From positions 124,001 through 188,000 of the forward strand of contig NZ_AUIT01000001.1 in NCBI RefSeq assembly GCF_000423845.1: DNA of 64,000 nucleotides, written 5' to 3'. The position numbers were made by a program, and so were the translations under genes. How positions within the stretch are numbered: the first letter of the stretch is position 1; each line of letters opens with the position of its first letter. Origin of the DNA: Thermodesulfobacterium hveragerdense DSM 12571 (GTDB lineage: Bacteria; Desulfobacterota; Thermodesulfobacteria; Thermodesulfobacteriales; Thermodesulfobacteriaceae). Below the pieces are notes generated by a model, which was given only the letters and a program-made list of their open reading frames with translations, made no database searches and was not told the origin of the DNA. Shown here in pieces: positions 1-64,000 of this stretch.

Positions 1-768
1 TCTCCCAAAGAGGAAACTCTTCCTCAGTCTTTTGAAGGAATCATCCTCTCATTAGCCGATAAGATAGACCATCTTTGTGCGCTTTTTGGGGTTAACGAAA
101 AACCCTCTGGAGAAAAAGATCCTTATGGGCTTAGAAGAGCAGGTTATGGGATAGTAAAACTCCTTATAGGAAAAGAAAAGTTCTTAGAAATAGAAGAGGC
201 TATAGAGTTTTCTCTTAGTTTGTTAGAAAAACAAGGGTTTCTGAAAAATCCTAAGGCTTTAGAGGAGATTACAGAATTTATCAAAAAACGCTTAGAGGGA
301 GAATTTTTAACCTTAGGTTTTAGCAAAAACGTGATAGGGGTTGTGCTTCAGTTACCTCTAAATCCTTATGACCAATACCTAAGACTAAAAGCCCTTTCAG
401 ATTTTCAGGAAAAGAAAGATTTTGTCGACCTTATTACTGGTTTTAAAAGGGTAGCCCAGTTGTTAAAAACCGTAGACAAAAAAACTCTTTTAGAAGAAGT
501 TGAAGAAAACCTTATCTTATTAGAAGAGGAAAAAGAGCTTTATCAAAAGGCTTTAAACCTAAGACCAGTTATACTTGGTCTGATAGAAAAAAAGGATTAT
601 CTTTCTTATTTAGAACATTTGGTAAGTCTTAAAGAACCGATAGATAAATTTTTTGATAAAGTGTTTGTGATGGTAGAAGATGAAGGACTAAGAAACAACC
701 GTTTAAAAATTTTACAAAGGGTAGCTGAACTTTTTGAAAGGTTTGGAGACTTTACGGCTTTTATTTAA
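1..768 (+). CDS. glyS: Glycyl-tRNA synthetase beta subunit, C-terminal part (5' end outside window)
   Basis: The frame is open from the first base to a TAA at 766-768 and gives 255 codons. It is the C-terminal part of the GlyRS beta subunit, which acts with GlyQ to charge tRNA-Gly in bacteria of the alpha2beta2 type. The diagnostic stretch is near the left edge: an 'ADKID' segment followed by 'KDPYGLRRAGYGI', matching the family's 'KDPFALRRAALG' signature. The remainder is the helical, tRNA-binding C-terminal region. selB follows after 9 bases, so the two translation genes are probably co-transcribed. The N-terminal half and glyQ lie to the left and cannot be seen. Confidence 0.9.
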   Translation, partial: SPKEETLPQSFEGIILSLADKIDHLCALFGVNEKPSGEKDPYGLRRAGYGIVKLLIGKEKFLEIEEAIEFSLSLLEKQGFLKNPKALEEITEFIKKRLEGEFLTLGFSKNVIGVVLQLPLNPYDQYLRLKALSDFQEKKDFVDLITGFKRVAQLLKTVDKKTLLEEVEENLILLEEEKELYQKALNLRPVILGLIEKKDYLSYLEHLVSLKEPIDKFFDKVFVMVEDEGLRNNRLKILQRVAELFERFGDFTAFI

Positions 769-777
769 AGGTAGGTT

Positions 778-2691
778 ATGAAAAGGGTTATCATAGGAAC
801 AGCCGGTCATATAGATCACGGAAAAACCACCTTAGTTAAAGTTATTACCGGAATTGATACAGACAGACTAAAAGAAGAAAAAGAACGAGGAATTACAATA
901 GACATAGGATTTGCCCATTTAGTCTTACCCTCAGGCACCCTTGCAGGAATAGTAGATGTTCCTGGTCATGAAAAATTTATTCGAAACATGGTGGCTGGGG
1001 CCTCAGGTATAGACCTGGTTATCCTTGTGGTGGCTGCTGACGAAGGTGTTATGCCTCAAACCAGAGAGCACATAGAAATTTGCGAACTTTTAGGGATTAA
1101 AGACGGGATTGTGGTTTTAACCAAAGTGGATCTGGTAGAAAAAGACTGGTTAGACCTAATAAAAGAGGATGTAAAGGAATTTTTAAAAACCACCTTTTTA
1201 AAAGATGCACCTATCTTAGAATTTTCAGCAGTTACAGAACAAGGTAAAGAAGAGATCCTAAGAGTGCTGGATGAAAAAGCTTTAAAGGTATCAGCCAAGG
1301 TAGAAGACCAACCTTTTAGGCTCCCGGTAGACGGGGTGTTTACCGTAAAAGGATTTGGAACGGTAGCTCGTGGAACAGCCATTTCAGGCAAGGTTTACCT
1401 CAACCAACCCTTGGTAGTCTATCCGAAAGACCTTGCTACAAAAGTAAGAAACATCCAAGTTCACGGAAAAAACGTGGAAGTAGCTTATGCAGGGATGAGA
1501 ACTGCACTCAACCTGCAAGGTATAGAAAAAGAAGACATAGAAAGGGGAGACGTGGTTGCAGAACCTGAAGTCTTAAAACCTTCTCAGTGGATAGATGTAA
1601 AACTTGTGTCCTTACAAAGCATAAAACCTCCGATCAAAAACTTTGAAAACCTTCTTTTTTATATCGGAACCAAAGAAACCGTAGCCAAAGTTTTCCTTTT
1701 AGGAAAAGATCAGTTAAACCCAGGGGAAGAAGACATAGCTCAATTGTTTGTGCAAGTCCCAATAGTTGCCTGGAGAGGAGATAGATTTATCTTAAGACGA
1801 GCCTCTAACAACCAGACAGTAGGAGGAGGAGAGGTTTTAAACCCTGTAGCTTATAGAAGAAAAAGAACTAAACCCTGGGAAAGGAAAGAAGTTGAATACT
1901 TAGCTCAGGCTTCGGAAAAAGAGCTTATACAGTTTTGGGTAGAAAAAAAAGAATTTTTAGGTATCTCTAAAAAAGACCTGCAGATTACCGTCTCTCTCTT
2001 TAGAGAAAGGTTTGAAAAAGTCTTAAAAGATTTAAGTAAAGACCTGATTGAAATCAAAGACGGAGAAAAGGTTTTTTATTTTAGCAAAAAAGCAGAAGAA
2101 GACCTAAAAGCGCAGATCATCACTGCTTTAAAGAATTTTCACACGAACAATCCGTTTAGTCCTGGACTTACTAAGGAACTACTAAAAACAAGAATTTCTT
2201 CCTTTGTTTCAGAAGGATTTTATCAGTATGTCCTCGAAAATTTGATAAAACAAGGTATCTTGGGAAAAAACAAAGAAATACTATATCTAACTGAGTTTAA
2301 ACATCTAAACTCTGAAGAAAAAGAAAAGCTCAAAAAAGAGCTCGAAGAAAAGTTTCTCTCAGAAGGATATACCCCACGGGATTTTGAAACCGTCCTTCTT
2401 GACTTTAAAGAAAACTATAAAGCCGCTAAAGAACTGGCACAGGCCTTATTAAAAGAAGGGGTTTTGGTAAAACTTGCTGACAAATTGGTTTTCCACGCTA
2501 AAATCTTAGAAGAATGGGAAAATTTAGTAAGGGCTGCCTTTCAAAAGAAAAAAGAATTAGAACTTGCAGATTTTAAAAATCTTCCCAAAACCCAGATAAG
2601 TAGAAAATTTTTAATTCCTCTGGTAGAATATTTAGATAAGAAAAAGGTTACCCTCAGAGTAGGAGAAAAAAGAATATTAAGAAAAACTTAA
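778..2691 (+). CDS. selB: Selenocysteine-specific elongation factor SelB
   Basis: This 637-residue GTPase delivers Sec-tRNA to UGA codons that are followed by a SECIS element. The translational GTPase motifs are clear: GHIDHGKT at residues 10-17, 'RGITIDIG' switch I, 'DVPGHEKFI' and 'TKVD'. Beta-barrel domains II and III follow, and from about residue 370 a Lys/Glu-rich region of the size of the four winged helices that bind SECIS RNA. Length is normal for bacterial SelB. It starts 9 bases after glyS and its TAA overlaps the ATG of the next gene by one base. No selA, selC or selD is in this window, and no in-frame UGA selenoprotein was recognised here. Confidence 0.96.
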
Positions 2692-3371
2692 TGGATGTTA
2701 AAGCTGAGATAATCAAAAATCTTCTATACCTTAAAGAAATAGGCTTAACCAGTATACCAGCTTCTGAGGTTATAAAAAGACTTCTGCAACGCGAAATCTC
2801 TTTAGAAGAAGATTCTCTCTTAGCCCTAAAAGAAAAGGTTATTCACTGCGAAAATTGTTCTCTCCATAGGGTTAGAAAAGCGGTGGTTTGGGGTGATGGC
2901 CCTACTGAACCTGGGGGATTGATGATAATTTCAGAATACCCTGACCGGGACGAAGATTTTTATGGGAAACCCTTCGTAAAAGAGGTAGGTAACCTGCTTG
3001 ACCGCATGCTTAATGCTATCAATCTAAAAAGAGAATTATTTTTTATTACCCATACGGTTAAATGTAAACCCCCTGGAGGAAGACCACCTGAGCCAGAAGA
3101 GATAGAAGCCTGTAGACCATATCTTTTAAAACAAATCAAGTACTTAAGGCCTAAGTTGATTTTAGCCTTAGGGTTTACTCCACCTAAGGTGCTTTTAGAA
3201 AGAAAGACCCTAACCTTGGTTAGAGGCAAGGTGTTTACCCTTAAGGAAACCTCTCTTTTTTTTACCTACCATCCAGGATATATTTTAAAAAATCCTGGAA
3301 TAAAAAGGGTAGTATGGGAAGATTTACAAAGATTTAGGAAGCTTTATGAAAAAATATTTTTATCTAGTTAG
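2691..3371 (+). CDS. Uracil-DNA glycosylase family 4-like Fe-S protein
   Basis: A 226-residue protein of the type-4 UDG family, which excises uracil from DNA and is typical of thermophiles. Four cysteines in the spacing expected for the 4Fe-4S cluster are at 53, 56, 125 and 141 (CENC, VKC, EAC). The 'DEDFYGKPFV' segment at about 88-97 and 'HPGYILKNP' at 194-202 match family motifs. The usual GEAPG active-site motif reads SEYPD, and the Asn of the 'TNxVKC' motif is His (FITHTVKC), so activity on uracil is not assured. About 45 residues precede the first cysteine. It overlaps selB by one base and nfeD by 26 bases, so translation is probably coupled. Confidence 0.85.
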   Translation: MDVKAEIIKNLLYLKEIGLTSIPASEVIKRLLQREISLEEDSLLALKEKVIHCENCSLHRVRKAVVWGDGPTEPGGLMIISEYPDRDEDFYGKPFVKEVGNLLDRMLNAINLKRELFFITHTVKCKPPGGRPPEPEEIEACRPYLLKQIKYLRPKLILALGFTPPKVLLERKTLTLVRGKVFTLKETSLFFTYHPGYILKNPGIKRVVWEDLQRFRKLYEKIFLSS

Positions 3372-4635
3372 TTTAGTGCTGGTTTGTTTTTGGTTCTCTT
3401 ATTTAGAGGGAGCTGAGCTAAGAAAGGTTTTTCATGTAAAAATCGATGCCCCTATTACCCCTGTTATAGCTAATTTCATAAGCTATGGGATAGACCTTGC
3501 CAATAAAGAAAAGGCTGAAGCTTTTGTTATAGAGCTTGATACTCCAGGAGGTCTTGTTGAGTCTACCAGGGAAATAGTAAAAGATATCTTACAAAGTAAG
3601 GTCCCTGTCATAGTTTATGTAAGTCCTTCAGGGGCAAGAGCTGCCTCTGCCGGTACCTTTATTCTCCTTTCCTCTCATTTAGCGGCGATGGCCCCTGGTA
3701 CTCACGTAGGAGCTGCTCATCCAGTAGAACTTACTGGTAAAGCTGATAAAGAGGTAATGAACAAGATAATAAACGACTTGGTAGCCTGGGCTAAAAACCT
3801 TGCTCAAATGCGTAACCGCAACGAAACCTTTGCAGAAGAAGCCATAAGAAAAAGTAAAAGCATTACTGAGACCGAGGCACTACAAATTGGAGTTATCGAG
3901 ATCATAGCCAAAGATTTAAACGACCTTTTAGATAAGGCCCACGGAAAGCAGGTTTTCTTAGGAGAAGAAAAACGGGTTTTAAACCTTAAAAACGTCCGGA
4001 TAGAAAAAATACCTGAAGACCTAAAGACAAAGGTGTTAAAGATTTTAACCAATCCGAATTTAGTATATTTCTTACTTATGTTAGGATTGGCTGGCCTATA
4101 TTTTGAGTTATCTCACCCTGGAAGCATATTCCCTGGTGTATTAGGGGCTGTATGTCTTATATTGGCCCTGGTAGGATTAAGTGTTATTCCTGTTAACTAT
4201 GCAGGACTGGTTTTTATTTTATTAGCCGGTGTACTTTTCTTCTTAGAGCTTCAGGTAACCTCACATGGGCTATTAACCTTAGCCGGGGTAATCTGTCTTT
4301 TCTTAGGTTCTATCATGCTTTTTGGTAAGAACCCGCCTGCTTTAAGGGTTTCACCCCCTGTTTTATACTCATTAGTACTTATTTTTTCTTCATTATTAGC
4401 AGGTATCACCTATATCGCCCTTAAAACCATCCGGAAAAAACCTGTTTCAGGAAAAGAAAGTATGGTAGGAAAAGTAGGGAAGGTCTTAAAAGAAATAGGC
4501 CCTGAAGGGGGAAAGATATTCGTCGAGGGAGAAATCTGGCAGGCTTATGCAGACGAAACCATCCCAGAAGGAGAAAAGGTAGTAGTGGCAGAAAAAGATG
4601 GTCTGATCTTAAAAGTGAGGAGAAAAGATCGATGA
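3346..4635 (+). CDS. nfeD: NfeD-family membrane-bound serine protease
   Basis: A 429-residue long-form NfeD protein: signal sequence (1-23), ClpP-fold protease domain (about 25-210), several membrane helices (about 235-360) and a soluble OB-fold tail (about 370-429). The nucleophile is predicted at Ser101 in 'GARAASAGTFI' and the base at Lys140 in 'NKIINDL', as in the Pyrococcus 1510-N protease. The oxyanion segment 'LDTPGGLV' is present. Such proteases cut the C-terminal hydrophobic tail of stomatin-like partners, usually encoded next door; no stomatin gene is adjacent here. The start has a good ribosome site (AGGA, then GCTT, ATG) inside the upstream gene. Confidence 0.93.
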   Translation: MKKYFYLVSLVLVCFWFSYLEGAELRKVFHVKIDAPITPVIANFISYGIDLANKEKAEAFVIELDTPGGLVESTREIVKDILQSKVPVIVYVSPSGARAASAGTFILLSSHLAAMAPGTHVGAAHPVELTGKADKEVMNKIINDLVAWAKNLAQMRNRNETFAEEAIRKSKSITETEALQIGVIEIIAKDLNDLLDKAHGKQVFLGEEKRVLNLKNVRIEKIPEDLKTKVLKILTNPNLVYFLLMLGLAGLYFELSHPGSIFPGVLGAVCLILALVGLSVIPVNYAGLVFILLAGVLFFLELQVTSHGLLTLAGVICLFLGSIMLFGKNPPALRVSPPVLYSLVLIFSSLLAGITYIALKTIRKKPVSGKESMVGKVGKVLKEIGPEGGKIFVEGEIWQAYADETIPEGEKVVVAEKDGLILKVRRKDR

Positions 4636-5150
4636 AAACTTTCTTAAACATAGGAATAAGTTTATTAATTCTTATAGTTTATCCTATGATCGGTTATGGG
4701 GAAATAGCTTGCGACCCTAAGATTTTATACCAGGCAGACGAAAAGTTTTTTGTCAGTCTCCCGGGATATCAAACTACCCCGATAAAAGAAACTAATCTCA
4801 ACTTTTTTGGAAAGATCCATAATAAAGAAAGATCCTACAAAAGCACAAACACTAAGGTTAGGGTCAGAATGTTTTGGGGAGAAAATTTGATCCCTAACTG
4901 GCAAAGTTTTATTTTAAATCTTTTAGAAATTTCTAAAAATGAGCTGAAAGACGGGGAAATCAATGGAATAAAGGTTAAATTTTACGAAAATGGAGAAAAA
5001 AAGGTAATAGTTGTGCCCATTTTAGAGGAAACTTCGCAAGGATTTTTGATTTTGTTTAGCTCTAAAGACCTAAGCTTAGAAGCCCTCAAAAATTTAGTTT
5101 CCCAATTTCCAATAAAAACCCTTTGTTCTACCCCCGAGCTTTCCAAATAA
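4632..5150 (+). CDS. Small exported protein, unknown function
   Basis: A 172-residue protein with a clear N-terminal signal sequence (about residues 1-24, hydrophobic core ISLLILIVYPMIG) and no lipobox, so it is probably periplasmic. The mature part has alternating beta-like segments and two cysteines near its ends. No family was recognised. The ATG overlaps the nfeD stop (ATGA) behind a GAGGAGAAAAG ribosome site, so it is translationally coupled to nfeD and may act with it at the membrane. Its 3' end overlaps the convergent ybeY-pdxJ frame by 23 bases. Confidence 0.7.
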   Translation: MKTFLNIGISLLILIVYPMIGYGEIACDPKILYQADEKFFVSLPGYQTTPIKETNLNFFGKIHNKERSYKSTNTKVRVRMFWGENLIPNWQSFILNLLEISKNELKDGEINGIKVKFYENGEKKVIVVPILEETSQGFLILFSSKDLSLEALKNLVSQFPIKTLCSTPELSK

Positions 5151-6339
5151 GTTCTTTCATCTCTCTTACTGCCTCTTTCATACCTATCATAATAGCCCGA
5201 GAAACGATACTATGACCAATACTAAACTCTTCTATCTCAGGAATAGCAGCCACAGGCCCTATGTTTTCATAGCTTAAACCATGCCCTGCATGTACGATAA
5301 AACCAAGGTCTTTAGCCAACCGTGCAGCGACTTCTATTTTACCAAACTCTTCTTCTCTTTTTACCTCATCCTCTGCTTCAGCATACATCCCTGTATGTAT
5401 TTCGATGATCTGAGCCCCAGTTTTTTTTGCGAGCTTTATGGCTTCCTCGTCTGGGTTTAGGAAAAGACTTACCTTAATACCTGCCTTGTTTAGCTCTTTT
5501 ACCGCCTTTTTTACCTTTTCTACATTTCCGGTTAAATCCATTCCGCCTTCGGTGGTGATTTCTTCTGTCCTTTCTGGAACTAAGGTTACCTGATAAGGTT
5601 TAATCTCCTTAGCAAACTTGATCAATTTCTCATCTATGGCCATCTCTAAAATCAGTTTGGTTTTAATCACTTCTTTTATCAACCTTACATCCCTTTCTTT
5701 TATATGTCTTCTATCTAATCTTAAATGTACGACAATTCCGTCAGCGCCTCCTAACTCTGCTAGCACGGCTGCATGCACAGGATCAGGATAAAGGGCTTTC
5801 CTTGCCTCCCTGACTGTGGCCACATGATCCACGTTTACCGCAAGTTTGGCTGGCATATACTCCCTCCTTTTTAAAAAGTTTAAAACCTCTTCTTTACCTT
5901 CAGAAAAACCTACTTTTTCAAACAATTGTATCTCTTTTTTTAACATAAGCCAAGGAGAAAAAATCCCCTTTTCGTGGTCATAGTCAAGAAGATGAACCAA
6001 CCCATGAATGGCTAAGCTCAAAAGATAGTTTTTAAAGTTTAATCCATAAAATTCTGCCTCTTCTTTAGCCTTTTCTACCGAAATAATAATCTCACCTAAA
6101 AGATCGGTTTGAAACCCCTGTTTATCAAAAAAAGAAAAAGAAAGCACGTTAGTAGGATAGTTTCTTCCTAAGTATTTAAAGTTTAAATCCCAAATGGTTG
6201 AATTATCAACCAAGGTTAAAGAAACCTCTTTTTTCTCAAATTTTAGTTCTTTTAAAGCTTGGGTTAACCTTGAAGCTATTTTTTTTTCTAAATCTTGGGG
6301 TATAAGTCCGTTCCTTGAGGTAAAAATAGAGACAGGCAT
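5128..6339 (-). CDS. ybeY-pdxJ: YbeY endoribonuclease and pyridoxine 5'-phosphate synthase PdxJ in one reading frame
   Basis: One uninterrupted 403-codon frame holds two normally separate enzymes. Residues 1 to about 160 are YbeY, a zinc RNase for rRNA maturation: 'TNVLSFSF', 'LGEIIISVE', and the metal triad His112, His116, His122 in 'HGLVHLLDYDH'. Residues 162-403 are PdxJ, which condenses aminoacetone phosphate and deoxyxylulose phosphate to PNP: 'NVDHVATVREAR', 'DGIVVHLRLDRRHI', and 'IEIHTG' are intact and the length (242 aa) is that of a complete PdxJ. Met162 (ATG at 5856-5854) is preceded in frame by AAGGAGGGAGTAT, a strong ribosome site. The cell may therefore make a fusion, free PdxJ, or both. 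The frame overlaps trmI by one base. Confidence 0.93.
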   Translation of the reverse strand: MPVSIFTSRNGLIPQDLEKKIASRLTQALKELKFEKKEVSLTLVDNSTIWDLNFKYLGRNYPTNVLSFSFFDKQGFQTDLLGEIIISVEKAKEEAEFYGLNFKNYLLSLAIHGLVHLLDYDHEKGIFSPWLMLKKEIQLFEKVGFSEGKEEVLNFLKRREYMPAKLAVNVDHVATVREARKALYPDPVHAAVLAELGGADGIVVHLRLDRRHIKERDVRLIKEVIKTKLILEMAIDEKLIKFAKEIKPYQVTLVPERTEEITTEGGMDLTGNVEKVKKAVKELNKAGIKVSLFLNPDEEAIKLAKKTGAQIIEIHTGMYAEAEDEVKREEEFGKIEVAARLAKDLGFIVHAGHGLSYENIGPVAAIPEIEEFSIGHSIVSRAIMIGMKEAVREMKELIWKARG

Positions 6340-7106
6340 TATTTTTCTACCACCTTTTTAGCAAAGATTAAAAATCCAGTATGAGCAACCATCCTATCTT
6401 CTGGTCTTAACCTTTCAGGATTGGGTTTGTATTGCCTAAGGAGTATTTCAGAAACCTCTATGTCTAAGAAAGGTAGACGCTGTAACTCTAAAAGGCATTG
6501 AGAAACTTGGTTAGTAGTAGGAACAAGGATTCCTAAAAAATGACCTCCCTTTAGGGCCCCCCAAGCTGCAGGGATCAACTTCCAGGGTTCTTTTAAGTCT
6601 AAAAAGACCGCATCTACCTCTTTTTCTTCAAAAGCCTCTGTGACTTCTGTGTTCTTAAAAATTACTCTATCTAAAAGACCAAGTCTTTTAAGGTTTTTTA
6701 TAGCAATCTTCTGAAATTTGGGCTCTTTTTCATAAGAGATAACTTTTCCCTCTTGACCAACCATAAAGGCAAAAGCTGTAGTTAAAGCCCCAGAGCCTCC
6801 ACCACATTCTAAAACCAGACTTCCTGGCCCTACGTTAAGTTTAAGTAAAATATACCCTATATCCTTAGGATAAACTACTTGGGTAGCCCTCTCAACCTTC
6901 ATCAAAAAATCATATAGAGAAGGCCTTAATACATAAAATCTTTCACCTTTTTTTCCGTAAACGACTTCTCCGTAGTTTTTTCCGATCAATTCTTTTAGGT
7001 ATAAAAAGTCTTTATGTGTATGAAAAGAAGTATCTTTAACCTCAACTAAATACTTTTTTTCGTCTGAAGTTAAAATAAGAACGTAGTCTCCTTCAGCGAT
7101 CTTCAT
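6339..7106 (-). CDS. trmI: tRNA (adenine-N1)-methyltransferase, TrmI family
   Basis: A 255-residue SAM-dependent enzyme expected to methylate A58 (and possibly A57) in the T-loop of tRNAs, a modification that supports growth at high temperature. The N-terminal small beta domain ('GDYVLILTSDEKKYLVEV') is typical, SAM motif I is 'LECGGGSGAL' at 99-108, and the C-terminal 'RMVAHTGFL' segment is diagnostic for TrmI. The start at 7106 was chosen over an upstream in-frame start at 7265 because it follows an AAGGGAG ribosome site and begins the family's conserved N-terminus; the longer version would overlap the upstream aminopeptidase. Its stop overlaps the ybeY start. Confidence 0.92.
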   Translation of the reverse strand: MKIAEGDYVLILTSDEKKYLVEVKDTSFHTHKDFLYLKELIGKNYGEVVYGKKGERFYVLRPSLYDFLMKVERATQVVYPKDIGYILLKLNVGPGSLVLECGGGSGALTTAFAFMVGQEGKVISYEKEPKFQKIAIKNLKRLGLLDRVIFKNTEVTEAFEEKEVDAVFLDLKEPWKLIPAAWGALKGGHFLGILVPTTNQVSQCLLELQRLPFLDIEVSEILLRQYKPNPERLRPEDRMVAHTGFLIFAKKVVEK

Positions 7107-7134
7107 AAAACTCCCTTTTAATAAAAAATAACAG

Positions 7135-8556
7135 CTAACGACTAAAAAAACTTTTATAAGCCTGATAGCACATAAAAAGATCTGCTTTATGAGCCACCTC
7201 AAAGGGAGAATGCATAGAAAGTAAGGGTGGGCCAGCATCCACCACATCCATTCCATAATAAGCAAAATACTTAGCTACCGTACCTCCTCCTCCTTCATCT
7301 ACCTTTCCCATAGAAACTACCTGGTAAACCACTCCATCTTCATCCCAACTCTTTAAAAGTTCTGCCAAAAACTCGGCATGGGCTTCGTTAGCCATATACT
7401 TTCCGCCATGGCCTGTATACCTGTTTACCGCTATCCCAAAACCCATTTTGGCATCATTTAGTTTGTCGTGTACCTCAACATAATTAGGGTCTATACCTGC
7501 GGTCACGTCTGCAGAAATAGCCTTGGTGTTAGCCATAACCTCAAAAAACACATCAGGAGTAGGAGATAAACCGTGTTTCTTGATAAGCTCATACACAAAC
7601 CTTTCAAAAACCCTGCTTTTAGCAGAAGTATTACCTTCTGAACCTATTTCTTCTCTATCCATGAAAAGTAAAACATTAGTATATTCAGGCTCTTCTACCT
7701 CTAAAAAGGCCTTAAGAGAGGTAAAAGCACAGATACGATCGTCTTGGCCATAACCTCCTATAAACGCCCTATCTATCCCCACCTCTCTTGCCCTACCAGC
7801 AGGAACGATATAAAGTTCTGCCGAAACAAAGTCTTCCTCCCTTATTCCGTAGGTTTGATATAAAAGCTTTAAACAGTTAAGTTTAACCCTTTCTTTAATT
7901 TCCTTTTCTTCCTCAAGCTTGTCCAAGGGAAGACCTCCAAAAAGAACGTTTAATTTTTCTCCTACGATAGCCTCAGAGAGTTTTTTTTCTGCCTGAACTT
8001 TTCTTGAAAGATGGGGAAGAAGATCACAGATGGTAAAAACAGGTTCATCTTCCTTCTCTCCTAACACTATCTTAACCAAACCACCGTCTTTTTTAGCCAC
8101 AACCCCATGTAAACTTAAAGGTTGAGCTACCCAGTGGTATTTTTTAATACCTCCATAATAATGGGTTTTTAAAAAAGCCAGTTCTGTGTCCTCAAAAAGA
8201 GGATGTAACTTAAGGTCAAGCCTGGGGGTATCTATATGGCTGACAACTATCTTTAAACCCTCAGTTATTTTTTTCTTACCAAAGTTCCAGGCAAAAAGAA
8301 GCTTATTTTTGTAAACTACCCATCCCTTTTTGGGTTCTTTATCAAAAAAGCCCTTTTTTTCCAAAAGAGTTAAAGCCTTTTCTATGGTTTCTCTTTCTGT
8401 CTTAGCCTCAGAAAGAAACTCTATATACTCCTTACTTAGAACCTCAACCTGGTTTTTATCCTCTTCTTTTAAAACATCAAACACATGTTTGGGTTTCCAG
8501 ACTAAACCCTCTAAAAACTCAGAAATTTTTTTAGAACTACCTTTTTTTCTTGCCAT
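7135..8556 (-). CDS. M18-family zinc aminopeptidase
   Basis: A 473-residue cytosolic dinuclear-zinc exopeptidase of the M18 family (aspartyl/aminopeptidase I type), which removes N-terminal residues from peptides. Visible motifs are the first zinc ligand pair in 'SHIDTPRLD' (His107, Asp109), the catalytic Glu pair in 'DREEIGSEGN', 'AFIGGYGQDDR' and the C-terminal His in 'LSMHSPFEV'. The N-terminal 'SKEYIEFLSEAKTERE' is characteristic of the bacterial branch. The ATG follows AAGGGGAAGG. trmI begins 28 bases downstream. Confidence 0.93.
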   Translation of the reverse strand: MARKKGSSKKISEFLEGLVWKPKHVFDVLKEEDKNQVEVLSKEYIEFLSEAKTERETIEKALTLLEKKGFFDKEPKKGWVVYKNKLLFAWNFGKKKITEGLKIVVSHIDTPRLDLKLHPLFEDTELAFLKTHYYGGIKKYHWVAQPLSLHGVVAKKDGGLVKIVLGEKEDEPVFTICDLLPHLSRKVQAEKKLSEAIVGEKLNVLFGGLPLDKLEEEKEIKERVKLNCLKLLYQTYGIREEDFVSAELYIVPAGRAREVGIDRAFIGGYGQDDRICAFTSLKAFLEVEEPEYTNVLLFMDREEIGSEGNTSAKSRVFERFVYELIKKHGLSPTPDVFFEVMANTKAISADVTAGIDPNYVEVHDKLNDAKMGFGIAVNRYTGHGGKYMANEAHAEFLAELLKSWDEDGVVYQVVSMGKVDEGGGGTVAKYFAYYGMDVVDAGPPLLSMHSPFEVAHKADLFMCYQAYKSFFSR

Positions 8557-8587
8557 AAGCCTTCCCCTTTTGTCTTAGAATATGATT

Positions 8588-10015
8588 TTAGTTTAAACTT
8601 TTTGAAGGTTTTGTCAATTTTTTAACCACCGCTTGAGCTACGGCCTTTACCACCCTTTTATCAAATATGCTGGGGATTATATAATCTTCCTTTAATTCCT
8701 CTTCTTTTATAACATAAGCAATCGCCTTTGCTGCCTCTATAAAAACCTCTTCATCCACCTTTTTCGCCTTAGCCTCAAGTAATCCCTTAAAAAGCCCAGG
8801 GAAGGCTAAAGCGTTGTTAATCTGATTAGGATAGTCTGAACGTCCGGTAGCCAAAACCCTGACCAAAGGTAACGCCATTTCAGGAGAAATCTCAGGGTCA
8901 GGATTGGCTAAAGCAAAAACTACTCTATCTTGAGCCATAGCCTTTAAGTCTTCAGGTTTAAGAATGTTAGGAGCTGAAAGACCTATAAAAACATCTGCCT
9001 CTACTAAAACCTCTGAAAGCGTCCCTTTTAATCTTTCAGGATTGGTAATAAAAGCGATCTCTTCTTTATAAGGGTTCATCCTTTCTTTTCTTCCTTGATA
9101 GATAGCTCCGTATGAATCGCATAAAATGAGATTTTTAACCCCATATTTTAAAAGGAGCCTTGCCGTTCCTATGGCAGAAGCCCCAGCACCTGAAATTACT
9201 ATTTTCATCTCTTTTAAACTCTTTTCTAACAATCTTTCTACATTAATAAGACCTGCTAAAACCACGATAGCTGTGCCATGCTGGTCGTCGTGCACCACAG
9301 GCACCTCAAGCTCTTCCCATAACCTCCTTTCTATTTCAAAACATCTTGGGGCAGAAATATCTTCCAAGTTTATTCCACCAAACACTAAAGAAACCTGTTT
9401 TACCACCCCAACAAATTCATCTACATCTTGAGTTGTCACAGCTAAAGGGAAGGCATCTAATCCTGCAAATTCTTTAAAAAGCATACATTTACCTTCCATA
9501 ACTGGTAAAGAAGCAAAAGGCCCTATATTACCCAACCCTAAAACAGCTGATCCATCGGTAACAACCGCAACGGTATGACCTTTGATAGTATATCTATAAA
9601 CCTCTTCTGGATGATCTTTCAGATGTGAACAAACCCTAGCCACCCCTGGGGTATAAACCTCAGCCAAAGTCTTCTGGTCTTTTATCTGCACCCTATTGAC
9701 TATCTCTATTTTTCCTCCTTCATGCAACTCAAAGGTCTTATCTATAACCTTTAGCACTTTTATATCTTTTAGCTCTTTAAGTGCCTTGATGATTTGCTGA
9801 CGTTGTCTTTCCTCCAAACAGATTATCTCTATCTCTCTTATTACCTTATCTGTAGAAACTTTAAGTAAACTCGAACTTCCTATCTCGCATCCATACCTAT
9901 TCAAACATCCTATTATTTCTCCAAACTTTCCTAACAAAGTAGGCATTTCAAGTTTTACCCTAAACGAAAAACCTGAAAAACAAACCCTCTCTAAATTTTT
10001 GGTCATTCTCTCCAT
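8588..10015 (-). CDS. ACT-domain NAD(P)-dependent malic enzyme
   Basis: A 475-residue protein that decarboxylates malate to pyruvate with NAD(P) reduction, linking the C4 pool to pyruvate. An N-terminal ACT domain occupies about residues 13-90 and suggests control by an amino acid or other small ligand. The catalytic part shows 'VYTPGVA', 'GNIGPFASLPVMEGK', the metal-binding 'DISAPRCFEIE', 'VHDDQHGTA', the nucleotide fold 'ISGAGASAIGTA' and 'ALANPDPEI'. It starts with ATG after AAAGGAGTTTTT. Whether NAD or NADP is used cannot be told from the sequence. Confidence 0.94.
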   Translation of the reverse strand: MERMTKNLERVCFSGFSFRVKLEMPTLLGKFGEIIGCLNRYGCEIGSSSLLKVSTDKVIREIEIICLEERQRQQIIKALKELKDIKVLKVIDKTFELHEGGKIEIVNRVQIKDQKTLAEVYTPGVARVCSHLKDHPEEVYRYTIKGHTVAVVTDGSAVLGLGNIGPFASLPVMEGKCMLFKEFAGLDAFPLAVTTQDVDEFVGVVKQVSLVFGGINLEDISAPRCFEIERRLWEELEVPVVHDDQHGTAIVVLAGLINVERLLEKSLKEMKIVISGAGASAIGTARLLLKYGVKNLILCDSYGAIYQGRKERMNPYKEEIAFITNPERLKGTLSEVLVEADVFIGLSAPNILKPEDLKAMAQDRVVFALANPDPEISPEMALPLVRVLATGRSDYPNQINNALAFPGLFKGLLEAKAKKVDEEVFIEAAKAIAYVIKEEELKEDYIIPSIFDKRVVKAVAQAVVKKLTKPSKSLN

Positions 10016-10035
10016 AAAAACTCCTTTCTAAGAGA

Positions 10036-10443
10036 TTAAATAGAATTCTTTTGATAGGCTTTAAACGGTTTAAGATCAAGGATAGGGGTTCCATCAAACA
10101 TATCGATTCCTTTTACCTTGACCTTATTGGCTGAAACCTCTAACACCTCTAACACTGAAAGACCTATAGGATTAGGTCTTATAGGGGAACAGGTGCTAAA
10201 AACCCCTTTTAATTCCTGACTGTGTGGGGGCTTTTGTAAAAGTTTTTCAGGGGTAAAAGGAGGTGACTTATGAAATACAAAAAGCACTACTATCTTATCT
10301 TCCTTTTTAAGGTCCCTTAATCCCTCTTGATACTCAGGTTTAATCTCTAAATAACCTTCTATTTCTGAAATAGACCAATGACGAGGGATTTCTTTAGCTT
10401 CGGTTCTTACATAACCTATAGGACGAAATATATACTCCTCCAT
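10036..10443 (-). CDS. trmO: tRNA t6A37 N6-methyltransferase TrmO (TsaA/YaeB family)
   Basis: A 135-residue single-domain beta-barrel enzyme of the TrmO/TsaA family, which methylates N6-threonylcarbamoyladenosine at position 37 of tRNA-Thr. Diagnostic motifs are 'RPIGYVRTEAKEIPR' at the N-terminus, 'VFHKSPPF', 'GVFSTCSPIRPNPIGLSV' and 'GIDMFDGTPILDLKPF'. The start at 10443 is set by an AGGAG site 5 bases upstream; an in-frame upstream start (10482) would run into a terminator hairpin. Length is shorter than the Escherichia coli protein, which carries an extra C-terminal domain. Confidence 0.88.
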   Translation of the reverse strand: MEEYIFRPIGYVRTEAKEIPRHWSISEIEGYLEIKPEYQEGLRDLKKEDKIVVLFVFHKSPPFTPEKLLQKPPHSQELKGVFSTCSPIRPNPIGLSVLEVLEVSANKVKVKGIDMFDGTPILDLKPFKAYQKNSI

Positions 10444-10468
10444 TTTTTCTCCTAAGAATAAATAAAAC

Positions 10469-10492
10469 GTAGCAGGGGGCATCCCCTGCTAC
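10469..10492 (-). terminator. Rho-independent terminator of the small exported-protein gene
   Basis: A perfect 10-bp GC-rich stem (GTAGCAGGGG / CCCCTGCTAC) closes a 4-base loop. On the minus strand it is followed by GTTTTATTTATT, a T-rich tail. It lies 41 bases past the stop of the 98-residue gene at 10533 and before the trmO start, so it separates the two transcripts. Confidence 0.8.
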
Positions 10493-10532
10493 TTACAACA
10501 TTGTTTACCAAGTTAATATACCAGAAAATAAC

Positions 10533-10829
10533 CTACTGAGAAGTAGAATTTCCAGGCATATCTTTCTTGTTTGTCTCTTTTTGCTGCTGTTTTAAGGCTT
10601 TATGCTCCCTAATCCTTGATTTCTCACGAGCTCTTTCCCTGACCTGTTTTCCAAAACCTTTTTTAGCTTCCTCTCCTTTAAGTTGTTTGGTAGCATTGCT
10701 AACCTCTTTTCCTATCCCAGCCCCCTGATAAGGCTTAGGACCAGCAGGCCCTCCTTTAGGACCCTGAGCATACCCTAAAGAAACCCCTAACCAAGAAACT
10801 CCTACCAATAAGGCTATTAGCTTTTTCAT
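10533..10829 (-). CDS. Small exported basic protein, unknown function
   Basis: A 98-residue protein with a textbook signal peptide (MKKLIALLVGVSWLGVSLGYAQ, cleavage probably after residue 20 or so), a Gly/Pro-rich segment at 23-40, and a highly charged Lys/Arg/Glu/Gln-rich C-terminal half that should be helical. No family was recognised. It begins after a strong GGAGGTGGAGAG site and ends 41 bases before its own terminator, so it is probably transcribed alone. The 174 bases upstream (10830-11003) hold no gene that I can support. Confidence 0.65.
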   Translation of the reverse strand: MKKLIALLVGVSWLGVSLGYAQGPKGGPAGPKPYQGAGIGKEVSNATKQLKGEEAKKGFGKQVRERAREKSRIREHKALKQQQKETNKKDMPGNSTSQ

Positions 10830-11003
10830 CTCTCCACCTCCTATAACTTGTCTTTTTATTTTATTGTATCAAAAAGCATACCTAAAAGTTATTTACCTCT
10901 TAACACTGAGAGACCCAAGAGTTTAAAAATTCAACCTTGAAACCTGAGGGAACATTTTTCAAACTTTGTATTTTTTGCAAATAGTCCTAAACTTTTAACA
11001 CTT

Positions 11004-12647
11004 TCAATTTTTAACCAAAACATAAACCTTTTTTCTTATTGGTAACACCTTCAGATCATCAAAATTTTTCTCTTTAAACCCTAAGGACTCAAACTTCTTT
11101 TTAGAAATAAGAATCCATCTATCTTTAAGTTTTGAAACCACCTCCTGATTGCATTCTTTAAGATATATAAAATCTAAAGCCTGATATCTATATTTTCCGT
11201 AGTAAATCAAATGATGAGGTGTTTCTCCACAAAGATATATCACCTCATTTTTTCCTACGGTTAAAATAAGGTTTTTGGCTGCTTTTCTAAAGTAATCCAA
11301 CTTTTCCTTATGGTAAGAACAATAAAAGGCAGAATAAGTCTGTTTGATAAAAAATGTACAAAAAACTAAAAACCAAAAAATGCCCTTATACGTAACTTCT
11401 TTACGAAATCGGAATCCAAAAACTATGCTTCCAGACATCAATAAAATGATAGTTAAAAAGGCTTCCCAATAATAAAAACCTTTAAACATAAGATACCCTA
11501 AAAAAGAAAGGCTAAGAAAAACGCAGAACCAAGGTAAAAAGCGGATACAAATCTTGCCTATCCTAGAAATCATCCTTTGTTTTTCTAAAATCAAGTATAA
11601 AAAAACCGTAGAAGAAACAAAAACCAAACCCCCTACTCCAGGAAGCATATATCTTAGCCTTGCACCTAAGCAAAAAAGATGAAACAAGTATGAAAAAACA
11701 AACAGGAAAAGAGAAAAAAGGAAAAACCTAAAAAAATTAGGATGCTTATCAAGGAAACTTTTGAAAAACTCTTTTTCTTTTAAAACCATCAAAAAAAACA
11801 CCCAAGGGGCATATCCTATCAGAAAACCCAAGGTAAAGGCCTCAAAATGTTGAGTTAAAGAAACCTCTGCCCCAGACACTGCCCCCCTATATTCTCCCAA
11901 CCAGGCCTTAAAAAGGGTTATATCAAAACCCAAACTAACTAAAAGCCATGTTACAAAAATTCCCAAGGTAATCCCTATACCTAAAAAATGGGGAATAGAA
12001 AAAAGTTCTTTGGTTCTTTTGAAGTAAAGTAGATAAGGTATCCAAGCTAAGTAAAAGAAAAGCATAGCATGAAAAGTTTTGGTGAGCACAGCAAGTCCCG
12101 TAAAAATGCCCCATAAAACAAATCCAACCATTCTTCGTTTTTCTATCTCATAAAAATAAAACCAGGAAAAAAGGCTTGTTGAGACTAAAAAGGTGTAAAA
12201 ACCGTCTATCTCAGCCCTTATAGCTTTATCTATGACCTCTGGTGTGGTTAAAAAAATCAACCCAGGGAGCCCCAAAACAACCCAAAAAGTGTTTTTTTCT
12301 TTGGTAATCTCGTCTTTTTTTAAGGTTTTTATCCATACCCAGGTAAAAACCAAAGAGGTAAACATTAGGCTCACAGCAGAACTGGTTCTGGCTGTCCACT
12401 CTGAGAAGTCTTTAAAAAGATAAAACCAAAGAGCAAGAAACCAGTTATAGCCCGGTGGTTTTAGAAAATAAAAAGTATCGAAAAGCTTAGGAAATAAAAA
12501 GTCTTTGGTTTCAAGCATCTGCAAAGCAATTAAGACTCTCCTCCCCTCTTCTCCTTGCAACTCCTTTTCTCCTATAAAAGGCAAATAAAGAGCCCCTCCA
12601 AAAACAACCAAAAATAAAGCTATTTTAAAAAAGGCTTTATTTTTCAT
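11004..12647 (-). CDS. ArnT/PMT-like membrane glycosyltransferase (GT39/GT83 type)
   Basis: A 547-residue integral membrane protein with about eleven to twelve hydrophobic segments and a soluble C-terminal tail. The first extracytoplasmic loop carries 'GEEGRRVLIALQML' (Glu33, Glu34), the acidic catalytic motif of polyprenyl-phosphate-dependent transferases such as ArnT, followed by 'FLKPPGYNW', the typical 'KPPLxxW' segment. It should move a sugar from a lipid carrier onto lipid A, a lipid or a protein at the outer face of the inner membrane. Acceptor and sugar are unknown. It is divergent from a second enzyme of the same family across 69 bases. Confidence 0.85.
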   Translation of the reverse strand: MKNKAFFKIALFLVVFGGALYLPFIGEKELQGEEGRRVLIALQMLETKDFLFPKLFDTFYFLKPPGYNWFLALWFYLFKDFSEWTARTSSAVSLMFTSLVFTWVWIKTLKKDEITKEKNTFWVVLGLPGLIFLTTPEVIDKAIRAEIDGFYTFLVSTSLFSWFYFYEIEKRRMVGFVLWGIFTGLAVLTKTFHAMLFFYLAWIPYLLYFKRTKELFSIPHFLGIGITLGIFVTWLLVSLGFDITLFKAWLGEYRGAVSGAEVSLTQHFEAFTLGFLIGYAPWVFFLMVLKEKEFFKSFLDKHPNFFRFFLFSLFLFVFSYLFHLFCLGARLRYMLPGVGGLVFVSSTVFLYLILEKQRMISRIGKICIRFLPWFCVFLSLSFLGYLMFKGFYYWEAFLTIILLMSGSIVFGFRFRKEVTYKGIFWFLVFCTFFIKQTYSAFYCSYHKEKLDYFRKAAKNLILTVGKNEVIYLCGETPHHLIYYGKYRYQALDFIYLKECNQEVVSKLKDRWILISKKKFESLGFKEKNFDDLKVLPIRKKVYVLVKN

Positions 12648-12716
12648 AAAAACCTCTTAAACTTATAAAAATACTACTTTTTTGTTTGAATCACAACCTT
12701 ATAGTAGAGGATTTTT

Positions 12717-14252
12717 ATGAAAAAGGAAAGGTTGATTTTCGTTTTTTTGGTTTTGGCCCTTTTACTGATTTTTTGGAATTTAGGAGAGAAACCTTTGTTT
12801 GGGGTAGAGGGAAGATGGGCTGAAGCAGCAAGAGAAATGGTGCTTAGAGATTCCTGGTTTGTTCCAACCATCAACTTTGAACCTCATGTAACCAAACCCC
12901 TCATCCCTTTCTGGCTTATAAAATTTTCTGGAACGATTTTTCAAAGTTTTAATGAGTTTACCGTAAGACTACCAGGGGCTTTAATCGCTTTAGCAAGTTT
13001 GGTTGTGTTTTACATAGGTGTAACCCCTCTTTTTTCTTATCCTTGGAACCTTATAGCCTCTGGCCTCTTACTTACTTCCGTAGGTTTTTTAGAGTTTTCT
13101 CGTTTAGCTCAGTCTGAAATTTATCAACTTTTTGGCATCATCACAGCCCTTGCTTTTTATATCCATTTTAGGGAGAAAAAGAGCTTTTTAGGATACTTAG
13201 GGTTTTTTGGTGGTATGGTGATAGGTGGCTTATCAAAGGGATTAACCTCTTTTGTGGTTTTATTGACCTTACCTTTGATAGATGCTATCCTCGTGAAAAA
13301 ATTTTATCATGTAAACTGGAAATCTATCTTAGCAGGAACCATGGCGTTAGGACTTTATTTTTCACCTTATTACCTAACAGCTCAAGAACTAAAAAGCCAA
13401 ATCCCCTTTTATCTATGGATAAGAGAAAACTTACAACAAGCAGTAGACCCTTATGATAACCTTAGACCCTTTTACATCTATTTCTTGTATTGGCCTACAT
13501 GGGTAGCCCCTTGGTCGTTTTTTTTATTTGCTGCTCTTGTTAAGTTTATAAAAATTTTTAAAAAGTTATCACAGGAAGAAAAGCTTTTCTTTTTAACCTC
13601 TATCTTCATCTTTCTTATCTTTACCATGGCCAAAGCCAGAAGAGGCTATTATCTTCTTCCGATTTTACCTTTCTCCATAATTTTTATTACCTACTATTTA
13701 AAACACCATGCTGACTGGTTTTTATTAAAAATCTATCGATTAGTTGGACATTGTTTAGTGTTTTTACCCTTGATATTTCTTTTAATTTTACCCTTTTTAA
13801 AGTTATCCCTTTCTTATACCTTAGGTTTAAGCCTGATCTTAGGCTTTTTGTTCCAAGTTGTAGTATTCTTTCTTTTTAAAAAAGAAGATTTTTTCAGAAC
13901 CATCCTACACTTTGCAATAGTTGAGTGTTTAGTCTTTACTGTAATTACACCCCACTATGCTAAAAGTTCAGAAAAAGAGGCAGGTTTGTTTGTAAAATAT
14001 TTACTTTCTAAAAATCCAAAAGCAACCCTATGTCAGGTTAACAACCCTGTAGCTAACGTCTATTTTTATGCCCATATCCCAAAGAAGGTAGAAGCTTTTA
14101 CCTCTTCTCAAACCTGTGACGTTATAATCATAAGAAAAGCACTTCCTAAAGAAATAGAAAACCTATCTTTTAAAGAATACAAAATTATAACTTTTAAGGC
14201 TCAAAAAGACCCCTCAAAAACCTACTTTATTTTCTATCGAGATTTTAAATGA
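12717..14252 (+). CDS. ArnT/PMT-like membrane glycosyltransferase (GT39/GT83 type)
   Basis: A 511-residue relative of the divergent neighbour at 11004-12647. It has about eleven hydrophobic segments, the first-loop acidic motif 'GVEGRWAEAAREM' (Glu31), 'HVTKPLIPFWL' in place of KPPLxxW, and a C-terminal soluble domain of about 100 residues. The two proteins share topology but not close sequence, so they probably act on different substrates or in sequence on one glycan. The ATG follows AGAGGATTTTT. Its last 19 bases overlap the convergent gene at 14234. Confidence 0.85.
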   Translation: MKKERLIFVFLVLALLLIFWNLGEKPLFGVEGRWAEAAREMVLRDSWFVPTINFEPHVTKPLIPFWLIKFSGTIFQSFNEFTVRLPGALIALASLVVFYIGVTPLFSYPWNLIASGLLLTSVGFLEFSRLAQSEIYQLFGIITALAFYIHFREKKSFLGYLGFFGGMVIGGLSKGLTSFVVLLTLPLIDAILVKKFYHVNWKSILAGTMALGLYFSPYYLTAQELKSQIPFYLWIRENLQQAVDPYDNLRPFYIYFLYWPTWVAPWSFFLFAALVKFIKIFKKLSQEEKLFFLTSIFIFLIFTMAKARRGYYLLPILPFSIIFITYYLKHHADWFLLKIYRLVGHCLVFLPLIFLLILPFLKLSLSYTLGLSLILGFLFQVVVFFLFKKEDFFRTILHFAIVECLVFTVITPHYAKSSEKEAGLFVKYLLSKNPKATLCQVNNPVANVYFYAHIPKKVEAFTSSQTCDVIIIRKALPKEIENLSFKEYKIITFKAQKDPSKTYFIFYRDFK

Positions 14253-15217
14253 TCCTCTACCAGTTTTCTTGCTTCTTTGTAGTCTTTTATCCAAAAAAGT
14301 TTAGAATAAAGCCTTTTGCAGTCCTCAAAATCTAAATGTTCTACCAATTTTATGGCATGAAGTTCTTCTTTCAGATGAGGAAAGGGATTCTCTTCTTGGG
14401 GAAGAAGCTCTTCCTTAGGGATGATTTTTATGTAGACCAAAGACCTTGCAGCAAGAAGATTTTCTATTTTTGGGTTTTCTTTGCGGTTAAAGATGTATCT
14501 TAAGGTCAAAAGCTCTCCAGGAGGAAAGACATAGGGTTTACCGACAATAGGTTTTAAAACCTTCTGCAGTAAAAAAACCTGATAAACCTTACAAAAACCT
14601 GATGTCTTTAATTGCAAAAATTTTTTAAAGTAAAGGTGTATAGTTCCAGCCTCTACATATACCTTTTTTATTCCCTGTTTTAAACTTAAAAGCAACTTTA
14701 GACTCGCCTCAACCCTCAATTGATCTCTTAGTCTAAACCTTTCAGCATCTGCTTTAGAAAAATCCTTTACACTTTCTACGATTTTCTCAAAATTGTTAGT
14801 TAAAGAAACTTCATAAAACCTGAGAAGTTTTTCTATGGCATTTTTTTCTGTCTCTGCTATCTTCTCTAAAATATATTCCTCTGTTGTTTTTTGAGAGACA
14901 AGCCCTTCTGCCCTTTGTTGTAGAAATCTCACCCCTTCTAAATAAGGTTCTATCTGAAAAATTTTCTTTCCTTGTTGATAAAAATTTTTAAGAATCTTAA
15001 GGGTTTGTTTTTCAAACTCTGGGAACCAAAACTCTTCGTTTAAAACATAATCCTCTTCAGAAATTTTACCTTCAAGAACTAACCTAAAATTTTCATTAGG
15101 TGGCTCTTCAAGAAAGATAACTTCAGCACTTTCCATAAAGTCCTTAGCAAATGGAAGGACTTCTATCCTATGGGTTGAAAAACCGACTATGATTTCTATT
15201 TTTTGAGAAGAATTCAT
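14234..15217 (-). CDS. Conserved-looking cytosolic protein, possibly TraB/TIKI-like fold, function unknown
   Basis: A 327-residue soluble protein without signal sequence or membrane helix, encoded right after fabH in the plsX-fabH operon. The N-terminus alternates strand and helix: 'IIVGFSTHRIE', then 'VIFLEEPPNENF', then a second strand before 'IFQIEPYLEGV'; near residue 190 is 'VYVEAGTIHLYFK'. A GxxxH strand, a LEExP strand and a later GxxH-type strand recall the TIKI/TraB/ChaN superfamily layout, but the match is by eye and weak. The C-terminal quarter is charged and helical. Function cannot be assigned; operon position hints at envelope or lipid metabolism. Confidence 0.6.
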   Translation of the reverse strand: MNSSQKIEIIVGFSTHRIEVLPFAKDFMESAEVIFLEEPPNENFRLVLEGKISEEDYVLNEEFWFPEFEKQTLKILKNFYQQGKKIFQIEPYLEGVRFLQQRAEGLVSQKTTEEYILEKIAETEKNAIEKLLRFYEVSLTNNFEKIVESVKDFSKADAERFRLRDQLRVEASLKLLLSLKQGIKKVYVEAGTIHLYFKKFLQLKTSGFCKVYQVFLLQKVLKPIVGKPYVFPPGELLTLRYIFNRKENPKIENLLAARSLVYIKIIPKEELLPQEENPFPHLKEELHAIKLVEHLDFEDCKRLYSKLFWIKDYKEARKLVEDHLKSR

Positions 15218-15233
15218 CTGAAAAGGATTTACT

Positions 15234-16232
15234 CTACCACTTTAACAATATGCCTCCAAAGGTGAAACCTCCTCCAAAGGCAACGAGTAAGACTAAATCT
15301 CCTTCCTTAAGGCCCCCTTTCTTTTCTGCTTCGTAGAGGGCTATAGGAATGCTGGCTGCTGAAGTATTTCCATATTTATCGATGTTTACAAAGACCTTTT
15401 CTTTAGGAAGGTTTAGTCTATCTCTAAGATATTCTATAATTCTTAAGTTTGCCTGATGAGGTACCAAAAGGTCTAAGTCTTCCTTAGAAAAACCGTTTCT
15501 TTCAAGTAACTCCAACGCTAACCTTTCCATTACCCTGGTAGCAAATTTAAACACTTCTCTTCCTTGCATTTTGATGTAATATTCTTCCTTAGGTAACCTG
15601 TCATCAAATGGAGGAAAAGCACTTCCCCCTCCTTTTAAGGTAAGTAAAGGCCACTGGCTACCGTCTGCCCCAAGGATAAAATCGATAATTCCTTTTTGGG
15701 AAGGTTTAGGACTTTTTCCTACCACAGCAGCACCTGCTCCGTCTCCTAAAAGCACACAAATGCTTCTATCTTGCCAGTTGGTTTTTCTAGAAAGGGCTTC
15801 AGCCCCTAATACCAACACTTTACATTCAGGGTTTACCTTTACAAACTGGTCAGCTATACTTAAAGCATAAACAAAACCGGAACAGGTAGCAGAAAGATCA
15901 AAGGCACCAGCTCTTGAAGCACCTAACCCTTCTTGAACCAGCACCGCAAGAGAAGGAATGAGATAGTCTGGGGTTACGGTTGCACAAATGATAAGGTTTA
16001 AATCCTCTGGAGAAATCCCTGCTCTTTCTAACGCTTCTTTAGATGCTTTGATAGCATATTGACTGATGTTTTCTCCATCTTCTAAAATATGTCTTTCTTT
16101 TATTCCTGTCCTTTCTGTAATCCAGGCATCTGAGGTTTCAACCATCTTTTCGAGGTCATGATTGGTAAGCACCTTAGGAGGAACTGCCATCCCCATACCT
16201 AAAATCGTCGACCTAACAACGTTTAAGCACAC
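15234..16232 (-). CDS. fabH: 3-oxoacyl-ACP synthase III
   Basis: A 332-residue ketoacyl synthase that starts fatty-acid synthesis by condensing acetyl-CoA with malonyl-ACP. The triad is visible: Cys117 in 'SATCSGFVYAL', His in 'VPHQANLRI' and Asn in 'KYGNTSAASIP'. 'TSDAWITERTGIKERH' is a family signature. Translation starts with GTG at 16232 after an AGGAGG site and overlaps plsX by 10 bases, the usual plsX-fabH coupling. Confidence 0.96.
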   Translation of the reverse strand: MCLNVVRSTILGMGMAVPPKVLTNHDLEKMVETSDAWITERTGIKERHILEDGENISQYAIKASKEALERAGISPEDLNLIICATVTPDYLIPSLAVLVQEGLGASRAGAFDLSATCSGFVYALSIADQFVKVNPECKVLVLGAEALSRKTNWQDRSICVLLGDGAGAAVVGKSPKPSQKGIIDFILGADGSQWPLLTLKGGGSAFPPFDDRLPKEEYYIKMQGREVFKFATRVMERLALELLERNGFSKEDLDLLVPHQANLRIIEYLRDRLNLPKEKVFVNIDKYGNTSAASIPIALYEAEKKGGLKEGDLVLLVAFGGGFTFGGILLKW

Positions 16233-17230
16233 TCCTTTTCCTCCTCGATCAAGTTGTCTTTGATGGCACTCTCCAATTTTTCAACCAGATTGATTTTTAT
16301 AGTATTTACCGCTACCCTGATAGCATTTTTGATAGCCAAGGCATCAGACCTTCCATGAGCGATGATTACGTTACCTTTAACCCCTAAAAGTGGAGCCCCT
16401 CCATATTCTCTCCAGTCAGCCTTTTTCTTAAATCCATCTATAGCCTTTTTAGCCATAAAAAGACCTAAAATAGAAACCACCGACTTTTTTACCTCGTTTT
16501 TTAACATCTCTAAGATAACCTCAGCCAACCCCTCTAAAAACTTAAGACAAATGTTTCCTATAAAACCATCGCATACTACCACATCTACTTCTCCGCGATA
16601 GATATCTCTACTTTCGATATTACCTACATAATTGAGATTAGAATTTTTAAAAAGCTGATGTGCCTTTTTGACCAAAAGGTTACCTTTTCCTGACTCTTCT
16701 CCGATAGATAAAATGGCTATCTTTGGATTAAGTCTCCCCCAGACCTTTTCTAAAAAGACCTTTCCCATAATCCCAAACTGAAAAAGGTCTATGGGCTTTG
16801 AATCTACATTAGCCCCTACGTCTATCAACACAAAAGATTCTTTAACCGTAGGAAGAAGGGTAGCGATAGCCGGACGTCTCACCCCTTCTATCCTTCCTAA
16901 AATAAAGATACTCCCTGCAGCTACAGCTCCAGAATTTCCAGCAGAAACAAAAGCACCAGCCTCCTTGGATTTTAAAAGTTCTATCCCCTTAAAAATAGAA
17001 GCCTCTCGCTTCTTTCTTAGAGCATCTCCTGGACTTTCATCCATTTCTACCACTTCTTCAGCAAAAACCACAGAAACCCTTGGCTTTCCTACATAGGTTT
17101 TTAAAACCTCTTCCCTCCCTACCAAGATAAGCTCTAACTCGGGGATCTCCTGAAGGGCAAGGTCTGCACCTCTAAGAATCTGGGAAGGGGCAAAATCCCC
17201 TCCCATTACATCCAAGACTACCTTATACAT
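16223..17230 (-). CDS. plsX: Phosphate acyltransferase PlsX
   Basis: A 335-residue peripheral membrane enzyme that converts acyl-ACP to acyl-phosphate for PlsY in phospholipid synthesis. Family motifs are 'VVLDVMGGDFAP', 'DALRKKREASI', 'GAFVSAGNSGAVAA', 'IDVGANVD' and 'VVCDGFIGNI'. It sits in the conserved bacterial order yceD-rpmF-plsX-fabH, 18 bases after rpmF and overlapping fabH. Confidence 0.96.
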   Translation of the reverse strand: MYKVVLDVMGGDFAPSQILRGADLALQEIPELELILVGREEVLKTYVGKPRVSVVFAEEVVEMDESPGDALRKKREASIFKGIELLKSKEAGAFVSAGNSGAVAAGSIFILGRIEGVRRPAIATLLPTVKESFVLIDVGANVDSKPIDLFQFGIMGKVFLEKVWGRLNPKIAILSIGEESGKGNLLVKKAHQLFKNSNLNYVGNIESRDIYRGEVDVVVCDGFIGNICLKFLEGLAEVILEMLKNEVKKSVVSILGLFMAKKAIDGFKKKADWREYGGAPLLGVKGNVIIAHGRSDALAIKNAIRVAVNTIKINLVEKLESAIKDNLIEEEKECA

Positions 17231-17248
17231 AGGTTAAACAATCAAAAA

Positions 17249-17431
17249 CTAAGAAGATTCTTTTTCTAAAACCTGTTTACTTTTGTAATACCCACAGCTT
17301 GGACAAACTCTGTGAGGAAGTTTAGCAGATTTACACCTTGGACACACAGAAAAAGAAGGAGCTTCTAAATGCTTATGAGCCCTCCTCATTCCTCTTCTTG
17401 ACCTTGAAGTCTTTCGCTTAGGTACAGCCAT
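17249..17431 (-). CDS. rpmF: 50S ribosomal protein L32
   Basis: A 60-residue basic protein that starts with the invariant '[19 protein letters not shown]' segment and has a four-cysteine zinc ribbon (CPRC and CPSC). It is the zinc-binding (C+) form of L32, placed one base after yceD and before plsX as in most bacteria. Confidence 0.97.
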
Positions 17432-17432
17432 G

Positions 17433-17981
17433 TTACTTACCTCCTCTTTTTTCCAAACTCTCCTTTTCTATCATCTGCTTTAATACCGCAAAAGGACTTT
17501 CTTTTTTATATACCCCACAACTGCAACTTCTTTCATTAAGGTTAACCCCACAATATGAACAAAGTCCCTTACAGCTTTCTTTACAAAGCTTCTTGTAAGG
17601 AATAGATAACCAGATCTCCTCTCTTAATATGTCATAAAAAGAAATCCAAGAGTTTTCAAAAAAACTTACCTCCATCTCCTCATCTGAAAGCTCTTTTTCC
17701 TCATCAAAATTAAGAGATCTTAACGGCTTTAAATCTAAAGCAAAAGAATGCTCTAGATCAAACTCAAACTCTGTTAAACATCTATCACATTCTAAAACCA
17801 AAGAACCACTTACAAAGCCTTCTAATTTTACCTCAATACCTAATTTTTTCAATTTAAAAAATCCAAAAAGAGGTTTTTTTATCTTAAATCCCTCTAAAAC
17901 CTTAACGTCAGAAAATTCGACTTTTAAACCTTCTAACGGGATGTCTTCTAAACTAATACCCCAATTCTTAAGTTCTTCCAT
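17433..17981 (-). CDS. yceD: YceD (DUF177) family protein
   Basis: A 182-residue protein of the DUF177 family, genetically linked to 23S rRNA and L32 levels in other bacteria. The central '[16 protein letters not shown]' and the C-terminal '[13 protein letters not shown]' with further cysteines are characteristic and may bind zinc. It leads the yceD-rpmF-plsX-fabH operon; a promoter is readable about 30 bases upstream. Confidence 0.9.
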
Positions 17982-18010
17982 GTTTTACTAAACCTTTCTT
18001 AGTTTGTTTT

Positions 18011-18038
18011 AAAATACCTCTAAATCTAAAAAAGTCAA
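18011..18038 (-). promoter_or_regulatory. Sigma-70-type promoter of yceD-rpmF-plsX-fabH
   Basis: On the minus strand TTGACT (18038-18033) and TATTTT (18016-18011) are separated by 16 bases. Transcription would start near 18004, about 23 bases before the yceD ATG. The 130-base gap 17982-18111 otherwise holds nothing recognised. Confidence 0.55.
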
Positions 18039-18111
18039 AGGGGTATCCTAATCGAATACAACCTTCTTATGAATACCTTTTAGTCAAATCAAAAACCTAT
18101 AAAACCTGACT

Positions 18112-18663
18112 CTAAACAAGATATTTAAGGTAAATACCACCTACCAACGGAATCCAGAGGTTATCTCTGCTGGTAAAAAGTTCTATAAAAGTAAGAAGGG
18201 AAGTTAGACCAAAGTACTGAAAGGTTAACGATCTTTTAACCATATAAACAAGCAAAAGAGAGATCAAAAAAAATGCTATCCCTCCCTCCAAGGTCTTTCC
18301 TCGAAATATTTTCCTTTTCCCTAAGTAAAAACCAACAAGAGAGGCTATCGGGTCAGCCAAGGTTAAGATCAAAAGCACTAAACGAAAATCTTCCCTCCCT
18401 ACCAAATAATAAAGGCCCGTAGTTCCAACCAAAAAAAACCAACCATCACTTATTTTATAAAATTCTTCTTTTTTAAGGAATGGAGTCCAAAGCCCTTTAA
18501 AAGGAATATAATCATAAAAAAAGAGCCTTAAAACTTCAAAAATAGAGGTTAAAACAACCAAACTTACTAAAAGAAGGCCTAACAAGTGATAAGAAACAAA
18601 ATAAGACAGCCCAAAAAGTAGAAAACCAAAACCTAAATGGAATGCCTTTCTATAAAAGTTCAT
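18112..18663 (-). CDS. Dolichol/phytol/diacylglycerol kinase-like (CTP-type) membrane protein
   Basis: A 183-residue protein with about six hydrophobic segments. It starts '[13 protein letters not shown]', the 'RKxxH' signature of the SEC59/DGK1/VTE5 family, and contains '[17 protein letters not shown]' and '[11 protein letters not shown]', which match the family's 'DxxAsxxGxxxGk' and 'KTxEGs' motifs. Members transfer phosphate from CTP to lipid alcohols or diacylglycerol. The ATG at 18663 overlaps the guaA stop (ATGA); an in-frame GTG two codons upstream is less likely. The lipid substrate is unknown. Confidence 0.8.
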
Positions 18664-20201
18664 TCCCACTCGATCGTAGCTGGAGGTTTAGAAGAAATAT
18701 CGTAAACCACCCTGTTAACCCCTTTTACCTCGTTTATAATCCGGTTCGAAAGTCTTTCTAACAGATCATAAGGTAATTTTACCCAGTCAGCAGTCATAGC
18801 ATCTTGACTTTCCACACATCTAATCGCTACTACATATTCATAGGTTCTTGCATCTCCCATAACCCCTACCGTCTTTACCGGCAAAAGAACCGCAAAGCTT
18901 TGCCAGACCTTATAATACCAACCTGAGTTAAGCATCTCTTCTGTAACTATCGCGTCAGCCTCTCTTAAAATATCCAGTTTTTCTTCAGAGATTTCTCCGA
19001 TTATCCTGATAGCAAGACCTGGGCCTGGAAAAGGTTGTCTCCAGATGATATGTTTAGGTAAACCTAAGAGTTCTGCTATCTTTCTTACCTCATCCTTAAA
19101 AAGCTCTCGCAAAGGTTCTATCAACTTAAGGTGCATCCTTTCAGGCAAACCACCTACGTTATGATGGGACTTGATAGTAGCAGAAGGCCCTTTAAAAGAA
19201 ACACTTTCAATTACATCCGGATATAAAGTCCCTTGAGCAAGATAAACCACGTTATCAAACTTTTTGGCTTCTTTTTCAAACACCTCTATAAAGGTTTCTC
19301 CTATAATCTTTCTTTTTTTCTCTGGATCTTCAACCCCCTTTAGTCTCTCCAGAAAAAGAGAGCTTGCGTCTACATAATCTACTTTAAGCCCTAAATTTTT
19401 CATCAAAGATAAAACTTCTTCTGGTTCGTTTTTTCTTAAAACTCCGTTGTTTACAAAAATGGGTATCAACCTATCTCCTATGGCTTTATGGACTAAAAGC
19501 GCTGTTACGGTAGAGTCTATCCCTCCGGAAAGGGCACAGATTACCTTTTCATCTTCTTTAACTAGATTTTTAATATCTTCTACGGTTTTTTCTATAAAAG
19601 AAGGCATACTCCAGTCAGCCGTACAACCACAAACCTCAAACACAAAGTTTCTTAACACATCTTGGCCTATCTCTGTATGAACTACCTCTGGATGGAACTG
19701 AACACCATAGATAGGTTTTTCTATATGGGCTACCGCAGCAAAAGGGGTATTTTCTGTCTCAGCCAACACATAAAAACCCTCTGGTAAAACCTCAATCTTA
19801 TCACTATGACTCATCCATACCTTATATATCTCACCCTTTTTTAATCCTTTAAAAAGGGCATTTTCTTCTATTATTTTAATATAAGCAGGACCAAATTCTC
19901 GTTTTGCACTTCGTTCTACTTTTCCCTCTAAAAGATAACTTATCAACTGTAATCCATAGCAAATACCTAAAACCGGAATCCCTAATTCAAAAATCTCAAC
20001 AGATATCATAGGTGCATCTTCATCATAAACACTGCTTGGACCTCCTGAAAGAATGATCCCTGAAGGGTTAAAACCTTTTATCTCCTCCAAAGACACAAAA
20101 CAAGGTTTTATCTCACTATAAACCCCTAATTCTCTAATCCTTCTGGCAATAAGCTGGGTAGTCTGAGAACCAAAATCAAGAACTAATATTCTATTTTTCA
20201 T
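18660..20201 (-). CDS. guaA: GMP synthase (glutamine-hydrolysing)
   Basis: A 513-residue enzyme that aminates XMP to GMP. The class I glutamine amidotransferase domain (about 1-190) has 'GICYGLQLI' with the catalytic Cys and 'FHPEVVHTE'. The ATP pyrophosphatase domain has the P-loop '[10 protein letters not shown]', and the C-terminus ends with the dimerisation-domain signature '[11 protein letters not shown]'. It overlaps the genes on both sides by 4 bases. Confidence 0.98.
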
Positions 20202-20662
20202 CTTCCAACCCTCAACTTTCTTAAGATACCTATTCCTCCTATCAACATCAAAATCAAGACCCCTATGGCTAATATCTCAAAAAGATAATATTTAAAACGC
20301 TCTGGGTCAAAAGAAGAGGTATGAGCTATCTCAAAACCTACGATCAAAAGTCTTCGAACTAAAGCAATAATTCCTACCAGTAAAAAAGGCTCTAAGCATT
20401 TAAGCTTATATTCTTCTCCAAAAATTACCTGCAGAGTATAAAAAACCTCCAGAAACATCATGGCTATCAAAAATTTATCTAATACCCCGATAATTCCCTC
20501 TGTAAAATTAACGTAAGAAGGAATGTCCAAAATACCCTTAAACCCGTAAAAAATGATAAAACCTGTGGCGATCAGTATTCCTAAACCTATCAATATATAA
20601 AGAACTCTTTCAAACTTCACAAAAAATTCTTGCACATAATAGTTCCATCGTTCTAAGCTCAT
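20198..20662 (-). CDS. PsiE-like inner membrane protein
   Basis: A 154-residue protein with four predicted membrane helices (about 20-45, 60-80, 90-110, 125-148). '[14 protein letters not shown]' followed by '[17 protein letters not shown]' matches the phosphate-starvation-inducible PsiE family, whose biochemical role is not known. It is embedded between pth and guaA with 1-base and 4-base junctions, so it is co-expressed with the nucleotide and translation genes rather than obviously phosphate-controlled. Confidence 0.75.
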
Positions 20663-20663
20663 C

Positions 20664-21227
20664 TTAGACCACTGTCTGTGAGTTATAAAGGGTCATCGTC
20701 TTCAACAGACCCTTATAAAGGAGATCTTCTAAAGCAGCTACCGCTAACTCGATTACTTTTTTTACTTTCTCTTTTTCTTCTTCGTTAAATGGGCTTAGCA
20801 CATAATTAACAACATCTCTATCTTCAGGCTTACCTATTCCTAACTTCATCCTTGGGAAATCAGAAGACCCCAAACACTCTATAATCGAAAGCATGCCTTT
20901 ATGCCCACCAGCTCCCCCCTTAGGTAAAATCTTTATTTTACCTAAAGGGAGGTCCATATCATCATAGATTACCAAAAGATTGTTTAACGGTATTCGTTCT
21001 TTTAATATCCACTTCTTAACCGCTCTACCAGAAAGGTTCATGTAAGTTTGGGGCTTAACCAAAATCACTTTATCTTTATAAAAAGCTACCTCACTTTCCA
21101 TTTCTTTATAAAATTTAAACTTAAGCCTATGTTTTTCAGTAAAGGCCTCTAAAACTAAAAACCCAAAATTGTGCCTTGTTTCTTTATACTCCTCTCCAGG
21201 ATTACCTAACCCGCAAAAAAGCCACAT
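20664..21227 (-). CDS. pth: Peptidyl-tRNA hydrolase
   Basis: A 187-residue enzyme that frees tRNA from peptidyl-tRNA released by stalled ribosomes. The motifs 'GLGNPGEEYKETRHNFGF' with catalytic His19, 'KPQTYMNLSG' and 'DDMDLPLG' are all intact. It follows rplY by 5 bases in the common rplY-pth arrangement. Confidence 0.97.
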   Translation of the reverse strand: MWLFCGLGNPGEEYKETRHNFGFLVLEAFTEKHRLKFKFYKEMESEVAFYKDKVILVKPQTYMNLSGRAVKKWILKERIPLNNLLVIYDDMDLPLGKIKILPKGGAGGHKGMLSIIECLGSSDFPRMKLGIGKPEDRDVVNYVLSPFNEEEKEKVKKVIELAVAALEDLLYKGLLKTMTLYNSQTVV

Positions 21228-21232
21228 CTTAA

Positions 21233-21832
21233 CTATTCAGATTCCTCTGTAGAAGCCCCCTCTTCTTCCCCACCTTCAGCTACGATGGTAATCACGGTAT
21301 CCTCAGGATTATCTAAGACTTTTACTCCTTCAGGAACTCTTATATCTTTCACATGTAAAACGTCTCCTAAATCTAAGTTAGATATTTCTACCTGGATTTT
21401 ATCAGGGATGTTAGAAGGAAGACACTCTACCGTAAGGTCATGCATAAAAATTTCGATTACTCCACCTTTAGTAAGCCCTACTGGACGTCCTACAAACTCT
21501 AAAGGTACGTCTATACTTACGGTTTCTCCCTCTTTAATCGCTACAAAATCAAGATGAATAATCTTGTCGGTAACAGGATGGAGTTGATAATCTTTTAAAA
21601 TTGCCTGTATTTTCTGATTTTCTCCGTTTTGAACCTCCAAGTTAAAAAGCAAAGTTTCACCTTTATATTTATGTAAAATACTTTCGAGTTCGTTAGCTTT
21701 AACCGAGATAGGAACTGGGTCAAAATTATGTCCATAGACGATAGCCGGTATCAAACCTTGTTTACGCAACTTTTTAGCACATTCCTTACCGGTTTTGTCT
21801 CTTTTAACCGCGGATAAACTCACCTGCCTCAT
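21233..21832 (-). CDS. rplY: 50S ribosomal protein L25, general stress (Ctc) form
   Basis: A 199-residue protein: an N-terminal 5S-rRNA-binding L25 domain (about 1-95; 'KRDKTGKECAKKLRKQG', 'IPAIVYG') and the extra C-terminal beta domain of the TL5/CTC type, with an acidic Glu-rich tail. The long form is usual in thermophiles. It lies in the conserved prs-rplY-pth string. Confidence 0.95.
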   Translation of the reverse strand: MRQVSLSAVKRDKTGKECAKKLRKQGLIPAIVYGHNFDPVPISVKANELESILHKYKGETLLFNLEVQNGENQKIQAILKDYQLHPVTDKIIHLDFVAIKEGETVSIDVPLEFVGRPVGLTKGGVIEIFMHDLTVECLPSNIPDKIQVEISNLDLGDVLHVKDIRVPEGVKVLDNPEDTVITIVAEGGEEEGASTEESE

Positions 21833-21864
21833 TGTATCTCCTCCTCCTTTTAATTAACAAAATT

Positions 21865-22821
21865 TTATACAAAAAGGGAACTTATAGACTCATCTGTATT
21901 TATTCTTCTTATAGCTTCTGCCAATAAACCCGCCAAAGAAAGAACCTTTATCTTCCCTATGGTCTTTGCTTCTTCTTTTAATGGAATGGTATCACTTACC
22001 CAAAGAGCTTTCAACGAAGAATTAGCAATCCTTTCTAAGGCCTTCCCAGAAAGCACAGGATGGGTAGCCATTCCATAAACCTCTAAAGCCCCTCTTTCTA
22101 TGATAGCATCAGCTGCTTGACACATGGTACCAGCTGTATCTACCATATCATCTATGATTATAGCTACTTTATCTTTTACTTCTCCTATGATGTGCATTAC
22201 AGCACTTTCGTTAGGACGTTCTCTTCTTTTATCTATGATAGCGATAGAGGCTTCCAGTCTTTTGGCATATTCTCTTGCCCTCTCTACCCCACCAGCATCA
22301 GGAGAAACGATAACCAGGTCTTTTCCTGAAAAATTCTCTTTAATGTATTTTAAAAAAACCGGCAAGGCATAGAGATGATCTACAGGTATGTCAAAAAAAC
22401 CTTGGATCTGTCCAGCATGAAGGTCAACGGTTAAAACCCTTCGCGCCCCTGCTACCACTATCAAATTAGCTACTAACTTGGCTGAAATAGGGGTTCTTGG
22501 AGCTGTTTTTCTGTCTTGTCTTGCATACCCATAATAAGGGATAACTGCAGTAATCCTTCTTGCTGAAGCCCTACGAGCTGCATCTATCATGATAAGAAGT
22601 TCCATCAAATTTTCGTTTACAGGTGGACAAGTAGGTTGGATGATAAAAACGTCAGCTCCTCTTATGTTATCTTTAATCTCAACAAAAATCTCTCCATCAC
22701 TAAAACGCTTTACTACCGCTTTGCCTAAAGGAATGTTTAAAAAACTACAAATCTTTTCTGCTAACTCTGGATTAGCATTCCCAGAAAGCACACAAATCCC
22801 TTTAAAGTTATATCCTCCCAT
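21865..22821 (-). CDS. prs: Ribose-phosphate pyrophosphokinase
   Basis: A 318-residue class I PRPP synthase that makes PRPP from ribose 5-phosphate and ATP. The catalytic loop 'YGYARQDRK', the PRPP-binding signature '[14 protein letters not shown]' and '[16 protein letters not shown]' are present. It feeds guaA, purQ and nadB pathways seen elsewhere in the window. It follows ispE by 14 bases. Confidence 0.97.
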
Positions 22822-22835
22822 CTTGCTCCCCTAAC

Positions 22836-23678
22836 CTACTCCAAATTTTGAACTAAAAATACTTTGGCTTCCTTAAACGTTCTTTTTAAGGATTCATAAA
22901 CATAAAAAGGTGGTTCCTTTTCAAAAACCCCAAAAACTGTTGGGCCTGTGCCACTAAGGCTAACGGCACAGCATCCAAAAGTTTTAAGTTCAGCCTCAAG
23001 TTCTTCTAAAAACGAAAACTTCTCAAAAACTAAAGACTTAAAATCGTTTATAAGTCCCTGAGGATGTCTCCAGGGAGGGACTTCGGTAGAATAATAAACA
23101 GGATTTTTTGAATTTGTCAATCCTAAATTTTGATAAGCCCACTTGGTGCTTATTTCAAAGTTAGGACAAATAAGGAGATACCACGCTTTAAAAGAAGGAT
23201 AAGGCATTAAGACCTCTCCTATACCTTCACCTGTAGCTGCAACATAAGGACTTAAAAAAAAGGGAACATCTGCTCCTAAACTCTTAGCTATGTTATATAA
23301 AGAAGGGTTTTCTTGGTCTATACCATAAACATAAGCTAAACCTTTAAGTATGGTAGCAGCATTACTACTTCCCCCTCCTAAGCCAGCTCCCATGGGGATA
23401 GTCTTTTTTACCCTTATATGGTGTTTTTCGTTAATCCTAAAAGTTTCTTTAAATTTTATATAAGCCTTATAAACTAAATTTTCTTCCAGAGGAATATTGC
23501 CTTTGTCAGAAACAAAATCTAACCTAAAATCTAAGGTCCCTCTTTTGATTTCTATCTCATCAAAAAGGTCTATTTTCTGAAAAATCGTATAAAGATTATG
23601 GTATCCATCCTCTCTCCTGCTTAACACTTGCAACACCAAGTTTAGCTTTGCTGGAGATAAAAAGAGATATTTTTTCAT
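22836..23678 (-). CDS. ispE: 4-diphosphocytidyl-2-C-methyl-D-erythritol kinase
   Basis: A 280-residue GHMP-family kinase of the MEP isoprenoid pathway. N-terminal 'SPAKLNLVLQVLSRREDGYHNL' and the ATP-binding 'PMGAGLGGGSSNAA' are diagnostic, with 'SLSGTGPTVFG' near the C-terminus. It is followed by prs, the arrangement found in many bacteria. Confidence 0.96.
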   Translation of the reverse strand: MKKYLFLSPAKLNLVLQVLSRREDGYHNLYTIFQKIDLFDEIEIKRGTLDFRLDFVSDKGNIPLEENLVYKAYIKFKETFRINEKHHIRVKKTIPMGAGLGGGSSNAATILKGLAYVYGIDQENPSLYNIAKSLGADVPFFLSPYVAATGEGIGEVLMPYPSFKAWYLLICPNFEISTKWAYQNLGLTNSKNPVYYSTEVPPWRHPQGLINDFKSLVFEKFSFLEELEAELKTFGCCAVSLSGTGPTVFGVFEKEPPFYVYESLKRTFKEAKVFLVQNLE

Positions 23679-23691
23679 AAAGATAGGACCT

Positions 23692-23964
23692 TTAATCTGA
23701 AACTTTCAAAAATTTTAGTTTAAGCTCATAAAGTATAGCATTAATCAGACGTTCTTCGTCTAAAGTAAGATTACCTTTAGTTTTTTCTTTTAGCATCTCA
23801 ATCGTATCTATGGTTTGTTTCGCTGAAAGAAGGTTTACCTCTTTTTTGTTGGTTAAAGGGTCTGGAAGTTCTCCCAGATGGATAAGGGCAGCCGTGTTTA
23901 GAGAAAGGATAAAAGTACTAAAAGTGATTAAGTTCGAAAAAAGATCTTCCTGCTCTTTACTCAT
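23692..23964 (-). CDS. DUF1844 family protein
   Basis: A 90-residue helical protein. 'FSTFILSLNTAALIHLGELPDP' and 'AKQTIDTIEMLKEKTKGNLT' are the two hallmark segments of DUF1844, a family of unknown function common in delta-proteobacteria and Acidobacteria. It is encoded between fmdB (touching) and ispE. Confidence 0.85.
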   Translation of the reverse strand: MSKEQEDLFSNLITFSTFILSLNTAALIHLGELPDPLTNKKEVNLLSAKQTIDTIEMLKEKTKGNLTLDEERLINAILYELKLKFLKVSD

Positions 23965-24336
23965 TTATCCTTTCTCCTTCTTTTTGGTAATTACATATTC
24001 AGTCTGAGTTGCATATCCTGTTTTTACTGCCTTTCTTTCGGAAAGAAGGTCAGAAAGTTTTTTTACCCTTTCTGAAGGATGAAACTCTTTAGCTTTTTCC
24101 AAAAAACGACGTGCCTCTCCTACCTTACCGTCTATCAAATAATCTCTGGCTCTTTTAAGTATAGACACCTCTCTTTGAGATTTTTGAGATATTTTATCTT
24201 GAAAACCAAAGATAGAAGGAAGTTTCATCACTTCTAAGCTTCCACATTGAGGACATGGAGGATAGTCTTCATCTATCCTCTGTAAACTCTCAAAAACTTC
24301 TCCACACATTTCACACCTAAACTCATAAATAGGCAT
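23965..24336 (-). CDS. FmdB-family zinc-ribbon protein
   Basis: A 123-residue protein with an N-terminal FmdB/CxxC regulatory zinc ribbon (Cys8, Cys11, Cys28, Cys31; 'MPIYEFRCEMCGEVFE') and a Lys/Arg-rich helical tail. Members are proposed regulators, but evidence is thin. It heads the long minus-strand operon down to at least 18112. The -10 box of its promoter ends 6 bases before the ATG and there is no ribosome site, so its mRNA is probably leaderless. Confidence 0.85.
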   Translation of the reverse strand: MPIYEFRCEMCGEVFESLQRIDEDYPPCPQCGSLEVMKLPSIFGFQDKISQKSQREVSILKRARDYLIDGKVGEARRFLEKAKEFHPSERVKKLSDLLSERKAVKTGYATQTEYVITKKKEKG

Positions 24337-24342
24337 AACTTA

Positions 24343-24370
24343 ATTATAATATCTATTTTTAAGTTTACAA
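24343..24370 (-). promoter_or_regulatory. Sigma-70-type promoter giving a leaderless fmdB-operon transcript
   Basis: On the minus strand TTGTAA (24370-24365), a 16-base spacer and a consensus TATAAT (24348-24343) are followed by six bases and then the ATG at 24336. The expected start of transcription coincides with the A of the start codon. Confidence 0.7.
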
Positions 24371-24381
24371 CATAAAAAAAC

Positions 24382-24409
24382 TTGAGAAAAATATAACCTA
24401 AGCTATACT
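24382..24409 (+). promoter_or_regulatory. Sigma-70-type promoter of the AI-2E permease gene, almost leaderless
   Basis: TTGAGA (24382-24387), a 16-base spacer and TATACT (24404-24409) precede the ATG at 24418 by 8 bases, leaving a leader of only one to three bases. It is back to back with the fmdB promoter, the two -35 boxes being 11 bases apart. Confidence 0.65.
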
Positions 24410-24417
24410 GAAAAGAG

Positions 24418-25524
24418 ATGAAGATCGATAGAGAAACTTTTTATCATAAAGTAGGGCTTTTTATCTCCCTTCTTTTAGCTTTTCTTATCATCGCTGGCTT
24501 TGTCTATCTGTTAAGCCCTCTTTTTTCTATAATTTGCTGGGCGGGTATCATTGCCTTTTTTATCTATCCTTGTTATCAAAAAATCTATCAAAAACTTAAA
24601 CGTAAAAACCTATCTTCTTTTATAGTTCTATTTTTTCTAATTCTATTTGTAATAGGACCTTTTTCAGCCATCCTTTTTAACCTCTACCAGCAAGTCCTCT
24701 CTATCTTAGACTGGGTTAAACCCATTACCAACCAGAGCCTTTATGATTTTATCGAACGACTAAAAGATTATCCTAAGATCTATACGTTCTTTACTAAACT
24801 CTTATATTACCTACAGCCTTATCTTCCTCAAATCCAAGAAAAAATCGCCCAGGTCATGTCTTCTATCCTTCAGGCAGGGGTTTTTTCTATAACCAATTTA
24901 GCTAAATTCTTATTTTCCTTTGGGTTTCAGTTAGCTTTTACCATCCTTACTTTACATTATTTTTTGATAGACGGAGAAAAAGTGATTCAAGAAATAGTCA
25001 GCCTTATACCTGGTAAAAACCAAGAAAAACAAAAAATGTTACAAAGAATTGGTTTGATTTTAAAAGGAGTCTTATACGGCAACGTTCTTACTGCTTTTAT
25101 CCAGGGAATTTTAGCCTTTTTTATCTATTCTGTCCTGGGAATACCCCATAATCTTTTCTGGGCCTTTCTTACAATGTTAGCCTCTTTCATTCCAGCCTTC
25201 GGAACTTTCCTTATTTGGGGACCTTTGGTTGCCTATCTATTCTTGGTAGGAAGTTATATAAAAGCGGTGATCCTTTTGGTTTTTTGTGGAGTTATCATTT
25301 CTAACTTGGACAACTTCCTAAAACCCTTTTTAATCGGTGGAAAAACTAAAATCCACAACCTTCTCATCTTCTTTTCAGTGCTTGGAGGGATCGTAAAATT
25401 TGGTGTGTTAGGAATCTTTTTAGGGCCTATTATCTTAGCACTTTTTCTCTCGATCATAGACATCTACAAAACTCACTTGATTAACCACTTAGATAGCTTC
25501 ACCTATCCTGATCAAAGTGAATAG
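24418..25524 (+). CDS. AI-2E family (PerM/YdiK-type) membrane permease
   Basis: A 368-residue integral membrane protein with the topology of this family: two N-terminal helices, a third helix near 65-85, an amphipathic region, and a C-terminal bundle. 'GVLYGNVLTAFIQGILAFFIY' and 'FIPAFGTFLIWGPLVAYLF' are family signatures. Members export AI-2 or act as sodium/proton antiporters; the substrate here cannot be read. mutM starts 3 bases after its stop. Confidence 0.9.
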   Translation: MKIDRETFYHKVGLFISLLLAFLIIAGFVYLLSPLFSIICWAGIIAFFIYPCYQKIYQKLKRKNLSSFIVLFFLILFVIGPFSAILFNLYQQVLSILDWVKPITNQSLYDFIERLKDYPKIYTFFTKLLYYLQPYLPQIQEKIAQVMSSILQAGVFSITNLAKFLFSFGFQLAFTILTLHYFLIDGEKVIQEIVSLIPGKNQEKQKMLQRIGLILKGVLYGNVLTAFIQGILAFFIYSVLGIPHNLFWAFLTMLASFIPAFGTFLIWGPLVAYLFLVGSYIKAVILLVFCGVIISNLDNFLKPFLIGGKTKIHNLLIFFSVLGGIVKFGVLGIFLGPIILALFLSIIDIYKTHLINHLDSFTYPDQSE

Positions 25525-25527
25525 CCT

Positions 25528-26337
25528 ATGCCTGAACTTCCTGAAGTAGAAACTATAAGAGATCAACTAAAACCAAAGCTTTTACATCAAAAACTGGTTA
25601 AAATCGAGATATTAGACCCAGGATTTACTAAAAAAATATCTTTTGAAAGTGCACTTAGCATAGAAGGAGAAAAACTTTTAGACATAAAAAGAAGGGGGAA
25701 ATATCTTTTGTTTGTTTTTGAGAAAAAAGGTCTTTTATGGCACCTTGGTTTGACTGGAAGCTTAATTCTCTTAAAACACTGTCTTAACCAACCACCCTAT
25801 AAATTTCTAAGACTGCTCCTAAAATTTGAAAACGAAATCTTGGGATACTTTGACATAAGAAAGTTTGGGAAAATAAAAACCTTTGCCCTACCCCATTTTC
25901 CTAAAGAGATAGAAAATTTAGGAGAAGATGCGTTAGAAATAAAACAAGAAAAATTTGCTTCTATCCTTCAAGGTTCTTCAAAACCGATTAAATCCTTGCT
26001 TTTAGACCAAACAAAAATTGCAGGACTTGGAAATATCTATGTAGACGAAGCCCTTTTTAGGGCTGGAATACATCCTTTAAGAAAAGCCTGTTCGCTTAGC
26101 CATAAAGAGGTAGCGAAGCTTTACCATACCATTAAAATGCTCCTTAGAAGGGCTATAGAATTGAGGGGTTCTTCGATAAAAAATTATTTAGATGCCTTTG
26201 GACAAGAAGGCAAGTTTCAAGAAGAACATCTGGTTTACGGCAAAAAAGGGCAAAAATGTCCTTTTTGTGGAAAACCTTTTCAATACCTAAAACTCAATCA
26301 AAGAGGGACCACCTTCTGTCAAACCTGCCAATCTTAA
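25528..26337 (+). CDS. mutM: Formamidopyrimidine-DNA glycosylase
   Basis: A 269-residue base-excision repair enzyme that removes 8-oxoguanine and nicks abasic sites. The protein starts MPELPEVETIR, so Pro2 and Glu3 supply the catalytic N-terminus; 'KRRGKYLLF' carries the beta-turn Lys, 'GLGNIYVDEALF' lies in the helix-two-turn-helix, and a C4 zinc finger (CPFC...CQTC) closes the protein. It is 3 bases downstream of the permease gene. Confidence 0.97.
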   Translation: MPELPEVETIRDQLKPKLLHQKLVKIEILDPGFTKKISFESALSIEGEKLLDIKRRGKYLLFVFEKKGLLWHLGLTGSLILLKHCLNQPPYKFLRLLLKFENEILGYFDIRKFGKIKTFALPHFPKEIENLGEDALEIKQEKFASILQGSSKPIKSLLLDQTKIAGLGNIYVDEALFRAGIHPLRKACSLSHKEVAKLYHTIKMLLRRAIELRGSSIKNYLDAFGQEGKFQEEHLVYGKKGQKCPFCGKPFQYLKLNQRGTTFCQTCQS

Positions 26338-26366
26338 AAAAAGCGACAAAAACTTGGGTTTTACCC

Positions 26367-26395
26367 TTGACAAAAAAAGAATAATCTTTTATAAA
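26367..26395 (+). promoter_or_regulatory. Strong sigma-70-type promoter of the HU gene
   Basis: A consensus TTGACA (26367-26372), a 17-base A-rich spacer and TATAAA (26390-26395) stand 37 bases upstream of the HU ATG. This is the best match to the canonical promoter in the window, fitting an abundant nucleoid protein. Confidence 0.85.
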
Positions 26396-26432
26396 ATTGA
26401 AAAATAAGAAAATTCTTCTAAAGGAGGGAATT

Positions 26433-26711
26433 ATGAACAAGGCAGACCTCGTAAAAAGGATGGCAGAGATCGCAGAAGTACCTAAGTCTACTGCTGAAAA
26501 GCTCTTAGACGCTTTTATGGAAGCTGTAGAAGAAGCAGTTTCAAAAGGAGACAAAGTAGTATTGGTTGGTTTTGGAACCTTTCAAGTGTTAAAAAGAGCT
26601 GAAAGAGAAGGAAGAAACCCCAGAACAGGCAAACCTATCAAAATCCCTGCTAAAAAGGTGGTTAAGTTTAAGCCAGGCAAAAAATTAGAAGATGCCGCTT
26701 CTAAAGCATAA
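26433..26711 (+). CDS. hup: HU-family DNA-binding protein
   Basis: A 92-residue HU protein: 'MNKADLVKRMAEIAEVPKS' helices, 'VLVGFGTFQVLKRAERE' strands and the DNA-clasping arm 'GRNPRTGKPIKIPAKKVVKF' followed by 'KPGKKLED'. It bends and compacts DNA. The start at 26433 is set by AAGGAGGG just upstream; an in-frame TTG-type start at 26397 lies inside the promoter region. A hairpin begins 11 bases after the stop. Confidence 0.97.
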   Translation: MNKADLVKRMAEIAEVPKSTAEKLLDAFMEAVEEAVSKGDKVVLVGFGTFQVLKRAEREGRNPRTGKPIKIPAKKVVKFKPGKKLEDAASKA

Positions 26712-26722
26712 AAAGGTTTAAA

Positions 26723-26753
26723 TTTAACGGGGGCTGCTTTCTCCCCCGTTAAA
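26723..26753. terminator. Hairpin between convergent genes, overlapping the end of the minus-strand gene
   Basis: An 11-bp stem TTTAACGGGGG / CCCCCGTTAAA with a 9-base loop. On the minus strand it is followed by a T-rich stretch (TTTAAACCTTTTT); on the plus strand the tail is A-rich, so it is the better terminator for the minus strand but may stop both. It encodes the last residues and TAA of the gene ending at 26724. Confidence 0.6.
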
Positions 26754-29339
26754 CAAATAATCTCCTGTTTCTGTAGACAATCTTTTTTGGTTGTCAAGAA
26801 TTATCTTTTTAAAATTCAAAAAGTTTTTCTTTTGTAATCCCTGAGTAATACCAGAAACAGTACTAATTTCCTCTTTAGTCGTAATAAGAATGGTTTGAAA
26901 GTTTGGATATTCTTCAAGAACCTTAAGTAAATTTTCTGTCAGAGCTTCTTTTTTTAAGAGATGGGCTTGATAAAAATGTTCAAAAGGAGGGAAAGACTGT
27001 GTTTTCTGCTGATACTTTTCATAAAGATAGCTTTTAAAAAGTGGGTTCATCAAGTCCATTTCTGGAAGATTAGAGATTTCCTCTTGAGAAAGGCTGAAAA
27101 TTCCTTTATCAAGTACCTTTTGAAACAGACTCTCTTCTACCCCTATGGCTAAAACCTTTATTTTTTTGATCTTAGCCAATCTTAGAACTTCAATTAGGTT
27201 GTCAAGATTAACCCCCACTTCTACCTTTGACAGTTCTTTTCTTAGGTATTCTTTAGAAACCTTACCTTCAATAAACTGGTCTATCAGAGATTGATAGGAA
27301 GAAGGTAGGTCCAAGGTGATTATTAAATTATCGTTTAACCGATGCAGGTTTTCTAAAAATTCTTGGTAAAATTGAGTAAAATCTGCAGTTGGATTTTGCT
27401 TTTCTTCTCCTATTAAGATCAACTGAGTATTTGCCAGTTGTAAAGTAAGGTCATAGGTCGTGATAGAAGTCTTGGTATAAAAACCCTCTGGTTTAAGCCT
27501 TACAGGAACTAAAATCCCTTGTTGAGAATCTAAAGTTTTTTTTAAAAATACCTTACCTGACTTTATCCATCCTTCAGTTAAAGATTTCAAGCTAAACCAG
27601 AGATTAACTGAAAGCTCCGTTTCCCCTACTGAAGAGGAAAAAAAATAACCCAACATCCCTTCTTTTTCAAAAGGTTGAGGAACTAACTTAAAATATACTC
27701 CCTGGTCTATATGCTTTATCATCCAGGGAAAAGGGAATCTATGTAAATAAACCACGTTTTTAGCCTCCTCCCAAACAACCTGAGAAGGGTCTTTAACCGG
27801 TAATATCTTATATCCCTTTTTCCTAAAAACCTCTATTATTTTTTGATAAAGTAGGAGCTCTTCTTCAGGATAAATCAAAACCCCTGGATTTTCTAACAGC
27901 CTGTCCAACCCCACATACTCTTCTTTTTTTTCTAAAATCCTCCATAGAGTATAATCCGGGTCTAAATATATTTCTTCAGGCCTTTCTTTTAGCCACACCT
28001 GAACGATTTGGTAAGGACTTATCACGTTTTTTTCAAAAGAATAGGTCATGTTTTTACACACCACAGAAAATTTAACCACCACCTCACGTTCGTTTGGAGT
28101 AAGGGTATGTGGAGAATTAGACTTGATTAGAGCTAAGGTTAATTCGTAGCCTCCATCCTTAGGTTGCAAAAATACTACCTCTCCTCTGAGATAAAGCTTT
28201 TTAAACATAGAGAAATCCGAAAAAGAAGCAAAAACCTCTGGGAAAGAAGATTTTAAGTAGGTTAAAAGGTCTTCAAAAGATTGGAGGGTAAAAAGTTTGG
28301 TTTCGTAAAAATGTTTTAACCTACTTAAAAGGACTTCCTCTCCCAATCTTTGCTTAAGCTCTAAAAAGTAAAAAAAACTTTTGCCTTCTAAGGATGAGGT
28401 GCTGAGGAGTTTCTTGCGCAATTCCACTTTTCGCTGAGCCACATCTTTTAAAAACAAGGCAAGTCCTTTAACCCTTTGATCTTCTTGGTAAAAGATCCCA
28501 TCTTTTAAGCGTTTTTCGTTAACCCAAAAGCTAAAATCCCAAGGGGAATCGAATATCGAAGGATTAACCAAAAGGGTGTTGGAGTAATCTAAATTAGGTT
28601 CCTGGTCCTTTATCAAAAACACAAAGAGATTAGAAAAAGGATAAACCTCAGAAAATTTCTTGTCTATACCTCCTAAAACAGACTTAACTTTTGAGAACCA
28701 AGAAGAAACCTCTTCTTTAGAAAGAACCTTTTTGTTATCTAAGGAATACAAAAAAATTTTCAGATTTTTATACGTTAAAACCGAAGGAACAAAAGGCTCT
28801 TTAGAAAGTATTAAAACCGGAGATTTTATCGGTTTTAGATTCTTAAACCTATAGACTAAAAATCCTCCTTCTTCTTTTACTTCATAATCCTCTGAGGGAA
28901 CAAGCGCAAAATATCCCAGCTTTTTTGGAACCTTTAAGGTAATTTCATAGGTAAAGGGCTCTTCGGGTAACGGGATAAACCGATCTACGAAAATTAAAGG
29001 AACCACGGTAAAATTTACAGATTTTTCGAAATATAAAAATAAGGGGCTGTTAGGTTTTTCATCCAAAAAGGTTAAAGCCGATTCTTTAAAAGGTACTGAA
29101 GAAAGAGGTTTGCCCTCTAAAATGGCTTCTTTAAAATGAAACCCTTCTGTCTTAAAGGTTTGGACCTTTTTTTCCTGTAAAACTGTTTGCAAACTACCTT
29201 CTATAACATTTGGTTTTAACTCTAAATCCAGTTTGAGATGCAAAGGGGTAAAATTAGCCCCATACGACCCCAAAGGGAACAAAAACACCCCTAAAGTTAT
29301 TAATAATAAAAGAAAAAAGGCTGTTTTCCAGTTTGCCAT
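26724..29339 (-). CDS. Large exported protein: inactive M1-peptidase-like region plus degenerate ChaN-like domain
   Basis: An 871-residue protein with a signal peptide (about 1-28, 'FFLLLLITLGVFLFPLGSYGA'). The first half resembles gluzincin (M1) proteins: beta-rich N-terminus, then 'KIFLYSLDNKKVLSKEEVSSW' and 'FSEVYPFSNLFVFL', but there is no HExxH where one is expected. Around residues 660-860 the order of a ChaN (Haem_bdg_2) domain can be followed: 'LILIGEEKQNP' for GExHxN, 'ITLDLPSSYQSLIDQFIEGKVS', 'RLAKIKKIKVLAIGVE', 'FYQAHLLKKEAL', and 'ITTKEEISTVSGITQGL', with the usual histidines lost. Start 29339 chosen for AAGGGG; a longer start at 29387 lacks one. Likely periplasmic; function unknown. 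Confidence 0.72.
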   Translation of the reverse strand: MANWKTAFFLLLLITLGVFLFPLGSYGANFTPLHLKLDLELKPNVIEGSLQTVLQEKKVQTFKTEGFHFKEAILEGKPLSSVPFKESALTFLDEKPNSPLFLYFEKSVNFTVVPLIFVDRFIPLPEEPFTYEITLKVPKKLGYFALVPSEDYEVKEEGGFLVYRFKNLKPIKSPVLILSKEPFVPSVLTYKNLKIFLYSLDNKKVLSKEEVSSWFSKVKSVLGGIDKKFSEVYPFSNLFVFLIKDQEPNLDYSNTLLVNPSIFDSPWDFSFWVNEKRLKDGIFYQEDQRVKGLALFLKDVAQRKVELRKKLLSTSSLEGKSFFYFLELKQRLGEEVLLSRLKHFYETKLFTLQSFEDLLTYLKSSFPEVFASFSDFSMFKKLYLRGEVVFLQPKDGGYELTLALIKSNSPHTLTPNEREVVVKFSVVCKNMTYSFEKNVISPYQIVQVWLKERPEEIYLDPDYTLWRILEKKEEYVGLDRLLENPGVLIYPEEELLLYQKIIEVFRKKGYKILPVKDPSQVVWEEAKNVVYLHRFPFPWMIKHIDQGVYFKLVPQPFEKEGMLGYFFSSSVGETELSVNLWFSLKSLTEGWIKSGKVFLKKTLDSQQGILVPVRLKPEGFYTKTSITTYDLTLQLANTQLILIGEEKQNPTADFTQFYQEFLENLHRLNDNLIITLDLPSSYQSLIDQFIEGKVSKEYLRKELSKVEVGVNLDNLIEVLRLAKIKKIKVLAIGVEESLFQKVLDKGIFSLSQEEISNLPEMDLMNPLFKSYLYEKYQQKTQSFPPFEHFYQAHLLKKEALTENLLKVLEEYPNFQTILITTKEEISTVSGITQGLQKKNFLNFKKIILDNQKRLSTETGDYLFNGGESSPR

Positions 29340-29350
29340 GTTTCCCCTTT

Positions 29351-29378
29351 TTGAAAAATAAAAATTTTGAAATATAAT
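29351..29378 (+). promoter_or_regulatory. Sigma-70-type promoter of purQ
   Basis: TTGAAA (29351-29356), 16-base spacer, consensus TATAAT (29373-29378), about 40 bases before the purQ ATG. It lies only 11 bases upstream of the divergent ChaN-like gene's start. Confidence 0.65.
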
Positions 29379-29418
29379 TAAAAACACTATAACTTAACTC
29401 AGGAGATTTGTAAAGGCT

Positions 29419-30231
29419 ATGAAAAAACCAAGAGTGCTTGTGCTATGGGGATATGGTATAAACTGTGAAGTAGAAACTTCCTATGCTTTTAAACTCGCAG
29501 GAGGAGACCCTGAGATAGTTCACCTGTCTGAAATCTTTTCTGGAGAAAAAAAACTTCTTGATTATCAAATCATCTGTTTTCCTGGAGGTTTTTTAGATGG
29601 AGACCACTTAGGAAGTGCTCAGGCTTGTGCCCACAGGTTTAAACATTTAAAACTAAAAGATGGCTCCTATCTCTGGGAAAAACTTATGATTTTTCTGGAA
29701 AAAGGAGGGCTTATCTTAGGAATATGTAATGGATTTCAACTGTTGGTGAAAATGGGGCTTCTACCAGGAGGAAAATATTTAGGCGAAAGAAAGGTTACCC
29801 TTACCTACAATGACTCAGGCAAGTTTGAGGACAGATGGGTTTATCTAAAAGTAAACCCACAAACCAAATGTATCTTTTTAGAAGGTTTAGACGAACTTTA
29901 CCTTCCGGTAAGGCACGGAGAAGGTAAGTTTATCCCTAAGGACGAAAAAATACTTGAAGAAATAAAATCTCAAGGTCTTATCGCCCTCCAATACATCCAT
30001 CCTGAAACCCGAACCCCCACCTTAGAATATCCTTACAATCCTAACGGAGCTTTTGAAGCCGTAGCTGGGTTAACAGACCCTACCGGACGTATTTTTGGGC
30101 TTATGCCTCACCCAGAGGCCTTTAACCATTTTACCAACCATCCTCGTTGGACCCGAGAAAAGAACTTAACGGTAGCTGGGCTTGAAATCTTCAAAAACGC
30201 AGTAAACTGGGTTAAAAACAACTTGCTTTAA
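29419..30231 (+). CDS. purQ: Phosphoribosylformylglycinamidine synthase, glutaminase subunit PurQ (long form)
   Basis: A 270-residue class I glutamine amidotransferase that supplies ammonia to PurL in purine synthesis. 'IICFPGGFLDGDHLG', the nucleophile segment 'LGICNGFQLLVKMGLLPG' (Cys about 98) and 'GLMPHPEAFNHFTNHP' with the His-Glu pair are present. At 270 residues it is longer than the roughly 225-residue Bacillus-type PurQ and ends like the amidotransferase part of large PurL. No purL or purS is adjacent. Its TAA overlaps the tatC start. Confidence 0.92.
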   Translation: MKKPRVLVLWGYGINCEVETSYAFKLAGGDPEIVHLSEIFSGEKKLLDYQIICFPGGFLDGDHLGSAQACAHRFKHLKLKDGSYLWEKLMIFLEKGGLILGICNGFQLLVKMGLLPGGKYLGERKVTLTYNDSGKFEDRWVYLKVNPQTKCIFLEGLDELYLPVRHGEGKFIPKDEKILEEIKSQGLIALQYIHPETRTPTLEYPYNPNGAFEAVAGLTDPTGRIFGLMPHPEAFNHFTNHPRWTREKNLTVAGLEIFKNAVNWVKNNLL

Positions 30232-31004
30232 TGTACACCAAAAAATTAGCTCAATCTCTCAGGTATCTCTTAACCCTTTGGAAGAAAAGAAGCTTTTTGA
30301 TCCTTTTCCTCTTTTTTTCTGTTTACATTAGTTTTTTTTTAGCCTCTCCTTACATACTGAATTTTCTTCAACATATCTACCAACAAAAGTTTGTTTTTTA
30401 TAGTCTGTCAGAACCCATTGCTTCCTTTATTAAATTTTCCTTGGTTTTGACTATTTTAGTCACCTTTCCCTTTATTTTTTATCTATTTTTAAAAGCTTTG
30501 AACTTAGGCTTCAATTTTAAAAAAAAGTTTTTCTGGATGTTTTATGTTTTGGGATTGAGTCTTTTTTATTTAGGGGTGGTGTTTGCCTATTTTATTACCC
30601 TCCCTTATGGAATAAAGTTTTTGCTTTCCTTTCGTACCGAAAAAATAGAGCCTTCCATTTCCTTAGGGCATTTTGTTAATTTTTTTTCTTTTTTTGTGAT
30701 TGCCTTTGGGCTAATCTTTGAGCTCCCTCTTTTTTTAACCTTTCTGTCTTTAACCAAAGTATTAAATCCCTATAGAATCACCAAGTATCGCAGGGAAATC
30801 TTTTTTGGTATAGCCGTGCTCTCTGCAATCATAACCCCAACTCCAGATGCCTTTAACATGGCCCTTCTGTCTTTTCCTCTTTATGTACTCTTTGAGTTAG
30901 GAATTTTCCTTTCAAGGTTTTTGCTGAGAAGTAACCTGTTAGAAAACACTCAAAATGAAAACACTCAACATGAGGAATTAAAACCCTCTAAAAAAGACGA
31001 TTAA
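30231..31004 (+). CDS. tatC: Sec-independent translocase TatC (first copy)
   Basis: A 257-residue six-helix membrane protein. The family motifs are in the second half: 'VIAFGLIFELPLFLTFLSL', with the conserved Glu before Leu-Pro, and 'IAVLSAIITPTPDAFNMALLSFPLYVLFELG'. TatC binds twin-arginine signal peptides. The N-terminal 'HLxELR' motif is poorly kept ('QSLRYLLTLWKK'). It overlaps purQ by one base and has no tatA/B next to it; a second TatC lies at 36589-37299. A repeat-like NTQNENTQHE tail follows the last helix. Confidence 0.88.
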   Translation: MYTKKLAQSLRYLLTLWKKRSFLILFLFFSVYISFFLASPYILNFLQHIYQQKFVFYSLSEPIASFIKFSLVLTILVTFPFIFYLFLKALNLGFNFKKKFFWMFYVLGLSLFYLGVVFAYFITLPYGIKFLLSFRTEKIEPSISLGHFVNFFSFFVIAFGLIFELPLFLTFLSLTKVLNPYRITKYRREIFFGIAVLSAIITPTPDAFNMALLSFPLYVLFELGIFLSRFLLRSNLLENTQNENTQHEELKPSKKDD

Positions 31005-31068
31005 ATTTATTAAAACTTTAAACACCTTGACAAACAGATAAATTATATTATTTTTGTTAATATATAAT

Positions 31069-31142
31069 GGGCCCGTAGCTCAGATGGTTAGAGCCACCGG
31101 CTCATAACCGGAAGGTCCCAGGTTCGAGTCCTGGCGGGCCCA
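31069..31142 (+). tRNA. tRNA with CAU anticodon (tRNA-Ile2 or elongator tRNA-Met)
   Basis: A complete cloverleaf of 74 bases: acceptor GGGCCCG/CGGGCCC with discriminator A, D-arm GCTC/GAGC, anticodon loop CTCATAA (CAT at the centre) in a CCGG/CCGG stem with an A-A pair at 27-43, T-arm CCAGG/CCTGG with TTCGAGT. CCA is not encoded. The C4-G69 and C5-G68 pairs are those that mark tRNA-Ile2 for lysidine formation by TilS in Escherichia coli, so this may decode AUA rather than AUG; the sequence alone does not settle it. It is not an initiator (no C1-A72 mismatch, no GGG/CCC anticodon stem). Confidence 0.95.
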
Positions 31143-31158
31143 TTTTAGACTCATCTAT

Positions 31159-31998
31159 ATGTCTTTAAAAACGAGAGATTTTTACAACTTTTTAAATCAG
31201 CTTGCTCCACTTAACATAGCAGAACCACAAGATAATAACGGTCTACAGGTAGGGTCTTTTGAAGATGAAGTTTGTGGGGTTCTTTTGGTTGTAGACCTTA
31301 CCTCTAAAGCCATAGATTATGCTTTGGGAAATCAGCTTAATCTTATCATAAGTCATCATCCTTTTATTTTTAAGCCTCTAACCCAAATAATAAAAGAAGA
31401 CCCTAAAGGCCATCTTATCTATCGGTTAATCCAAGAAAAGATAAACCTTATCTCATGGCACACACCATTAGACAAGATAGAAGAAGGGGTCTCAGAGGCA
31501 GTCATAAGGGCTTTAAATCTCAAAGGAGAACGGTTTATCTCTTTGCAAGAAAAAAATCAAAAAGTTTTTGGATTAGGAAGGGTTGTATATTTAAAAAAAT
31601 CTATTAAACTGCAAGACTTAGCTAAAAAATTAGGAAAAGTTCTAAAAAGTTGGGTGATGGTGGTAGGAGACTTAGAGACCCCTATCAAAGCTTTTGGGGT
31701 ATGTGGAGGTTCAGGGGCTTTTTTAAAAGATGAGCTTAAAAACTTAGGAATTAATACCCTGATAACCTCAGACGTAAAATATCACGTAGCAAAGGATTCT
31801 TTAGAAGAGGGGTTTAACTTTATCGTCGTAGACCATGGAGTAGCAGAAGGTTTGGTGCTTGACTGGTTAAAAACATCTCTGGTTAAATTCATAACCTCTT
31901 ATAAGCTCAATCTAAAAATAGAAATTTTTAGAGAACCAAGTCCATATCAAATATTATTGGCGGAGGAGAATAGATGCAAGAAGAAATTCTGCGATTGA
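31159..31998 (+). CDS. Nif3-like dinuclear metal-centre hydrolase
   Basis: A 279-residue member of the NIF3/YbgI (GTP cyclohydrolase I type 2-like) family. Motifs are 'PQDNNGLQVGS', 'LIISHHPFIFKPL' and 'SWHTPLDKIEEGV' for metal binding, and 'VDHGVAE' near the C-terminus. The cellular substrate is uncertain across the family. It starts 16 bases after the tRNA with no recognisable ribosome site, so it may be read from the tRNA transcript. It overlaps the next gene by 25 bases. Confidence 0.9.
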   Translation: MSLKTRDFYNFLNQLAPLNIAEPQDNNGLQVGSFEDEVCGVLLVVDLTSKAIDYALGNQLNLIISHHPFIFKPLTQIIKEDPKGHLIYRLIQEKINLISWHTPLDKIEEGVSEAVIRALNLKGERFISLQEKNQKVFGLGRVVYLKKSIKLQDLAKKLGKVLKSWVMVVGDLETPIKAFGVCGGSGAFLKDELKNLGINTLITSDVKYHVAKDSLEEGFNFIVVDHGVAEGLVLDWLKTSLVKFITSYKLNLKIEIFREPSPYQILLAEENRCKKKFCD

Positions 31999-32741
31999 TA
32001 GAGCTTCAAAACTTAGACTTAGAAATCTTTAAGATAGAAAAAGCAGTACAAGAAATACCTCAAAGTCTTCAAAAAGCACAAAAAGAAAAAGATCAGTTGT
32101 TCAACAAAATAGAACAGTTTAAAAACCTGATAGAAGAAAAAACCAAACAAAAAAACCTTTTTGAAGAGGAATTAAAACAGGAATACCAAAGGCTTAAAAG
32201 CACTCAGGCAAGATTAGTCCAGATAAGAGGTACCAGAGAATATCAACTTCTCCTAAGGGAAATAGAAGAGATCAAAAAGGCTAACAAACAAAAAGAGGAA
32301 GAAATTCTAAAGCTGATGGAAGAGATAGAAAAGTTAGAACAAGAAAAAAGAAAATTAGAAGAGGAGTTTGTCAAGGTAGAAGAAATTTTTAACCAGGAAA
32401 AACAAAAGTTTGATGATTATTGTAACCAGCTAAACTTGGAAAAAGCCAAACTTATAGAACAAAGGTTAGGTTTAAGTAAAAAAATACCTGCAAGACTCTT
32501 GAGAAAATATGAACTTCTAAGAGAAAGAAAAGGGGGAATAGGAATAGCTCCGGTTGATAACTATGTGTGTGAAGGATGCCATATGGCCATACCTCCGCAA
32601 CTCTATAATGAGATCCAAAGAGACAACAGATACTACGAATGTCCCCACTGCAAAAGACTGATCTTTTTTAAAAAGTTTTACCTACTTGAAGAATCTTCTG
32701 AACCAGCCTTAGAAGAAAAAGATGCCTCCTCAGCTTCTTAA
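31974..32741 (+). CDS. Coiled-coil protein with C4 zinc ribbon (DUF164/CdsZ family)
   Basis: A 255-residue protein: a long Lys/Glu-rich coiled coil (about 5-175) and a C-terminal zinc ribbon ('CEGCHMAIPPQLYNEI' and 'ECPHC'). This family is widespread in bacteria; it has been linked to RNA and translation functions, but no activity is visible here. The start at 31974 has a GGAGGAG site within the nif3 end. It overlaps the Sua5 gene by 20 bases. Confidence 0.88.
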   Translation: MQEEILRLIELQNLDLEIFKIEKAVQEIPQSLQKAQKEKDQLFNKIEQFKNLIEEKTKQKNLFEEELKQEYQRLKSTQARLVQIRGTREYQLLLREIEEIKKANKQKEEEILKLMEEIEKLEQEKRKLEEEFVKVEEIFNQEKQKFDDYCNQLNLEKAKLIEQRLGLSKKIPARLLRKYELLRERKGGIGIAPVDNYVCEGCHMAIPPQLYNEIQRDNRYYECPHCKRLIFFKKFYLLEESSEPALEEKDASSAS

Positions 32742-33357
32742 ACTTAAAAAAGACCTTTCTAATCTGGAAGAAATTGCTAACCAGACTGCCCAGTTTTTAA
32801 GAAAACAGGCTGTAGGTGCTATTCCTACAGAAACCTTTTATGGGCTGGCTACAGACCCTTTTTCAGATAAGGCCTTAGAAAAACTCTTTTTACTCAAAAA
32901 TAGGCCTCAACACAAACCAATCCTTCTTCTTATAGAAGAAAGAGAACAGCTTTACTTTTTAGTAGAAGAAATTCCTCCGATTGCAGAGAGACTTATAGAA
33001 AAATTCTGGCCAGGACCTCTAACCATAGTTTTTCCAGCCAAAAAAAACCTTTCTGATTATCTAACCTCAGGAACAGGAACCATCGGGATAAGGCTTTCCT
33101 CTTCCCCAATAGTAAAGGCCATCGTCAAAGCCTTTGGTAAACCTATAACCGGAACCAGTGCTAACCTTTCAGAGAAGCCTCCTTGTTCTTCTCCTGAAGA
33201 AGTTATACAACAACTTCCAGGCCTTGATTTTATCGTAGATTATGGTTATTTAGAAGCTACTTCTCCATCTACCGTAGTTTCTGTGGTGAACAATCAGCTT
33301 TCTTTGATTAGGGCTGGTGCTATACCTTTTAAAAACATCTTAAATCTATTTCTCTAA
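32722..33357 (+). CDS. Threonylcarbamoyl-AMP synthase, Sua5/YrdC family
   Basis: A 211-residue single-domain YrdC-type enzyme that makes threonylcarbamoyl-AMP for the t6A37 tRNA modification. 'GAIPTETFYGLATDP', 'LFLLKNRPQHKPI' (KxR..HK) and 'GTGTIGIRLSS', 'ITGTSANLSEKPPC' are diagnostic. It lacks the extra C-terminal Sua5 domain. TrmO at 10036, which methylates t6A, acts later on the same nucleotide. Confidence 0.93.
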   Translation: MPPQLLKLKKDLSNLEEIANQTAQFLRKQAVGAIPTETFYGLATDPFSDKALEKLFLLKNRPQHKPILLLIEEREQLYFLVEEIPPIAERLIEKFWPGPLTIVFPAKKNLSDYLTSGTGTIGIRLSSSPIVKAIVKAFGKPITGTSANLSEKPPCSSPEEVIQQLPGLDFIVDYGYLEATSPSTVVSVVNNQLSLIRAGAIPFKNILNLFL

Positions 33358-33358
33358 C

Positions 33359-33559
33359 CTACTCCTCAGTAAGTTCTAATTCTATATATGAATGGCCACA
33401 CTCATAGCATTTAACATCTAATGTCCCCTCTAAAAGGGCCACATAAAGGATATCTCCCCCACATACTTTACATATCTCTCCTACATTTTCCTCTTCTATT
33501 GCTTTTATAATATCTTCCTTTAACTCTTCTGGGATATCTGGGTCAAAAATAACCTTCAC
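33359..33559 (-). CDS. Small zinc-ribbon protein, unknown function
   Basis: A 66-residue acidic protein with a central C4 knuckle pair (CKVCGG and CYECGH) that should bind one zinc. The GTG at 33559 is chosen because AGGAGG lies 5 bases upstream; an in-frame TTG at 33580 would put that site inside the gene. It converges on the Sua5 gene with a one-base gap. No family name can be given. Confidence 0.65.
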   Translation of the reverse strand: MKVIFDPDIPEELKEDIIKAIEEENVGEICKVCGGDILYVALLEGTLDVKCYECGHSYIELELTEE

Positions 33560-33645
33560 CCTAACCTCCTGCACGCTCAATTTTTATTAATCTTATCAAA
33601 AATTTTCATTTTGTAAAGCTAATTTTCGTCAATTTTTTAACTTTT

Positions 33646-35247
33646 TTATTTAATTTTTGTAAGAACTGTTTCTTTTAGATACTCTACCCTTTTTTCAGGA
33701 TAGTCTATCAAATAGTGAGTACCTCGAGATTCCAGCCGGACTTGAGCAGACTTTATGATGATCTCAGCCACCATACACAGATTTTTGAGTTCCATCACGT
33801 CAAGGTTTAAGTAAAGTCCTTCCCAGTTGGCTTCTATTTCTCTTTGAATAAACTCAAGTCTTTTCTTAGCAAACTCCAACATCTTCAAACTTCTTATTAT
33901 ACCTACAAAATCCCACATCACCTTTCTTATCAAATCCCAGTTATGAGAAATAAACACCATCTCTTCCTTAATTTCTTTTATGATAGGGTCTTTTATCTTA
34001 GGTAAGTTAAAGGAAGTTTCCCTGATTTCAGGCCAAAGTTCTCTGATTTTAAGACTTGCTTGATGAGCAAAACATATGCCTTCTAAAAGAGAATTAGAGG
34101 CTAATCGGTTTGCTCCATGAAGACCTGTATAGGCACATTCCCCCACGGCAAAAAGGTTAGGGATGTCAGTCTGCCCCCAAAGATTGGTATAAATCCCTCC
34201 ACAAAGATAATGAGCAGCAGGGACTACAGGGATAGGCTGAGAGGTAATATCTATTCCATATTTCAAACAAGTTTCATAGATCTGTGGGAACCTCTTTTTT
34301 ACATAGTCCGAAGGTAAATGGGTGATGTCAAGGTAGACGCACTCAGCCCCGGTCTTTTTTAACTCCATGTCTATAGCTCGGGTCACCACATCTCTTGGGG
34401 CTAATTCTTTTCTTACCGGATCGTATTTATGCATAAACCTTTTCCCTTCAGCGTTAAGTAAAACCGCTCCCTCTCCTCTTAAGGATTCTGAAATAAGAAA
34501 GTTTTTAGCTTTTGGATGATAAAGACAGGTGGGATGAAACTGAATAAACTCCATGTTAGCAACCCTACATCCTAAGGAATAAGCCATCGCAATCCCATCA
34601 CCGGTTGAGGTATCAGGATTACTGGTGTAAAGATAGACTTTACCCACCCCTCCAGTACAAAGTACTACCACCTTAGCGAGTATTATCAGAGGTTTGGATT
34701 GATTAAGGTCAAGTACCAACCCTCCTATAACCTTAGGACTTGAAGTTCCTCTTTTTTTGTCCACAAGAATCTTTACTACAAAATGGTTTTCTAAAATTTC
34801 TATATTTTGTTCTTCAAAAACTCTTTCAAGCAAGGTCTTTTCTATAGCCCTTCCTGTATAGTCTCCTACATGAAGGATCCTTCTTCTTGAATGACCTCCT
34901 TCAAGGGTTAGATGGTATTTTTGAGGATTTTCAGGGTCTCTGTCAAAAAGAACCCCCCAGGTTATAAGATCTTTTATCCTGTCAGGAGCAGACTTGACCA
35001 CAAACTCTACGGTCTCTTTTTTACATATTTCGTCTCCTGCTATCATCGTATCTTTAATATGTAAATCAAAACTATCATCTTCTCCCATAACACAGGCAAT
35101 TCCACCTTGAGCAAGAGAGGTTGCTGTTTCAAAAACCCTTTTTTTAGCAAGCACAGTAATATGTCCTAAATCCTTTAATTTCAAAGCTAAACTTAAACCT
35201 GCAATACCTGTACCTATGATCAAAACATCGGTTTTTTTTATCTCCAT
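33646..35247 (-). CDS. nadB: L-aspartate oxidase
   Basis: A 533-residue flavoprotein that oxidises aspartate to iminoaspartate in NAD synthesis; in anaerobes fumarate serves as acceptor. The FAD fold 'LIIGTGIAGLSLALKL', 'SLAQGGIACV', 'GGHSRRRILHVGDYTG', 'FIQFHPTCLYHP', 'ESLRGEGAVL' and 'GANRLASNSLLE' are present. It follows apgM by 5 bases with AGAGGAA across the apgM stop. nadA and nadC are not in the window. Confidence 0.96.
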   Translation of the reverse strand: MEIKKTDVLIIGTGIAGLSLALKLKDLGHITVLAKKRVFETATSLAQGGIACVMGEDDSFDLHIKDTMIAGDEICKKETVEFVVKSAPDRIKDLITWGVLFDRDPENPQKYHLTLEGGHSRRRILHVGDYTGRAIEKTLLERVFEEQNIEILENHFVVKILVDKKRGTSSPKVIGGLVLDLNQSKPLIILAKVVVLCTGGVGKVYLYTSNPDTSTGDGIAMAYSLGCRVANMEFIQFHPTCLYHPKAKNFLISESLRGEGAVLLNAEGKRFMHKYDPVRKELAPRDVVTRAIDMELKKTGAECVYLDITHLPSDYVKKRFPQIYETCLKYGIDITSQPIPVVPAAHYLCGGIYTNLWGQTDIPNLFAVGECAYTGLHGANRLASNSLLEGICFAHQASLKIRELWPEIRETSFNLPKIKDPIIKEIKEEMVFISHNWDLIRKVMWDFVGIIRSLKMLEFAKKRLEFIQREIEANWEGLYLNLDVMELKNLCMVAEIIIKSAQVRLESRGTHYLIDYPEKRVEYLKETVLTKIK

Positions 35248-35252
35248 TTCTT

Positions 35253-36575
35253 TTATTCCTCTTTTTGAGATTCTATTTTGGGTTTTCTCTGAAGTAAAAT
35301 TTCGATAAGTTCTGGCCCGGATTTTATGTAATAAGGGGAACGATAGGCTTCTTTTTCACAAAACTTTAAGTCCTTTTTCTTTTCTTTATCTCTTACAGAA
35401 TCAAAAATCGCAAAAGGTACAGGCTTTGATGAATGGGTCCTGATAGAAATAGGTGTGAGATGGTCACAACAAACAAGAATTCTATATTTATCTGTAATCT
35501 CTATAATTCTTTCCATAAAATATCTTACAACCCTTCGGTCAAACTCATTTATGGCTCTAATCTTTTTTTCAAGAGAACCTTCATGAGAAACCTCGTCAGG
35601 AGCCTCTACATGGATCACCACAAAGTCATATTCCTTTAATGCTTCGACTGCATAATCTACCTTACCTTCATAGTTGGTATCTAAATATCCTGTTGCCCCT
35701 GGCACGTTTATAACCGACATCCCAGAAAGTACAGCCAACCCTTTTATCAAGTCTACGGCTGAAATCACCGCACCTTTAAGCTGCCATTTTTCCTCAAAAG
35801 GTTCTAAGGTCGGAGTCCTACCCTGTCCCCAAGGCCAGATAGCATTAGCAGGAAGAAGATTTTCCATCTTCCTTCTCTGATTGATAGGGTGTTTTTCTAA
35901 AATCTCTATAGCTTTTAGAATATAATCCTTTAAAAAAGGTTCCTCATCATAGGAACTAAAGGCAAACCACACGTTTTTACCTAAAAGATCATGAGGAGGG
36001 TAAGTATGCAAGCCACCGGAACCTCCTCTCCAGATCAAAATATGTCTATAGCTGACTCCAGGTATAATTTCTATCTTTTCGTTAGAGATGTTCCGATTGA
36101 TGGCCTCAATCAACTCTACAGCCTCTTCTGTAGAGATATGCCCAGCAGAATAGTCTTCCATGATAAGTTCTTCCCCTTCAAGCTTAAGGGTTACCAGATT
36201 ACATCTATAGGCTACATCTTCAGGTTTTAGGACAATTCCACGGCTCGCGGCTTCTATAGGCCCTCTTCCAGTATATTTTTCTTCTGGAGGGTAGCCTAAA
36301 AGCCCCATAATGGCTACGTCTGAACCTGGATGCATTCCTGGAGGAACGGTCTGACAATGTCCTATCATACCGTAAGAGGCTATAAAATCCATACCAGGAG
36401 TGATAGCTACCTCAAGAGGAGTTTTCCAGTCGAGTTCTTGAACCGGAAAATCTCCCATACCGTCTCCTATAATCATAACATACTTATAACCTTCTAAACT
36501 TTCTTCCTGCAACTCTTTCCCTTCTAAACTATGGTGCTCCAGATCTACCACTTCTTTTTTCCTTTTCCTTCCCAT
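35253..36575 (-). CDS. apgM: Cofactor-independent phosphoglycerate mutase, archaeal type
   Basis: A 440-residue member of the ApgM branch of the alkaline-phosphatase superfamily, which interconverts 3- and 2-phosphoglycerate. 'MIIGDGMGDFPV', the phosphoserine segment 'MHPGSDVAIMGLLGYPP', 'YTGRGPIEAAS' and the metal ligands in 'HVEAPDEVSHEG' and 'CCDHLTPI' are intact. A charged extension of about 28 residues precedes the catalytic fold and appears real, because the ATG has AGGAGG six bases upstream. Confidence 0.94.
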   Translation of the reverse strand: MGRKRKKEVVDLEHHSLEGKELQEESLEGYKYVMIIGDGMGDFPVQELDWKTPLEVAITPGMDFIASYGMIGHCQTVPPGMHPGSDVAIMGLLGYPPEEKYTGRGPIEAASRGIVLKPEDVAYRCNLVTLKLEGEELIMEDYSAGHISTEEAVELIEAINRNISNEKIEIIPGVSYRHILIWRGGSGGLHTYPPHDLLGKNVWFAFSSYDEEPFLKDYILKAIEILEKHPINQRRKMENLLPANAIWPWGQGRTPTLEPFEEKWQLKGAVISAVDLIKGLAVLSGMSVINVPGATGYLDTNYEGKVDYAVEALKEYDFVVIHVEAPDEVSHEGSLEKKIRAINEFDRRVVRYFMERIIEITDKYRILVCCDHLTPISIRTHSSKPVPFAIFDSVRDKEKKKDLKFCEKEAYRSPYYIKSGPELIEILLQRKPKIESQKEE

Positions 36576-36588
36576 AAAAAACCTCCTG

Positions 36589-37299
36589 TTAAAAAATCTT
36601 AGCTAAAACAAAAGATAGTTTAAAAAATAAGAAAAAAATCAAGGTTAACAAGACCTGAGAAAAAAAATCCGTAGGTGCAATCAACAGAGATATCCCATAA
36701 AAAAAACCAAGAAAATAAACCCTCCGTTTTTGGTAAAACTCTTTGGTAATGATTTCCTCTTTAATAAGCAAGGCAAAAAGCAAAGGAAGTTGAAAAAACA
36801 CTATCGAAAAAAGAAGAACCCTTAAGATAAAAAATAAAAAATAGTTAATCTTTAGATTGGCTTCGAAGTTACTTCCAAAAAACAGAAAAATCTTTATAAG
36901 AAAGGGAACAAACACCAAATATCCTACACAAAGCCCGATCAAAGCCAGTCCTAAAGAAAGAAAAAAAACCTTTCTAAAAAAAACCTTCTCAGGCTCGTAA
37001 AACTCTGAAGAAATCACCTTCCAAACCTTTAAAAGGAAAAAAGGTAGAAGCACGATAAGAGCCAGATAAAAAGAGGCACGCAATAAAACAAAAAGAGCCT
37101 CTTCTAAGGAGGTAAAGACTAAAGGCTGTCCTTGAATGACCTTAAAATAAGGAAAAAGTAGATAAGGGAACAAATAAGGTAAGGCTAAAAAAAAACCTAA
37201 CCACAACCCTAAAAAGATTAAGCCATAAAGGATTATCTCTCTCCTTAGTTTAGCTAAAACATCTACCGCTAAAATTTTAGGAAGGTTTATCTTGCTCAT
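36589..37299 (-). CDS. tatC: TatC-like protein (second, divergent copy)
   Basis: A 236-residue six-helix membrane protein directly after tatB. It keeps TatC topology and 'IAPTDFFSQVLLTLIFFLFF', matching the 'TPPDxxSQ' region, but the usual Glu before Leu-Pro in the fourth-helix segment is Gln ('IVFFQLPLLFALL') and the N-terminal motif is weak. It may be a specialised or partner TatC working with the copy at 30231. The ATG at 37299 is used; a TTG at 37311 is in frame. It overlaps tatB by 23 bases. Confidence 0.82.
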   Translation of the reverse strand: MSKINLPKILAVDVLAKLRREIILYGLIFLGLWLGFFLALPYLFPYLLFPYFKVIQGQPLVFTSLEEALFVLLRASFYLALIVLLPFFLLKVWKVISSEFYEPEKVFFRKVFFLSLGLALIGLCVGYLVFVPFLIKIFLFFGSNFEANLKINYFLFFILRVLLFSIVFFQLPLLFALLIKEEIITKEFYQKRRVYFLGFFYGISLLIAPTDFFSQVLLTLIFFLFFKLSFVLAKIF

Positions 37300-37585
37300 C
37301 TTTTCTATCAAAGACTTTAAAAGGTTCTTGAGAAATTTCTTTTATAGGAACGTCTATCACCGAGGTTGCCTCTTCTTTTAGATGTTCTATCTCCTTTTTA
37401 GCCTCAGTCAACTCCTTTCCAACCTCATCAACCTCAAGTTCTCTTTTAATCTCTTCTATACTTTTTCTAAGCTCTATAGAAAGTTTAGCCAAAAATTTAC
37501 CCAGTTCAGGTAGCCTCTCAGGACCAAGAACTATAAGTGCAACCAGAAAAAGGACCACCAATTCTGAAAAACCTATGTTAAACAT
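37277..37585 (-). CDS. tatB: Twin-arginine translocase subunit TatB
   Basis: A 102-residue protein with one N-terminal membrane helix ('SELVVLFLVALIVLGPERLPELG'), the Glu-Pro hinge (LGPERLP) typical of TatB, then a long amphipathic, charged helix. 'LxxLGPExLP' favours TatB over TatA, though in organisms with one such protein it may serve both roles. It lies between alr and the second tatC. Confidence 0.9.
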   Translation of the reverse strand: MFNIGFSELVVLFLVALIVLGPERLPELGKFLAKLSIELRKSIEEIKRELEVDEVGKELTEAKKEIEHLKEEATSVIDVPIKEISQEPFKVFDRKDEQDKPS

Positions 37586-37588
37586 AAC

Positions 37589-38701
37589 CTAATCCTGCCT
37601 GTATTCCCTGGGGATAGACCTTCCTAAGCTACAAAAAAGCTCATAACAGATAGTCCCACCAAGGGCTGCCAACTCCTCTGCAGGAACCTCTCGATTTTTT
37701 CCACCAAGAAGGATGACTTCTTCTCCTACCTGAGGACTTTCAACCCAGGTTAAATCCACATAAAGAGCTTTCATAGAGATAGTCCCTACTACCTTAACCC
37801 TCTGATTTCTAAAAAATGCAAATCCCTTGTTCCCTAAACTTCTCAAATAGCCATCTCCATAACCTACAGGAACTACCCCTAAGAGGGTCTCTCTCTCTGC
37901 TTTAAAGGTAGGACCGTATCCGGCATACTCTCCCTTACGCAACCTCTTTAACTCCACGATACGAGACCTTAAGGTCATCACAGGATGTAGCTTGATTTTA
38001 TCTCGTGCAGAAAGGTCTGGATAACCTCCGTAAAGACTAACCCCTGGTCTTACTAAATTTCCCTTTTCAGATAAAAAGATAATCCCTCCTGAGTTTGCAA
38101 AATGAATAAAAGTGGGATTGAGGTTGTTTTGCTTGAGTAATTCTAAAGCTTTTTTAAAATTAGCAAGTTGGAGCTGGGTTAGTTCTGAATCAGGTTTTTC
38201 AGAACAAGAAAGATGTGTCATTAGCCCTGTTAAGAATAAAAAATCGGTGTTTTTAATTTTTTCGATGAATTTCGGGAGGTCCTCTATATCCAACCCAAAC
38301 CTATGCATTCCTGTGTCTACTTTCAAATGAAAAGCCACCTTTTGCTGTCTTTTTTTAGCCTCCTCCTCCAGCCACTCTAAGGACTCAAAGCTGGTAACCA
38401 CCGGAGTTATCTCAAGTTCAAACATATAGGTTAGCCAGGTTTTTTCAAACCCAGAAAGCAACAACAAAGGTTGGTTAAAACCAGCCTGTCTTAAAAGAAA
38501 AGCCTCCTGAGGCTCTGAAAGCCCAAAACCCCAAACATCCTCTTCTGAAAGGATTTTAGCAACCTCTATAAGCCCATGCCCATAGGCATCACTTTTAATA
38601 ACAGGAAGAACCTTGGTGCCTTTAGGTAAAAAACTTTCTAAGGCCCTTAAGTTCTTTTTTATGTTTTCTAAGGAGATTTCCAGCTTTTTATACCAAAAAA
38701 T
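37589..38701 (-). CDS. alr: Alanine racemase with apparent ATT start codon
   Basis: A 370-residue PLP enzyme that supplies D-alanine for peptidoglycan. The PLP lysine is Lys36 in 'PVIKSDAYGHG'; 'HLKVDTGMHRFGL', 'RPGVSLYGGYP', 'AGYGPTF' and 'GTISMKALYVDLT' follow. The first ATG/GTG/TTG in frame (TTG at 38467) would lose the catalytic lysine and 78 residues. The frame is open upstream only to a TGA inside trxB and contains no canonical start there. ATT at 38701-38699 lies 7 bases after AAAGGAGG and begins exactly where family members begin. A non-standard start is therefore the simplest reading. The ribosome site overlaps the trxB stop. Confidence 0.88.
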   Translation of the reverse strand: MFWYKKLEISLENIKKNLRALESFLPKGTKVLPVIKSDAYGHGLIEVAKILSEEDVWGFGLSEPQEAFLLRQAGFNQPLLLLSGFEKTWLTYMFELEITPVVTSFESLEWLEEEAKKRQQKVAFHLKVDTGMHRFGLDIEDLPKFIEKIKNTDFLFLTGLMTHLSCSEKPDSELTQLQLANFKKALELLKQNNLNPTFIHFANSGGIIFLSEKGNLVRPGVSLYGGYPDLSARDKIKLHPVMTLRSRIVELKRLRKGEYAGYGPTFKAERETLLGVVPVGYGDGYLRSLGNKGFAFFRNQRVKVVGTISMKALYVDLTWVESPQVGEEVILLGGKNREVPAEELAALGGTICYELFCSLGRSIPREYRQD

Positions 38702-38703
38702 TT

Positions 38704-39623
38704 TTACACCTCCTTTAGGTTCTTTAAAACCTGTTTTACATAATCAGAGGCAGAAAGCCCTGCTACACATCCCTCCCCTACAGCCTTAGCCAACTGTAAA
38801 GGAGGGCCTGTAAGGTCTCCACAGGCAAACACTCCTTGGACGTTGGTTTGCATCTTTCTGTCTACTTTTACATAACTAAACGTCTCAGGGTCAAGCTCGA
38901 TACCAATAGGAGCAAGAAGTTCTATCGGACCTTTGGCACCTATCTCTATAAAAATCCCGTCTAACTCCAACTGAGTTCCATCATCAAACACAACCCCTTT
39001 TACCTCGTTATCTCCCATGATTTCTACAGGTTTTTTACTTAAAATCTCTATACTTACAGCTGTTAATTCAGAAAGGAATTCTTCAGGTATAGGTTTTAAC
39101 CCATAAAAATACACCTTATCTGCAAACTTTTTCAGGATTTTAGCCCCATGGATCGCAGCACTACCGTCTCCTATAACCAACACCTTCTTTCCTCTATAAA
39201 ACCAGGCATCACAATCAGCACAATAAGAAACACCTTTACCTACAAACCTTTCTTCCTGTCCAAACACCTTTTTTTCCTCTTAACTCCCATAGCAAGGATA
39301 AGTGAAAGGGAGGTGATCTCCCTTTCCTTTTCGGTAATCAGTTTAAACCCTAAGTCTAAAGGTTCTATAGTAACCACATCTTCTAAAATAAGTTCTATCC
39401 CAAACTTTTTAACTGCCTTTAAACCTTCTTCAAGTAAAAACTTACCGTCCACCTTTTCAGAAAACCCAAAATAATTCTCTATATGTGCCGACCAAAGAGC
39501 ACTTTCTTCGATTTTTCCTAACAAAACCACCCTATGTTTCCTTCTACCAACGTGCAATCCCGCCTGAATTCCAGCAGGGCCTACACCAATGATGGCAATC
39601 TCATAATCATAGTTAAATGTCAT
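38704..39623 (-). pseudogene. Thioredoxin reductase-like flavoprotein, split by a one-base frameshift
   Basis: Two overlapping frames make one pyridine nucleotide-disulphide oxidoreductase of about 305 residues. The first (39623 to 39240) has the FAD motif 'IIGVGPAGIQAG' and runs to 'LILAMGVKRKK'. The second (39267 to 38704) resumes with 'FGQEERFVGKGVSYCADCD', carrying the redox CADC, then the NADPH motif 'VIGDGSAAIHGA' and the second FAD motif 'GVFACGDL'. They join at a run of seven A's on the coding strand (39275-39269); eight would restore one frame. It may be a real mutation, a sequencing error, or a slippage site. No other domain damage is visible, so the gene could be functional. Confidence 0.85.
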
Positions 39624-39640
39624 TGTTTATGCTCCATCTT

Positions 39641-39829
39641 TTATTCTTTTTTGTCTACGTAAACTTCCTCTTGAGGTAAAGCATTCTCCAGCCATTCCTT
39701 TTCTTCTTTTATTTTATACTCCTCCTTTAACCAGTTGTAAAGGTCTACGAATTTACATTCCTTAGAACAAAAAGGACGATAGGGATTGTTTTCTAACTTT
39801 ATCTTTTTATGACAGATGGGACATTTCAT
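39641..39829 (-). CDS. yacG: YacG-like zinc-binding protein
   Basis: A 62-residue protein with Cys3, Cys6, Cys21 and Cys25 (CPIC and CSKEC) in the spacing of YacG, the small gyrase-binding inhibitor of Escherichia coli, followed by 'CKFVDLYNWL' and an acidic tail. Function in this organism is inferred from family only. It lies 17 bases before the thioredoxin reductase gene. Confidence 0.85.
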   Translation of the reverse strand: MKCPICHKKIKLENNPYRPFCSKECKFVDLYNWLKEEYKIKEEKEWLENALPQEEVYVDKKE

Positions 39830-39850
39830 TGTTTTTTACCTATGCTTGAT

Positions 39851-40812
39851 TTATATTACCAACCAAACCGCCCGGTCCTCAAAATAGGTAGTTACTTTAT
39901 GACTTACTGAACCTAAGAAAAACTTGGTTAACCCTCCTCTTCCTCTTCTTCCAAGCACTATGTTAGAATAGTTTTCTTTTTTAGCCATCTTGATGATCTC
40001 TGCCGCAGGCCCCAAAAACCCTCTTTTCATCACAAGTCTAATTTTTTCCTCAGGCAAAACATTTTCTAAAATAAGATTGTTAGCTTTGGTTAGAAAATCC
40101 TGATATTCAGGATGTTTTAACTCCTTTAAAGCTTCAGAAAAACTACCTTCGAAACTTTTCTTAGAGGAAAAAGGATAAAAAATGTGAAAAAAAGTAATCT
40201 CTGCCTCTGGATGAAAAGAAAGAATAAAACTTATATAATCAACCACCCTTAAACCCATCTCTCCAAGGTCTAAACCTACTAAAAATTTTTTATTCCATTG
40301 TTCTCCTCTGATTAACCAAATTGGTAGACAACACTTTTCAAGTAATCTATGGGTTACTCCCCCTATAAAATAGGTGCTAAGCTTAGAAAGACCTCTTCTT
40401 CCTACCACAATACCGTCAAAAAGGTTTTCCCGAGCAATCCTTAAGATATCTTCTGCCAGATGCCCTACCCGAAATTGAACCTTAAAAAAACCTTTCCCCT
40501 GACATACTTTTCTAAAGAACTAACCACGTTTTTTAACTCTTTTTCTGTATTAAAAAAAACTTCACGAGCTTTTTTTTCTATCTCATCTTCTCTCTTAAAC
40601 TTCTTCATCAAACTTGTTTCCCACTGGGATGAAGTTTTGTCTGGATGTTCTATTAGTTTAAGGACCGTTATGTTTAGCTCGGTTTGATAAAAAACCTGTT
40701 TTAAATAGGCTAAAGCACGATAACTTGATGGACTACCATCATAGCAAAGTAATACATGAGGAATCACCTTGCTAATTTCTTGTCTTTCTTCAAGTTGGGT
40801 TTGATTAAACAT
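39851..40812 (-). pseudogene. Tandem universal stress protein (two UspA domains), split by a one-base frameshift
   Basis: Two frames together encode about 320 residues. The first (40812 to 40465) holds the start of UspA domain 1 ('HVLLCYDGSPSSYRALAYL'). Its continuation, 'RVGHLAEDILRIARENLFDG' and 'VVGRRGLSKLSTYFIGGVTH', is in another frame that leads into the reading frame to 39851 with a complete second domain ending 'VLGRRGRGGLTKFFLGSVSH'. The join is at seven T's on the coding strand (40490-40484); one more T would repair it. Both domains keep the ATP-binding GxxG-x9-G-S/T motif. The first frame overlaps argH by 8 bases. Confidence 0.85.
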
Positions 40813-42205
40813 TAAACTTTTCAGAAAGGTCTTTTTTAGCAGATTCTATCGCTTGTTTTACCACGTTAAAACCTGTCCCACCCAAAATCTCTCTTCTTTT
40901 TATAGCATTTTCTATAGTAAGCCAGTTATACACATCTTCTTCTATCCTATCAGAAAAGGTTTTAAACTCAGAAAGGGTTAAATTTTCTAAGTTCTTTTTC
41001 TCTTTTTCTGCATAATAAACGATCTGTCCGGTTATATGATGAGCCTTCCTAAAGGGGATACCTTTATTTACCAGATAGTCGGCAAGTTCGGTAGCTAAAA
41101 GATACCCTTGGGAAAGGTGTCTTTCTATGTTTTCTTTCTTTAGGATTAAACCTGAGACCATCAAAGACATAAGCCTTAAACATTGCCAGGTAGTCTTAAC
41201 AGCCTTAAAAACAGGAGGTTTATCTTCTTGCATATCACGGTTATAGCTTAAAGGAAGACCTTTCATCAAACACCAAAGTTGGTTAAAGGCTGCATTTACC
41301 GAAGAGGCCTTTCCACGAATAAGCTCAGCCCCATCAGGATTTTTCTTTTGAGGCATAAGAGAACTTCCGGTACAAAACCTGTCAGGAAGGTCGATAAAGG
41401 AAAATTCAGGGCTCATCCAGATGATAAGCTCTTCACACCAACGAGAAAGGTCTAATATTATAAGACTTAACACAAAAAGAAGCTCTAAGGCAAAATCCCT
41501 TGAACTAACTGCAAAAACACTATTTTGGGTTGGCTCTACAAAACCAAGTTTCTCTGCAAGCTTTTTTCGGTCTATCCCAAAGGCACAACCTGCGAAAGCA
41601 GAACTACCAAGAGGACAAATCTTTAGCCGTTTCTCATAGTCTTCTAACCTCTGAAAATGATATTTCATCATCTCATAGTAAGCCATGATCCAGTGAGAAA
41701 AAAGAACTGGCTGGGCATGCTGAAGGTGGGTAAAACCAGGCATGATAACTCCATAATATTCCTCTGCCTTATCTACAGTCGCTTGCATCAAACCTTTTAA
41801 TTCTATCTTTATTTCTTTTACCCGGTCAGCTAAATACAGTCTGAAATCTGTTACCACTTGCTCGTTTCTGCTTCTTCCTGTATGAAGTTTATAAGCCACC
41901 TCTCCTATTTTTTCAAAAAGGGCCTTCTCTATATTCATATGAACGTCTTCATACTCTTTCCGAAAGACAAAGGCTCCTGCTTTTATTTCTTCCTCTATTT
42001 CAAGAAGACCTTTTTTGATAGCAAAACATTCCTCTTCTAAAAGAAGCCCTGCCTCTTTCAAAGCCTCAGCATAGGCAAGGCTTGCCTTGATCTCATACAA
42101 GGCTAACTCATGGTCAAAAGAGATGGATTCTGAAAATTCTTCGAAAAATTTATCAACTTCTTCTTGAAACCTACCACCCCAAGGTTTTGCCTCAATCCCT
42201 CCCAT
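40805..42205 (-). CDS. argH: Argininosuccinate lyase
   Basis: A 466-residue enzyme that splits argininosuccinate to arginine and fumarate. 'KPWGGRF' at the start, 'HTGRSRNEQV', 'GFTHLQHAQPVLFSHW' and the superfamily signature 'GSSLMPQKKNPD' with the catalytic Ser are all intact. The start lacks a good ribosome site of its own; a 10-codon frame with a strong site ends 7 bases upstream, so translation may be coupled. No other arginine gene is adjacent. Confidence 0.96.
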   Translation of the reverse strand: MGGIEAKPWGGRFQEEVDKFFEEFSESISFDHELALYEIKASLAYAEALKEAGLLLEEECFAIKKGLLEIEEEIKAGAFVFRKEYEDVHMNIEKALFEKIGEVAYKLHTGRSRNEQVVTDFRLYLADRVKEIKIELKGLMQATVDKAEEYYGVIMPGFTHLQHAQPVLFSHWIMAYYEMMKYHFQRLEDYEKRLKICPLGSSAFAGCAFGIDRKKLAEKLGFVEPTQNSVFAVSSRDFALELLFVLSLIILDLSRWCEELIIWMSPEFSFIDLPDRFCTGSSLMPQKKNPDGAELIRGKASSVNAAFNQLWCLMKGLPLSYNRDMQEDKPPVFKAVKTTWQCLRLMSLMVSGLILKKENIERHLSQGYLLATELADYLVNKGIPFRKAHHITGQIVYYAEKEKKNLENLTLSEFKTFSDRIEEDVYNWLTIENAIKRREILGGTGFNVVKQAIESAKKDLSEKFNV

Positions 42206-42212
42206 GACTTAT

Positions 42213-42245
42213 CTATTTTAACCTTTTTTTAAAAAAAGCAAACAT
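42213..42245 (-). CDS. Possible 10-residue leader peptide upstream of argH
   Basis: ATG at 42245 follows AAGGAG at a 9-base distance and opens a frame MFAFFKKRLK ending in TAG at 42215-42213, 7 bases before the argH ATG. The frame is offset by one from argH, and a TAA directly before the argH ATG excludes an argH extension. It contains one Arg codon (AGG) and no Arg run, so classical arginine attenuation is not evident. Coupled initiation of argH is the likeliest role, if it is translated. Confidence 0.35.
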   Translation of the reverse strand: MFAFFKKRLK

Positions 42246-42316
42246 AAAATATTTCTCCTTTTTTGTTTTGAAAACCTTAACTCTATCTAATCTTTTATAC
42301 GTTTGTATAAAATATT

Positions 42317-42928
42317 TTAAGTTTTTTGGAGCTTTAACCCTATTTCTGCCAACCTTTTACCAAAGGCTCTTAAGATCGCTCTTTCTTCTTCGTCAATTTC
42401 TCTAAGATTATCAGGACCTGCAAGATGTCCTGGACCATAAGGAGATCCACCACCTTTGGTATAGAATAACTCCTTAACAGAATATGGAACCCCTACAAAA
42501 ATCATTCCTAAATGAAGTATGGCCGGAAGTAATGAAAATACGGTCATCTCTTGTCCACCATGAGGAGTAGAGGTAGAAACGAAAATCCCTGCAGGTTTAC
42601 CTTCTAAAGCCCTTTCTAACCACAAAGGCGTAAGTTTATCTATCTGGTTTTTTAGTTGAGCAGAAACCACCCCAAACCTGGTAGGAGTCCCGAAAGCAAT
42701 AGCTCCAGCCTCCCGAAAATCTTCTAAACTCACTAAGGGTATGTGCTTTTGCATCTCTTTTCCCTTTCTAATATCCTCTCTTGAGGAGATAATTTCTTCT
42801 GGTATAAGCTCAGGAACTGTTCTTATAACTGGTTCTGCCCCAGCGACAAGCTTTACCCCTTCTGCTATCTCTAAAGCCATTTTATAAGTATTCCCATAAG
42901 TACTATAATACACTATTAAAACTTTCAT
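42317..42928 (-). CDS. wrbA: WrbA-type NAD(P)H:quinone oxidoreductase
   Basis: A 203-residue flavodoxin-fold enzyme that reduces quinones by two electrons and limits oxidative stress. FMN contacts are seen in 'YYSTYGNTYKMA', 'TPTRFGVVSAQLKNQID' and 'STSTPHGGQEMT'. It follows the peroxidase tpx by 5 bases in an oxidative-stress pair. Confidence 0.92.
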   Translation of the reverse strand: MKVLIVYYSTYGNTYKMALEIAEGVKLVAGAEPVIRTVPELIPEEIISSREDIRKGKEMQKHIPLVSLEDFREAGAIAFGTPTRFGVVSAQLKNQIDKLTPLWLERALEGKPAGIFVSTSTPHGGQEMTVFSLLPAILHLGMIFVGVPYSVKELFYTKGGGSPYGPGHLAGPDNLREIDEEERAILRAFGKRLAEIGLKLQKT

Positions 42929-42933
42929 ATTAC

Positions 42934-43455
42934 TTATCCCTCTTTAATCAAATTATTAACTACTTCCAGAGCTTTTTGATAATCAGGTTCGTTAGTAATT
43001 TCCGGTACTATTTCTATGTATCTAACAGTGTTTTCTCTATCTATTATGAAAATACTGCGAGCAAGTAGTCTAAGTTCTTTTATAAGAACACCGTAGTTTA
43101 ATCCAAAAGATGCCTCTCGATGGTCAGAAAGGACTAACACCCTTTCTATTCCTGCACCAGAGCAAAATCTCGCTATAGCAAAGGGTAAATCCATGCTTAT
43201 GTTTAAAACTACAATATCTTCTGAAAGCTTAGCGGCTAATTCGTTAAATTTGCGTGCTTGCATATCACATACAGGGGTATCAAGAGAAGGGGTAACACTA
43301 ATCAGCTTGATCTTCCCAGTCAAATCCTTTAACGTCACCTCTTTTAACTCTTGATTCAATGCAACAAAATCAGGAGCTTTATCACCCACCCTGATCTCAC
43401 TACCTACCAGAGTTAAAGGATTCCCCATAAAATAAACCAAACCCTTTCTTTCCAT
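42934..43455 (-). CDS. tpx: Thiol peroxidase (Tpx-type peroxiredoxin)
   Basis: A 173-residue atypical two-Cys peroxiredoxin. The peroxidatic Cys63 is in 'TPSLDTPVCDMQ' and the resolving Cys98 in 'ARFCSGAGIERV', as in Escherichia coli Tpx. It removes peroxides with electrons from thioredoxin; the split thioredoxin reductase at 38704 is the only candidate reductase in the window. The ATG follows AAAAGGAGG. A promoter with a palindrome over its -10 lies upstream and resembles that of perR. Confidence 0.95.
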   Translation of the reverse strand: MERKGLVYFMGNPLTLVGSEIRVGDKAPDFVALNQELKEVTLKDLTGKIKLISVTPSLDTPVCDMQARKFNELAAKLSEDIVVLNISMDLPFAIARFCSGAGIERVLVLSDHREASFGLNYGVLIKELRLLARSIFIIDRENTVRYIEIVPEITNEPDYQKALEVVNNLIKEG

Positions 43456-43488
43456 AAAAACCTCCTTTTTTTTAAATTAAAATATTTA

Positions 43489-43519
43489 TTATTTTAAAAA
43501 TAAAATCAAAAAATTGCAA
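43489..43519 (-). promoter_or_regulatory. tpx promoter with palindrome over the -10 box
   Basis: On the minus strand TTGCAA (43519-43514), a 17-base spacer and TAAAAT (43496-43491). The -10 lies inside a perfect inverted repeat, TTATTTT-T-AAAATAA (43503-43489). The 15-base string TTTTAAAATAATAAA across this -10 recurs across the -10 of perR. The rest of the 258-base gap 43456-43713 holds only the queC promoter and AT-rich sequence. Confidence 0.6.
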
Positions 43520-43646
43520 GTTGAAGTTTTTTTGTTTTTGAAATATGTTATTATAGAGGTCTATAGACTCTGTTTAAATTTTTCAGTTTATACTTTTTAG
43601 CAAACTTTAAAATACCATCGGTTGTTTTTTTTCGTTTTTTTTGTTG

Positions 43647-43674
43647 TTGAAATTCGAGGGTAATATGCTAAAAT
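43647..43674 (+). promoter_or_regulatory. Sigma-70-type promoter of queC
   Basis: TTGAAA (43647-43652), 16-base spacer, TAAAAT (43669-43674), 39 bases before the queC ATG. The leader is too short for a preQ1 riboswitch and none was seen. Confidence 0.6.
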
Positions 43675-43713
43675 AAATAAACTTCCAAAAAGTTTTTTAT
43701 TCTTGAGGTTAAA

Positions 43714-44403
43714 ATGTCCTTGAATAACCATAAAAATAAAAAAGATGATCTTGCATTAGTTTTGTTAAGTGCCGGGATGGATAGTGCTGTATGTGCAAGT
43801 GTTGCAGCCAAAAAACATGCCTTGGCTTTTCTACATTTTCAATATGGGCAAAAGGCTGCTAAAAAAGAACTTAAATGTTTTTACCGGTTGGTTGACCACT
43901 TTAAACCTCAAAAATATTTAGTAGTAGAACTACCTTTTTTTAAAATAATCGGTGGTTCAAGCCTTACCGCAGAGGAAATTGAAATTCCTGAGACTTCAAA
44001 CACACAAGAAATTCCTTCTACCTACGTACCTTTTAGAAACGGAGTATTTTTAAGTTTGGCAGTAGCCTGGGCTGAGGTGATAGGGGCAAAGAAAATCTTT
44101 ATAGGAGTAAACGAAGTAGATTTTTCCGGGTATCCAGACTGTAGAAACGAGTTTATAAAGGCCTTTAATCAGGCAGTAAACCTTGGAACCAAACCTGAAA
44201 CTAACCTTACCATAGAGACTCCTCTTATAAAACTTTCCAAAAAAGAAATTGTAGAGCTTGGTATAAAACTTAATACCCCCTTTCATCTCACCTGGTCTTG
44301 CTACAGACAAACGGAAAAAGCCTGCGGAAGATGTGAGTCTTGTCAAATAAGGCTTAAAGCCTTTAAAGAAGCCGGTATAGAGGACCCGATAGAATATGCT
44401 TAA
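43714..44403 (+). CDS. queC: 7-cyano-7-deazaguanine synthase QueC
   Basis: A 229-residue ATP-dependent enzyme that converts CDG to preQ0 for queuosine. The PP-loop reads 'VLLSAGMDSAVC' (Ser-Ala-Gly instead of the usual Ser-Gly-Gly). 'STYVPFRNGVFLSLA', 'VDFSGYPDCRNEF' and the C-terminal zinc cysteines in 'SCYRQTEKACGRCESCQIR' are conserved. It overlaps the next gene by 8 bases. queD, queE and queF are not in the window. Confidence 0.94.
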   Translation: MSLNNHKNKKDDLALVLLSAGMDSAVCASVAAKKHALAFLHFQYGQKAAKKELKCFYRLVDHFKPQKYLVVELPFFKIIGGSSLTAEEIEIPETSNTQEIPSTYVPFRNGVFLSLAVAWAEVIGAKKIFIGVNEVDFSGYPDCRNEFIKAFNQAVNLGTKPETNLTIETPLIKLSKKEIVELGIKLNTPFHLTWSCYRQTEKACGRCESCQIRLKAFKEAGIEDPIEYA

Positions 44404-44746
44404 GTTAGAAAGTTTTACCTGCCAACGTTGTGGTACCTGTTGCCAAGGAGAAAGCACCGTCTCTTTAACTCAAGAAGAAATTCTTAGAATAGCACAGTTT
44501 TTAAACCTCCCAGAGGAAGTCTTTAGAGAAAAGTATACGGTTAAGGTCGGGAAACACAGGGTTGAGATGAAAACCAAGGATGGTTATTGTATCTTCTTTG
44601 ATAAAAAAGAAAAACTCTGTACGATACATCCGGTAAAACCTAAAAAATGTAAAGAATGGCCTCTGATAGAGGCTCTATCCAAAGAACCTTCAACCTTAGA
44701 AACATTGAAAAATTATTGTATAGGAATTAAAATTTTACAAATTTAA
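44396..44746 (+). CDS. YkgJ-family cysteine cluster protein
   Basis: A 116-residue protein with 'CQRCGTCCQGES' near the N-terminus and later 'CIFFDKKEKLCTIHPVKPKKCKEWP', the eight-cysteine-type pattern of the UPF0153/YkgJ family, thought to bind zinc or an Fe-S cluster. Function is unknown. It overlaps queC by 8 bases and is likely co-transcribed. Confidence 0.88.
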   Translation: MLKLESFTCQRCGTCCQGESTVSLTQEEILRIAQFLNLPEEVFREKYTVKVGKHRVEMKTKDGYCIFFDKKEKLCTIHPVKPKKCKEWPLIEALSKEPSTLETLKNYCIGIKILQI

Positions 44747-44749
44747 ATC

Positions 44750-44777
44750 TTGAATAAATTAAAAAATGTTTTAAAAT
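44750..44777 (+). promoter_or_regulatory. perR promoter
   Basis: TTGAAT (44750-44755), 16-base spacer, TAAAAT (44772-44777), 30 bases before the perR ATG. The string TTTTAAAATAATAAA (44769-44783) is identical to that over the tpx -10 in the same orientation relative to transcription, consistent with autoregulation by PerR. Confidence 0.55.
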
Positions 44778-44807
44778 AATAAAAATAAGTTGTTGAGGTG
44801 AAGAAAA

Positions 44808-45221
44808 ATGGATGAAAAAAAGTTAGAATTTTATAAAAGTTTAGGAATAAAACTAACCCCTCAAAGGATTGCTATCCTGGAATACTTAGAAGGAAACAAG
44901 GAACACCCTTCAGCAGAAGACATATATAACTCCTTAAAGAAAAATTTCCCAAGCATGTCTTTTGCCACTGTTTACAACACCTTAGACGTGTTGGTAAAAA
45001 AGGGACTTATTAAAGAGATCATAGTGGACCCTTACAAAAAAAGATTTGATGCCTTTACCCATAACCATCATCACTTTGTTTGCAAATATTGTAAAAAGGT
45101 TATTGATCTCTCTCAAGAAATAAAATTTCCGTTACCTAAGGAGATTCAAAAATGTGAGGTAGAAGACTTTCAAATAGTGTTTATCGGGCTTTGTCCTGAG
45201 TGTAAAGATAGAAAAAACTAA
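44808..45221 (+). CDS. perR: Peroxide-responsive Fur-family repressor PerR
   Basis: A 137-residue Fur-family regulator with winged-helix domain ('LTPQRIAILEYL', 'SFATVYNTLDVLVKKGLIKE') and a C-terminal dimerisation domain. The structural zinc cysteines are 92, 95, 129 and 132. The regulatory-metal ligands of Bacillus PerR (His37, Asp85, His91, His93, Asp104) all align at a constant offset of four: His33, Asp81, His87, His89 and Asp100. Asp at the last position, rather than Glu, marks PerR over Fur. tpx and wrbA nearby are natural targets. Confidence 0.93.
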   Translation: MDEKKLEFYKSLGIKLTPQRIAILEYLEGNKEHPSAEDIYNSLKKNFPSMSFATVYNTLDVLVKKGLIKEIIVDPYKKRFDAFTHNHHHFVCKYCKKVIDLSQEIKFPLPKEIQKCEVEDFQIVFIGLCPECKDRKN

Positions 45222-45241
45222 AGGTTAAACTTTTAGTTTTT
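45213..45241 (+). terminator. AT-rich hairpin at the end of perR
   Basis: A 10-bp stem AAAAACTAAA / TTTAGTTTTT with a 9-base loop, spanning the perR stop and ending in a T run. It is weak because of its AT content. The rest of the gap 45222-45388 holds nothing recognised. Confidence 0.4.
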
Positions 45242-45388
45242 AGTAAAGCAAACCTTCGAAGCCTCCTATGTCATGTTTTTTTCTGATGACTATGTTTATT
45301 TAGTACAACTTTTACCTCCTAAATTTCTCTTGCCTTTTTTATTTTTGGTTATAAATTTTTTTGATGAAACCTTAAATTAGGGTTATCT

Positions 45389-47812
45389 ATGGTTTTTACC
45401 GAACTTTTGGCATGTTTAATCCCTAAACTTGCTCTAACCATCACCGGAAGTGATACCTTTAAAGAAGTCATAGAAAAGATGAAACAGACAGGAGAGACCT
45501 TTGTGGTCCTTTTAGAGAACCATTTTCCCACAGGAATCTTTACAGAAAGAGACCTGATAAAATGTTTAGCAGCAGGTATTCCCTTAAACGAAAAGGTCAG
45601 AAACTTTGCCAAAAAAAATCTGGTAAAAATACGAGAAGACCGTCCGTTAGCAGTAGCCCTTACCATCATGATAGAGTATGGTATAAGAAGGCTGATAGTG
45701 GTAGACCAAAAGGGAAAATATCGAGGGATAATAACCCACAAAGATATCTTTGAAATTTTAGACCCAGAGCTTTTCAAAAAAGAAATCACCGCAGCCCATT
45801 TTACTAAAAACAAACCTTTTTACTATCTTAATCCTAACCATACTTTACAGGAAGCCTTAAATTTGATGGTAGAAAAAAACATAGGAGCTATTCCTATAGT
45901 CGATGAGGATGGAAAACCTGTAGGCATACTTACTGAAAAAGATTTTATCTTTAAACTGGAGTTGAGCAATCTTTCCGAAAAAATTGGTAACGTAGCCTTA
46001 AAAGAGGTCTATACAGCTTCTAAGATTGAACCTATTTCACAGCTAAAACTTAAGTTTAAAAATCTTAAGGTCAACCACTTAGTAATTGTCGATGAAGAGG
46101 GTAAGGCTGTAGGTATCATCTCTACTCGGGATTTATTAGGTATGGCTAAAGAAACCTATGCCTCTTACATGGAAAATAAGTTCAAACAAGCCAAAGACTT
46201 ACTTTATATACTCCCTGAAATAGTGCTTGAGATCTTAGACTTAGGGTATGAACAGGTAATATACTGGGGAAGTGCTAAAGCTCACGAAATCTTTGGGAAA
46301 AAGATAGACGAAAAAAGTGTGCTTGAGATTTTTGACCAAGAAGACTGGTACCGTGTATTCGGCAAACTAAAAAAACTTAACAAAGTCCATAAAGAAACCA
46401 TAAAAAGTTTAAACGGACATATTTTTGAGGTTTCAGGCTCATACCTTAAACTTCACCTCGAAGGGGAAGGTAAAATCCATCTTGTTTTAAGAGATATCAC
46501 CTATAACCATCGGTATTTAACCGAATTAAAATCCCATGCAGAATTTATCCAAAACCTGATCAACTCTATCGACAGTTTAATTTTGGTGGTAGACCCTGAA
46601 GATGGAACCTTTAAGTTTTATAACCATACAGTGTTTTCTTGTCTTGGTTATGATAAAGAAGAGATGGATTATAAAACCATCTATGACATCGTCTATTGGC
46701 CTTATCAACAAATAAAAACCAACCTACAGATGGTAGCCAACGAAGGAAAAGAAATAAAAGGAGAAAGGCTTTATCTTTCTAAGACCGGAGAGAGAATACC
46801 GGTAGAAACCTATGCCTTTAGGTTGATCCTTGACAAATCTTATGTTGCGATCTCAAGCAAGTTAAAACCAATCTATCAACTTGAAACCCTTAACAAAGAA
46901 TTAACACTTTGTAAATCTCAAAAAGAAGCCCTTTCTGTTCTCTCTAAATATCTCTTAAACTTTATAGACACCCTTCAATTTTTGGAAATATCTCCAGAAA
47001 CAGGGGAGATCCTTTCAACCTATATAGAAGGAGACCAAGATCTGTGGAAAGGTTGCATAGACAATAAGGCTAACGAATGTAAGGCTTACAGCAATGGTAT
47101 TTTGATAGAAAAGGCAGAAATACTTTGTACAAATGTCAAAGCTGAAAAATATTTAGACTTCTTTTGTTATCCTTTGATTTTAGAAGGAAGGGTAGTAGGG
47201 GTCTTTAGCCTTATAAGAAAGTTGCCTTTAAATAACCTTGAAAAAGAAAATATCAAAAAGATGCTTAGCAACTTTTCTTTTTACTTTTTTAACCTCTATC
47301 TTATCAACAAACTAAAGGAGTTATCGCATACCGACTACCTTACCAAGATTTATAACCGGCTTTTTCTGCAAGAAGTCTTGAAAAAAGAATTCAGTATTTG
47401 GAAAAGGAAAGGAGGAACCCTTTCTATCATTCTCGTAGACATTGACAACTTTAAGGCTGTAAACGACAGGTTTGGACATTTTAACGGAGACCTCATATTA
47501 AAACAAATAGCTACCATACTTAAAAACAATATAAGGGAGATGGACATACTCGGCCGATGGGGAGGGGAAGAATTCATGATAATCCTTCCTTATACTTCTA
47601 AGGATGAAGCCCGTAGACTGGCTGAAAGGCTTAGACTTATCATCGAAGGAACACCCATTAATTTAGACGATAATACCATAAACATCACCGCAAGTTTTGG
47701 TATAGCAAGCCTACCTGAAGACACCGATAGCTTAGATGATCTATACAAAATAGCAGATCAAAGGCTTTACAAAGCTAAAAATCTGGGGAAAAATTTGGTA
47801 GTCTTTGAATAA
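45389..47812 (+). CDS. Diguanylate cyclase with four CBS domains and PAS/GAF-like sensor region
   Basis: An 807-residue soluble signalling protein. Two CBS pairs fill about residues 10-275 (repeated 'GIFTERDLI', 'GIITHKDIF', 'GILTEKDFI', 'GIISTRDLL' ends). PAS-like regions follow at about 280-380 and 385-500, then a GAF-like part with five cysteines (about 510-640), and a GGDEF domain (about 645-805). The active site is 'RWGGEEFMI' and the inhibitory I-site RxxD is present five residues before it (REMD), so it should make c-di-GMP with product inhibition. CBS pairs suggest control by adenine nucleotides. It converges on the flagellar operon with a one-base gap. The start has only a weak ribosome site (TAGGG). 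Confidence 0.9.
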   Translation: MVFTELLACLIPKLALTITGSDTFKEVIEKMKQTGETFVVLLENHFPTGIFTERDLIKCLAAGIPLNEKVRNFAKKNLVKIREDRPLAVALTIMIEYGIRRLIVVDQKGKYRGIITHKDIFEILDPELFKKEITAAHFTKNKPFYYLNPNHTLQEALNLMVEKNIGAIPIVDEDGKPVGILTEKDFIFKLELSNLSEKIGNVALKEVYTASKIEPISQLKLKFKNLKVNHLVIVDEEGKAVGIISTRDLLGMAKETYASYMENKFKQAKDLLYILPEIVLEILDLGYEQVIYWGSAKAHEIFGKKIDEKSVLEIFDQEDWYRVFGKLKKLNKVHKETIKSLNGHIFEVSGSYLKLHLEGEGKIHLVLRDITYNHRYLTELKSHAEFIQNLINSIDSLILVVDPEDGTFKFYNHTVFSCLGYDKEEMDYKTIYDIVYWPYQQIKTNLQMVANEGKEIKGERLYLSKTGERIPVETYAFRLILDKSYVAISSKLKPIYQLETLNKELTLCKSQKEALSVLSKYLLNFIDTLQFLEISPETGEILSTYIEGDQDLWKGCIDNKANECKAYSNGILIEKAEILCTNVKAEKYLDFFCYPLILEGRVVGVFSLIRKLPLNNLEKENIKKMLSNFSFYFFNLYLINKLKELSHTDYLTKIYNRLFLQEVLKKEFSIWKRKGGTLSIILVDIDNFKAVNDRFGHFNGDLILKQIATILKNNIREMDILGRWGGEEFMIILPYTSKDEARRLAERLRLIIEGTPINLDDNTINITASFGIASLPEDTDSLDDLYKIADQRLYKAKNLGKNLVVFE

Positions 47813-47813
47813 T

Positions 47814-48401
47814 CTATTCTTTACCTTCGTTACCTGAAATAGCCTCTGAAATAGAGGCTGCTTTATCTGGCGGCATAGCGCTTAAAATACTTGCTACCTG
47901 GGAGCTTTTCAGCTGGGAAAGGATTTTAACAGCCATATCTTTGTCCATGTTTATCAACATGTCTGCAGCTTTAGAAGGTTTCATCTCAGAAATAGCCTTG
48001 ACTAAAAGTTTGGTCCTTTCATCCTGGACTGCCTGGATCCTGTTTAGTTTTTCCTCTACCGAAGCCTCTAACTCTTTTAAAGAGGTTAGTTGTTCCTGGA
48101 TACGGGCTTCTAAAAGTTTCAATTCCTCTTGTTTTAACCTTAACTCCTTTTCTTTATCACTAAGCCTTTGCCTTTCTACCTGTAGAAAATCTGCAAAATC
48201 AGGAGGACAACCTGCAGGTAATTTCTCTTCTTTTGCGCTTAACTCATACACATGCACCCCAAAAACCAGTAAAGCTAAAAATAACTTAAAAATCCCTAAA
48301 CAAAACAAAACCAAAAAAAGATTTTTAGTTCTGTTAAGAAACCTCATGCTTTCTAAAGGTCTTAACCCTTTCTTTAGAATTTCCTCAAACTTATTTTTCA
48401 T
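47814..48401 (-). CDS. motE: MotE-like flagellar protein
   Basis: A 195-residue protein with one N-terminal membrane helix (about 28-52), a long coiled coil (about 75-140) and a C-terminal MgtE_N-like domain ('AADMLINMDKDMAVKILSQL' and 'SILSAMPPDKAASI'). This matches MotE, a periplasmic chaperone-like protein that works with MotC/MotB in flagellar motor assembly. It is the last gene of the flagellar operon, touching fliJ. Confidence 0.85.
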   Translation of the reverse strand: MKNKFEEILKKGLRPLESMRFLNRTKNLFLVLFCLGIFKLFLALLVFGVHVYELSAKEEKLPAGCPPDFADFLQVERQRLSDKEKELRLKQEELKLLEARIQEQLTSLKELEASVEEKLNRIQAVQDERTKLLVKAISEMKPSKAADMLINMDKDMAVKILSQLKSSQVASILSAMPPDKAASISEAISGNEGKE

Positions 48402-48833
48402 CTACTTTCCTCTTTTAAGCATCATCAGGTCATCCATCTGCCGATAAAAATTTTTTAAACTTTCTTCATAAGAAAGTCTGTAAGTTTTATCCCTTAAAAC
48501 CTCAGTTACCCTTTTTTCTTGATGGGTTTGCCTCAACTCCTCTAAAAGTAAGTCTAACTCCCTTTTTTGAGCTTCTATTTTTTCTTCTAACTGTTCTTTT
48601 ATCGAAAAAAAGATTTCTAATCTTTCTAAATAGGCTTTTAATTCTTCTGCTGTTAAGACCTTTTTTGTCTGTAAATCTTTAAGATCTTCTTCTTTTTCCT
48701 TTATCATTTTTTCTTTTTCTGCCAAAAGGCTTTGATAAACCTGCTTAGCATGTGACATCTTAGCTTTAGCTTGTTCTTCCTTTAGTTCCTTATACCAAGC
48801 TAAGGTTTTGAAAACCTTAAGTTTGTTTTTCAT
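48402..48833 (-). CDS. fliJ: Flagellar export protein FliJ
   Basis: A 143-residue, almost wholly coiled-coil protein located between fliI and motE. Size, charge pattern and position identify FliJ, the central stalk of the export ATPase. Sequence alone is weakly diagnostic; synteny carries the call. Confidence 0.85.
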   Translation of the reverse strand: MKNKLKVFKTLAWYKELKEEQAKAKMSHAKQVYQSLLAEKEKMIKEKEEDLKDLQTKKVLTAEELKAYLERLEIFFSIKEQLEEKIEAQKRELDLLLEELRQTHQEKRVTEVLRDKTYRLSYEESLKNFYRQMDDLMMLKRGK

Positions 48834-48834
48834 T

Positions 48835-50142
48835 TTATCCTGCTAAAACATTCTTGAGAAGTGTTAGAGAAGCACCTAAATCATACTTTTCGTCTAAATT
48901 TTGTCTTAAAAATTCTTTTAAAGGTTTTATCAAAGATAAAGCCCTATCTATTTCAGGGTTAGAGCCTTTTATATAGGCACCTATGTTAATCAAGTCTTCG
49001 GCTTTTTTATAGGTAGCAAGCACAGAAATGGTTTGATAGGCCAATTCTAAATGTTCTTTGGGGACGATGTCCTTCATCAACCTGCTTATGCTGGCAAGGA
49101 CATCTATCGGAGGATAATGCCCTTCATGAGCCAGGTCTCTGGAAAGGACAATATGGCCATCTACGATACTTCTGACTGCATCTGCGATCGGGTCGTTAAA
49201 ATCATCTCCTTCAACCAGCACTGTGTAGATACCGGTGATGTCTCCTCCTTCAACCTTAGCCCCTGCCCTTTCAAGCACCTTAGGAAGCATAGCAAACACA
49301 GAGGGGGTATAACCTCTGGCAGTAGGAGGTTCTCCTGAGGCTAATCCTATTTCTCTTCCTGCCATACAAAACCTGGTAAGGGAATCCATAAGCAAAAGTA
49401 CCCTTAAACCTTTATCCCTAAAATATTCAGCCAAACTCATAGCATAATAAGCTGCCCTTATCCTCATAGAAGGAGCCTCATCAGAAGTGGCCACAACCAC
49501 CACTGATTTTTTAATACTCTCCCTTAAGTCCCTTTCTATAAACTCTCTTACCTCTCTTCCTCTCTCTCCTATCAAGGCTATCACGTTAACATCAGCCTCT
49601 GTATACCTTGCGATCATACCAAGCAAGGTACTCTTTCCAACCCCAGACCCTGCCATGATAGCCATCCTCTGGCCTCTTCCTATCGTCAAAAGGGCATTGA
49701 TTGCCTTTATCCCTACGTCTAAAATTTCTTTTATAGGAGCTCTTTCCAAAGGTTTTAAAGGTTCTCCATAGAGAGGATATAAGTCTGAAGCCTTTGGAGG
49801 TAAGCCTTGATCTAAGGGTTCTCCTAAGGCATTAACTATCCTTCCTAAAAATTTTTCTCCTACCGGGGCATAAGAAGACCCTAAGGAATAAACCTTAGCC
49901 CCGACCTCTATCCCCTTTAATTCTCCTAAGGCTGTAAGGATAAAACGATTATCGTTAAAACCTACTACCTCTGCCAAAAATCTCTTTTCTTGGCCTTCAA
50001 CCTTACAAAGGTCTCCTACCTTTAAAAAAGGCCCTGTACTTTCTACAGTCAACCCTAACACCTTGGTAACATAGCCATAAACCTCAAAAGGTAGAATATT
50101 ATCTAACCTTTTTAAATAAACCTCTAAATCTTTAACCCTCAT
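48835..50142 (-). CDS. fliI: Flagellum-specific export ATPase FliI
   Basis: A 435-residue hexameric ATPase of the type III export apparatus, related to F1-beta. 'RMAIMAGSGVGKSTLLGMIAR' contains the Walker A, 'VLLLMDSLTRFCMA' the Walker B, and 'GLASGEPPTARGYTPSVF' is specific for FliI/type III ATPases. It overlaps fliH by 11 bases. Confidence 0.97.
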   Translation of the reverse strand: MRVKDLEVYLKRLDNILPFEVYGYVTKVLGLTVESTGPFLKVGDLCKVEGQEKRFLAEVVGFNDNRFILTALGELKGIEVGAKVYSLGSSYAPVGEKFLGRIVNALGEPLDQGLPPKASDLYPLYGEPLKPLERAPIKEILDVGIKAINALLTIGRGQRMAIMAGSGVGKSTLLGMIARYTEADVNVIALIGERGREVREFIERDLRESIKKSVVVVATSDEAPSMRIRAAYYAMSLAEYFRDKGLRVLLLMDSLTRFCMAGREIGLASGEPPTARGYTPSVFAMLPKVLERAGAKVEGGDITGIYTVLVEGDDFNDPIADAVRSIVDGHIVLSRDLAHEGHYPPIDVLASISRLMKDIVPKEHLELAYQTISVLATYKKAEDLINIGAYIKGSNPEIDRALSLIKPLKEFLRQNLDEKYDLGASLTLLKNVLAG

Positions 50143-50908
50143 CCCTAAAAAGCTCCTCTAAAAGCCTTTCCCATCTCTTTTCTAAGGTGGCATCGACCAC
50201 GCCTAAAGCAGTTTCTATAAACACCCCACCCTTAGAGATGTTAGGATCAGCGATAAGATTGATTTTCGAGGAAGGACCAACTAATTGAGGAAGATTTTCC
50301 TCTATAAAAACAAACTCCTCAGGGTTAACCTTCAAAGTAATTTCTATCCCTTCAGCTATATAATTTAAGGCCTCTTTTATCAAGTGAAGCGTGGTTTCTT
50401 TTTCAATGGTTATTTCTTTTAAAACCATCTTTTGGGCAATCTTTAACGCTAAGGTTAAAACCTCTTTGTCAAGGTTTAAAACAAGAGTTTGGGCCTCTTT
50501 CGCTAAATTTTTTAAAAATTCGGAAACTTCCTCTAACTTAAGCTGAAATTCCCTTTTTAGGGTTTCCTCTAACTCCTGATATTTGGTCTTTAGCTCTTCC
50601 TCAACCTTGACCTTTCCCTCTTCATATCCTCTGATTAATCCCTCTTGATATCCAACTTGAAACCCCTCGGTTTTCCCTAATTCAAATCCCTGATGATATC
50701 CATTTTCATAAGCCTCTTTAAGCCTTTGTTCTAACAACTCTTCTGAAGAAACAGTAGAGGCTTTTTTGTTAGAAGCTTTGTTGGTTTCTTCCCGTTCTTT
50801 AAGGATAGACTTAAAACTTTCCTCTTCTGAGGGAGTTAGATCTGGAGTTAAAAGCTCAAAGCAAGAAATTTTATGGCTCTTAAGTACCTTAGACAAACTC
50901 CTCCTCAC
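50132..50908 (-). CDS. fliH: Flagellar assembly protein FliH
   Basis: A 258-residue protein with a glycine-spaced repeat (GYHQGFELGKTEGFQVGYQEG region, about 72-95), the GxxxG helical pattern of FliH, a coiled coil, and a C-terminal V/A-ATPase E-like domain. It regulates FliI. Translation starts with GTG at 50908 inside fliG (20-base overlap); a TTG four codons later is an alternative. It overlaps fliI by 11 bases. Confidence 0.92.
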   Translation of the reverse strand: MRRSLSKVLKSHKISCFELLTPDLTPSEEESFKSILKEREETNKASNKKASTVSSEELLEQRLKEAYENGYHQGFELGKTEGFQVGYQEGLIRGYEEGKVKVEEELKTKYQELEETLKREFQLKLEEVSEFLKNLAKEAQTLVLNLDKEVLTLALKIAQKMVLKEITIEKETTLHLIKEALNYIAEGIEITLKVNPEEFVFIEENLPQLVGPSSKINLIADPNISKGGVFIETALGVVDATLEKRWERLLEELFRDEG

Positions 50909-51899
50909 CTTTACTAAGGATGATCTTACCTTCTTGCTCTAACTTTTTAGCCACCCTGATGATGTTTTGCTGAGCCTTTTCTACTTCACTAATCCTTACA
51001 GGACCCATCATTTCAAGCTCTTCTTTCATAAGGTCTGCTGCTCGTTTACTCATGTTCCGGAAGAACTTTTCTCTGATCTCAGGTGAAGCCCCTTTTAAAG
51101 CCAGTTTCAAATCATCAGTAGAAATCTCTCTAAGCAAGGTTTGAATAGCAAAGTCGTCCACGTTGAGAAAGTCTTCGAACGTAAACAGATATTTTCTGAT
51201 TTCTTCTGCTAAGGCTGGGTTTTCGTCTTCTATCTCACTTAAGATTTCATCTTCCAGTTCTCTTCCTGCATGTGAAAGAACCTCTGCTGCTTTTTCTGGT
51301 CCTCCGATTTTTTTACCCAAAGCTCCTCCCACACTCTGAAGTTCACTTTCTAAGGCATCACTTATCTCTTTAACGATCTCTGGGTCTACCTTGTTTAAAA
51401 GCGCTATTCTTAAAAGTACTTCAGCCCTAAGCTTGTCAGGGAGAAACTGTAAAACCTGTCCTGAAAGTTCTGAGTCTAAGTGAACCAAGATGATGGCTAC
51501 AGTCTGAGGATGCTCGTTTGACAAAAAACTCGCTATAGTTTTTGGGTCAAGTTTCTTAAGCTTTTTAAAGGTCTCAGGACCTATTTCTTTTTTAATCTCC
51601 TCAAAAATTTCTTTTCCTTTTTCACCATAAGCCTTGATAAGTGACTGTTTCAAAAACTCTTCAGGAGAAATGGTCACATCTCCTAACATTTCCTTAGCTT
51701 CGATATTAGCCTCTTCAAGTACTTTTCTTACTGCTTCAGCAGGGATGTACTCAATCCTTGCCATCTCTATACCGATACGTTTTATGTCGTCTTCGTCTAA
51801 ATATTTATAAACCTGAGAGGTAAACTCATCTCCCATCAACATGAGGAAAATAGCCGCTTTTTGAGGACCTGTAAGCTTATCAGGGTCTATCTTAGCCAT
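50889..51899 (-). CDS. fliG: Flagellar motor switch protein FliG
   Basis: A 336-residue rotor protein that binds the FliF ring and contacts the stator. 'LTGPQKAAIFLMLMG' begins the N domain, 'EHPQTVAIILVHLD' is the middle-domain EHPQR-like motif, and the C-terminal torque helix with alternating charges is in 'VDDFAIQTLLREISTDDLKLALKG'. It follows fliF by 6 bases. Confidence 0.97.
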   Translation of the reverse strand: MAKIDPDKLTGPQKAAIFLMLMGDEFTSQVYKYLDEDDIKRIGIEMARIEYIPAEAVRKVLEEANIEAKEMLGDVTISPEEFLKQSLIKAYGEKGKEIFEEIKKEIGPETFKKLKKLDPKTIASFLSNEHPQTVAIILVHLDSELSGQVLQFLPDKLRAEVLLRIALLNKVDPEIVKEISDALESELQSVGGALGKKIGGPEKAAEVLSHAGRELEDEILSEIEDENPALAEEIRKYLFTFEDFLNVDDFAIQTLLREISTDDLKLALKGASPEIREKFFRNMSKRAADLMKEELEMMGPVRISEVEKAQQNIIRVAKKLEQEGKIILSKGEEEFV

Positions 51900-51905
51900 A
51901 ACCTA

Positions 51906-53477
51906 TTACCCAGCCTCTGCCAAGGCCTTCTTTCTTTCTTCTAAACTTTCTTCTAAAAGCCATTTTTTAACTAACATAGCAGCCTTTTCAGGTTGACTAT
52001 GAATGATACCTAAAGCGATCTCCTGAGGTAAAGGCCCCTCCTCTTCAGCAACCTTAGCCTCTAAGGTAGGAGGAACAGCCTCTGCAATTTGTTCTAAACC
52101 TGGAGCTGGTTTAGGCTTAGGAGGAGCGATACTCTTAAGCAACGGTCTTAAAACCAGAAGATAAAGCACTATCAAACCTAAAATCAACAATAAAGGTTTA
52201 TAAAATTTACCTACATAATCCATCATCCCAGGTTTCACCACCGGTGGTTTTGAGAATTCTTTAGCCTCAACCTTAACCTCATCTCCTCTGTCTGGATTGT
52301 ACCCAATAGCACCCTTTACCAGATTTTCCAACCATACCACCTTTTCTGTAGAGTTATCTGCAAGGACCGACTTGTCAACCAGCACTGCTACACTTATTTT
52401 TTTAATACCTCCTGGCGAAATTTCAAGGTTTCTTACCTTTTTACTGACTTCGTAGTTTTTAACCATCCTCTTCTTAGAATAGGTTTCTCCCTGCCCTTGC
52501 TCTGGAGAAGTTGCCTCAAATTTTTGTTCCATAGTTCCTTTAACCCCTGCCACCCCTCCTTCAGCAGGGCCCCTGGATGTCTTTTGCTCTTCTTCTGCCT
52601 CTTCAGAAACCACCGCGGTGCCTTCTGGGTCGTAGGTCTCTTCTACCAACTTTTCTTTATCAAAAGAAAGGTCTACCGCAACCTGAGCTACCGCTTTACC
52701 CGGACCTAAAGCCTTTTCTAACATGTCTTCTATCTTAGTCTTAAACTCCTCTTCTATCTTTTTTTTGTAAGCAAGCTGGGTAGTGGTAAACTCCTCTTCT
52801 TCAGAGGGCATTTTGATGCTTTTCCCAGTGGTGGCATCTACGATGGTTACATTCTTTGGGTCAAGCTTAGGAACAGCCCCACTTACAAAATTGATGATAC
52901 CCTTTACCTGGTTAGTAGAAAGTTCATATCCAGGAAGAAGTTCTATCAAAACCGAGGCCTTAGGAGGCTTTTCTTCCTCAATAAAAAGACTTTCCTTAGG
53001 CATAGCTAAATGAACCCTAACTGACTTTATCCCTTTTATACCTTGAATACTTCTTGCCAGCTCACCCTCTAAAGCTCTCTGGTAGTTTACCTTTTCCTGA
53101 AACTCAGTAAGACCCATCTGTTCTTTATCGAAAAGCTCAAACCCTGGACCTCGATACCCACCTACCAGCCCCTTACCTGCTATCTCCATACGAAGCTCAG
53201 GAACTCTATCCTTAGGAACATAAATACTTCCATCTGGGTCAACCTTGTAGGGAATTTTCTGTTCCTTTAAATATTGAATAACCTGATGATTGGTAGCTTC
53301 ATCCATACTCCGGTAAAGTAAACCCCAGCTTGGTTTAGAAACAAACCAAACCCCTAAAACCAAAAGGAAGGTAAGCCCTAAGCTTCCCCCTATCAACATA
53401 AAGCGTTTTCGGTTATCTAACCTTGTCCAAAAATCCTTTAGTTGAGCAGGCAACTCCCTAAGGTTAGGCATGGCCAT
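51906..53477 (-). CDS. fliF: Flagellar MS-ring protein FliF
   Basis: A 523-residue protein with membrane helices near 27-47 and 429-447. The large periplasmic part contains the YscJ/FliF ring-building domain ('LFDKEQMGLTEFQEKVNYQRALEGEL', written here as a family landmark at about 113-138). The cytoplasmic tail contains the FliG-binding helix at the C-terminus ('PEKAAMLVKKWL'). It forms the base of the rotor. Confidence 0.96.
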   Translation of the reverse strand: MAMPNLRELPAQLKDFWTRLDNRKRFMLIGGSLGLTFLLVLGVWFVSKPSWGLLYRSMDEATNHQVIQYLKEQKIPYKVDPDGSIYVPKDRVPELRMEIAGKGLVGGYRGPGFELFDKEQMGLTEFQEKVNYQRALEGELARSIQGIKGIKSVRVHLAMPKESLFIEEEKPPKASVLIELLPGYELSTNQVKGIINFVSGAVPKLDPKNVTIVDATTGKSIKMPSEEEEFTTTQLAYKKKIEEEFKTKIEDMLEKALGPGKAVAQVAVDLSFDKEKLVEETYDPEGTAVVSEEAEEEQKTSRGPAEGGVAGVKGTMEQKFEATSPEQGQGETYSKKRMVKNYEVSKKVRNLEISPGGIKKISVAVLVDKSVLADNSTEKVVWLENLVKGAIGYNPDRGDEVKVEAKEFSKPPVVKPGMMDYVGKFYKPLLLILGLIVLYLLVLRPLLKSIAPPKPKPAPGLEQIAEAVPPTLEAKVAEEEGPLPQEIALGIIHSQPEKAAMLVKKWLLEESLEERKKALAEAG

Positions 53478-53497
53478 ACCGAACTTCCCCTAATACG

Positions 53498-53791
53498 TTA
53501 GATTTGCATTCTCATGATTTCTTGATAGGCCTCAAGCACCTTATTCCTTATCCTCAAAAGGAGTTTAAAATTGGTATCAGCCTTGGAAATACTTAAAGCT
53601 ACATCAGCAAGGTCTATATCTTCTCCTTTGGCCAGGGCTTCGATAGAGACCAGAGCCTTTTTCTGAGAATCATCCACCTCTTTTAATTTGTCCAACAAAA
53701 AATCCTTAAAACTCAATCCTTCTACCTTATCCTTTTGAATGAGATTTTCAACCCTTTGATAGTTATTTAACAACGAGGGATTAACCTTCAT
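53498..53791 (-). CDS. fliE: Flagellar hook-basal body protein FliE
   Basis: A 97-residue protein in the canonical flgC-fliE-fliF order. 'SFKDFLLDKLKEVDDSQKKA' and 'KADTNFKLLLRIRNKVLEAYQEIMRMQI' (C-terminal half) are the family's conserved helices; the terminal 'EIMRMQ' is a strong marker. FliE joins the MS ring to the rod. Confidence 0.95.
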   Translation of the reverse strand: MKVNPSLLNNYQRVENLIQKDKVEGLSFKDFLLDKLKEVDDSQKKALVSIEALAKGEDIDLADVALSISKADTNFKLLLRIRNKVLEAYQEIMRMQI

Positions 53792-53811
53792 CGGATTATT
53801 TCACCTCCATT

Positions 53812-54231
53812 TTATTTTAAAAGTTCTAAGGTTCTCTGGGTCATACTTTTAGAGGTAGACAACACAGAAAGATTAGCCTCATAAGCCCTACCTGCAGAAA
53901 GAAGTTCAACCATCTCGGTGATAACGTCTACGTTAGGGTATTTAACAATCCCCCTTTCATCTGCATCTGGATGTCCTGGGTCGTAAACCTCCTTAAAAGG
54001 AGCTTTGCTATCCTCTATCTTTTCCACCTTTACCAGCCTTAACGGACTTTCCTTTGAATCCTTTGAATTTAAAGGTATAGCCTTTAAGACTACATTTTTG
54101 GCTTTGTAAGGACCTCCTTCTAAAGTGCGAGTAACTTGAGCATTAGCAATATTGGTAGCTGCTACGTTTAACCTGGTTCTTTGTGCAAAAAGCCCACTTG
54201 CAGCAACCTTAGAAACATCTAAAAGCCTCAT
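53812..54231 (-). CDS. flgC: Flagellar basal-body rod protein FlgC
   Basis: A 139-residue proximal rod protein with N-terminal 'ASGLFAQRTRLNVAATNIANAQ' motif region (residues about 11-32), 'YPNVDVITEMVELLSAGRAYEAN' and the C-terminal helix. It is exported without a signal peptide through the flagellar apparatus. It follows flgB by 2 bases. Confidence 0.96.
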   Translation of the reverse strand: MRLLDVSKVAASGLFAQRTRLNVAATNIANAQVTRTLEGGPYKAKNVVLKAIPLNSKDSKESPLRLVKVEKIEDSKAPFKEVYDPGHPDADERGIVKYPNVDVITEMVELLSAGRAYEANLSVLSTSKSMTQRTLELLK

Positions 54232-54233
54232 CT

Positions 54234-54632
54234 TTATTTACCTCCCTCGGTAATAACTTCCTTTAACCTTTCTAACTCCTTGGCTAAAGCCTGCAACGTA
54301 GCTTCATACATCAACTGGTTCTCCGTAAGAGCACTTATTTCTTCTTCAAACCTCACGTTATTAGGGGTACCTAAGGTCTGAAATCTCTCTGAAGTTTCCG
54401 TCAAATTTTTGACAAGAGATTCTTTTCCGGTAATATGTTTAGGTCTGGTAATTTTCAGGTTAGGTTCATTTGAAAGATAGGTCTTCATAATCTTTTCAAA
54501 CGGTAAGTCCCTTCTTTGATAACCAGGGGTATCAACGTTGGCTATGTTTGAGGCAAGCAAGCTATGTCTCTTAGCCCTTAAATTTAGAGCTAATCTTACT
54601 GTGTTAAAGGTTTTTTCAAATAAGCCCCACAT
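54234..54632 (-). CDS. flgB: Flagellar basal-body rod protein FlgB
   Basis: A 132-residue rod protein: 'LNLRAKRHSLLASNIANVDTPGY' is the rod-protein N-terminal signature and 'FEEEISALTENQLMYEATLQAL' the C-terminal helix. It is the first structural gene after the sigma-54 activator and starts 3 bases after that gene's stop. Confidence 0.96.
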   Translation of the reverse strand: MWGLFEKTFNTVRLALNLRAKRHSLLASNIANVDTPGYQRRDLPFEKIMKTYLSNEPNLKITRPKHITGKESLVKNLTETSERFQTLGTPNNVRFEEEISALTENQLMYEATLQALAKELERLKEVITEGGK

Positions 54633-54635
54633 TCC

Positions 54636-55985
54636 TTAAAACCTCCCTTCAAAACCTTTTTCATTTTCATATTGTTTTAACTTGTTTCTTAGGGTCCTAA
54701 CCGTAATTCCTAAAAGCTCAGCTGCCTTAGTTTTATTACCTTTAGCTACCTCTAAAGCCTTCATGATAGCCTCTTTCTCAAGTACCTCTAAAGGTTTTAC
54801 CTCTGGCTCTGTCTGTTTATTATCAAAATTTATGCCTAAATTACGGGCTAAACTTTCATGCTGAGAAAAAGGATCTATCAGATGTTTAACCTCTATCAAA
54901 CCTCCTTCACAGGTAAGCACCGCCCTTTCTATCATGTTCTTTAACTCTCTTACGTTCCCAGGAAAAGAATAATCCATCAAAAACCTTTGAGCCTCCTCAG
55001 AAAAACCCTGTAAACTCTTTTTGTACATACGGGAAAAATTTTCCAGAAAAAATTTTGACAAAAATTTGACGTCTTCCTTTCTTTCTCTTAACGGAGGAAT
55101 TTTGACGGTTATGACGTTTAATCTATAAAACAGGTCTGACCTAAACCTCCCTTCCTTGACCTCCTTTTCTATGTCTCTGTTGGTTGCCGCTAAAAACCTA
55201 ACATCTACCTTAATAGGATGGTATCCCCCAAGTCTATCAACCTCACCTTCTTGCAAAACCCTGAGCAGTTTACTTTGAAGGGAAGGATGCATTTCAGCTA
55301 TTTCGTCTAAAAAAAGGGTGCCTCCTTCTGCCAATTCTATCTTACCTTTTTTTCTAAAATTAGCCCCTGAAAAAGCTCCTTTTTCATAGCCAAACAGTTC
55401 TGACTCAAGAAGGGTTTCTGGAAGGGCAGCACAGTTGATAGCGATAAAAGGCCCAAACCTTCGTGGGCTTTTTTGATGTATATACTTAGCAAGAAGTTCT
55501 TTTCCTGTACCAGATTCCCCTAACAAAAGAACAGGAGCTTTACTTTGGGCTACTACTTCAAGCTTTTTTAAAATGTCTAACATGTAAGGGTTTTTTGTAA
55601 GGAAGGTTTCTTCTTGCCACAAGATTCTTTTATCTTCTAAAGCAAAAAGCACGGTTTTTTCTATCAGTTCAAGAGGGGTAGAAAGAAGCTTAAAATCATA
55701 AGCACCATGCTTTACAAACTCAACGGCATCCTCTAAGTCTGCCTTTTCTGCTAAAAAGACGATGTTTTTGAAACCTTGTTTAAAAAATCTGTTTAACACC
55801 TCTATGTTTTTTGTCTGTTCATACTCCAATTCATAAACCAAAACATCTACGTTGTTTGGGTCTACCTTGGGGAATATTTCTTCTTCTTGAGAAAATAAGA
55901 TAGTTTCTATCCCTCTTTCTGTTAAAAGATCTTTTAAGAGTTTTACCTCTACGCTTTTACCGATTAAAACAACCATTCCCTTCAT
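54636..55985 (-). CDS. Sigma-54-dependent activator with degenerate receiver domain (FlrC/FlgR position)
   Basis: A 449-residue NtrC-type regulator: receiver-like domain (1-120), AAA+ domain (about 130-365; Walker A 'GESGTGKE', 'GAFSGA' sigma-54 loop, '[11 protein letters not shown]') and a Fis-type HTH (about 395-440). The receiver has Glu52 where the phosphorylated Asp belongs ('VLVYELEYEQ') and lacks the C-terminal Lys-Pro, so it may be permanently active or controlled in another way. The sigma-54 loop has Ser for Thr. It immediately precedes flgB, so it probably drives the basal-body genes. Confidence 0.92.
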   Translation of the reverse strand: MKGMVVLIGKSVEVKLLKDLLTERGIETILFSQEEEIFPKVDPNNVDVLVYELEYEQTKNIEVLNRFFKQGFKNIVFLAEKADLEDAVEFVKHGAYDFKLLSTPLELIEKTVLFALEDKRILWQEETFLTKNPYMLDILKKLEVVAQSKAPVLLLGESGTGKELLAKYIHQKSPRRFGPFIAINCAALPETLLESELFGYEKGAFSGANFRKKGKIELAEGGTLFLDEIAEMHPSLQSKLLRVLQEGEVDRLGGYHPIKVDVRFLAATNRDIEKEVKEGRFRSDLFYRLNVITVKIPPLRERKEDVKFLSKFFLENFSRMYKKSLQGFSEEAQRFLMDYSFPGNVRELKNMIERAVLTCEGGLIEVKHLIDPFSQHESLARNLGINFDNKQTEPEVKPLEVLEKEAIMKALEVAKGNKTKAAELLGITVRTLRNKLKQYENEKGFEGRF

Positions 55986-55992
55986 CTTTCTT

Positions 55993-57858
55993 CTAAAAAA
56001 CCAACTTTTGGGCCTTTTCTACCAATTTCTTTTGTTTTTTATAAACCTCAGCAAGTTCTCTTTCTAAATCAGAAGCTTCAGCTAACCTTTCCCATAGTTT
56101 ATCTGTCTTTCCTATTTTTCCTTGTCTCTCTAAATAATAAGTCTCTATCAAGGCTATCTTGGGTTCCTTAGGGAACTTTTTTTTGGCTATCTCTAACACC
56201 CTCTCGAAAGTAACGTTATCTTTACCTAAGCTTTCTAAAAGAAGAATTAAATAATCCTTAAGCTCTGGTTGAAAATAAGGATTTTGAAGGTATGCCCAAG
56301 CCTTTGCATACTGTTTGTTGTTGATAGCCTGTAAAAACATAAACCCAAGAAGGTTCTTTTTATAAAATTCCGATAGATTAGAAGAGAGAGCTTGGGCAAG
56401 GTATTTTTCTGCCTGACCTAAATTTCTTTTGCTTTCATACAAAGTCCTTAGATAAAAGTAAAAAGGATAACTAATTAAACTTTTTTCCTGATAGGCTGAA
56501 AGTAGGTACCCAAAAACCGAAGAAAACGTATCTATCTCACCTGTTTCGACAGCGGTAAAGCTCAAATTTATGAGTAAAGAAGATTTTAGTTCAGAGGAAA
56601 TCCCGATTTCAAAAGCCCTGATATACTCTAAAGTGGCTTTGGTAAAAAGTTTGTATTCGAAAAACATGTCACCTAATAGGTAATAAGGTTGTCCACATTT
56701 GGCTTGGTTTAAGTACTCGCTATCTTCCTTTTCCAAAGATAAAACCTCAGCGATACGTTGAGCTTTAATCCCTTCTTTAAAAAGCTCAGCCACCGAATTG
56801 CAGTAAAACTGGGTTACTTCCTTTAGATTTGAGCTTTCTGGAAAATTTTTTAAAAACTCTAAAGAACTTTTTCTTAAAAGTGTATAATTCTTAAGGTCTG
56901 CAAGCACCCTTATTTCTACTAAATGAGCCTCTTCAGCCAAAGGGGTTTTAGCCATCTTAGCCTTTATCTGAGCGGCGAAGGAGAGTAAATCCTCTTTGGT
57001 TTGTTTGGGTAAAAGTTCTTTAATAGGTTCCTTTTCGTAGGCTATCTGATAAAGCCTAAACTTAGATATTAAACCGGGGATACCTTTATCCCAAAGGGTG
57101 ATGATAAGCTGATACAAATTTTTGGCCTTTTCTCTTTCGCCCTTTTTAAAGTAGGCTTCAGCAAGTTTTAAAACGAGGTCTGGGGTCTCTTGTGGTGTTC
57201 CATAAACGTTTATGTAATAAAAAACCTTTGTTCTTGCTTCATCCACCTTCCCTTGACGCAAAAGATAAACTACCTGAGTTTTGTAGATCTCTCTTATATT
57301 TTTTTTAATCTCTTGTAATGAAATTTCTTTCAGCTCTTTTTCAGGTAAAAGCTTAAAGTGATAAAGAAGAATTTTAGCCTCTCTTTTTGAGGCCTCATCA
57401 CAGTAGGAATCGAGAAACTCCTTAACTTCTTTGGCTATCATAGAGCCTCTACCCAGCAAAAACATGGCTTTAAACCTAATAAGGTTAGCCACACAAGCTT
57501 CAGCTCGTCCCTTAGTAACAGAAGCTACTCTTTGGGCGTAATCTACAGCCTCTTGTAAAAAACCCTCCTTTAATGCGCTCTCTGCGATAAGCAAATTTTC
57601 CTCTGGCCTTAAAGAAAAAAGCGCAGGCAATGTTTTAGCAAGAAAAACCACCTTTTCGTACTCTTTCCTTGCATAAGCCTGTTTTATCTCTTGCAATAAC
57701 TCCTCTCCCTTTTGCTGATAAGGAAGGGTAAAGTTAGATAATAAAAGAGTCGCATTAGTTGCGTTTGACGTCTTTTCAGGTTGAGAAAACACGATGGTTA
57801 CAAAACAAATCAAAACTAAAAGCAACAAAAAGCCGACAAGTTTAAACCCTTTAGACAT
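55993..57858 (-). CDS. Exported TPR-rich protein in the flagellar operon
   Basis: A 621-residue protein with a signal sequence or anchor (about 8-25, 'LVGFLLLLVLICFVTIVF') and a body of helical repeats typical of TPR/SEL-like solenoids (for example 'AEAYFKKGEREKAKNLYQLI'). It is expected in the periplasm. No enzymatic domain is visible. Position between two sigma-54 activators in the flagellar operon (7 bases before one, 21 after the other) suggests a role in motor assembly or polar placement, but this is inference. Confidence 0.78.
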   Translation of the reverse strand: MSKGFKLVGFLLLLVLICFVTIVFSQPEKTSNATNATLLLSNFTLPYQQKGEELLQEIKQAYARKEYEKVVFLAKTLPALFSLRPEENLLIAESALKEGFLQEAVDYAQRVASVTKGRAEACVANLIRFKAMFLLGRGSMIAKEVKEFLDSYCDEASKREAKILLYHFKLLPEKELKEISLQEIKKNIREIYKTQVVYLLRQGKVDEARTKVFYYINVYGTPQETPDLVLKLAEAYFKKGEREKAKNLYQLIITLWDKGIPGLISKFRLYQIAYEKEPIKELLPKQTKEDLLSFAAQIKAKMAKTPLAEEAHLVEIRVLADLKNYTLLRKSSLEFLKNFPESSNLKEVTQFYCNSVAELFKEGIKAQRIAEVLSLEKEDSEYLNQAKCGQPYYLLGDMFFEYKLFTKATLEYIRAFEIGISSELKSSLLINLSFTAVETGEIDTFSSVFGYLLSAYQEKSLISYPFYFYLRTLYESKRNLGQAEKYLAQALSSNLSEFYKKNLLGFMFLQAINNKQYAKAWAYLQNPYFQPELKDYLILLLESLGKDNVTFERVLEIAKKKFPKEPKIALIETYYLERQGKIGKTDKLWERLAEASDLERELAEVYKKQKKLVEKAQKLVF

Positions 57859-57879
57859 CCTTTAAGTGTGTAGCAAACC

Positions 57880-58890
57880 TTATGCCAAATTATATTTTTT
57901 AAGCTTTTCTATAAAGGTAGTTCGGTTAAGTTTAAGGAGCTTAGCAGCTTTAGTTTTAACCCCTGAGGCCTTTTCTAAGGCTTTTTTTAGGTAAAAAACC
58001 TCGATTTCTTTGATAAGGCTGATCAAATCAACCCCTTCTTCGGTAAGGTCAGGCAAAGCTAATCCCTCTTGATTTGAAGAAACAGAAAATAAGGACATAG
58101 GAGTTCTTATAAGCTCAATCTCCTCAGAACCTAAAGAAATACCAAAAGGATAAGAAAGGTCTTCAGGTTCTATGATCTCTTTATCAGTCAAAATCACCAG
58201 TCTTTCTACCAGGTTTTCAAGTTCTCTTACGTTGCCTGGCCAGTGATAATCTAAAAGTCTTTGGAGACTCTTTTCAGACAATCTTTTTAACGGAACCCCT
58301 TCTCTTTCGCACACCTTTTTCAGAAAAAAATTGGCTAAAAGAGCTATATCCTCTTTTCTTTTTCTAAGAGGTGGTAATTTTATAGGTATAACGTTTAACC
58401 TATAAAACAAATCTTCTCTAAACCTACCAGCTTCTACCTCTTTTTCTAAATCCTTGTTGGTGGCAGCAATAATCCTTACGTCTACTTTGATAGGATGTTC
58501 TCCCCCTAACCTTTCTACTTGTCTTTCCTGAAGCACCCTTAAGAGTTTTGCCTGAAGTTTTGCGCTTAAATCACCTATTTCATCAAGAAATAGCGTCCCT
58601 TTGTTAGCTATTTCAAACTTACCAGGTTTGGTCTTGATAGCACCGGTAAAAGCCCCTTTTTCATAGCCAAAAAGTTCAGCCTCAAGCAACTCTTCTGGGA
58701 TGGCAGCACAATTAATCGCTACAAAGGGCCCCTGACGCTTGCTGTTAAAATGTATGTATTTAGCCAGAACCTCCTTTCCTGTGCCTGATTCTCCTAAAAT
58801 AAGGACAGTACTATTTGAAGGCGCTACCTTTTTGGCCAACTGATAGACTTCTTTCATCACCGAATTGTGAGTTTCTATCAAATAACTCAT
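57880..58890 (-). CDS. Sigma-54-dependent transcriptional activator lacking an N-terminal sensor domain
   Basis: A 336-residue protein that consists of only the AAA+ domain (about 5-235; '[15 protein letters not shown]', intact 'GAFTGA' loop, '[11 protein letters not shown]') and a Fis-type HTH ('[19 protein letters not shown]'). With no sensor part it resembles the FleQ/FlrA level of flagellar hierarchies, minus the N-terminal domain. Its own promoter is sigma-70-type, has a perfect palindrome over the -35, and places the ATG at the expected transcription start, so the mRNA should be leaderless. It heads the flagellar operon. Confidence 0.92.
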
Positions 58891-58896
58891 AAAAAT

Positions 58897-58927
58897 ATTA
58901 TATCATGTTTTTGACATATATGTCAAA
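58897..58927 (-). promoter_or_regulatory. Leaderless sigma-70-type promoter with an 18-base palindromic operator
   Basis: On the minus strand TTGACA (58926-58921), an 18-base spacer and consensus TATAAT (58902-58897) stop 6 bases before the ATG at 58890. TTTGACATATATGTCAAA (58927-58910) is a perfect 18-base palindrome covering the -35, a likely repressor site for the flagellar master activator. Confidence 0.7.
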
Positions 58928-58949
58928 TTTTTGGAAAAATTTTTAGATG

Positions 58950-60788
58950 TTATTTGTCGATAAACTTATGGGCATATTTTCTTACATGAGCCCCTTCAAG
59001 CACATGAAAGATCCTGATTTTTTCTAAAAGGTTTTTAGAAAAAGACCCTATAGGGAGGAAAATCACTTTTTTCCCCTGTCTGTAAGCCCAGTTTTTTGTA
59101 AAGGAGGAGGGAGGTTTTTTGGCTATATAAAGAACATATTTCTCAAGGCTGTAGTCTATCCCAGCTAAAAGCAACCTTTCTGCCTTGTTTTCTGCAAGAG
59201 AAAAAAGAGGATCTGTCCAGATGTCATAAACCCTTTTAGGAGGGTAGGTCAACATAAACCCTCCATACTTAGCCCTGGCTATCCCTGGACCTATCACCTT
59301 TTCTTTAGGGTCTGTAGCATAAAAGGCCATATCAGACTCCTGATGGTGCTCTCCATGCCAGGTAAAATTCCAAGGATACTTTTCTTCTCCTGAAATAGGG
59401 TCTGGGTCTTCTTCAAAGATGATAACCAGGGAACCTATTTTGGAACTGGTCTGTGGGTCTTCCTTTATGTAGATGGTTTCTTTAAAAACCCAATTTCTGA
59501 TGGTTTCCCTTATGTCAAGCCCATCTTTAAGGGAAGAAATAAAGGGTTCTATTTTTTTTAGGTTTTCTGTGATGACTTTAAGCCCTTTTTCTGAGGCTTT
59601 TTTACCAAAGGTTTCAACCACTATGTCTTCTGGTGGGAAAGAACAGATGGTTTTACCAGAAAACTTTTGAGCAAAGGTTTTTCTTTCTTCCCTGGAGGTA
59701 AACTTTTTTAAAAACCTAAGCCCTGCCCTTATATTTTTTACCTTTCTAAACAACCTGAGCCTTTTAACAGGTAGGTTTAACTCTTCAGGAGAAAGCTTAA
59801 TCTCAGGATAAGCTATGCCTTCTTTTTTTAGTTCATAAGCTGTTGCCATCTCCCAGACCCAAAAGGCAAACTCGTCTCCTCCTATCCCTCTTGCCGCAAC
59901 GATCAAATCAAAAAGCTCAGGTAAAAAAACCCCTTTAACCAAAAGATAGTTTCTAAGAAATTGCCCCAATACTTTCAAATCCTTGGGAGAAAGCTCACTC
60001 CCAGTTTCGTCTTTAAACTTGGTTATAGCTTTGCTTAAAACCTCTTCCCAAAGAGAAACCCTATCTATCCAAAAAGACGGGTCTTCTGATATACGTTCTC
60101 GGTTTTCTTCATAAACCTGGTGGAAAAAACCTGGCTCAGAAAGTATTTCTCTTATACTTTGTGGATGTAAACGATAGAGGTTTATTTCTACCTGTTGTTT
60201 TTGTGGGAAAAAACACAGGTTGTCTGGATTTTCTAAAGCCTTTAACACCCCTAAAACAAAGGCATAAGGCAAAACCACAGCCACCAAGCCTTCTTTTGCA
60301 AGTTGAGCCACTTTATTGGCTATATAACGCTCCTTAATCCTCACCTCAGGGATTACCCCTTGATTACCCCAACCAGAAATAAGAGTTTGGGTATAAGTCT
60401 GATAACCCATCGCAGGTAAAAAATAGGGAGAAAGGAATTTATCTATCTCAAACGATCCTTCTTCTTGGCAAGGCACATCTATAAAAAAGAGGTCTTTTTT
60501 ATACTCTAAGGCATAACGGGAAGCTTCAGCCAAAGGGCATAGCGGAGAAACTATAAGATACTCTAAACTTCCGTCCTGATAGTTAATTTCTAAGGTAGTA
60601 ATGGTAGGAAGGGTTTTTACGGCAGACAACCATTTTTCTTTAATAAAAGGTGGAAGGACTAAAGCTACAGCCTCAGGGTTTAACCGGTGAAGTTCCTTAG
60701 AGATCCCCTGAGTAATCTCAAGATTTTCTGGGAAAAAAGGTAGTAGAAAAAGAGGAAACTTCCCCTGTTTTAGGTTAATCTTAAGCAT
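58950..60788 (-). CDS. Unrecognised 612-residue protein paired with a MoxR ATPase (possibly DUF5682-like)
   Basis: A soluble protein without signal sequence. The N-terminus ('PEAVALVLPPFIKEKWL', 'PLCPLAEASRYALEYKKDLFFIDVP') has the strand order I associate with DUF5682/TraB-like proteins found with MoxR ATPases, but the match is by eye. The middle (about 230-400) is helical. From about 445 a different domain begins, with 'WHGEHHQESDMAFY' (His478, His481, His482), a possible metal site, and strongly aromatic strands such as 'YGGFMLTYPPKRVYDIW'. It shares one base with the upstream ATPase gene, so the two are coupled. No von Willebrand A domain is seen in it or nearby. Confidence 0.65.
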   Translation of the reverse strand: MLKINLKQGKFPLFLLPFFPENLEITQGISKELHRLNPEAVALVLPPFIKEKWLSAVKTLPTITTLEINYQDGSLEYLIVSPLCPLAEASRYALEYKKDLFFIDVPCQEEGSFEIDKFLSPYFLPAMGYQTYTQTLISGWGNQGVIPEVRIKERYIANKVAQLAKEGLVAVVLPYAFVLGVLKALENPDNLCFFPQKQQVEINLYRLHPQSIREILSEPGFFHQVYEENRERISEDPSFWIDRVSLWEEVLSKAITKFKDETGSELSPKDLKVLGQFLRNYLLVKGVFLPELFDLIVAARGIGGDEFAFWVWEMATAYELKKEGIAYPEIKLSPEELNLPVKRLRLFRKVKNIRAGLRFLKKFTSREERKTFAQKFSGKTICSFPPEDIVVETFGKKASEKGLKVITENLKKIEPFISSLKDGLDIRETIRNWVFKETIYIKEDPQTSSKIGSLVIIFEEDPDPISGEEKYPWNFTWHGEHHQESDMAFYATDPKEKVIGPGIARAKYGGFMLTYPPKRVYDIWTDPLFSLAENKAERLLLAGIDYSLEKYVLYIAKKPPSSFTKNWAYRQGKKVIFLPIGSFSKNLLEKIRIFHVLEGAHVRKYAHKFIDK

Positions 60789-61681
60789 CAGTCTAAAGGA
60801 AAAAGAGTAGGTTTTTTAAATTTTCTACCTTTTTCGATAAACTCTTTGAAAAAGACAAGAGCCTGTGGCCCTAAAATAAGAGAAATAGCCTCTTTTAAAA
60901 CCTCTAAAACAGCTATCTGAGTAGCAGGAGAAGTTTGGTTTAAAAAAGCCAGTTTCTTAGCCACATACCTTCCTATGTTTACACCATCTCTTACGCTGTA
61001 AGGCTCTCCGTATTTATGGGTTATCTGAAGAAAATCTACGATATAATTTGCCGTGGTCTCATCCAGCCAGGGAAGGTTGGTTTTAAGAATATGTCTTTCT
61101 TCTTCAGCTTCAGGAAAGTCTATAAAAATCTGTGGTTGAAGCCTTGATTGGATGTATTCGGGAAGCTCAAAGGTAGAGGCATCTTCGTTCATCGTAACAC
61201 AGAGCCTAAATTCTTTATGAGCCTTTATTTTAATCCCTGCAACCACAGACTCTACATACCTTCTACTATCAAGAAGAGGAGCCAAAGAGGCCCAAGATTT
61301 TTCACTCATCCTGTTTGCCTCATCTATAATAGCCACTCCACCTTTAATCATCGCAGACACAATGGGGCTTGCCATATATCTTATTTTCTTGTCTTCTGAG
61401 ATAACAGGGGTAACGATAAGGTCTTCTGGCCTTGTGTCAACCGTTGCTTGAAAGATATAGACTGACTTGTTAAGTTTTTTAGCAGCTAAATAAGCAAGGG
61501 TTGTCTTCCCTACCCCTGGTTTACCTACTAACCTGGGGGTAAGAGGCAAGTCCTTTTCGTCTACGTTAAGCCAGCAAGCAAGAATTTGGTCTAAAATACC
61601 TTTTCTTTCATAAACCGGAATATCAAGTTCATCAGGATGGCTAAGATAAAGGGTTACACCATCTATTACCGCTGTTTCCAT
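60788..61681 (-). CDS. MoxR/dynein-type AAA+ ATPase
   Basis: A 297-residue AAA+ protein. Walker A 'GKPGVGKT' (53-60), Walker B 'GGVAIIDEANRM' (Asp120, Glu121), sensor-1 region 'LCVTMNED' and the arginine-finger segment 'YIQSRLQPQIFIDFP' are intact. MoxR ATPases act as chaperones that remodel or metallate partner complexes, usually encoded alongside. Here the partner is the 612-residue protein whose start overlaps the stop. The gene has its own ribosome site (AGAGGATAGGG) and a plausible promoter (TTGCCT-17-TAAAAT). Confidence 0.88.
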   Translation of the reverse strand: METAVIDGVTLYLSHPDELDIPVYERKGILDQILACWLNVDEKDLPLTPRLVGKPGVGKTTLAYLAAKKLNKSVYIFQATVDTRPEDLIVTPVISEDKKIRYMASPIVSAMIKGGVAIIDEANRMSEKSWASLAPLLDSRRYVESVVAGIKIKAHKEFRLCVTMNEDASTFELPEYIQSRLQPQIFIDFPEAEEERHILKTNLPWLDETTANYIVDFLQITHKYGEPYSVRDGVNIGRYVAKKLAFLNQTSPATQIAVLEVLKEAISLILGPQALVFFKEFIEKGRKFKKPTLFPLD

Positions 61682-61777
61682 AAAAATTCCCTATCCTCTT
61701 TGTTTTATTAAAAAAATTTTACCACGGCTTAACCTTTCAGGCAACGTTTCTTCACTTATGTCAAGGTCCTAAAAAAT

Positions 61778-61806
61778 TTGACTTTAGGTATTTTATTAAT
61801 AAAATA
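61778..61806 (+). promoter_or_regulatory. Promoter of the kaiC-like gene with an 18-base palindrome over the -10
   Basis: TTGACT (61778-61783), 16-base spacer, TAAAAT (61800-61805). TATTTTATTAATAAAATA (61789-61806) is a perfect 18-base palindrome spanning the spacer end and the -10, a possible operator. It contains only A and T, so chance symmetry is more likely than for a mixed sequence. Confidence 0.5.
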
Positions 61807-61842
61807 TTTAATAAAAGTTCTTGCAAAAAGAGGGGGCTGGAT

Positions 61843-63297
61843 ATGAAGAAACATGCCAAAAGGGAAAAACTTTCCTCAGGTATAAAAGGTTTAGACGAAA
61901 TTCTATCTGGAGGCTTTTTAGAAAGCAATTCTTATCTTATCACAGGAGGTCCTGGAAACGGTAAAACAACCTTTTGTTTACATTTTCTTGAAGAAGGTAG
62001 TAAAAATGGGGAACCATGTTTATTTATAACCTTAGGTGAAAAAGAAGAACAGATAAGGAAAAATGCTGGTAAACTTGGGCTAAAGCTTGAAAACGTTCAT
62101 TTTCTCGACTTAAGCCCATCTTCAAAGTTTTTTATAGAGATGGAATACTATGATATATTTTCACCAGCAGAGGTAGAAAGAGAGCCTGTGACCCAGGCTA
62201 TCAAAGAGAAAGTTGAAGCTTTAAAACCTAAAAGGGTGGTAATTGATTCTATGACTCATTTTAGATATTTGGCAACCGATGTCTTCCAGTTTCGAAGGCA
62301 GGTTCTCTCTTTTCTTAGATTTCTTACAGAAAATGGGGCCACAGTGCTTTTTACTGCTGAGGCAAGCGTAGAGGCTCCTGACAGTGATTTAAGGTTTTTA
62401 GCTGATGGTATCATAGAACTATCCTTTTCCGAAATCGGTAGACAATTAGAAGTTAAAAAATACCGAGGTTCTGAGTATCTTTCAGGTCAACATTACTATG
62501 AAATTAAAAACGGTTGTGGTATAGTCGTTTTTCCAAGACTCCTTCCCACAGAAAAAAAGATAAATATTAATTTTGAGAAGCTTTCGTCTGGTATACCAGA
62601 GATTGATGAGCTTCTTTACGGAGGTATTGAAAGTGGCACAGTAACCATCATATCAGGACCATCAGGAACAGGTAAAACCACCCTTGGCCTACAGTTTATA
62701 AAAGAGGCCTCTGGAAGAGGGGAAAGAAGCGTGGTTTATACTTTTGAAGAATCGGTCGAAAAAATCGTAGAAAGAGCTCTTTCAATCAACATTCCTATCA
62801 AAAACATGATAGATAAAGGCACCCTTGAAATAAAAAAAATAGAACCTCTAATCTACACTCCTTATTCTTTTGCTCAATTAGTGAAAGAAGATGTAGAAAA
62901 GAGAAATACTAAAATAGTTATGATAGATTCAACCTCTGGTTATAAACTTTCTGTTAGAGGTGCTGAAATTACTACTCACCTTCATGCCCTATGTAAATAT
63001 TTAAACAATCAGGGAGTTACTGTTTTCTTACCTACAGAAATCAAAAAAATCACCGGAGAGTTTCAAATTGCCCAAGAGGACATAAGCTATCTTGCAGACA
63101 ATGTAATCATTTTAAGATACATAGAAATTAAAGGAGAACTCCGGAGAGCAATAGGAGTTCTTAAAAAAAGGCTGGGAGATTTCGAAAAAAACCTAAGAGA
63201 ATTTCAAATAACCAAATATGGTATAAAAGTAGGAGAACCTCTCAAAAACATGCGAAATATTTTGTCTGGTGCCCCAAGTTTTATCGAAGAAACTTAA
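61843..63297 (+). CDS. KaiC-like double ATPase
   Basis: A 484-residue protein with two tandem RecA/KaiC domains. Domain 1 (about 8-240) has 'LITGGPGNGKTTF' and Walker B 'RVVIDSMTHF'; domain 2 (about 250-460) has 'IISGPSGTGKTTLG' and 'IVMIDSTSGY'. Both start with the family phrase 'KLSSGIxxxDExLxGG'. The two-domain size and layout match cyanobacterial KaiC, but no kaiA or kaiB is present. In non-cyanobacteria such proteins are linked with receiver and histidine kinase genes, as here. The ATG follows GAGGGGGC. Confidence 0.92.
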   Translation: MKKHAKREKLSSGIKGLDEILSGGFLESNSYLITGGPGNGKTTFCLHFLEEGSKNGEPCLFITLGEKEEQIRKNAGKLGLKLENVHFLDLSPSSKFFIEMEYYDIFSPAEVEREPVTQAIKEKVEALKPKRVVIDSMTHFRYLATDVFQFRRQVLSFLRFLTENGATVLFTAEASVEAPDSDLRFLADGIIELSFSEIGRQLEVKKYRGSEYLSGQHYYEIKNGCGIVVFPRLLPTEKKININFEKLSSGIPEIDELLYGGIESGTVTIISGPSGTGKTTLGLQFIKEASGRGERSVVYTFEESVEKIVERALSINIPIKNMIDKGTLEIKKIEPLIYTPYSFAQLVKEDVEKRNTKIVMIDSTSGYKLSVRGAEITTHLHALCKYLNNQGVTVFLPTEIKKITGEFQIAQEDISYLADNVIILRYIEIKGELRRAIGVLKKRLGDFEKNLREFQITKYGIKVGEPLKNMRNILSGAPSFIEET

Positions 63298-63298
63298 A

Positions 63299-63649
63299 AT
63301 GAAAACTATTTTAATAATAAGTAAACTAACTAAAAATGTTGAGTTGATGGCTGATTTTCTACAAAAACAAGGATATAACACCATCAAAGCTTACTCATAT
63401 AAAGACCTGGATAAGATATTAATTGATCCTCATTTTGATATAGCTTTTCTTGATATAGCAGGTTATGACAAAAACATTTGGGATTACTGCAAAAAACTAA
63501 AGCTATTAAACAAACCTTTTTATGTTCTATCCAGTTGTAATAATCCCAAAATAAAAGAAGAAAGCCTAACAAGAGGTGCTAAAGGAGTTATTGTCAAACC
63601 CATAGTTATCAAAGAATTTTTAGCAATAATACAATCTTTATTAAGATGA
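63299..63649 (+). CDS. Single-domain response-regulator-like protein
   Basis: A 116-residue receiver domain. Asp52 in 'HFDIAFLDIAGYD' is the phosphorylation site candidate, 'YVLSSCNN' the Thr/Ser switch and 'GVIVKPI' the conserved Lys-Pro. The N-terminal acidic pair that binds magnesium is missing ('LIISKLTK'), so phosphorylation is uncertain. The ATG at 63299 is 1 base after the kaiC-like stop; an in-frame upstream start at 63269 would overlap it. Confidence 0.82.
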   Translation: MKTILIISKLTKNVELMADFLQKQGYNTIKAYSYKDLDKILIDPHFDIAFLDIAGYDKNIWDYCKKLKLLNKPFYVLSSCNNPKIKEESLTRGAKGVIVKPIVIKEFLAIIQSLLR

Positions 63650-63652
63650 TCT

Positions 63653-64000
63653 ATGGAAAAGATATTAATTTTAGTTTCTAACAAAACAAACTATAGTTTA
63701 CTTACAAAAGAATTAAGTTCAAAATATACTATCCTCGATGAAAAGAACGATATTAAAGATTTAAACTTTGACCTGATCATTATAGATGGAGTTGAGCTAA
63801 AAAAACGACAAAAAGAGCTCTTAGAAATCAAGAAAAAGGTCTTTCCCTTGTTTTTACCGGTGATTCTACTTACTACTAAAGATGACCTTAGTCTTGCGGA
63901 AAAAACGTTGTATGAAATCGTCGACGATTTGATCAGAATTCCTATAGAAAAAATAGAATTAAAAGCCAAACTTTATATCTTATTAAGAACTCGATTATAT
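63653..64000 (+). CDS. Receiver-like N-terminus of a signalling protein (3' end outside window)
   Basis: The frame from ATG at 63653 is open to the window edge (116 codons). It reads as a receiver fold: 'ILILVSNKTNYSLL', 'FDLIIIDGVEL' (candidate Asp), 'FLPVILLTTKDDLSLAEK', and 'VDDLIRIPIEKIELKAKLYILLRTR', a phrase typical at the end of receiver domains fused to histidine kinases. Its acidic pair is also absent. Most likely the start of a hybrid sensor kinase partnered with the kaiC-like ATPase; the output domain is not visible. Confidence 0.75.
   Translation, partial: MEKILILVSNKTNYSLLTKELSSKYTILDEKNDIKDLNFDLIIIDGVELKKRQKELLEIKKKVFPLFLPVILLTTKDDLSLAEKTLYEIVDDLIRIPIEKIELKAKLYILLRTRLY

Follow-up and report, generated by a model that had tools for sequence, protein, structure and literature searches.

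What is the role of an exported protein that combines two enzyme folds and has the active site of neither? The question is raised by a gene for an 871-amino acid (aa) protein in the 1.73 Mb genome of Thermodesulfobacterium hveragerdense DSM 12571, located in a window of 64,000 nucleotides, which is the whole stretch of DNA analysed here. The preliminary description of this gene, made from the sequence of the window, proposed an exported fusion of an M1 peptidase-like module lacking HExxH with a degenerate ChaN domain. The gene and those features that lie outside the two enzyme-like parts are:

26724..29339, minus strand: coding sequence of the 871-aa exported M1-like/ChaN-like protein, almost certainly a pseudoenzyme (open reading frame; orthologues in 10 further Thermodesulfobacterium genomes)
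29256..29339, minus strand: signal peptide-like hydrophobic N-terminus, residues 1-28, without a lipobox cysteine (sequence)
27495..28214, minus strand: middle region, residues 376-615, a beta barrel and a linker module, with LDPxYxLWR kept in all three states defined below (alignment and model)
29386..29414, minus strand: promoter-like TTTACA-17-TATAGT, identical in four relatives

The open frame extends over 26724-29387 of the minus strand, and initiation at the ATG at 29339, upstream of which the Shine-Dalgarno-like AAGGGG is found, gives the 871-aa product. Although conserved, the promoter-like site shares sequence with the leader of the divergent purQ-like gene, so that it counts as weak evidence of expression. 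An AlphaFold2 model built from an alignment of 38 proteins has a mean pLDDT of 83.3 and a pTM of 0.65, and contains an N-terminal helix (residues 2-19); the N-termini of relatives are hydrophobic as well. The hydrophobic N-terminus and the presence of both folds in the model bear out the proposed exported fusion, and the protein is presumably located in the periplasm. An NCBIfam search assigns it to no family, and a phmmer search yields one chance match and nothing else. The copy from Thermodesulfobacterium thermophilum DSM 1276 is 90% identical.

The first of the two enzyme-like parts comprises the following features:

28215..29255, minus strand: M1 peptidase-like part, residues 29-375, an N-terminal beta domain and a helical catalytic-type domain (alignment and model)
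28515..28529, minus strand: ruined HExxH, residues 271-275, with F271, W272 and E275 at the positions of H, E and H (residue table)
28467..28469, minus strand: ruined third zinc-ligand position, with K291 replacing Glu (residue table)

The boundary at residue 375 is read off the secondary structure of the model. A VIA-align comparison of the model superposes residues 29-601 on the M1 aminopeptidase 1z1w with a Z score of 23.7 and an rmsd of 3.9 Å over 417 residues. A Foldseek search with the model gives M1 chains only among the best 50 matches listed, and the similarity to ChaN emerged through VIA-align. A Pfam search of the protein gives no match to PF01433 (Peptidase_M1) at E values up to 10. 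Independently of the model, an hhalign comparison of two profiles, one from residues 1-420 of seven proteins of the genus and one from the N-terminal part of seven intact relatives, gives a probability of 99.8% (E=1.1e-29, 408 columns). A sequence scan finds no HExxH anywhere in the 871 residues, and the aligned columns (F271, W272, E275, K291) confirm that the M1-like part is devoid of it. Thus, with respect to the M1 family, the fold is present whereas HExxH and the downstream zinc-ligand Glu are absent. Intact relatives (e.g., L006, L009 and L044; columns about 355-395 of alignment A1) keep both HExxH and a catalytic-type Tyr. The aminopeptidase motif GxMEN is not recognisable in those relatives, where the sequence resembles GYxMPTxTLLG, so the ancestral protein was perhaps not an aminopeptidase.

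The features of the second part are:

26739..27485, minus strand: ChaN/TIKI-like domain, residues 619-867 (Pfam PF04187 and structural similarity to 2g5g)
27393..27410, minus strand: GEEKQN, a degenerate GExH motif with His replaced by Lys647 (alignment and residue table)
27309..27311, minus strand: D677, replacing the second TIKI Glu in the LEM motif (residue table)
26868..26870, minus strand: E824, replacing the second TIKI His in the GxGH motif (residue table)

The match to PF04187 (Cofac_haem_bdg) covers residues 634-820 with E=5.4e-15 and 56.4 bits against a cut-off of 27.7, and residues 619-867 superpose on Campylobacter jejuni ChaN, 2g5g, with a Z score of 20.8 and an rmsd of 3.2 Å over 228 residues (VIA-align of the model). 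Hence the model fits both families instead of adopting a fold unrelated to either; the resemblance of the two halves to M1 and ChaN is far above chance, and the PF04187 match, the model alignments and the hhalign result rule out a chance similarity or a wrong frame. Homology and fold are in this way established by sequence and model. The order of the ChaN motifs can be traced as originally described: in the alignment with intact relatives, GEEKQN falls on GExHxx, TLDLPSSYQ on LEMxQxPFQ, FYQAHLLKKEAL on FYQAQxLWDExMA, and GITQGL on GIPxRL. The replacement of the ChaN histidines also stands (K647, E824), but its meaning has to be revised because these histidines match catalytic residues of the 2His/2Glu set of TIKI, so that their loss concerns hydrolase activity. 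In the available text of PMC6254334, which describes the 2His/2Glu residues of a TIKI endopeptidase, mutation of any of the four abolishes cleavage in vitro. Three of the four are lost here (K647, D677 and E824 for H, E and H, with E645 kept), and hydrolysis by the ChaN-like domain is therefore unlikely. A further difference, unseen in the preliminary description, is that intact relatives have a C-terminal PDZ domain: no residues of the 871-aa protein past the end of ChaN align to PDZ, and it has no Pfam PDZ match.

Similarity searches give matches in 40 of the 148 sampled genomes of the phylum, many of them to the ChaN part only, and in 25 of the 30 genomes of the family. Both within the family and beyond, intact relatives have the architecture M1(HExxH)-ChaN(GExH)-PDZ and a length of about 1,000 aa (e.g., Pfam detects Peptidase_M1, Cofac_haem_bdg and PDZ in L044 and L042). 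Among the ORFs of at least 870 aa in named loci, 34 of 35 contain HExxH, T. thermophilum being the exception. The residue table comprises 40 proteins, i.e., all full-length members from the family and chosen ones from outside; it omits L007 and L011 (each of which contains HExxH as well as GExH), the partial ORFs L008 and L014, stand-alone ChaN proteins, and L052, which is the same gene as L049. A3 drew on 37 of the 62 loci.

The table resolves three states. State A (20 of 20 proteins) has all M1 residues (H, E, H, E, Y), all TIKI residues (E, H, E, H) and the PDZ tail. State B consists of nine proteins from two sister genera of Thermodesulfobacterium (L005, L037-L041, L043, L048 and L051; eight from seven genomes of genus g2 and one from g113); HExxH is found in none and the third-ligand Glu in four, whereas the TIKI residues and PDZ are complete in all nine. 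State C consists of the 11 proteins of Thermodesulfobacterium itself (g1). None of these has HExxH or all four TIKI residues; an isolated His occupies the first M1 position in four, both TIKI histidine columns are altered in all 11, the first TIKI Glu is retained in five, and PDZ is missing throughout. A search across the family for homologues that keep the motifs thus finds both sites in state A and the ChaN site only in state B, and the changed M1 and TIKI columns in state C bear out the claim that both active sites have been lost. As a separate observation, two loci from Nitrospirota metagenome-assembled genomes (L079:7626-9602 and L093:7740-9689) encode versions of 650-659 aa with an intact ChaN motif; HExxH is missing both from the ORF and from the 2.5 kb preceding it, which may reflect an independent loss of the M1 site.

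The gene lies between neighbours by which its locus can be recognised:

26433..26711, plus strand: HU DNA-binding protein, convergent neighbour and anchor of the locus (Pfam PF00216)
29419..30231, plus strand: PurQ-like glutamine amidotransferase (GATase_5), divergent neighbour, presumably purQ (Pfam)
30231..31004, plus strand: TatC (Pfam)

A convergent HU gene is present in all seven fetched regions of states B and C that have a purQ-tatC pair upstream (L053, L115, L117-L120 and L122). The convergent HU gene is found also in L054 and L055, and in the intact L056-L062, L065 and L121. The same neighbour at intact and dead versions argues for descent in place, which makes the locus one and the same. 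Elsewhere in the window, an 807-aa protein with CBS, PAS and GGDEF domains is encoded at 45389-47812, and its homologue adjoins tatC in L117 (genome G156).

In one other genome of the genus, G162, the site is empty, with the purQ-like gene (C2:15556-16365) and the HU gene (C2:16506-16778) 140 bases apart; therefore, the gene can be lost and is dispensable in this relative. No match is obtained in G157 and G158 of the same genus either, both of which are incomplete genomes (70% and 82%, respectively). Elsewhere in its genome, G162 encodes a stand-alone intact ChaN protein with GEEHNN and without PDZ (L050, G162:C3:1104-1937; compare L116). In the ChaN-domain tree, this protein branches basally to states B and C with a support of only 90, too low to base a conclusion on, and phmmer finds no match to it among PDB sequences.

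In a tree of the 40 proteins, each of the three states occupies one side of a branch, and two changes suffice to explain them, compared with a mean of 17.3 for shuffled states. States B and C together branch off on a long branch with a support of 100. State C as one side has a support of 74 in this tree, because the fast-evolving, long-branched L049 is unstable, and of 100 in the ChaN-domain tree. Thus, loss of the M1 site came first and preceded the split of B and C, and that of the ChaN site and PDZ followed in C; a regain of sites, with the tree read as unrooted, is conceivable but was judged not credible. Residue losses and their order are accordingly read from sequence and model, like the identity of the locus. 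The scenario that these results suggest would start from an exported three-domain ancestor, an M1 metallopeptidase-ChaN/TIKI hydrolase-PDZ protein, of which the 871-aa protein would be the vertical descendant at the same locus. The M1 zinc site would have been lost before g1, g2 and g113 separated, and the ChaN 2His/2Glu site together with PDZ in g1, leaving a two-lobed protein that has retained its fold and export signal and is under purifying selection over its whole length. That the ChaN site and PDZ disappeared together points to a joint function of both in the ancestral protein.

Selection on the gene is evident from simple Nei-Gojobori-type estimates of dN/dS, which are 0.178 against T. 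thermophilum and 0.187 against L003 for the entire gene and, by region, 0.138, 0.165, 0.207 and 0.191 against L031 and 0.138, 0.150, 0.228 and 0.119 against L002. These values rule out a pseudogene, and, together with the open frames of all 11 Thermodesulfobacterium copies, which span 792-872 aa (one of them is truncated at the end of a contig), they substantiate the claim of an intact 871-residue frame. The gene has the fifth highest dN/dS among 17 neighbouring ORFs with a value (range 0.030-0.244), some of which are probably not genes. Pairs in the dead states have values of 0.18-0.31, compared with 0.066 in the only intact pair for which a usable estimate was obtained, i.e., the constraint on the dead states is weaker but real. 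With its catalytic residues lost and its gene under purifying selection, the 871-aa protein has the hallmarks of a pseudoenzyme, and we regard it as almost certainly a retained double one, which would not perform catalysis.

The same data bear on the possibility of slow decay, whereby the function would be largely gone, the shape would be kept since a misfolded exported protein is costly, and the gene would eventually disappear as in G162. Active sites lost twice in succession, the loss of PDZ, the clean empty site in G162 and the elevated dN/dS compared with the intact pair are all compatible with this course of events. However, copies from the genus can be as little as about 25-36% identical, and unconstrained genes that distant should carry stop codons, which none of the 11 copies does; furthermore, dN/dS is low (0.12-0.23) in every region. 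Slow decay is therefore unlikely, if less so than the other alternatives.

Genomic context points to a different possibility. In all seven named loci with upstream DNA from the closer group of intact relatives (L056-L058, L060-L062 and L071), the gene is preceded on the same strand by cobB, encoding cobyrinate a,c-diamide synthase, as it is in L121 (genome G170), and a CobB-type amidotransferase domain adjoins intact copies in four more genomes of the family (G165, G166, G167 and G169). In several of these loci, cobB overlaps or nearly touches the M1-ChaN-PDZ gene (L056:619-1953; L058:6173-7495; L062, about 5604-6956; L121:10208-11548). The active enzyme may thus have a tetrapyrrole-linked role. 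The ChaN-like domain of the 871-aa protein might still bind a tetrapyrrole such as haem, using ligands different from the histidines that it has lost: it keeps the fold of C. jejuni ChaN, which a work cited in PMC7979712 describes as binding two cofacial haems. Against this, cobB is not the adjoining gene in states B and C or in the more distant intact loci examined, and the lost residues are catalytic ones of TIKI, not known haem ligands, so we consider continued tetrapyrrole binding doubtful.

Sequence conservation offers little sign of a pocket. Conservation in state A is highest in the M1 catalytic part and in ChaN (mean pairwise identity 0.51 in both); in state B, the values are 0.28 for M1 versus 0.61 for ChaN; and in state C, they are 0.31 and 0.41, both near the rest of the protein (for this comparison, state C was thinned to nine proteins, without L031 and L002, and state B to eight). 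No preserved pocket is visible in state C, where the former catalytic columns vary freely and conservation of the M1 part does not exceed that of the rest. A new active site elsewhere in the protein, making it a moonlighting or neofunctionalised enzyme, would account for purifying selection over the full length and for residues outside the old sites that are conserved in state C (e.g., D460, R467, E473, D762, Y790 and E798). However, states A and B conserve most of these residues as well, so that they look structural, and no conserved cluster of His, Cys, Asp or Glu unique to state C is seen, which makes a new site very improbable. Persisting M1 or ChaN activity with ligands displaced in the alignment, to which a His one column off the GxGH position in L035 and L036, the conservative change at D677 and the kept E645 might point, is extremely improbable given the absence of HExxH and the altered TIKI histidine columns in all 11 copies and the sensitivity of TIKI cleavage to mutation of any of the four residues.

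As for a non-catalytic function, regulation of an active sister enzyme is a common role of pseudoenzymes according to the available text of PMC11266112. Searches of the T. hveragerdense genome with the protein and with the PF01433 and PF04187 profiles find no active paralogue, and PF01433 has no match in the 13 relatives of the genus searched. Since the genome lacks a PF01433 match and a second ChaN protein, regulation of a paralogue is unlikely; with catalysis unlikely as well, binding or scaffolding is the best guess, with roughly even chances of being correct. The preliminary description likewise suggested a structural or binding role in the envelope. The surfaces of the M1-like and ChaN-like lobes would then bind a peptide, an exported protein or another ligand in the periplasm, and the protein would serve as a holder or scaffold. 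On the whole, descent in place with losses in two steps, leading to a non-catalytic periplasmic binder or scaffold, is the explanation that we favour, as somewhat probable. Against it weigh the lack of a visible pocket in state C, the higher dN/dS than in the intact pair and the deletion in G162. A more specific version, in which a periplasmic enzyme with two catalytic sites lost them one after the other to become a two-lobed binding protein or holdase and shed its PDZ domain, a substrate-recruiting module, along with the ChaN site, is tentative, though a serious possibility.

Comparison with known proteins places this predicted binder in context. The intact M1-ChaN-PDZ proteins of Thermosulfurimonas- and Thermodesulfatator-like bacteria, other Thermodesulfobacteriota and Nitrospirota (L042-L047, L056-L062 and L063-L102; L043 is also listed under state B) are orthologous to it, with the same domain order and, within the family, an HU-flanked locus, but keep the HExxH, the TIKI 2His/2Glu set and the PDZ that it has lost. 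The state-B proteins share with it the loss of the M1 zinc site and the locus between HU and purQ-tatC, but retain complete ChaN residues and PDZ. C. jejuni ChaN has the common fold and the same order of motifs, but with GEKHD, LEM and GSYH where Lys, Asp and Glu here replace His, Glu and His, and without an M1 part. The ChaN-PDZ family named in PMC6411480 corresponds to the ancestral end of the 871-aa protein, from which PDZ has been lost; the available part of that description mentions neither an M1 part nor dead members. Yeast Tma108, a member of the M1 family that is considered to function non-catalytically by binding a polypeptide (PMC11266112, available text), is comparable but cytosolic, and keeps HExxH-E, whereas the 871-aa protein has lost the zinc site and carries a second dead enzyme domain. 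The available text of PMC6254334 also provides a precedent for a TIKI-fold domain without the 2His/2Glu residues, in an unrelated context and architecture. Hence ChaN-PDZ proteins and M1 pseudopeptidases such as Tma108 are already known; no description of an M1-ChaN fusion or of its dead form was found in the literature searched, which was covered in part.

If the interpretation is correct, the 871-aa protein would be an M1-TIKI pseudoenzyme dead at both sites, whose locus in other living bacteria is occupied by orthologues that are either dead at one site or fully active. For annotation, labels such as "haem-binding uptake, ChaN" or "M1 peptidase" misdescribe the capability of the Thermodesulfobacterium protein. 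Pseudoenzymes are usually studied as end points, whereas here three orthologous states are alive at one HU-flanked locus within a single family, so that what an enzyme still does after catalysis ends could be tested stepwise.

Follow-up and report, generated by a model that had tools for sequence, protein, structure and literature searches.

The genus Thermodesulfobacterium carries a genuine and, it appears, previously unrecorded two-gene MoxR system, which consists of a MoxR-type AAA+ ATPase and a large partner protein in which no von Willebrand A (VWA) domain can be recognised. As a rule MoxR ATPases act together with VWA proteins, and accounts of how they function generally turn on these co-chaperones; the mechanism of NorQD, for example, requires a finger of the VWA protein within the pore of the ring. 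We propose, at roughly even odds (a probability of about 0.5), that the two proteins together make an obligate AAA+ remodelling machine of two components, independent of VWA proteins and with the C-terminal domain of the partner as its ring-docking core. The pair lies in a 64,000-nucleotide stretch of DNA from T. hveragerdense DSM 12571 (contig NZ_AUIT01000001.1, positions 124,001 to 188,000), to which we refer throughout as the window. A preliminary description of this DNA had suggested that a MoxR gene and an unrecognised partner lacking VWA make up a minimal system of two genes, a suggestion that has stood up well, co-conservation of the two genes being strict.

Table 1. Features of the pair and its immediate surroundings, with coordinates in the window.
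Feature	Coordinates	Strand	Basis or remark
MoxR-type AAA+ ATPase, 297 aa, first gene of the pair	60788..61681	(-)	ORF, Pfam, motifs
Partner protein, 612 aa	58950..60788	(-)	ORF; TGATG one-base overlap with the MoxR gene
Walker A of the MoxR protein, GKPGVGKT (residues 53-60)	61502..61525	(-)	sequence and alignment
Walker B Asp-Glu of the MoxR protein (D120, E121)	61319..61324	(-)	invariant in alignment
Residues 1-345 of the partner (N-terminal half), distantly related to the N-terminus of DUF5682/YehM	59754..60788	(-)	hhalign; Pfam
Pro20; in most relatives the first His of the H-E-H triad	60729..60731	(-)	alignment
Val44; in most relatives the Glu of the triad	60657..60659	(-)	alignment
Phe177; in most relatives the second His of the triad	60258..60260	(-)	alignment
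C-terminal domain of the partner (residues 366-612, ~245 residues)	58953..59693	(-)	conservation; no relatives in searches
HGEHH (residues 478-482)	59343..59357	(-)	family core W-[HL]-GE-[HN]-x-[QE]-ESDM
Perfect sigma-70-like promoter, 12/12, TG before -10	58897..58926	(-)	between partner and downstream sigma-54-type regulator gene
Candidate promoter of the pair, 9/12, TG before -10	61716..61744	(-)	weak, within chance expectation

The gene pair across genomes

The layout originally described, two genes overlapping by a single base, is confirmed by both open reading frames and their TGATG junction (Table 1). That the first gene encodes a MoxR ATPase is likewise upheld by Pfam matches to AAA_5 (E 1.6e-19) and AAA_3 (3.2e-11) and by an intact Walker A, Walker B, sensor 1 and arginine finger; among 15 relatives these elements (including the sensor-1 Asn) and a C-terminal RD are invariant or nearly so. 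The solved structures nearest to the protein are those of Midasin, CbbQ and NorQ, and its dN/dS is 0.04-0.06. Searched by itself, the partner has no significant match in Pfam, NCBIfam, PADLOC, PHROGs or the PDB. A locus in T. thermophilum DSM 1276 is 93% identical across the entire partner.

The preliminary description had staked the case for a new system on two points, namely that the genes should be conserved together and that no characterised family should match the whole partner. We found no such whole-protein match, and co-conservation is near-perfect: among 395 genomes from the phylum, 66 match the partner profile and 65 of the same set carry the MoxR orthologue (E<=1e-25), 64 having both, counts that are not phylogenetically independent and are uncorrected for relatedness. 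The only MoxR-only genome (G380) owes its status to a match of 32%. Both partner-only genomes hold gene fragments only; these decayed remnants are located at G386:C76 and G416:C179 (L132 and L133), where the MoxR orthologue is absent too. Nearly every partner-bearing relative within the order and genus has the two genes side by side, and where the partner does not sit beside a MoxR gene, an orthologue 62-66% identical to MoxR is located elsewhere in the genome (six of six cases). Conversely, 25 genomes without the partner have no MoxR orthologue, their best matches being generic MoxR paralogues at no more than 35% identity, or none. Both genes are missing from three Thermodesulfobacterium genomes. 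The pair is thus optional, yet its two genes are near-obligate to each other. Note that, at the loci sampled, flanking genes vary from genus to genus while the pair is the constant element, so that the inherited unit is the MoxR/partner pair itself.

Outside the phylum, we found the pair on plasmid pS13 of Neochlamydia sp. S13, an amoeba endosymbiont of the Chlamydiota (L130:7144-9857), where the partner is annotated as 'hypothetical protein' and its neighbour as 'AAA family ATPase'. In a viral collection the partner occurs on two contigs only (L075 and L076), repeat scans for relatives returning the same two; the scan of this collection yielded no MoxR relatives, and the partner is absent from phage records. 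On both contigs (L075:368-4583 and L076:125-1957) phage genes follow directly after the partner, with an integrase gene starting some 170 bases past it in L075, and no tRNA attachment sites were found on either. These phage genes are probably prophages integrated beside the pair.

The position upstream of a flagellar operon, to which the preliminary description had drawn attention, holds within the genus and fails in every other genus sampled. Because flagellar genes adjoin it both in the window and elsewhere in the genus, the pair might be taken for a component or regulator of that flagellar system. We consider this barely credible: besides the want of adjacency in other genera, a perfect promoter-like site stands between the pair and the regulator on the flagellar side, so that the genes there are probably transcribed from a promoter of their own. 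A flagellar role is therefore rejected on gene context and promoter. A perfect 18-base palindrome, TTTGACATATATGTCAAA, overlaps the same promoter-like site (window 58907-58931) and looks like an operator. On the other side of the pair, and divergent from it, window 61843-64000 holds the gene of a KaiC-like protein, which has two RecA-type domains; two receiver-like genes come next.

Two dissimilar halves of the partner

The resemblance of the partner's N-terminus to DUF5682/TraB-like proteins, noted earlier, is borne out, though it is visible only through relatives. The window protein itself does not match DUF5682 (PF18934), a profile whose curated cut-off is exceeded in 5 of 198 genomes, all five matches falling within profile positions 1-89. 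Among family members, Pfam reports DUF5682 in 9 of 27 (best 3.4e-6) and, in a second set, in 12 of 21 (best 3.9e-6), with TraB_PrgY_gumN marginal in 4 of 21 (E 0.011). Profile comparison by hhalign is far clearer, matching the N-domain to a set of aligned DUF5682 sequences, with E. coli YehM at its head, at 97.3% probability (E 2.5e-11) over ~276 columns, beginning at the N-terminus of both. Judged by these profiles, the N-terminal half is a homologue of the DUF5682/YehM N-terminus, the likeness being confined to alignment columns 2-331 out of a full length of ~730 residues. The DUF5682 profile finds the C-terminal domain at a mere 0.3% probability, a comparison that doubles as the negative control for the N-domain and on which we reject the C-domain as a DUF5682 C-terminus.

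The invariant polar residues of DUF5682 are H11, E35 and H202 of YehM, and these align with a conserved His, Glu and His in the partner family. In the TIKI/Ere superfamily, His and Glu of the parallel-sheet core are catalytic (PMC6254334). From the order and spacing of the triad we infer, for fold and membership alike, that the N-terminal half is a TIKI/TraB-like domain.

Whatever this triad does in other lineages, the window protein has P20, V44 and F177 in its place. The complete H-E-H is present in 44 of 59 aligned members, or 44 of the 57 in which all three positions are readable, two being truncated at the first position; the other 13 are without both His, and members with a single His number zero among those where both His positions can be read. 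The 13 comprise all 11 Thermodesulfobacterium sequences, the viral-collection member L075 and a distant member, L138, which has lost both His and kept the Glu. Supported branches of the C-domain tree force three separate changes, so the triad, as reconstructed from the alignment and tree, was lost at least three times, including throughout the window genus. With the triad gone and the N-terminal half still constrained (dN/dS 0.12-0.18), the N-domain of the window protein is probably a pseudo-enzyme that retains a structural or binding role.

Conservation is concentrated in the other half of the protein. Mean column identity reaches 70% in the C-terminal domain, the most conserved region, against 48% in the N-terminal half, and dN/dS is 0.03-0.08. 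Residues C382, E387, D388, E392, R431, D461, W477, G479, E480, E484, S485, D486, M487, F489, Y490, R519, W524, Y546, Y554, H595 and R603 are invariant in the 59 members. No Pfam or PDB relative of this domain was found and, among the 395 genomes, it was not seen beyond the partner architecture, the exceptions being fragments and a barely visible signal (E 0.0024) in a divergent 782-residue protein of genome G167. Whereas the MoxR ATPase and the N-domain both have recognised relatives, the C-domain is, as far as these searches reach, an orphan.

The C-domain had been called unfamiliar, with HGEHH as its hallmark and a hint of metal binding. Unfamiliar it is, matching nothing in Pfam or the PDB and neither VWA nor DUF5682 profiles, and HGEHH is located where it was reported; the motif, in contrast, is not conserved, which leaves it unsupported as a metal motif. 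Position 478 is His or Leu, 481 is His in ~90% of members and 482 varies, and we reject a metal site because none of the three His is invariant. By its alignment, HGEHH is best described as a genus-level variant of W-x-GE-(x)3-ESDM. Two matches of the window protein, to BKACE (Pfam, 0.086) and to 3-keto-5-aminohexanoate cleavage enzyme (PDB, 0.39), fall below cut-off, are not family-wide and are put down to chance.

Structure prediction adds little. From alignments of four sequences only (window, L031, L075 and L076), AlphaFold2 produced poor models (mean pLDDT 43.8 and 39.3), and a Foldseek search with the first, a low-confidence model, gave no match at E<=0.001 and a weak hint of HopBA1 (5t09; prob 0.38, TMt 0.34). 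What is said here of a TIKI fold and of the character of the C-domain consequently derives from sequence profiles.

A proposed MoxR machine without VWA proteins

The lack of a VWA domain in the partner, as originally reported, is substantiated by Pfam, which finds none, and by hhalign, which gives 0.6% probability against YehP-type VWA proteins; without profile support, the C-domain as a degenerate VWA is rejected. Absence extends to whole genomes. None of VWA_2, VWA and VWA_CoxE has a match in the window genome (100% complete), despite the pair, or in two further pair-bearing genomes, G005 (one contig, 100%) and G017 (one contig, 99%); as positive controls, the three families matched in 12, 11 and 9 of 14 genomes, respectively. 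Keeping in mind that absence is judged by three Pfam families, which a very divergent VWA-like protein could escape, the pair appears, at that level, to operate without any VWA protein in the cell.

How might such a pair work? We envisage the MoxR protein as an ATP-driven ring, a hexamer if it follows its family, in physical contact with the partner. The partner's C-domain, to judge from its conservation and the co-loss of the two genes, would dock on the ring instead of a VWA domain and provide the functional core, and MoxR would use ATP to reshape either the partner or a client bound to it. The model for this step is NorQ, which remodels the linker of its partner NorD and so allows metal insertion (PMC13036017); we picture MoxR acting on the C-domain in the same manner, with the C-domain in the place of VWA. 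In triad-bearing lineages the N-domain is probably a hydrolase or a ligand-binding module whose access or conformation is set by MoxR ATP hydrolysis. In Thermodesulfobacterium, where the triad is gone and both proteins are under purifying selection, the N-domain is most likely a binding scaffold only: it would merely bind, and the machine would remodel the client so held. We hold it possible, at a shade under an even chance, that this amounts to a VWA-free MoxR machine with an undescribed conserved domain in the VWA role, in which a TIKI-like enzyme domain has repeatedly decayed to a pseudo-enzyme while the machine persisted.

The NorQ precedent, and the fact that the nearest solved relatives of this MoxR are Midasin, CbbQ and NorQ, also lend themselves to a narrower interpretation, in which the pair is a dedicated maturation chaperone like NorQ/NorD or CbbQ/CbbO, responsible for metal insertion or active-site remodelling in one particular enzyme of anaerobes and with the C-domain, in place of VWA, as the bridge to it. 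A patchy, single-copy distribution with species-level loss would suit the helper of an optional enzyme. However, no enzyme gene is a constant neighbour, although such pairs usually adjoin their target, HGEHH is unconserved, and no client was found; we regard this interpretation as rather unlikely.

A third scenario makes the pair a conflict system in which MoxR keeps an effector of TIKI type inactive as long as no invader is detected, in line with the defence role that had been floated for this DNA. The N-domain is, after all, related to the DUF5682 of a multi-gene and sometimes plasmid-borne MoxR locus, one copy of the pair is on the Neochlamydia plasmid, and the two viral-collection copies adjoin phage genes, although the latter look like host flanks. 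Moreover, a divergent relative of both genes in G167 (MoxR 37% identical; the 782-residue protein 27% over residues 14-479) is surrounded by SLOG, RyR-AAA, ThsB-like TIR, NB-ARC-TIR and TPR genes and followed by a TPR protein (L131:435-15278, G167:C12). This island is possibly an undescribed conflict system, and from such company it follows that some branch of the wider family may serve conflict. The main family behaves otherwise: it is single-copy, keeps a fixed position throughout its genus and, at the loci sampled, is not found among defence genes. PADLOC reports nothing for the pair beyond generic AAA and has no match for the partner, and the window genus has lost the putative effector triad while its genes stay constrained. 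A defence role for the main lineage, as suggested earlier, is thus unsupported, and for the window we rate it low, as a decidedly improbable account.

An obligate MoxR pair whose host genomes show no detectable VWA protein provides a natural test of which parts of the NorQD mechanism are general. With only two genes, the pair is also a simple way into the enigmatic DUF5682/YehM family, which is present in E. coli, and its orphan C-domain of ~245 conserved residues, in a VWA-free setting, is worth structural work.

Comparison with known MoxR systems

In E. coli K-12, yehL-yehM-yehP-yehQ (L098:4597-10944) make up a four-gene MoxR/DUF5682/VWA/SWIM set, and a number of plasmids carry a DUF5682 locus with the order SWIM - DUF5691/DUF4132 - MoxR - DUF5682 - VWA. 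Like the window pair, the YehM locus has a MoxR gene directly before a protein with homologous N-terminal ~330 residues, and it shares the H-E-H positions with most partner relatives. The differences are nonetheless considerable: the window pair has no adjoining VWA, SWIM or DUF5691/DUF4132 genes, its neighbouring proteins are unrelated and differ between genera, the C-terminal half of the partner is unrelated to DUF5682/YehM (0.3%), and its MoxR belongs to a subfamily other than that of YehL (BLASTP E 0.029). No YehM was found in the viral collection. Literature naming at least two yehLMPQ genes comprises a genome announcement and a strain resource only, and we found no paper on DUF5682 or on MoxR combined with TIKI, a result that is only indicative because most subscription journals lay outside the search.

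With TIKI/TraB/Ere hydrolases, most partner relatives have in common a His, Glu and His at the expected places and spacing; the window protein, in contrast, is without the triad, and the TIKI-like fold is a prediction from sequence. The MoxR-vWA ternary conflict systems (with VMAP, iSTAND, FtsH or beta-propeller proteins) resemble the pair in combining MoxR with an additional non-VWA component. What defines them, however, is a third protein joined to a MoxR-vWA couple (PMC7159879, Kaur et al. 2020), and the pair has neither the vWA nor the third gene, which places it outside that definition. With NorQ/NorD, CbbQ/CbbO, CoxD/CoxE and RavA/ViaA, finally, the pair shares the plan of a MoxR ATPase and a large obligate partner encoded alongside it, and it is set apart from these MoxR-VWA pairs by a partner that dispenses with VWA and by hosts some of whose genomes encode no detectable VWA protein at all.
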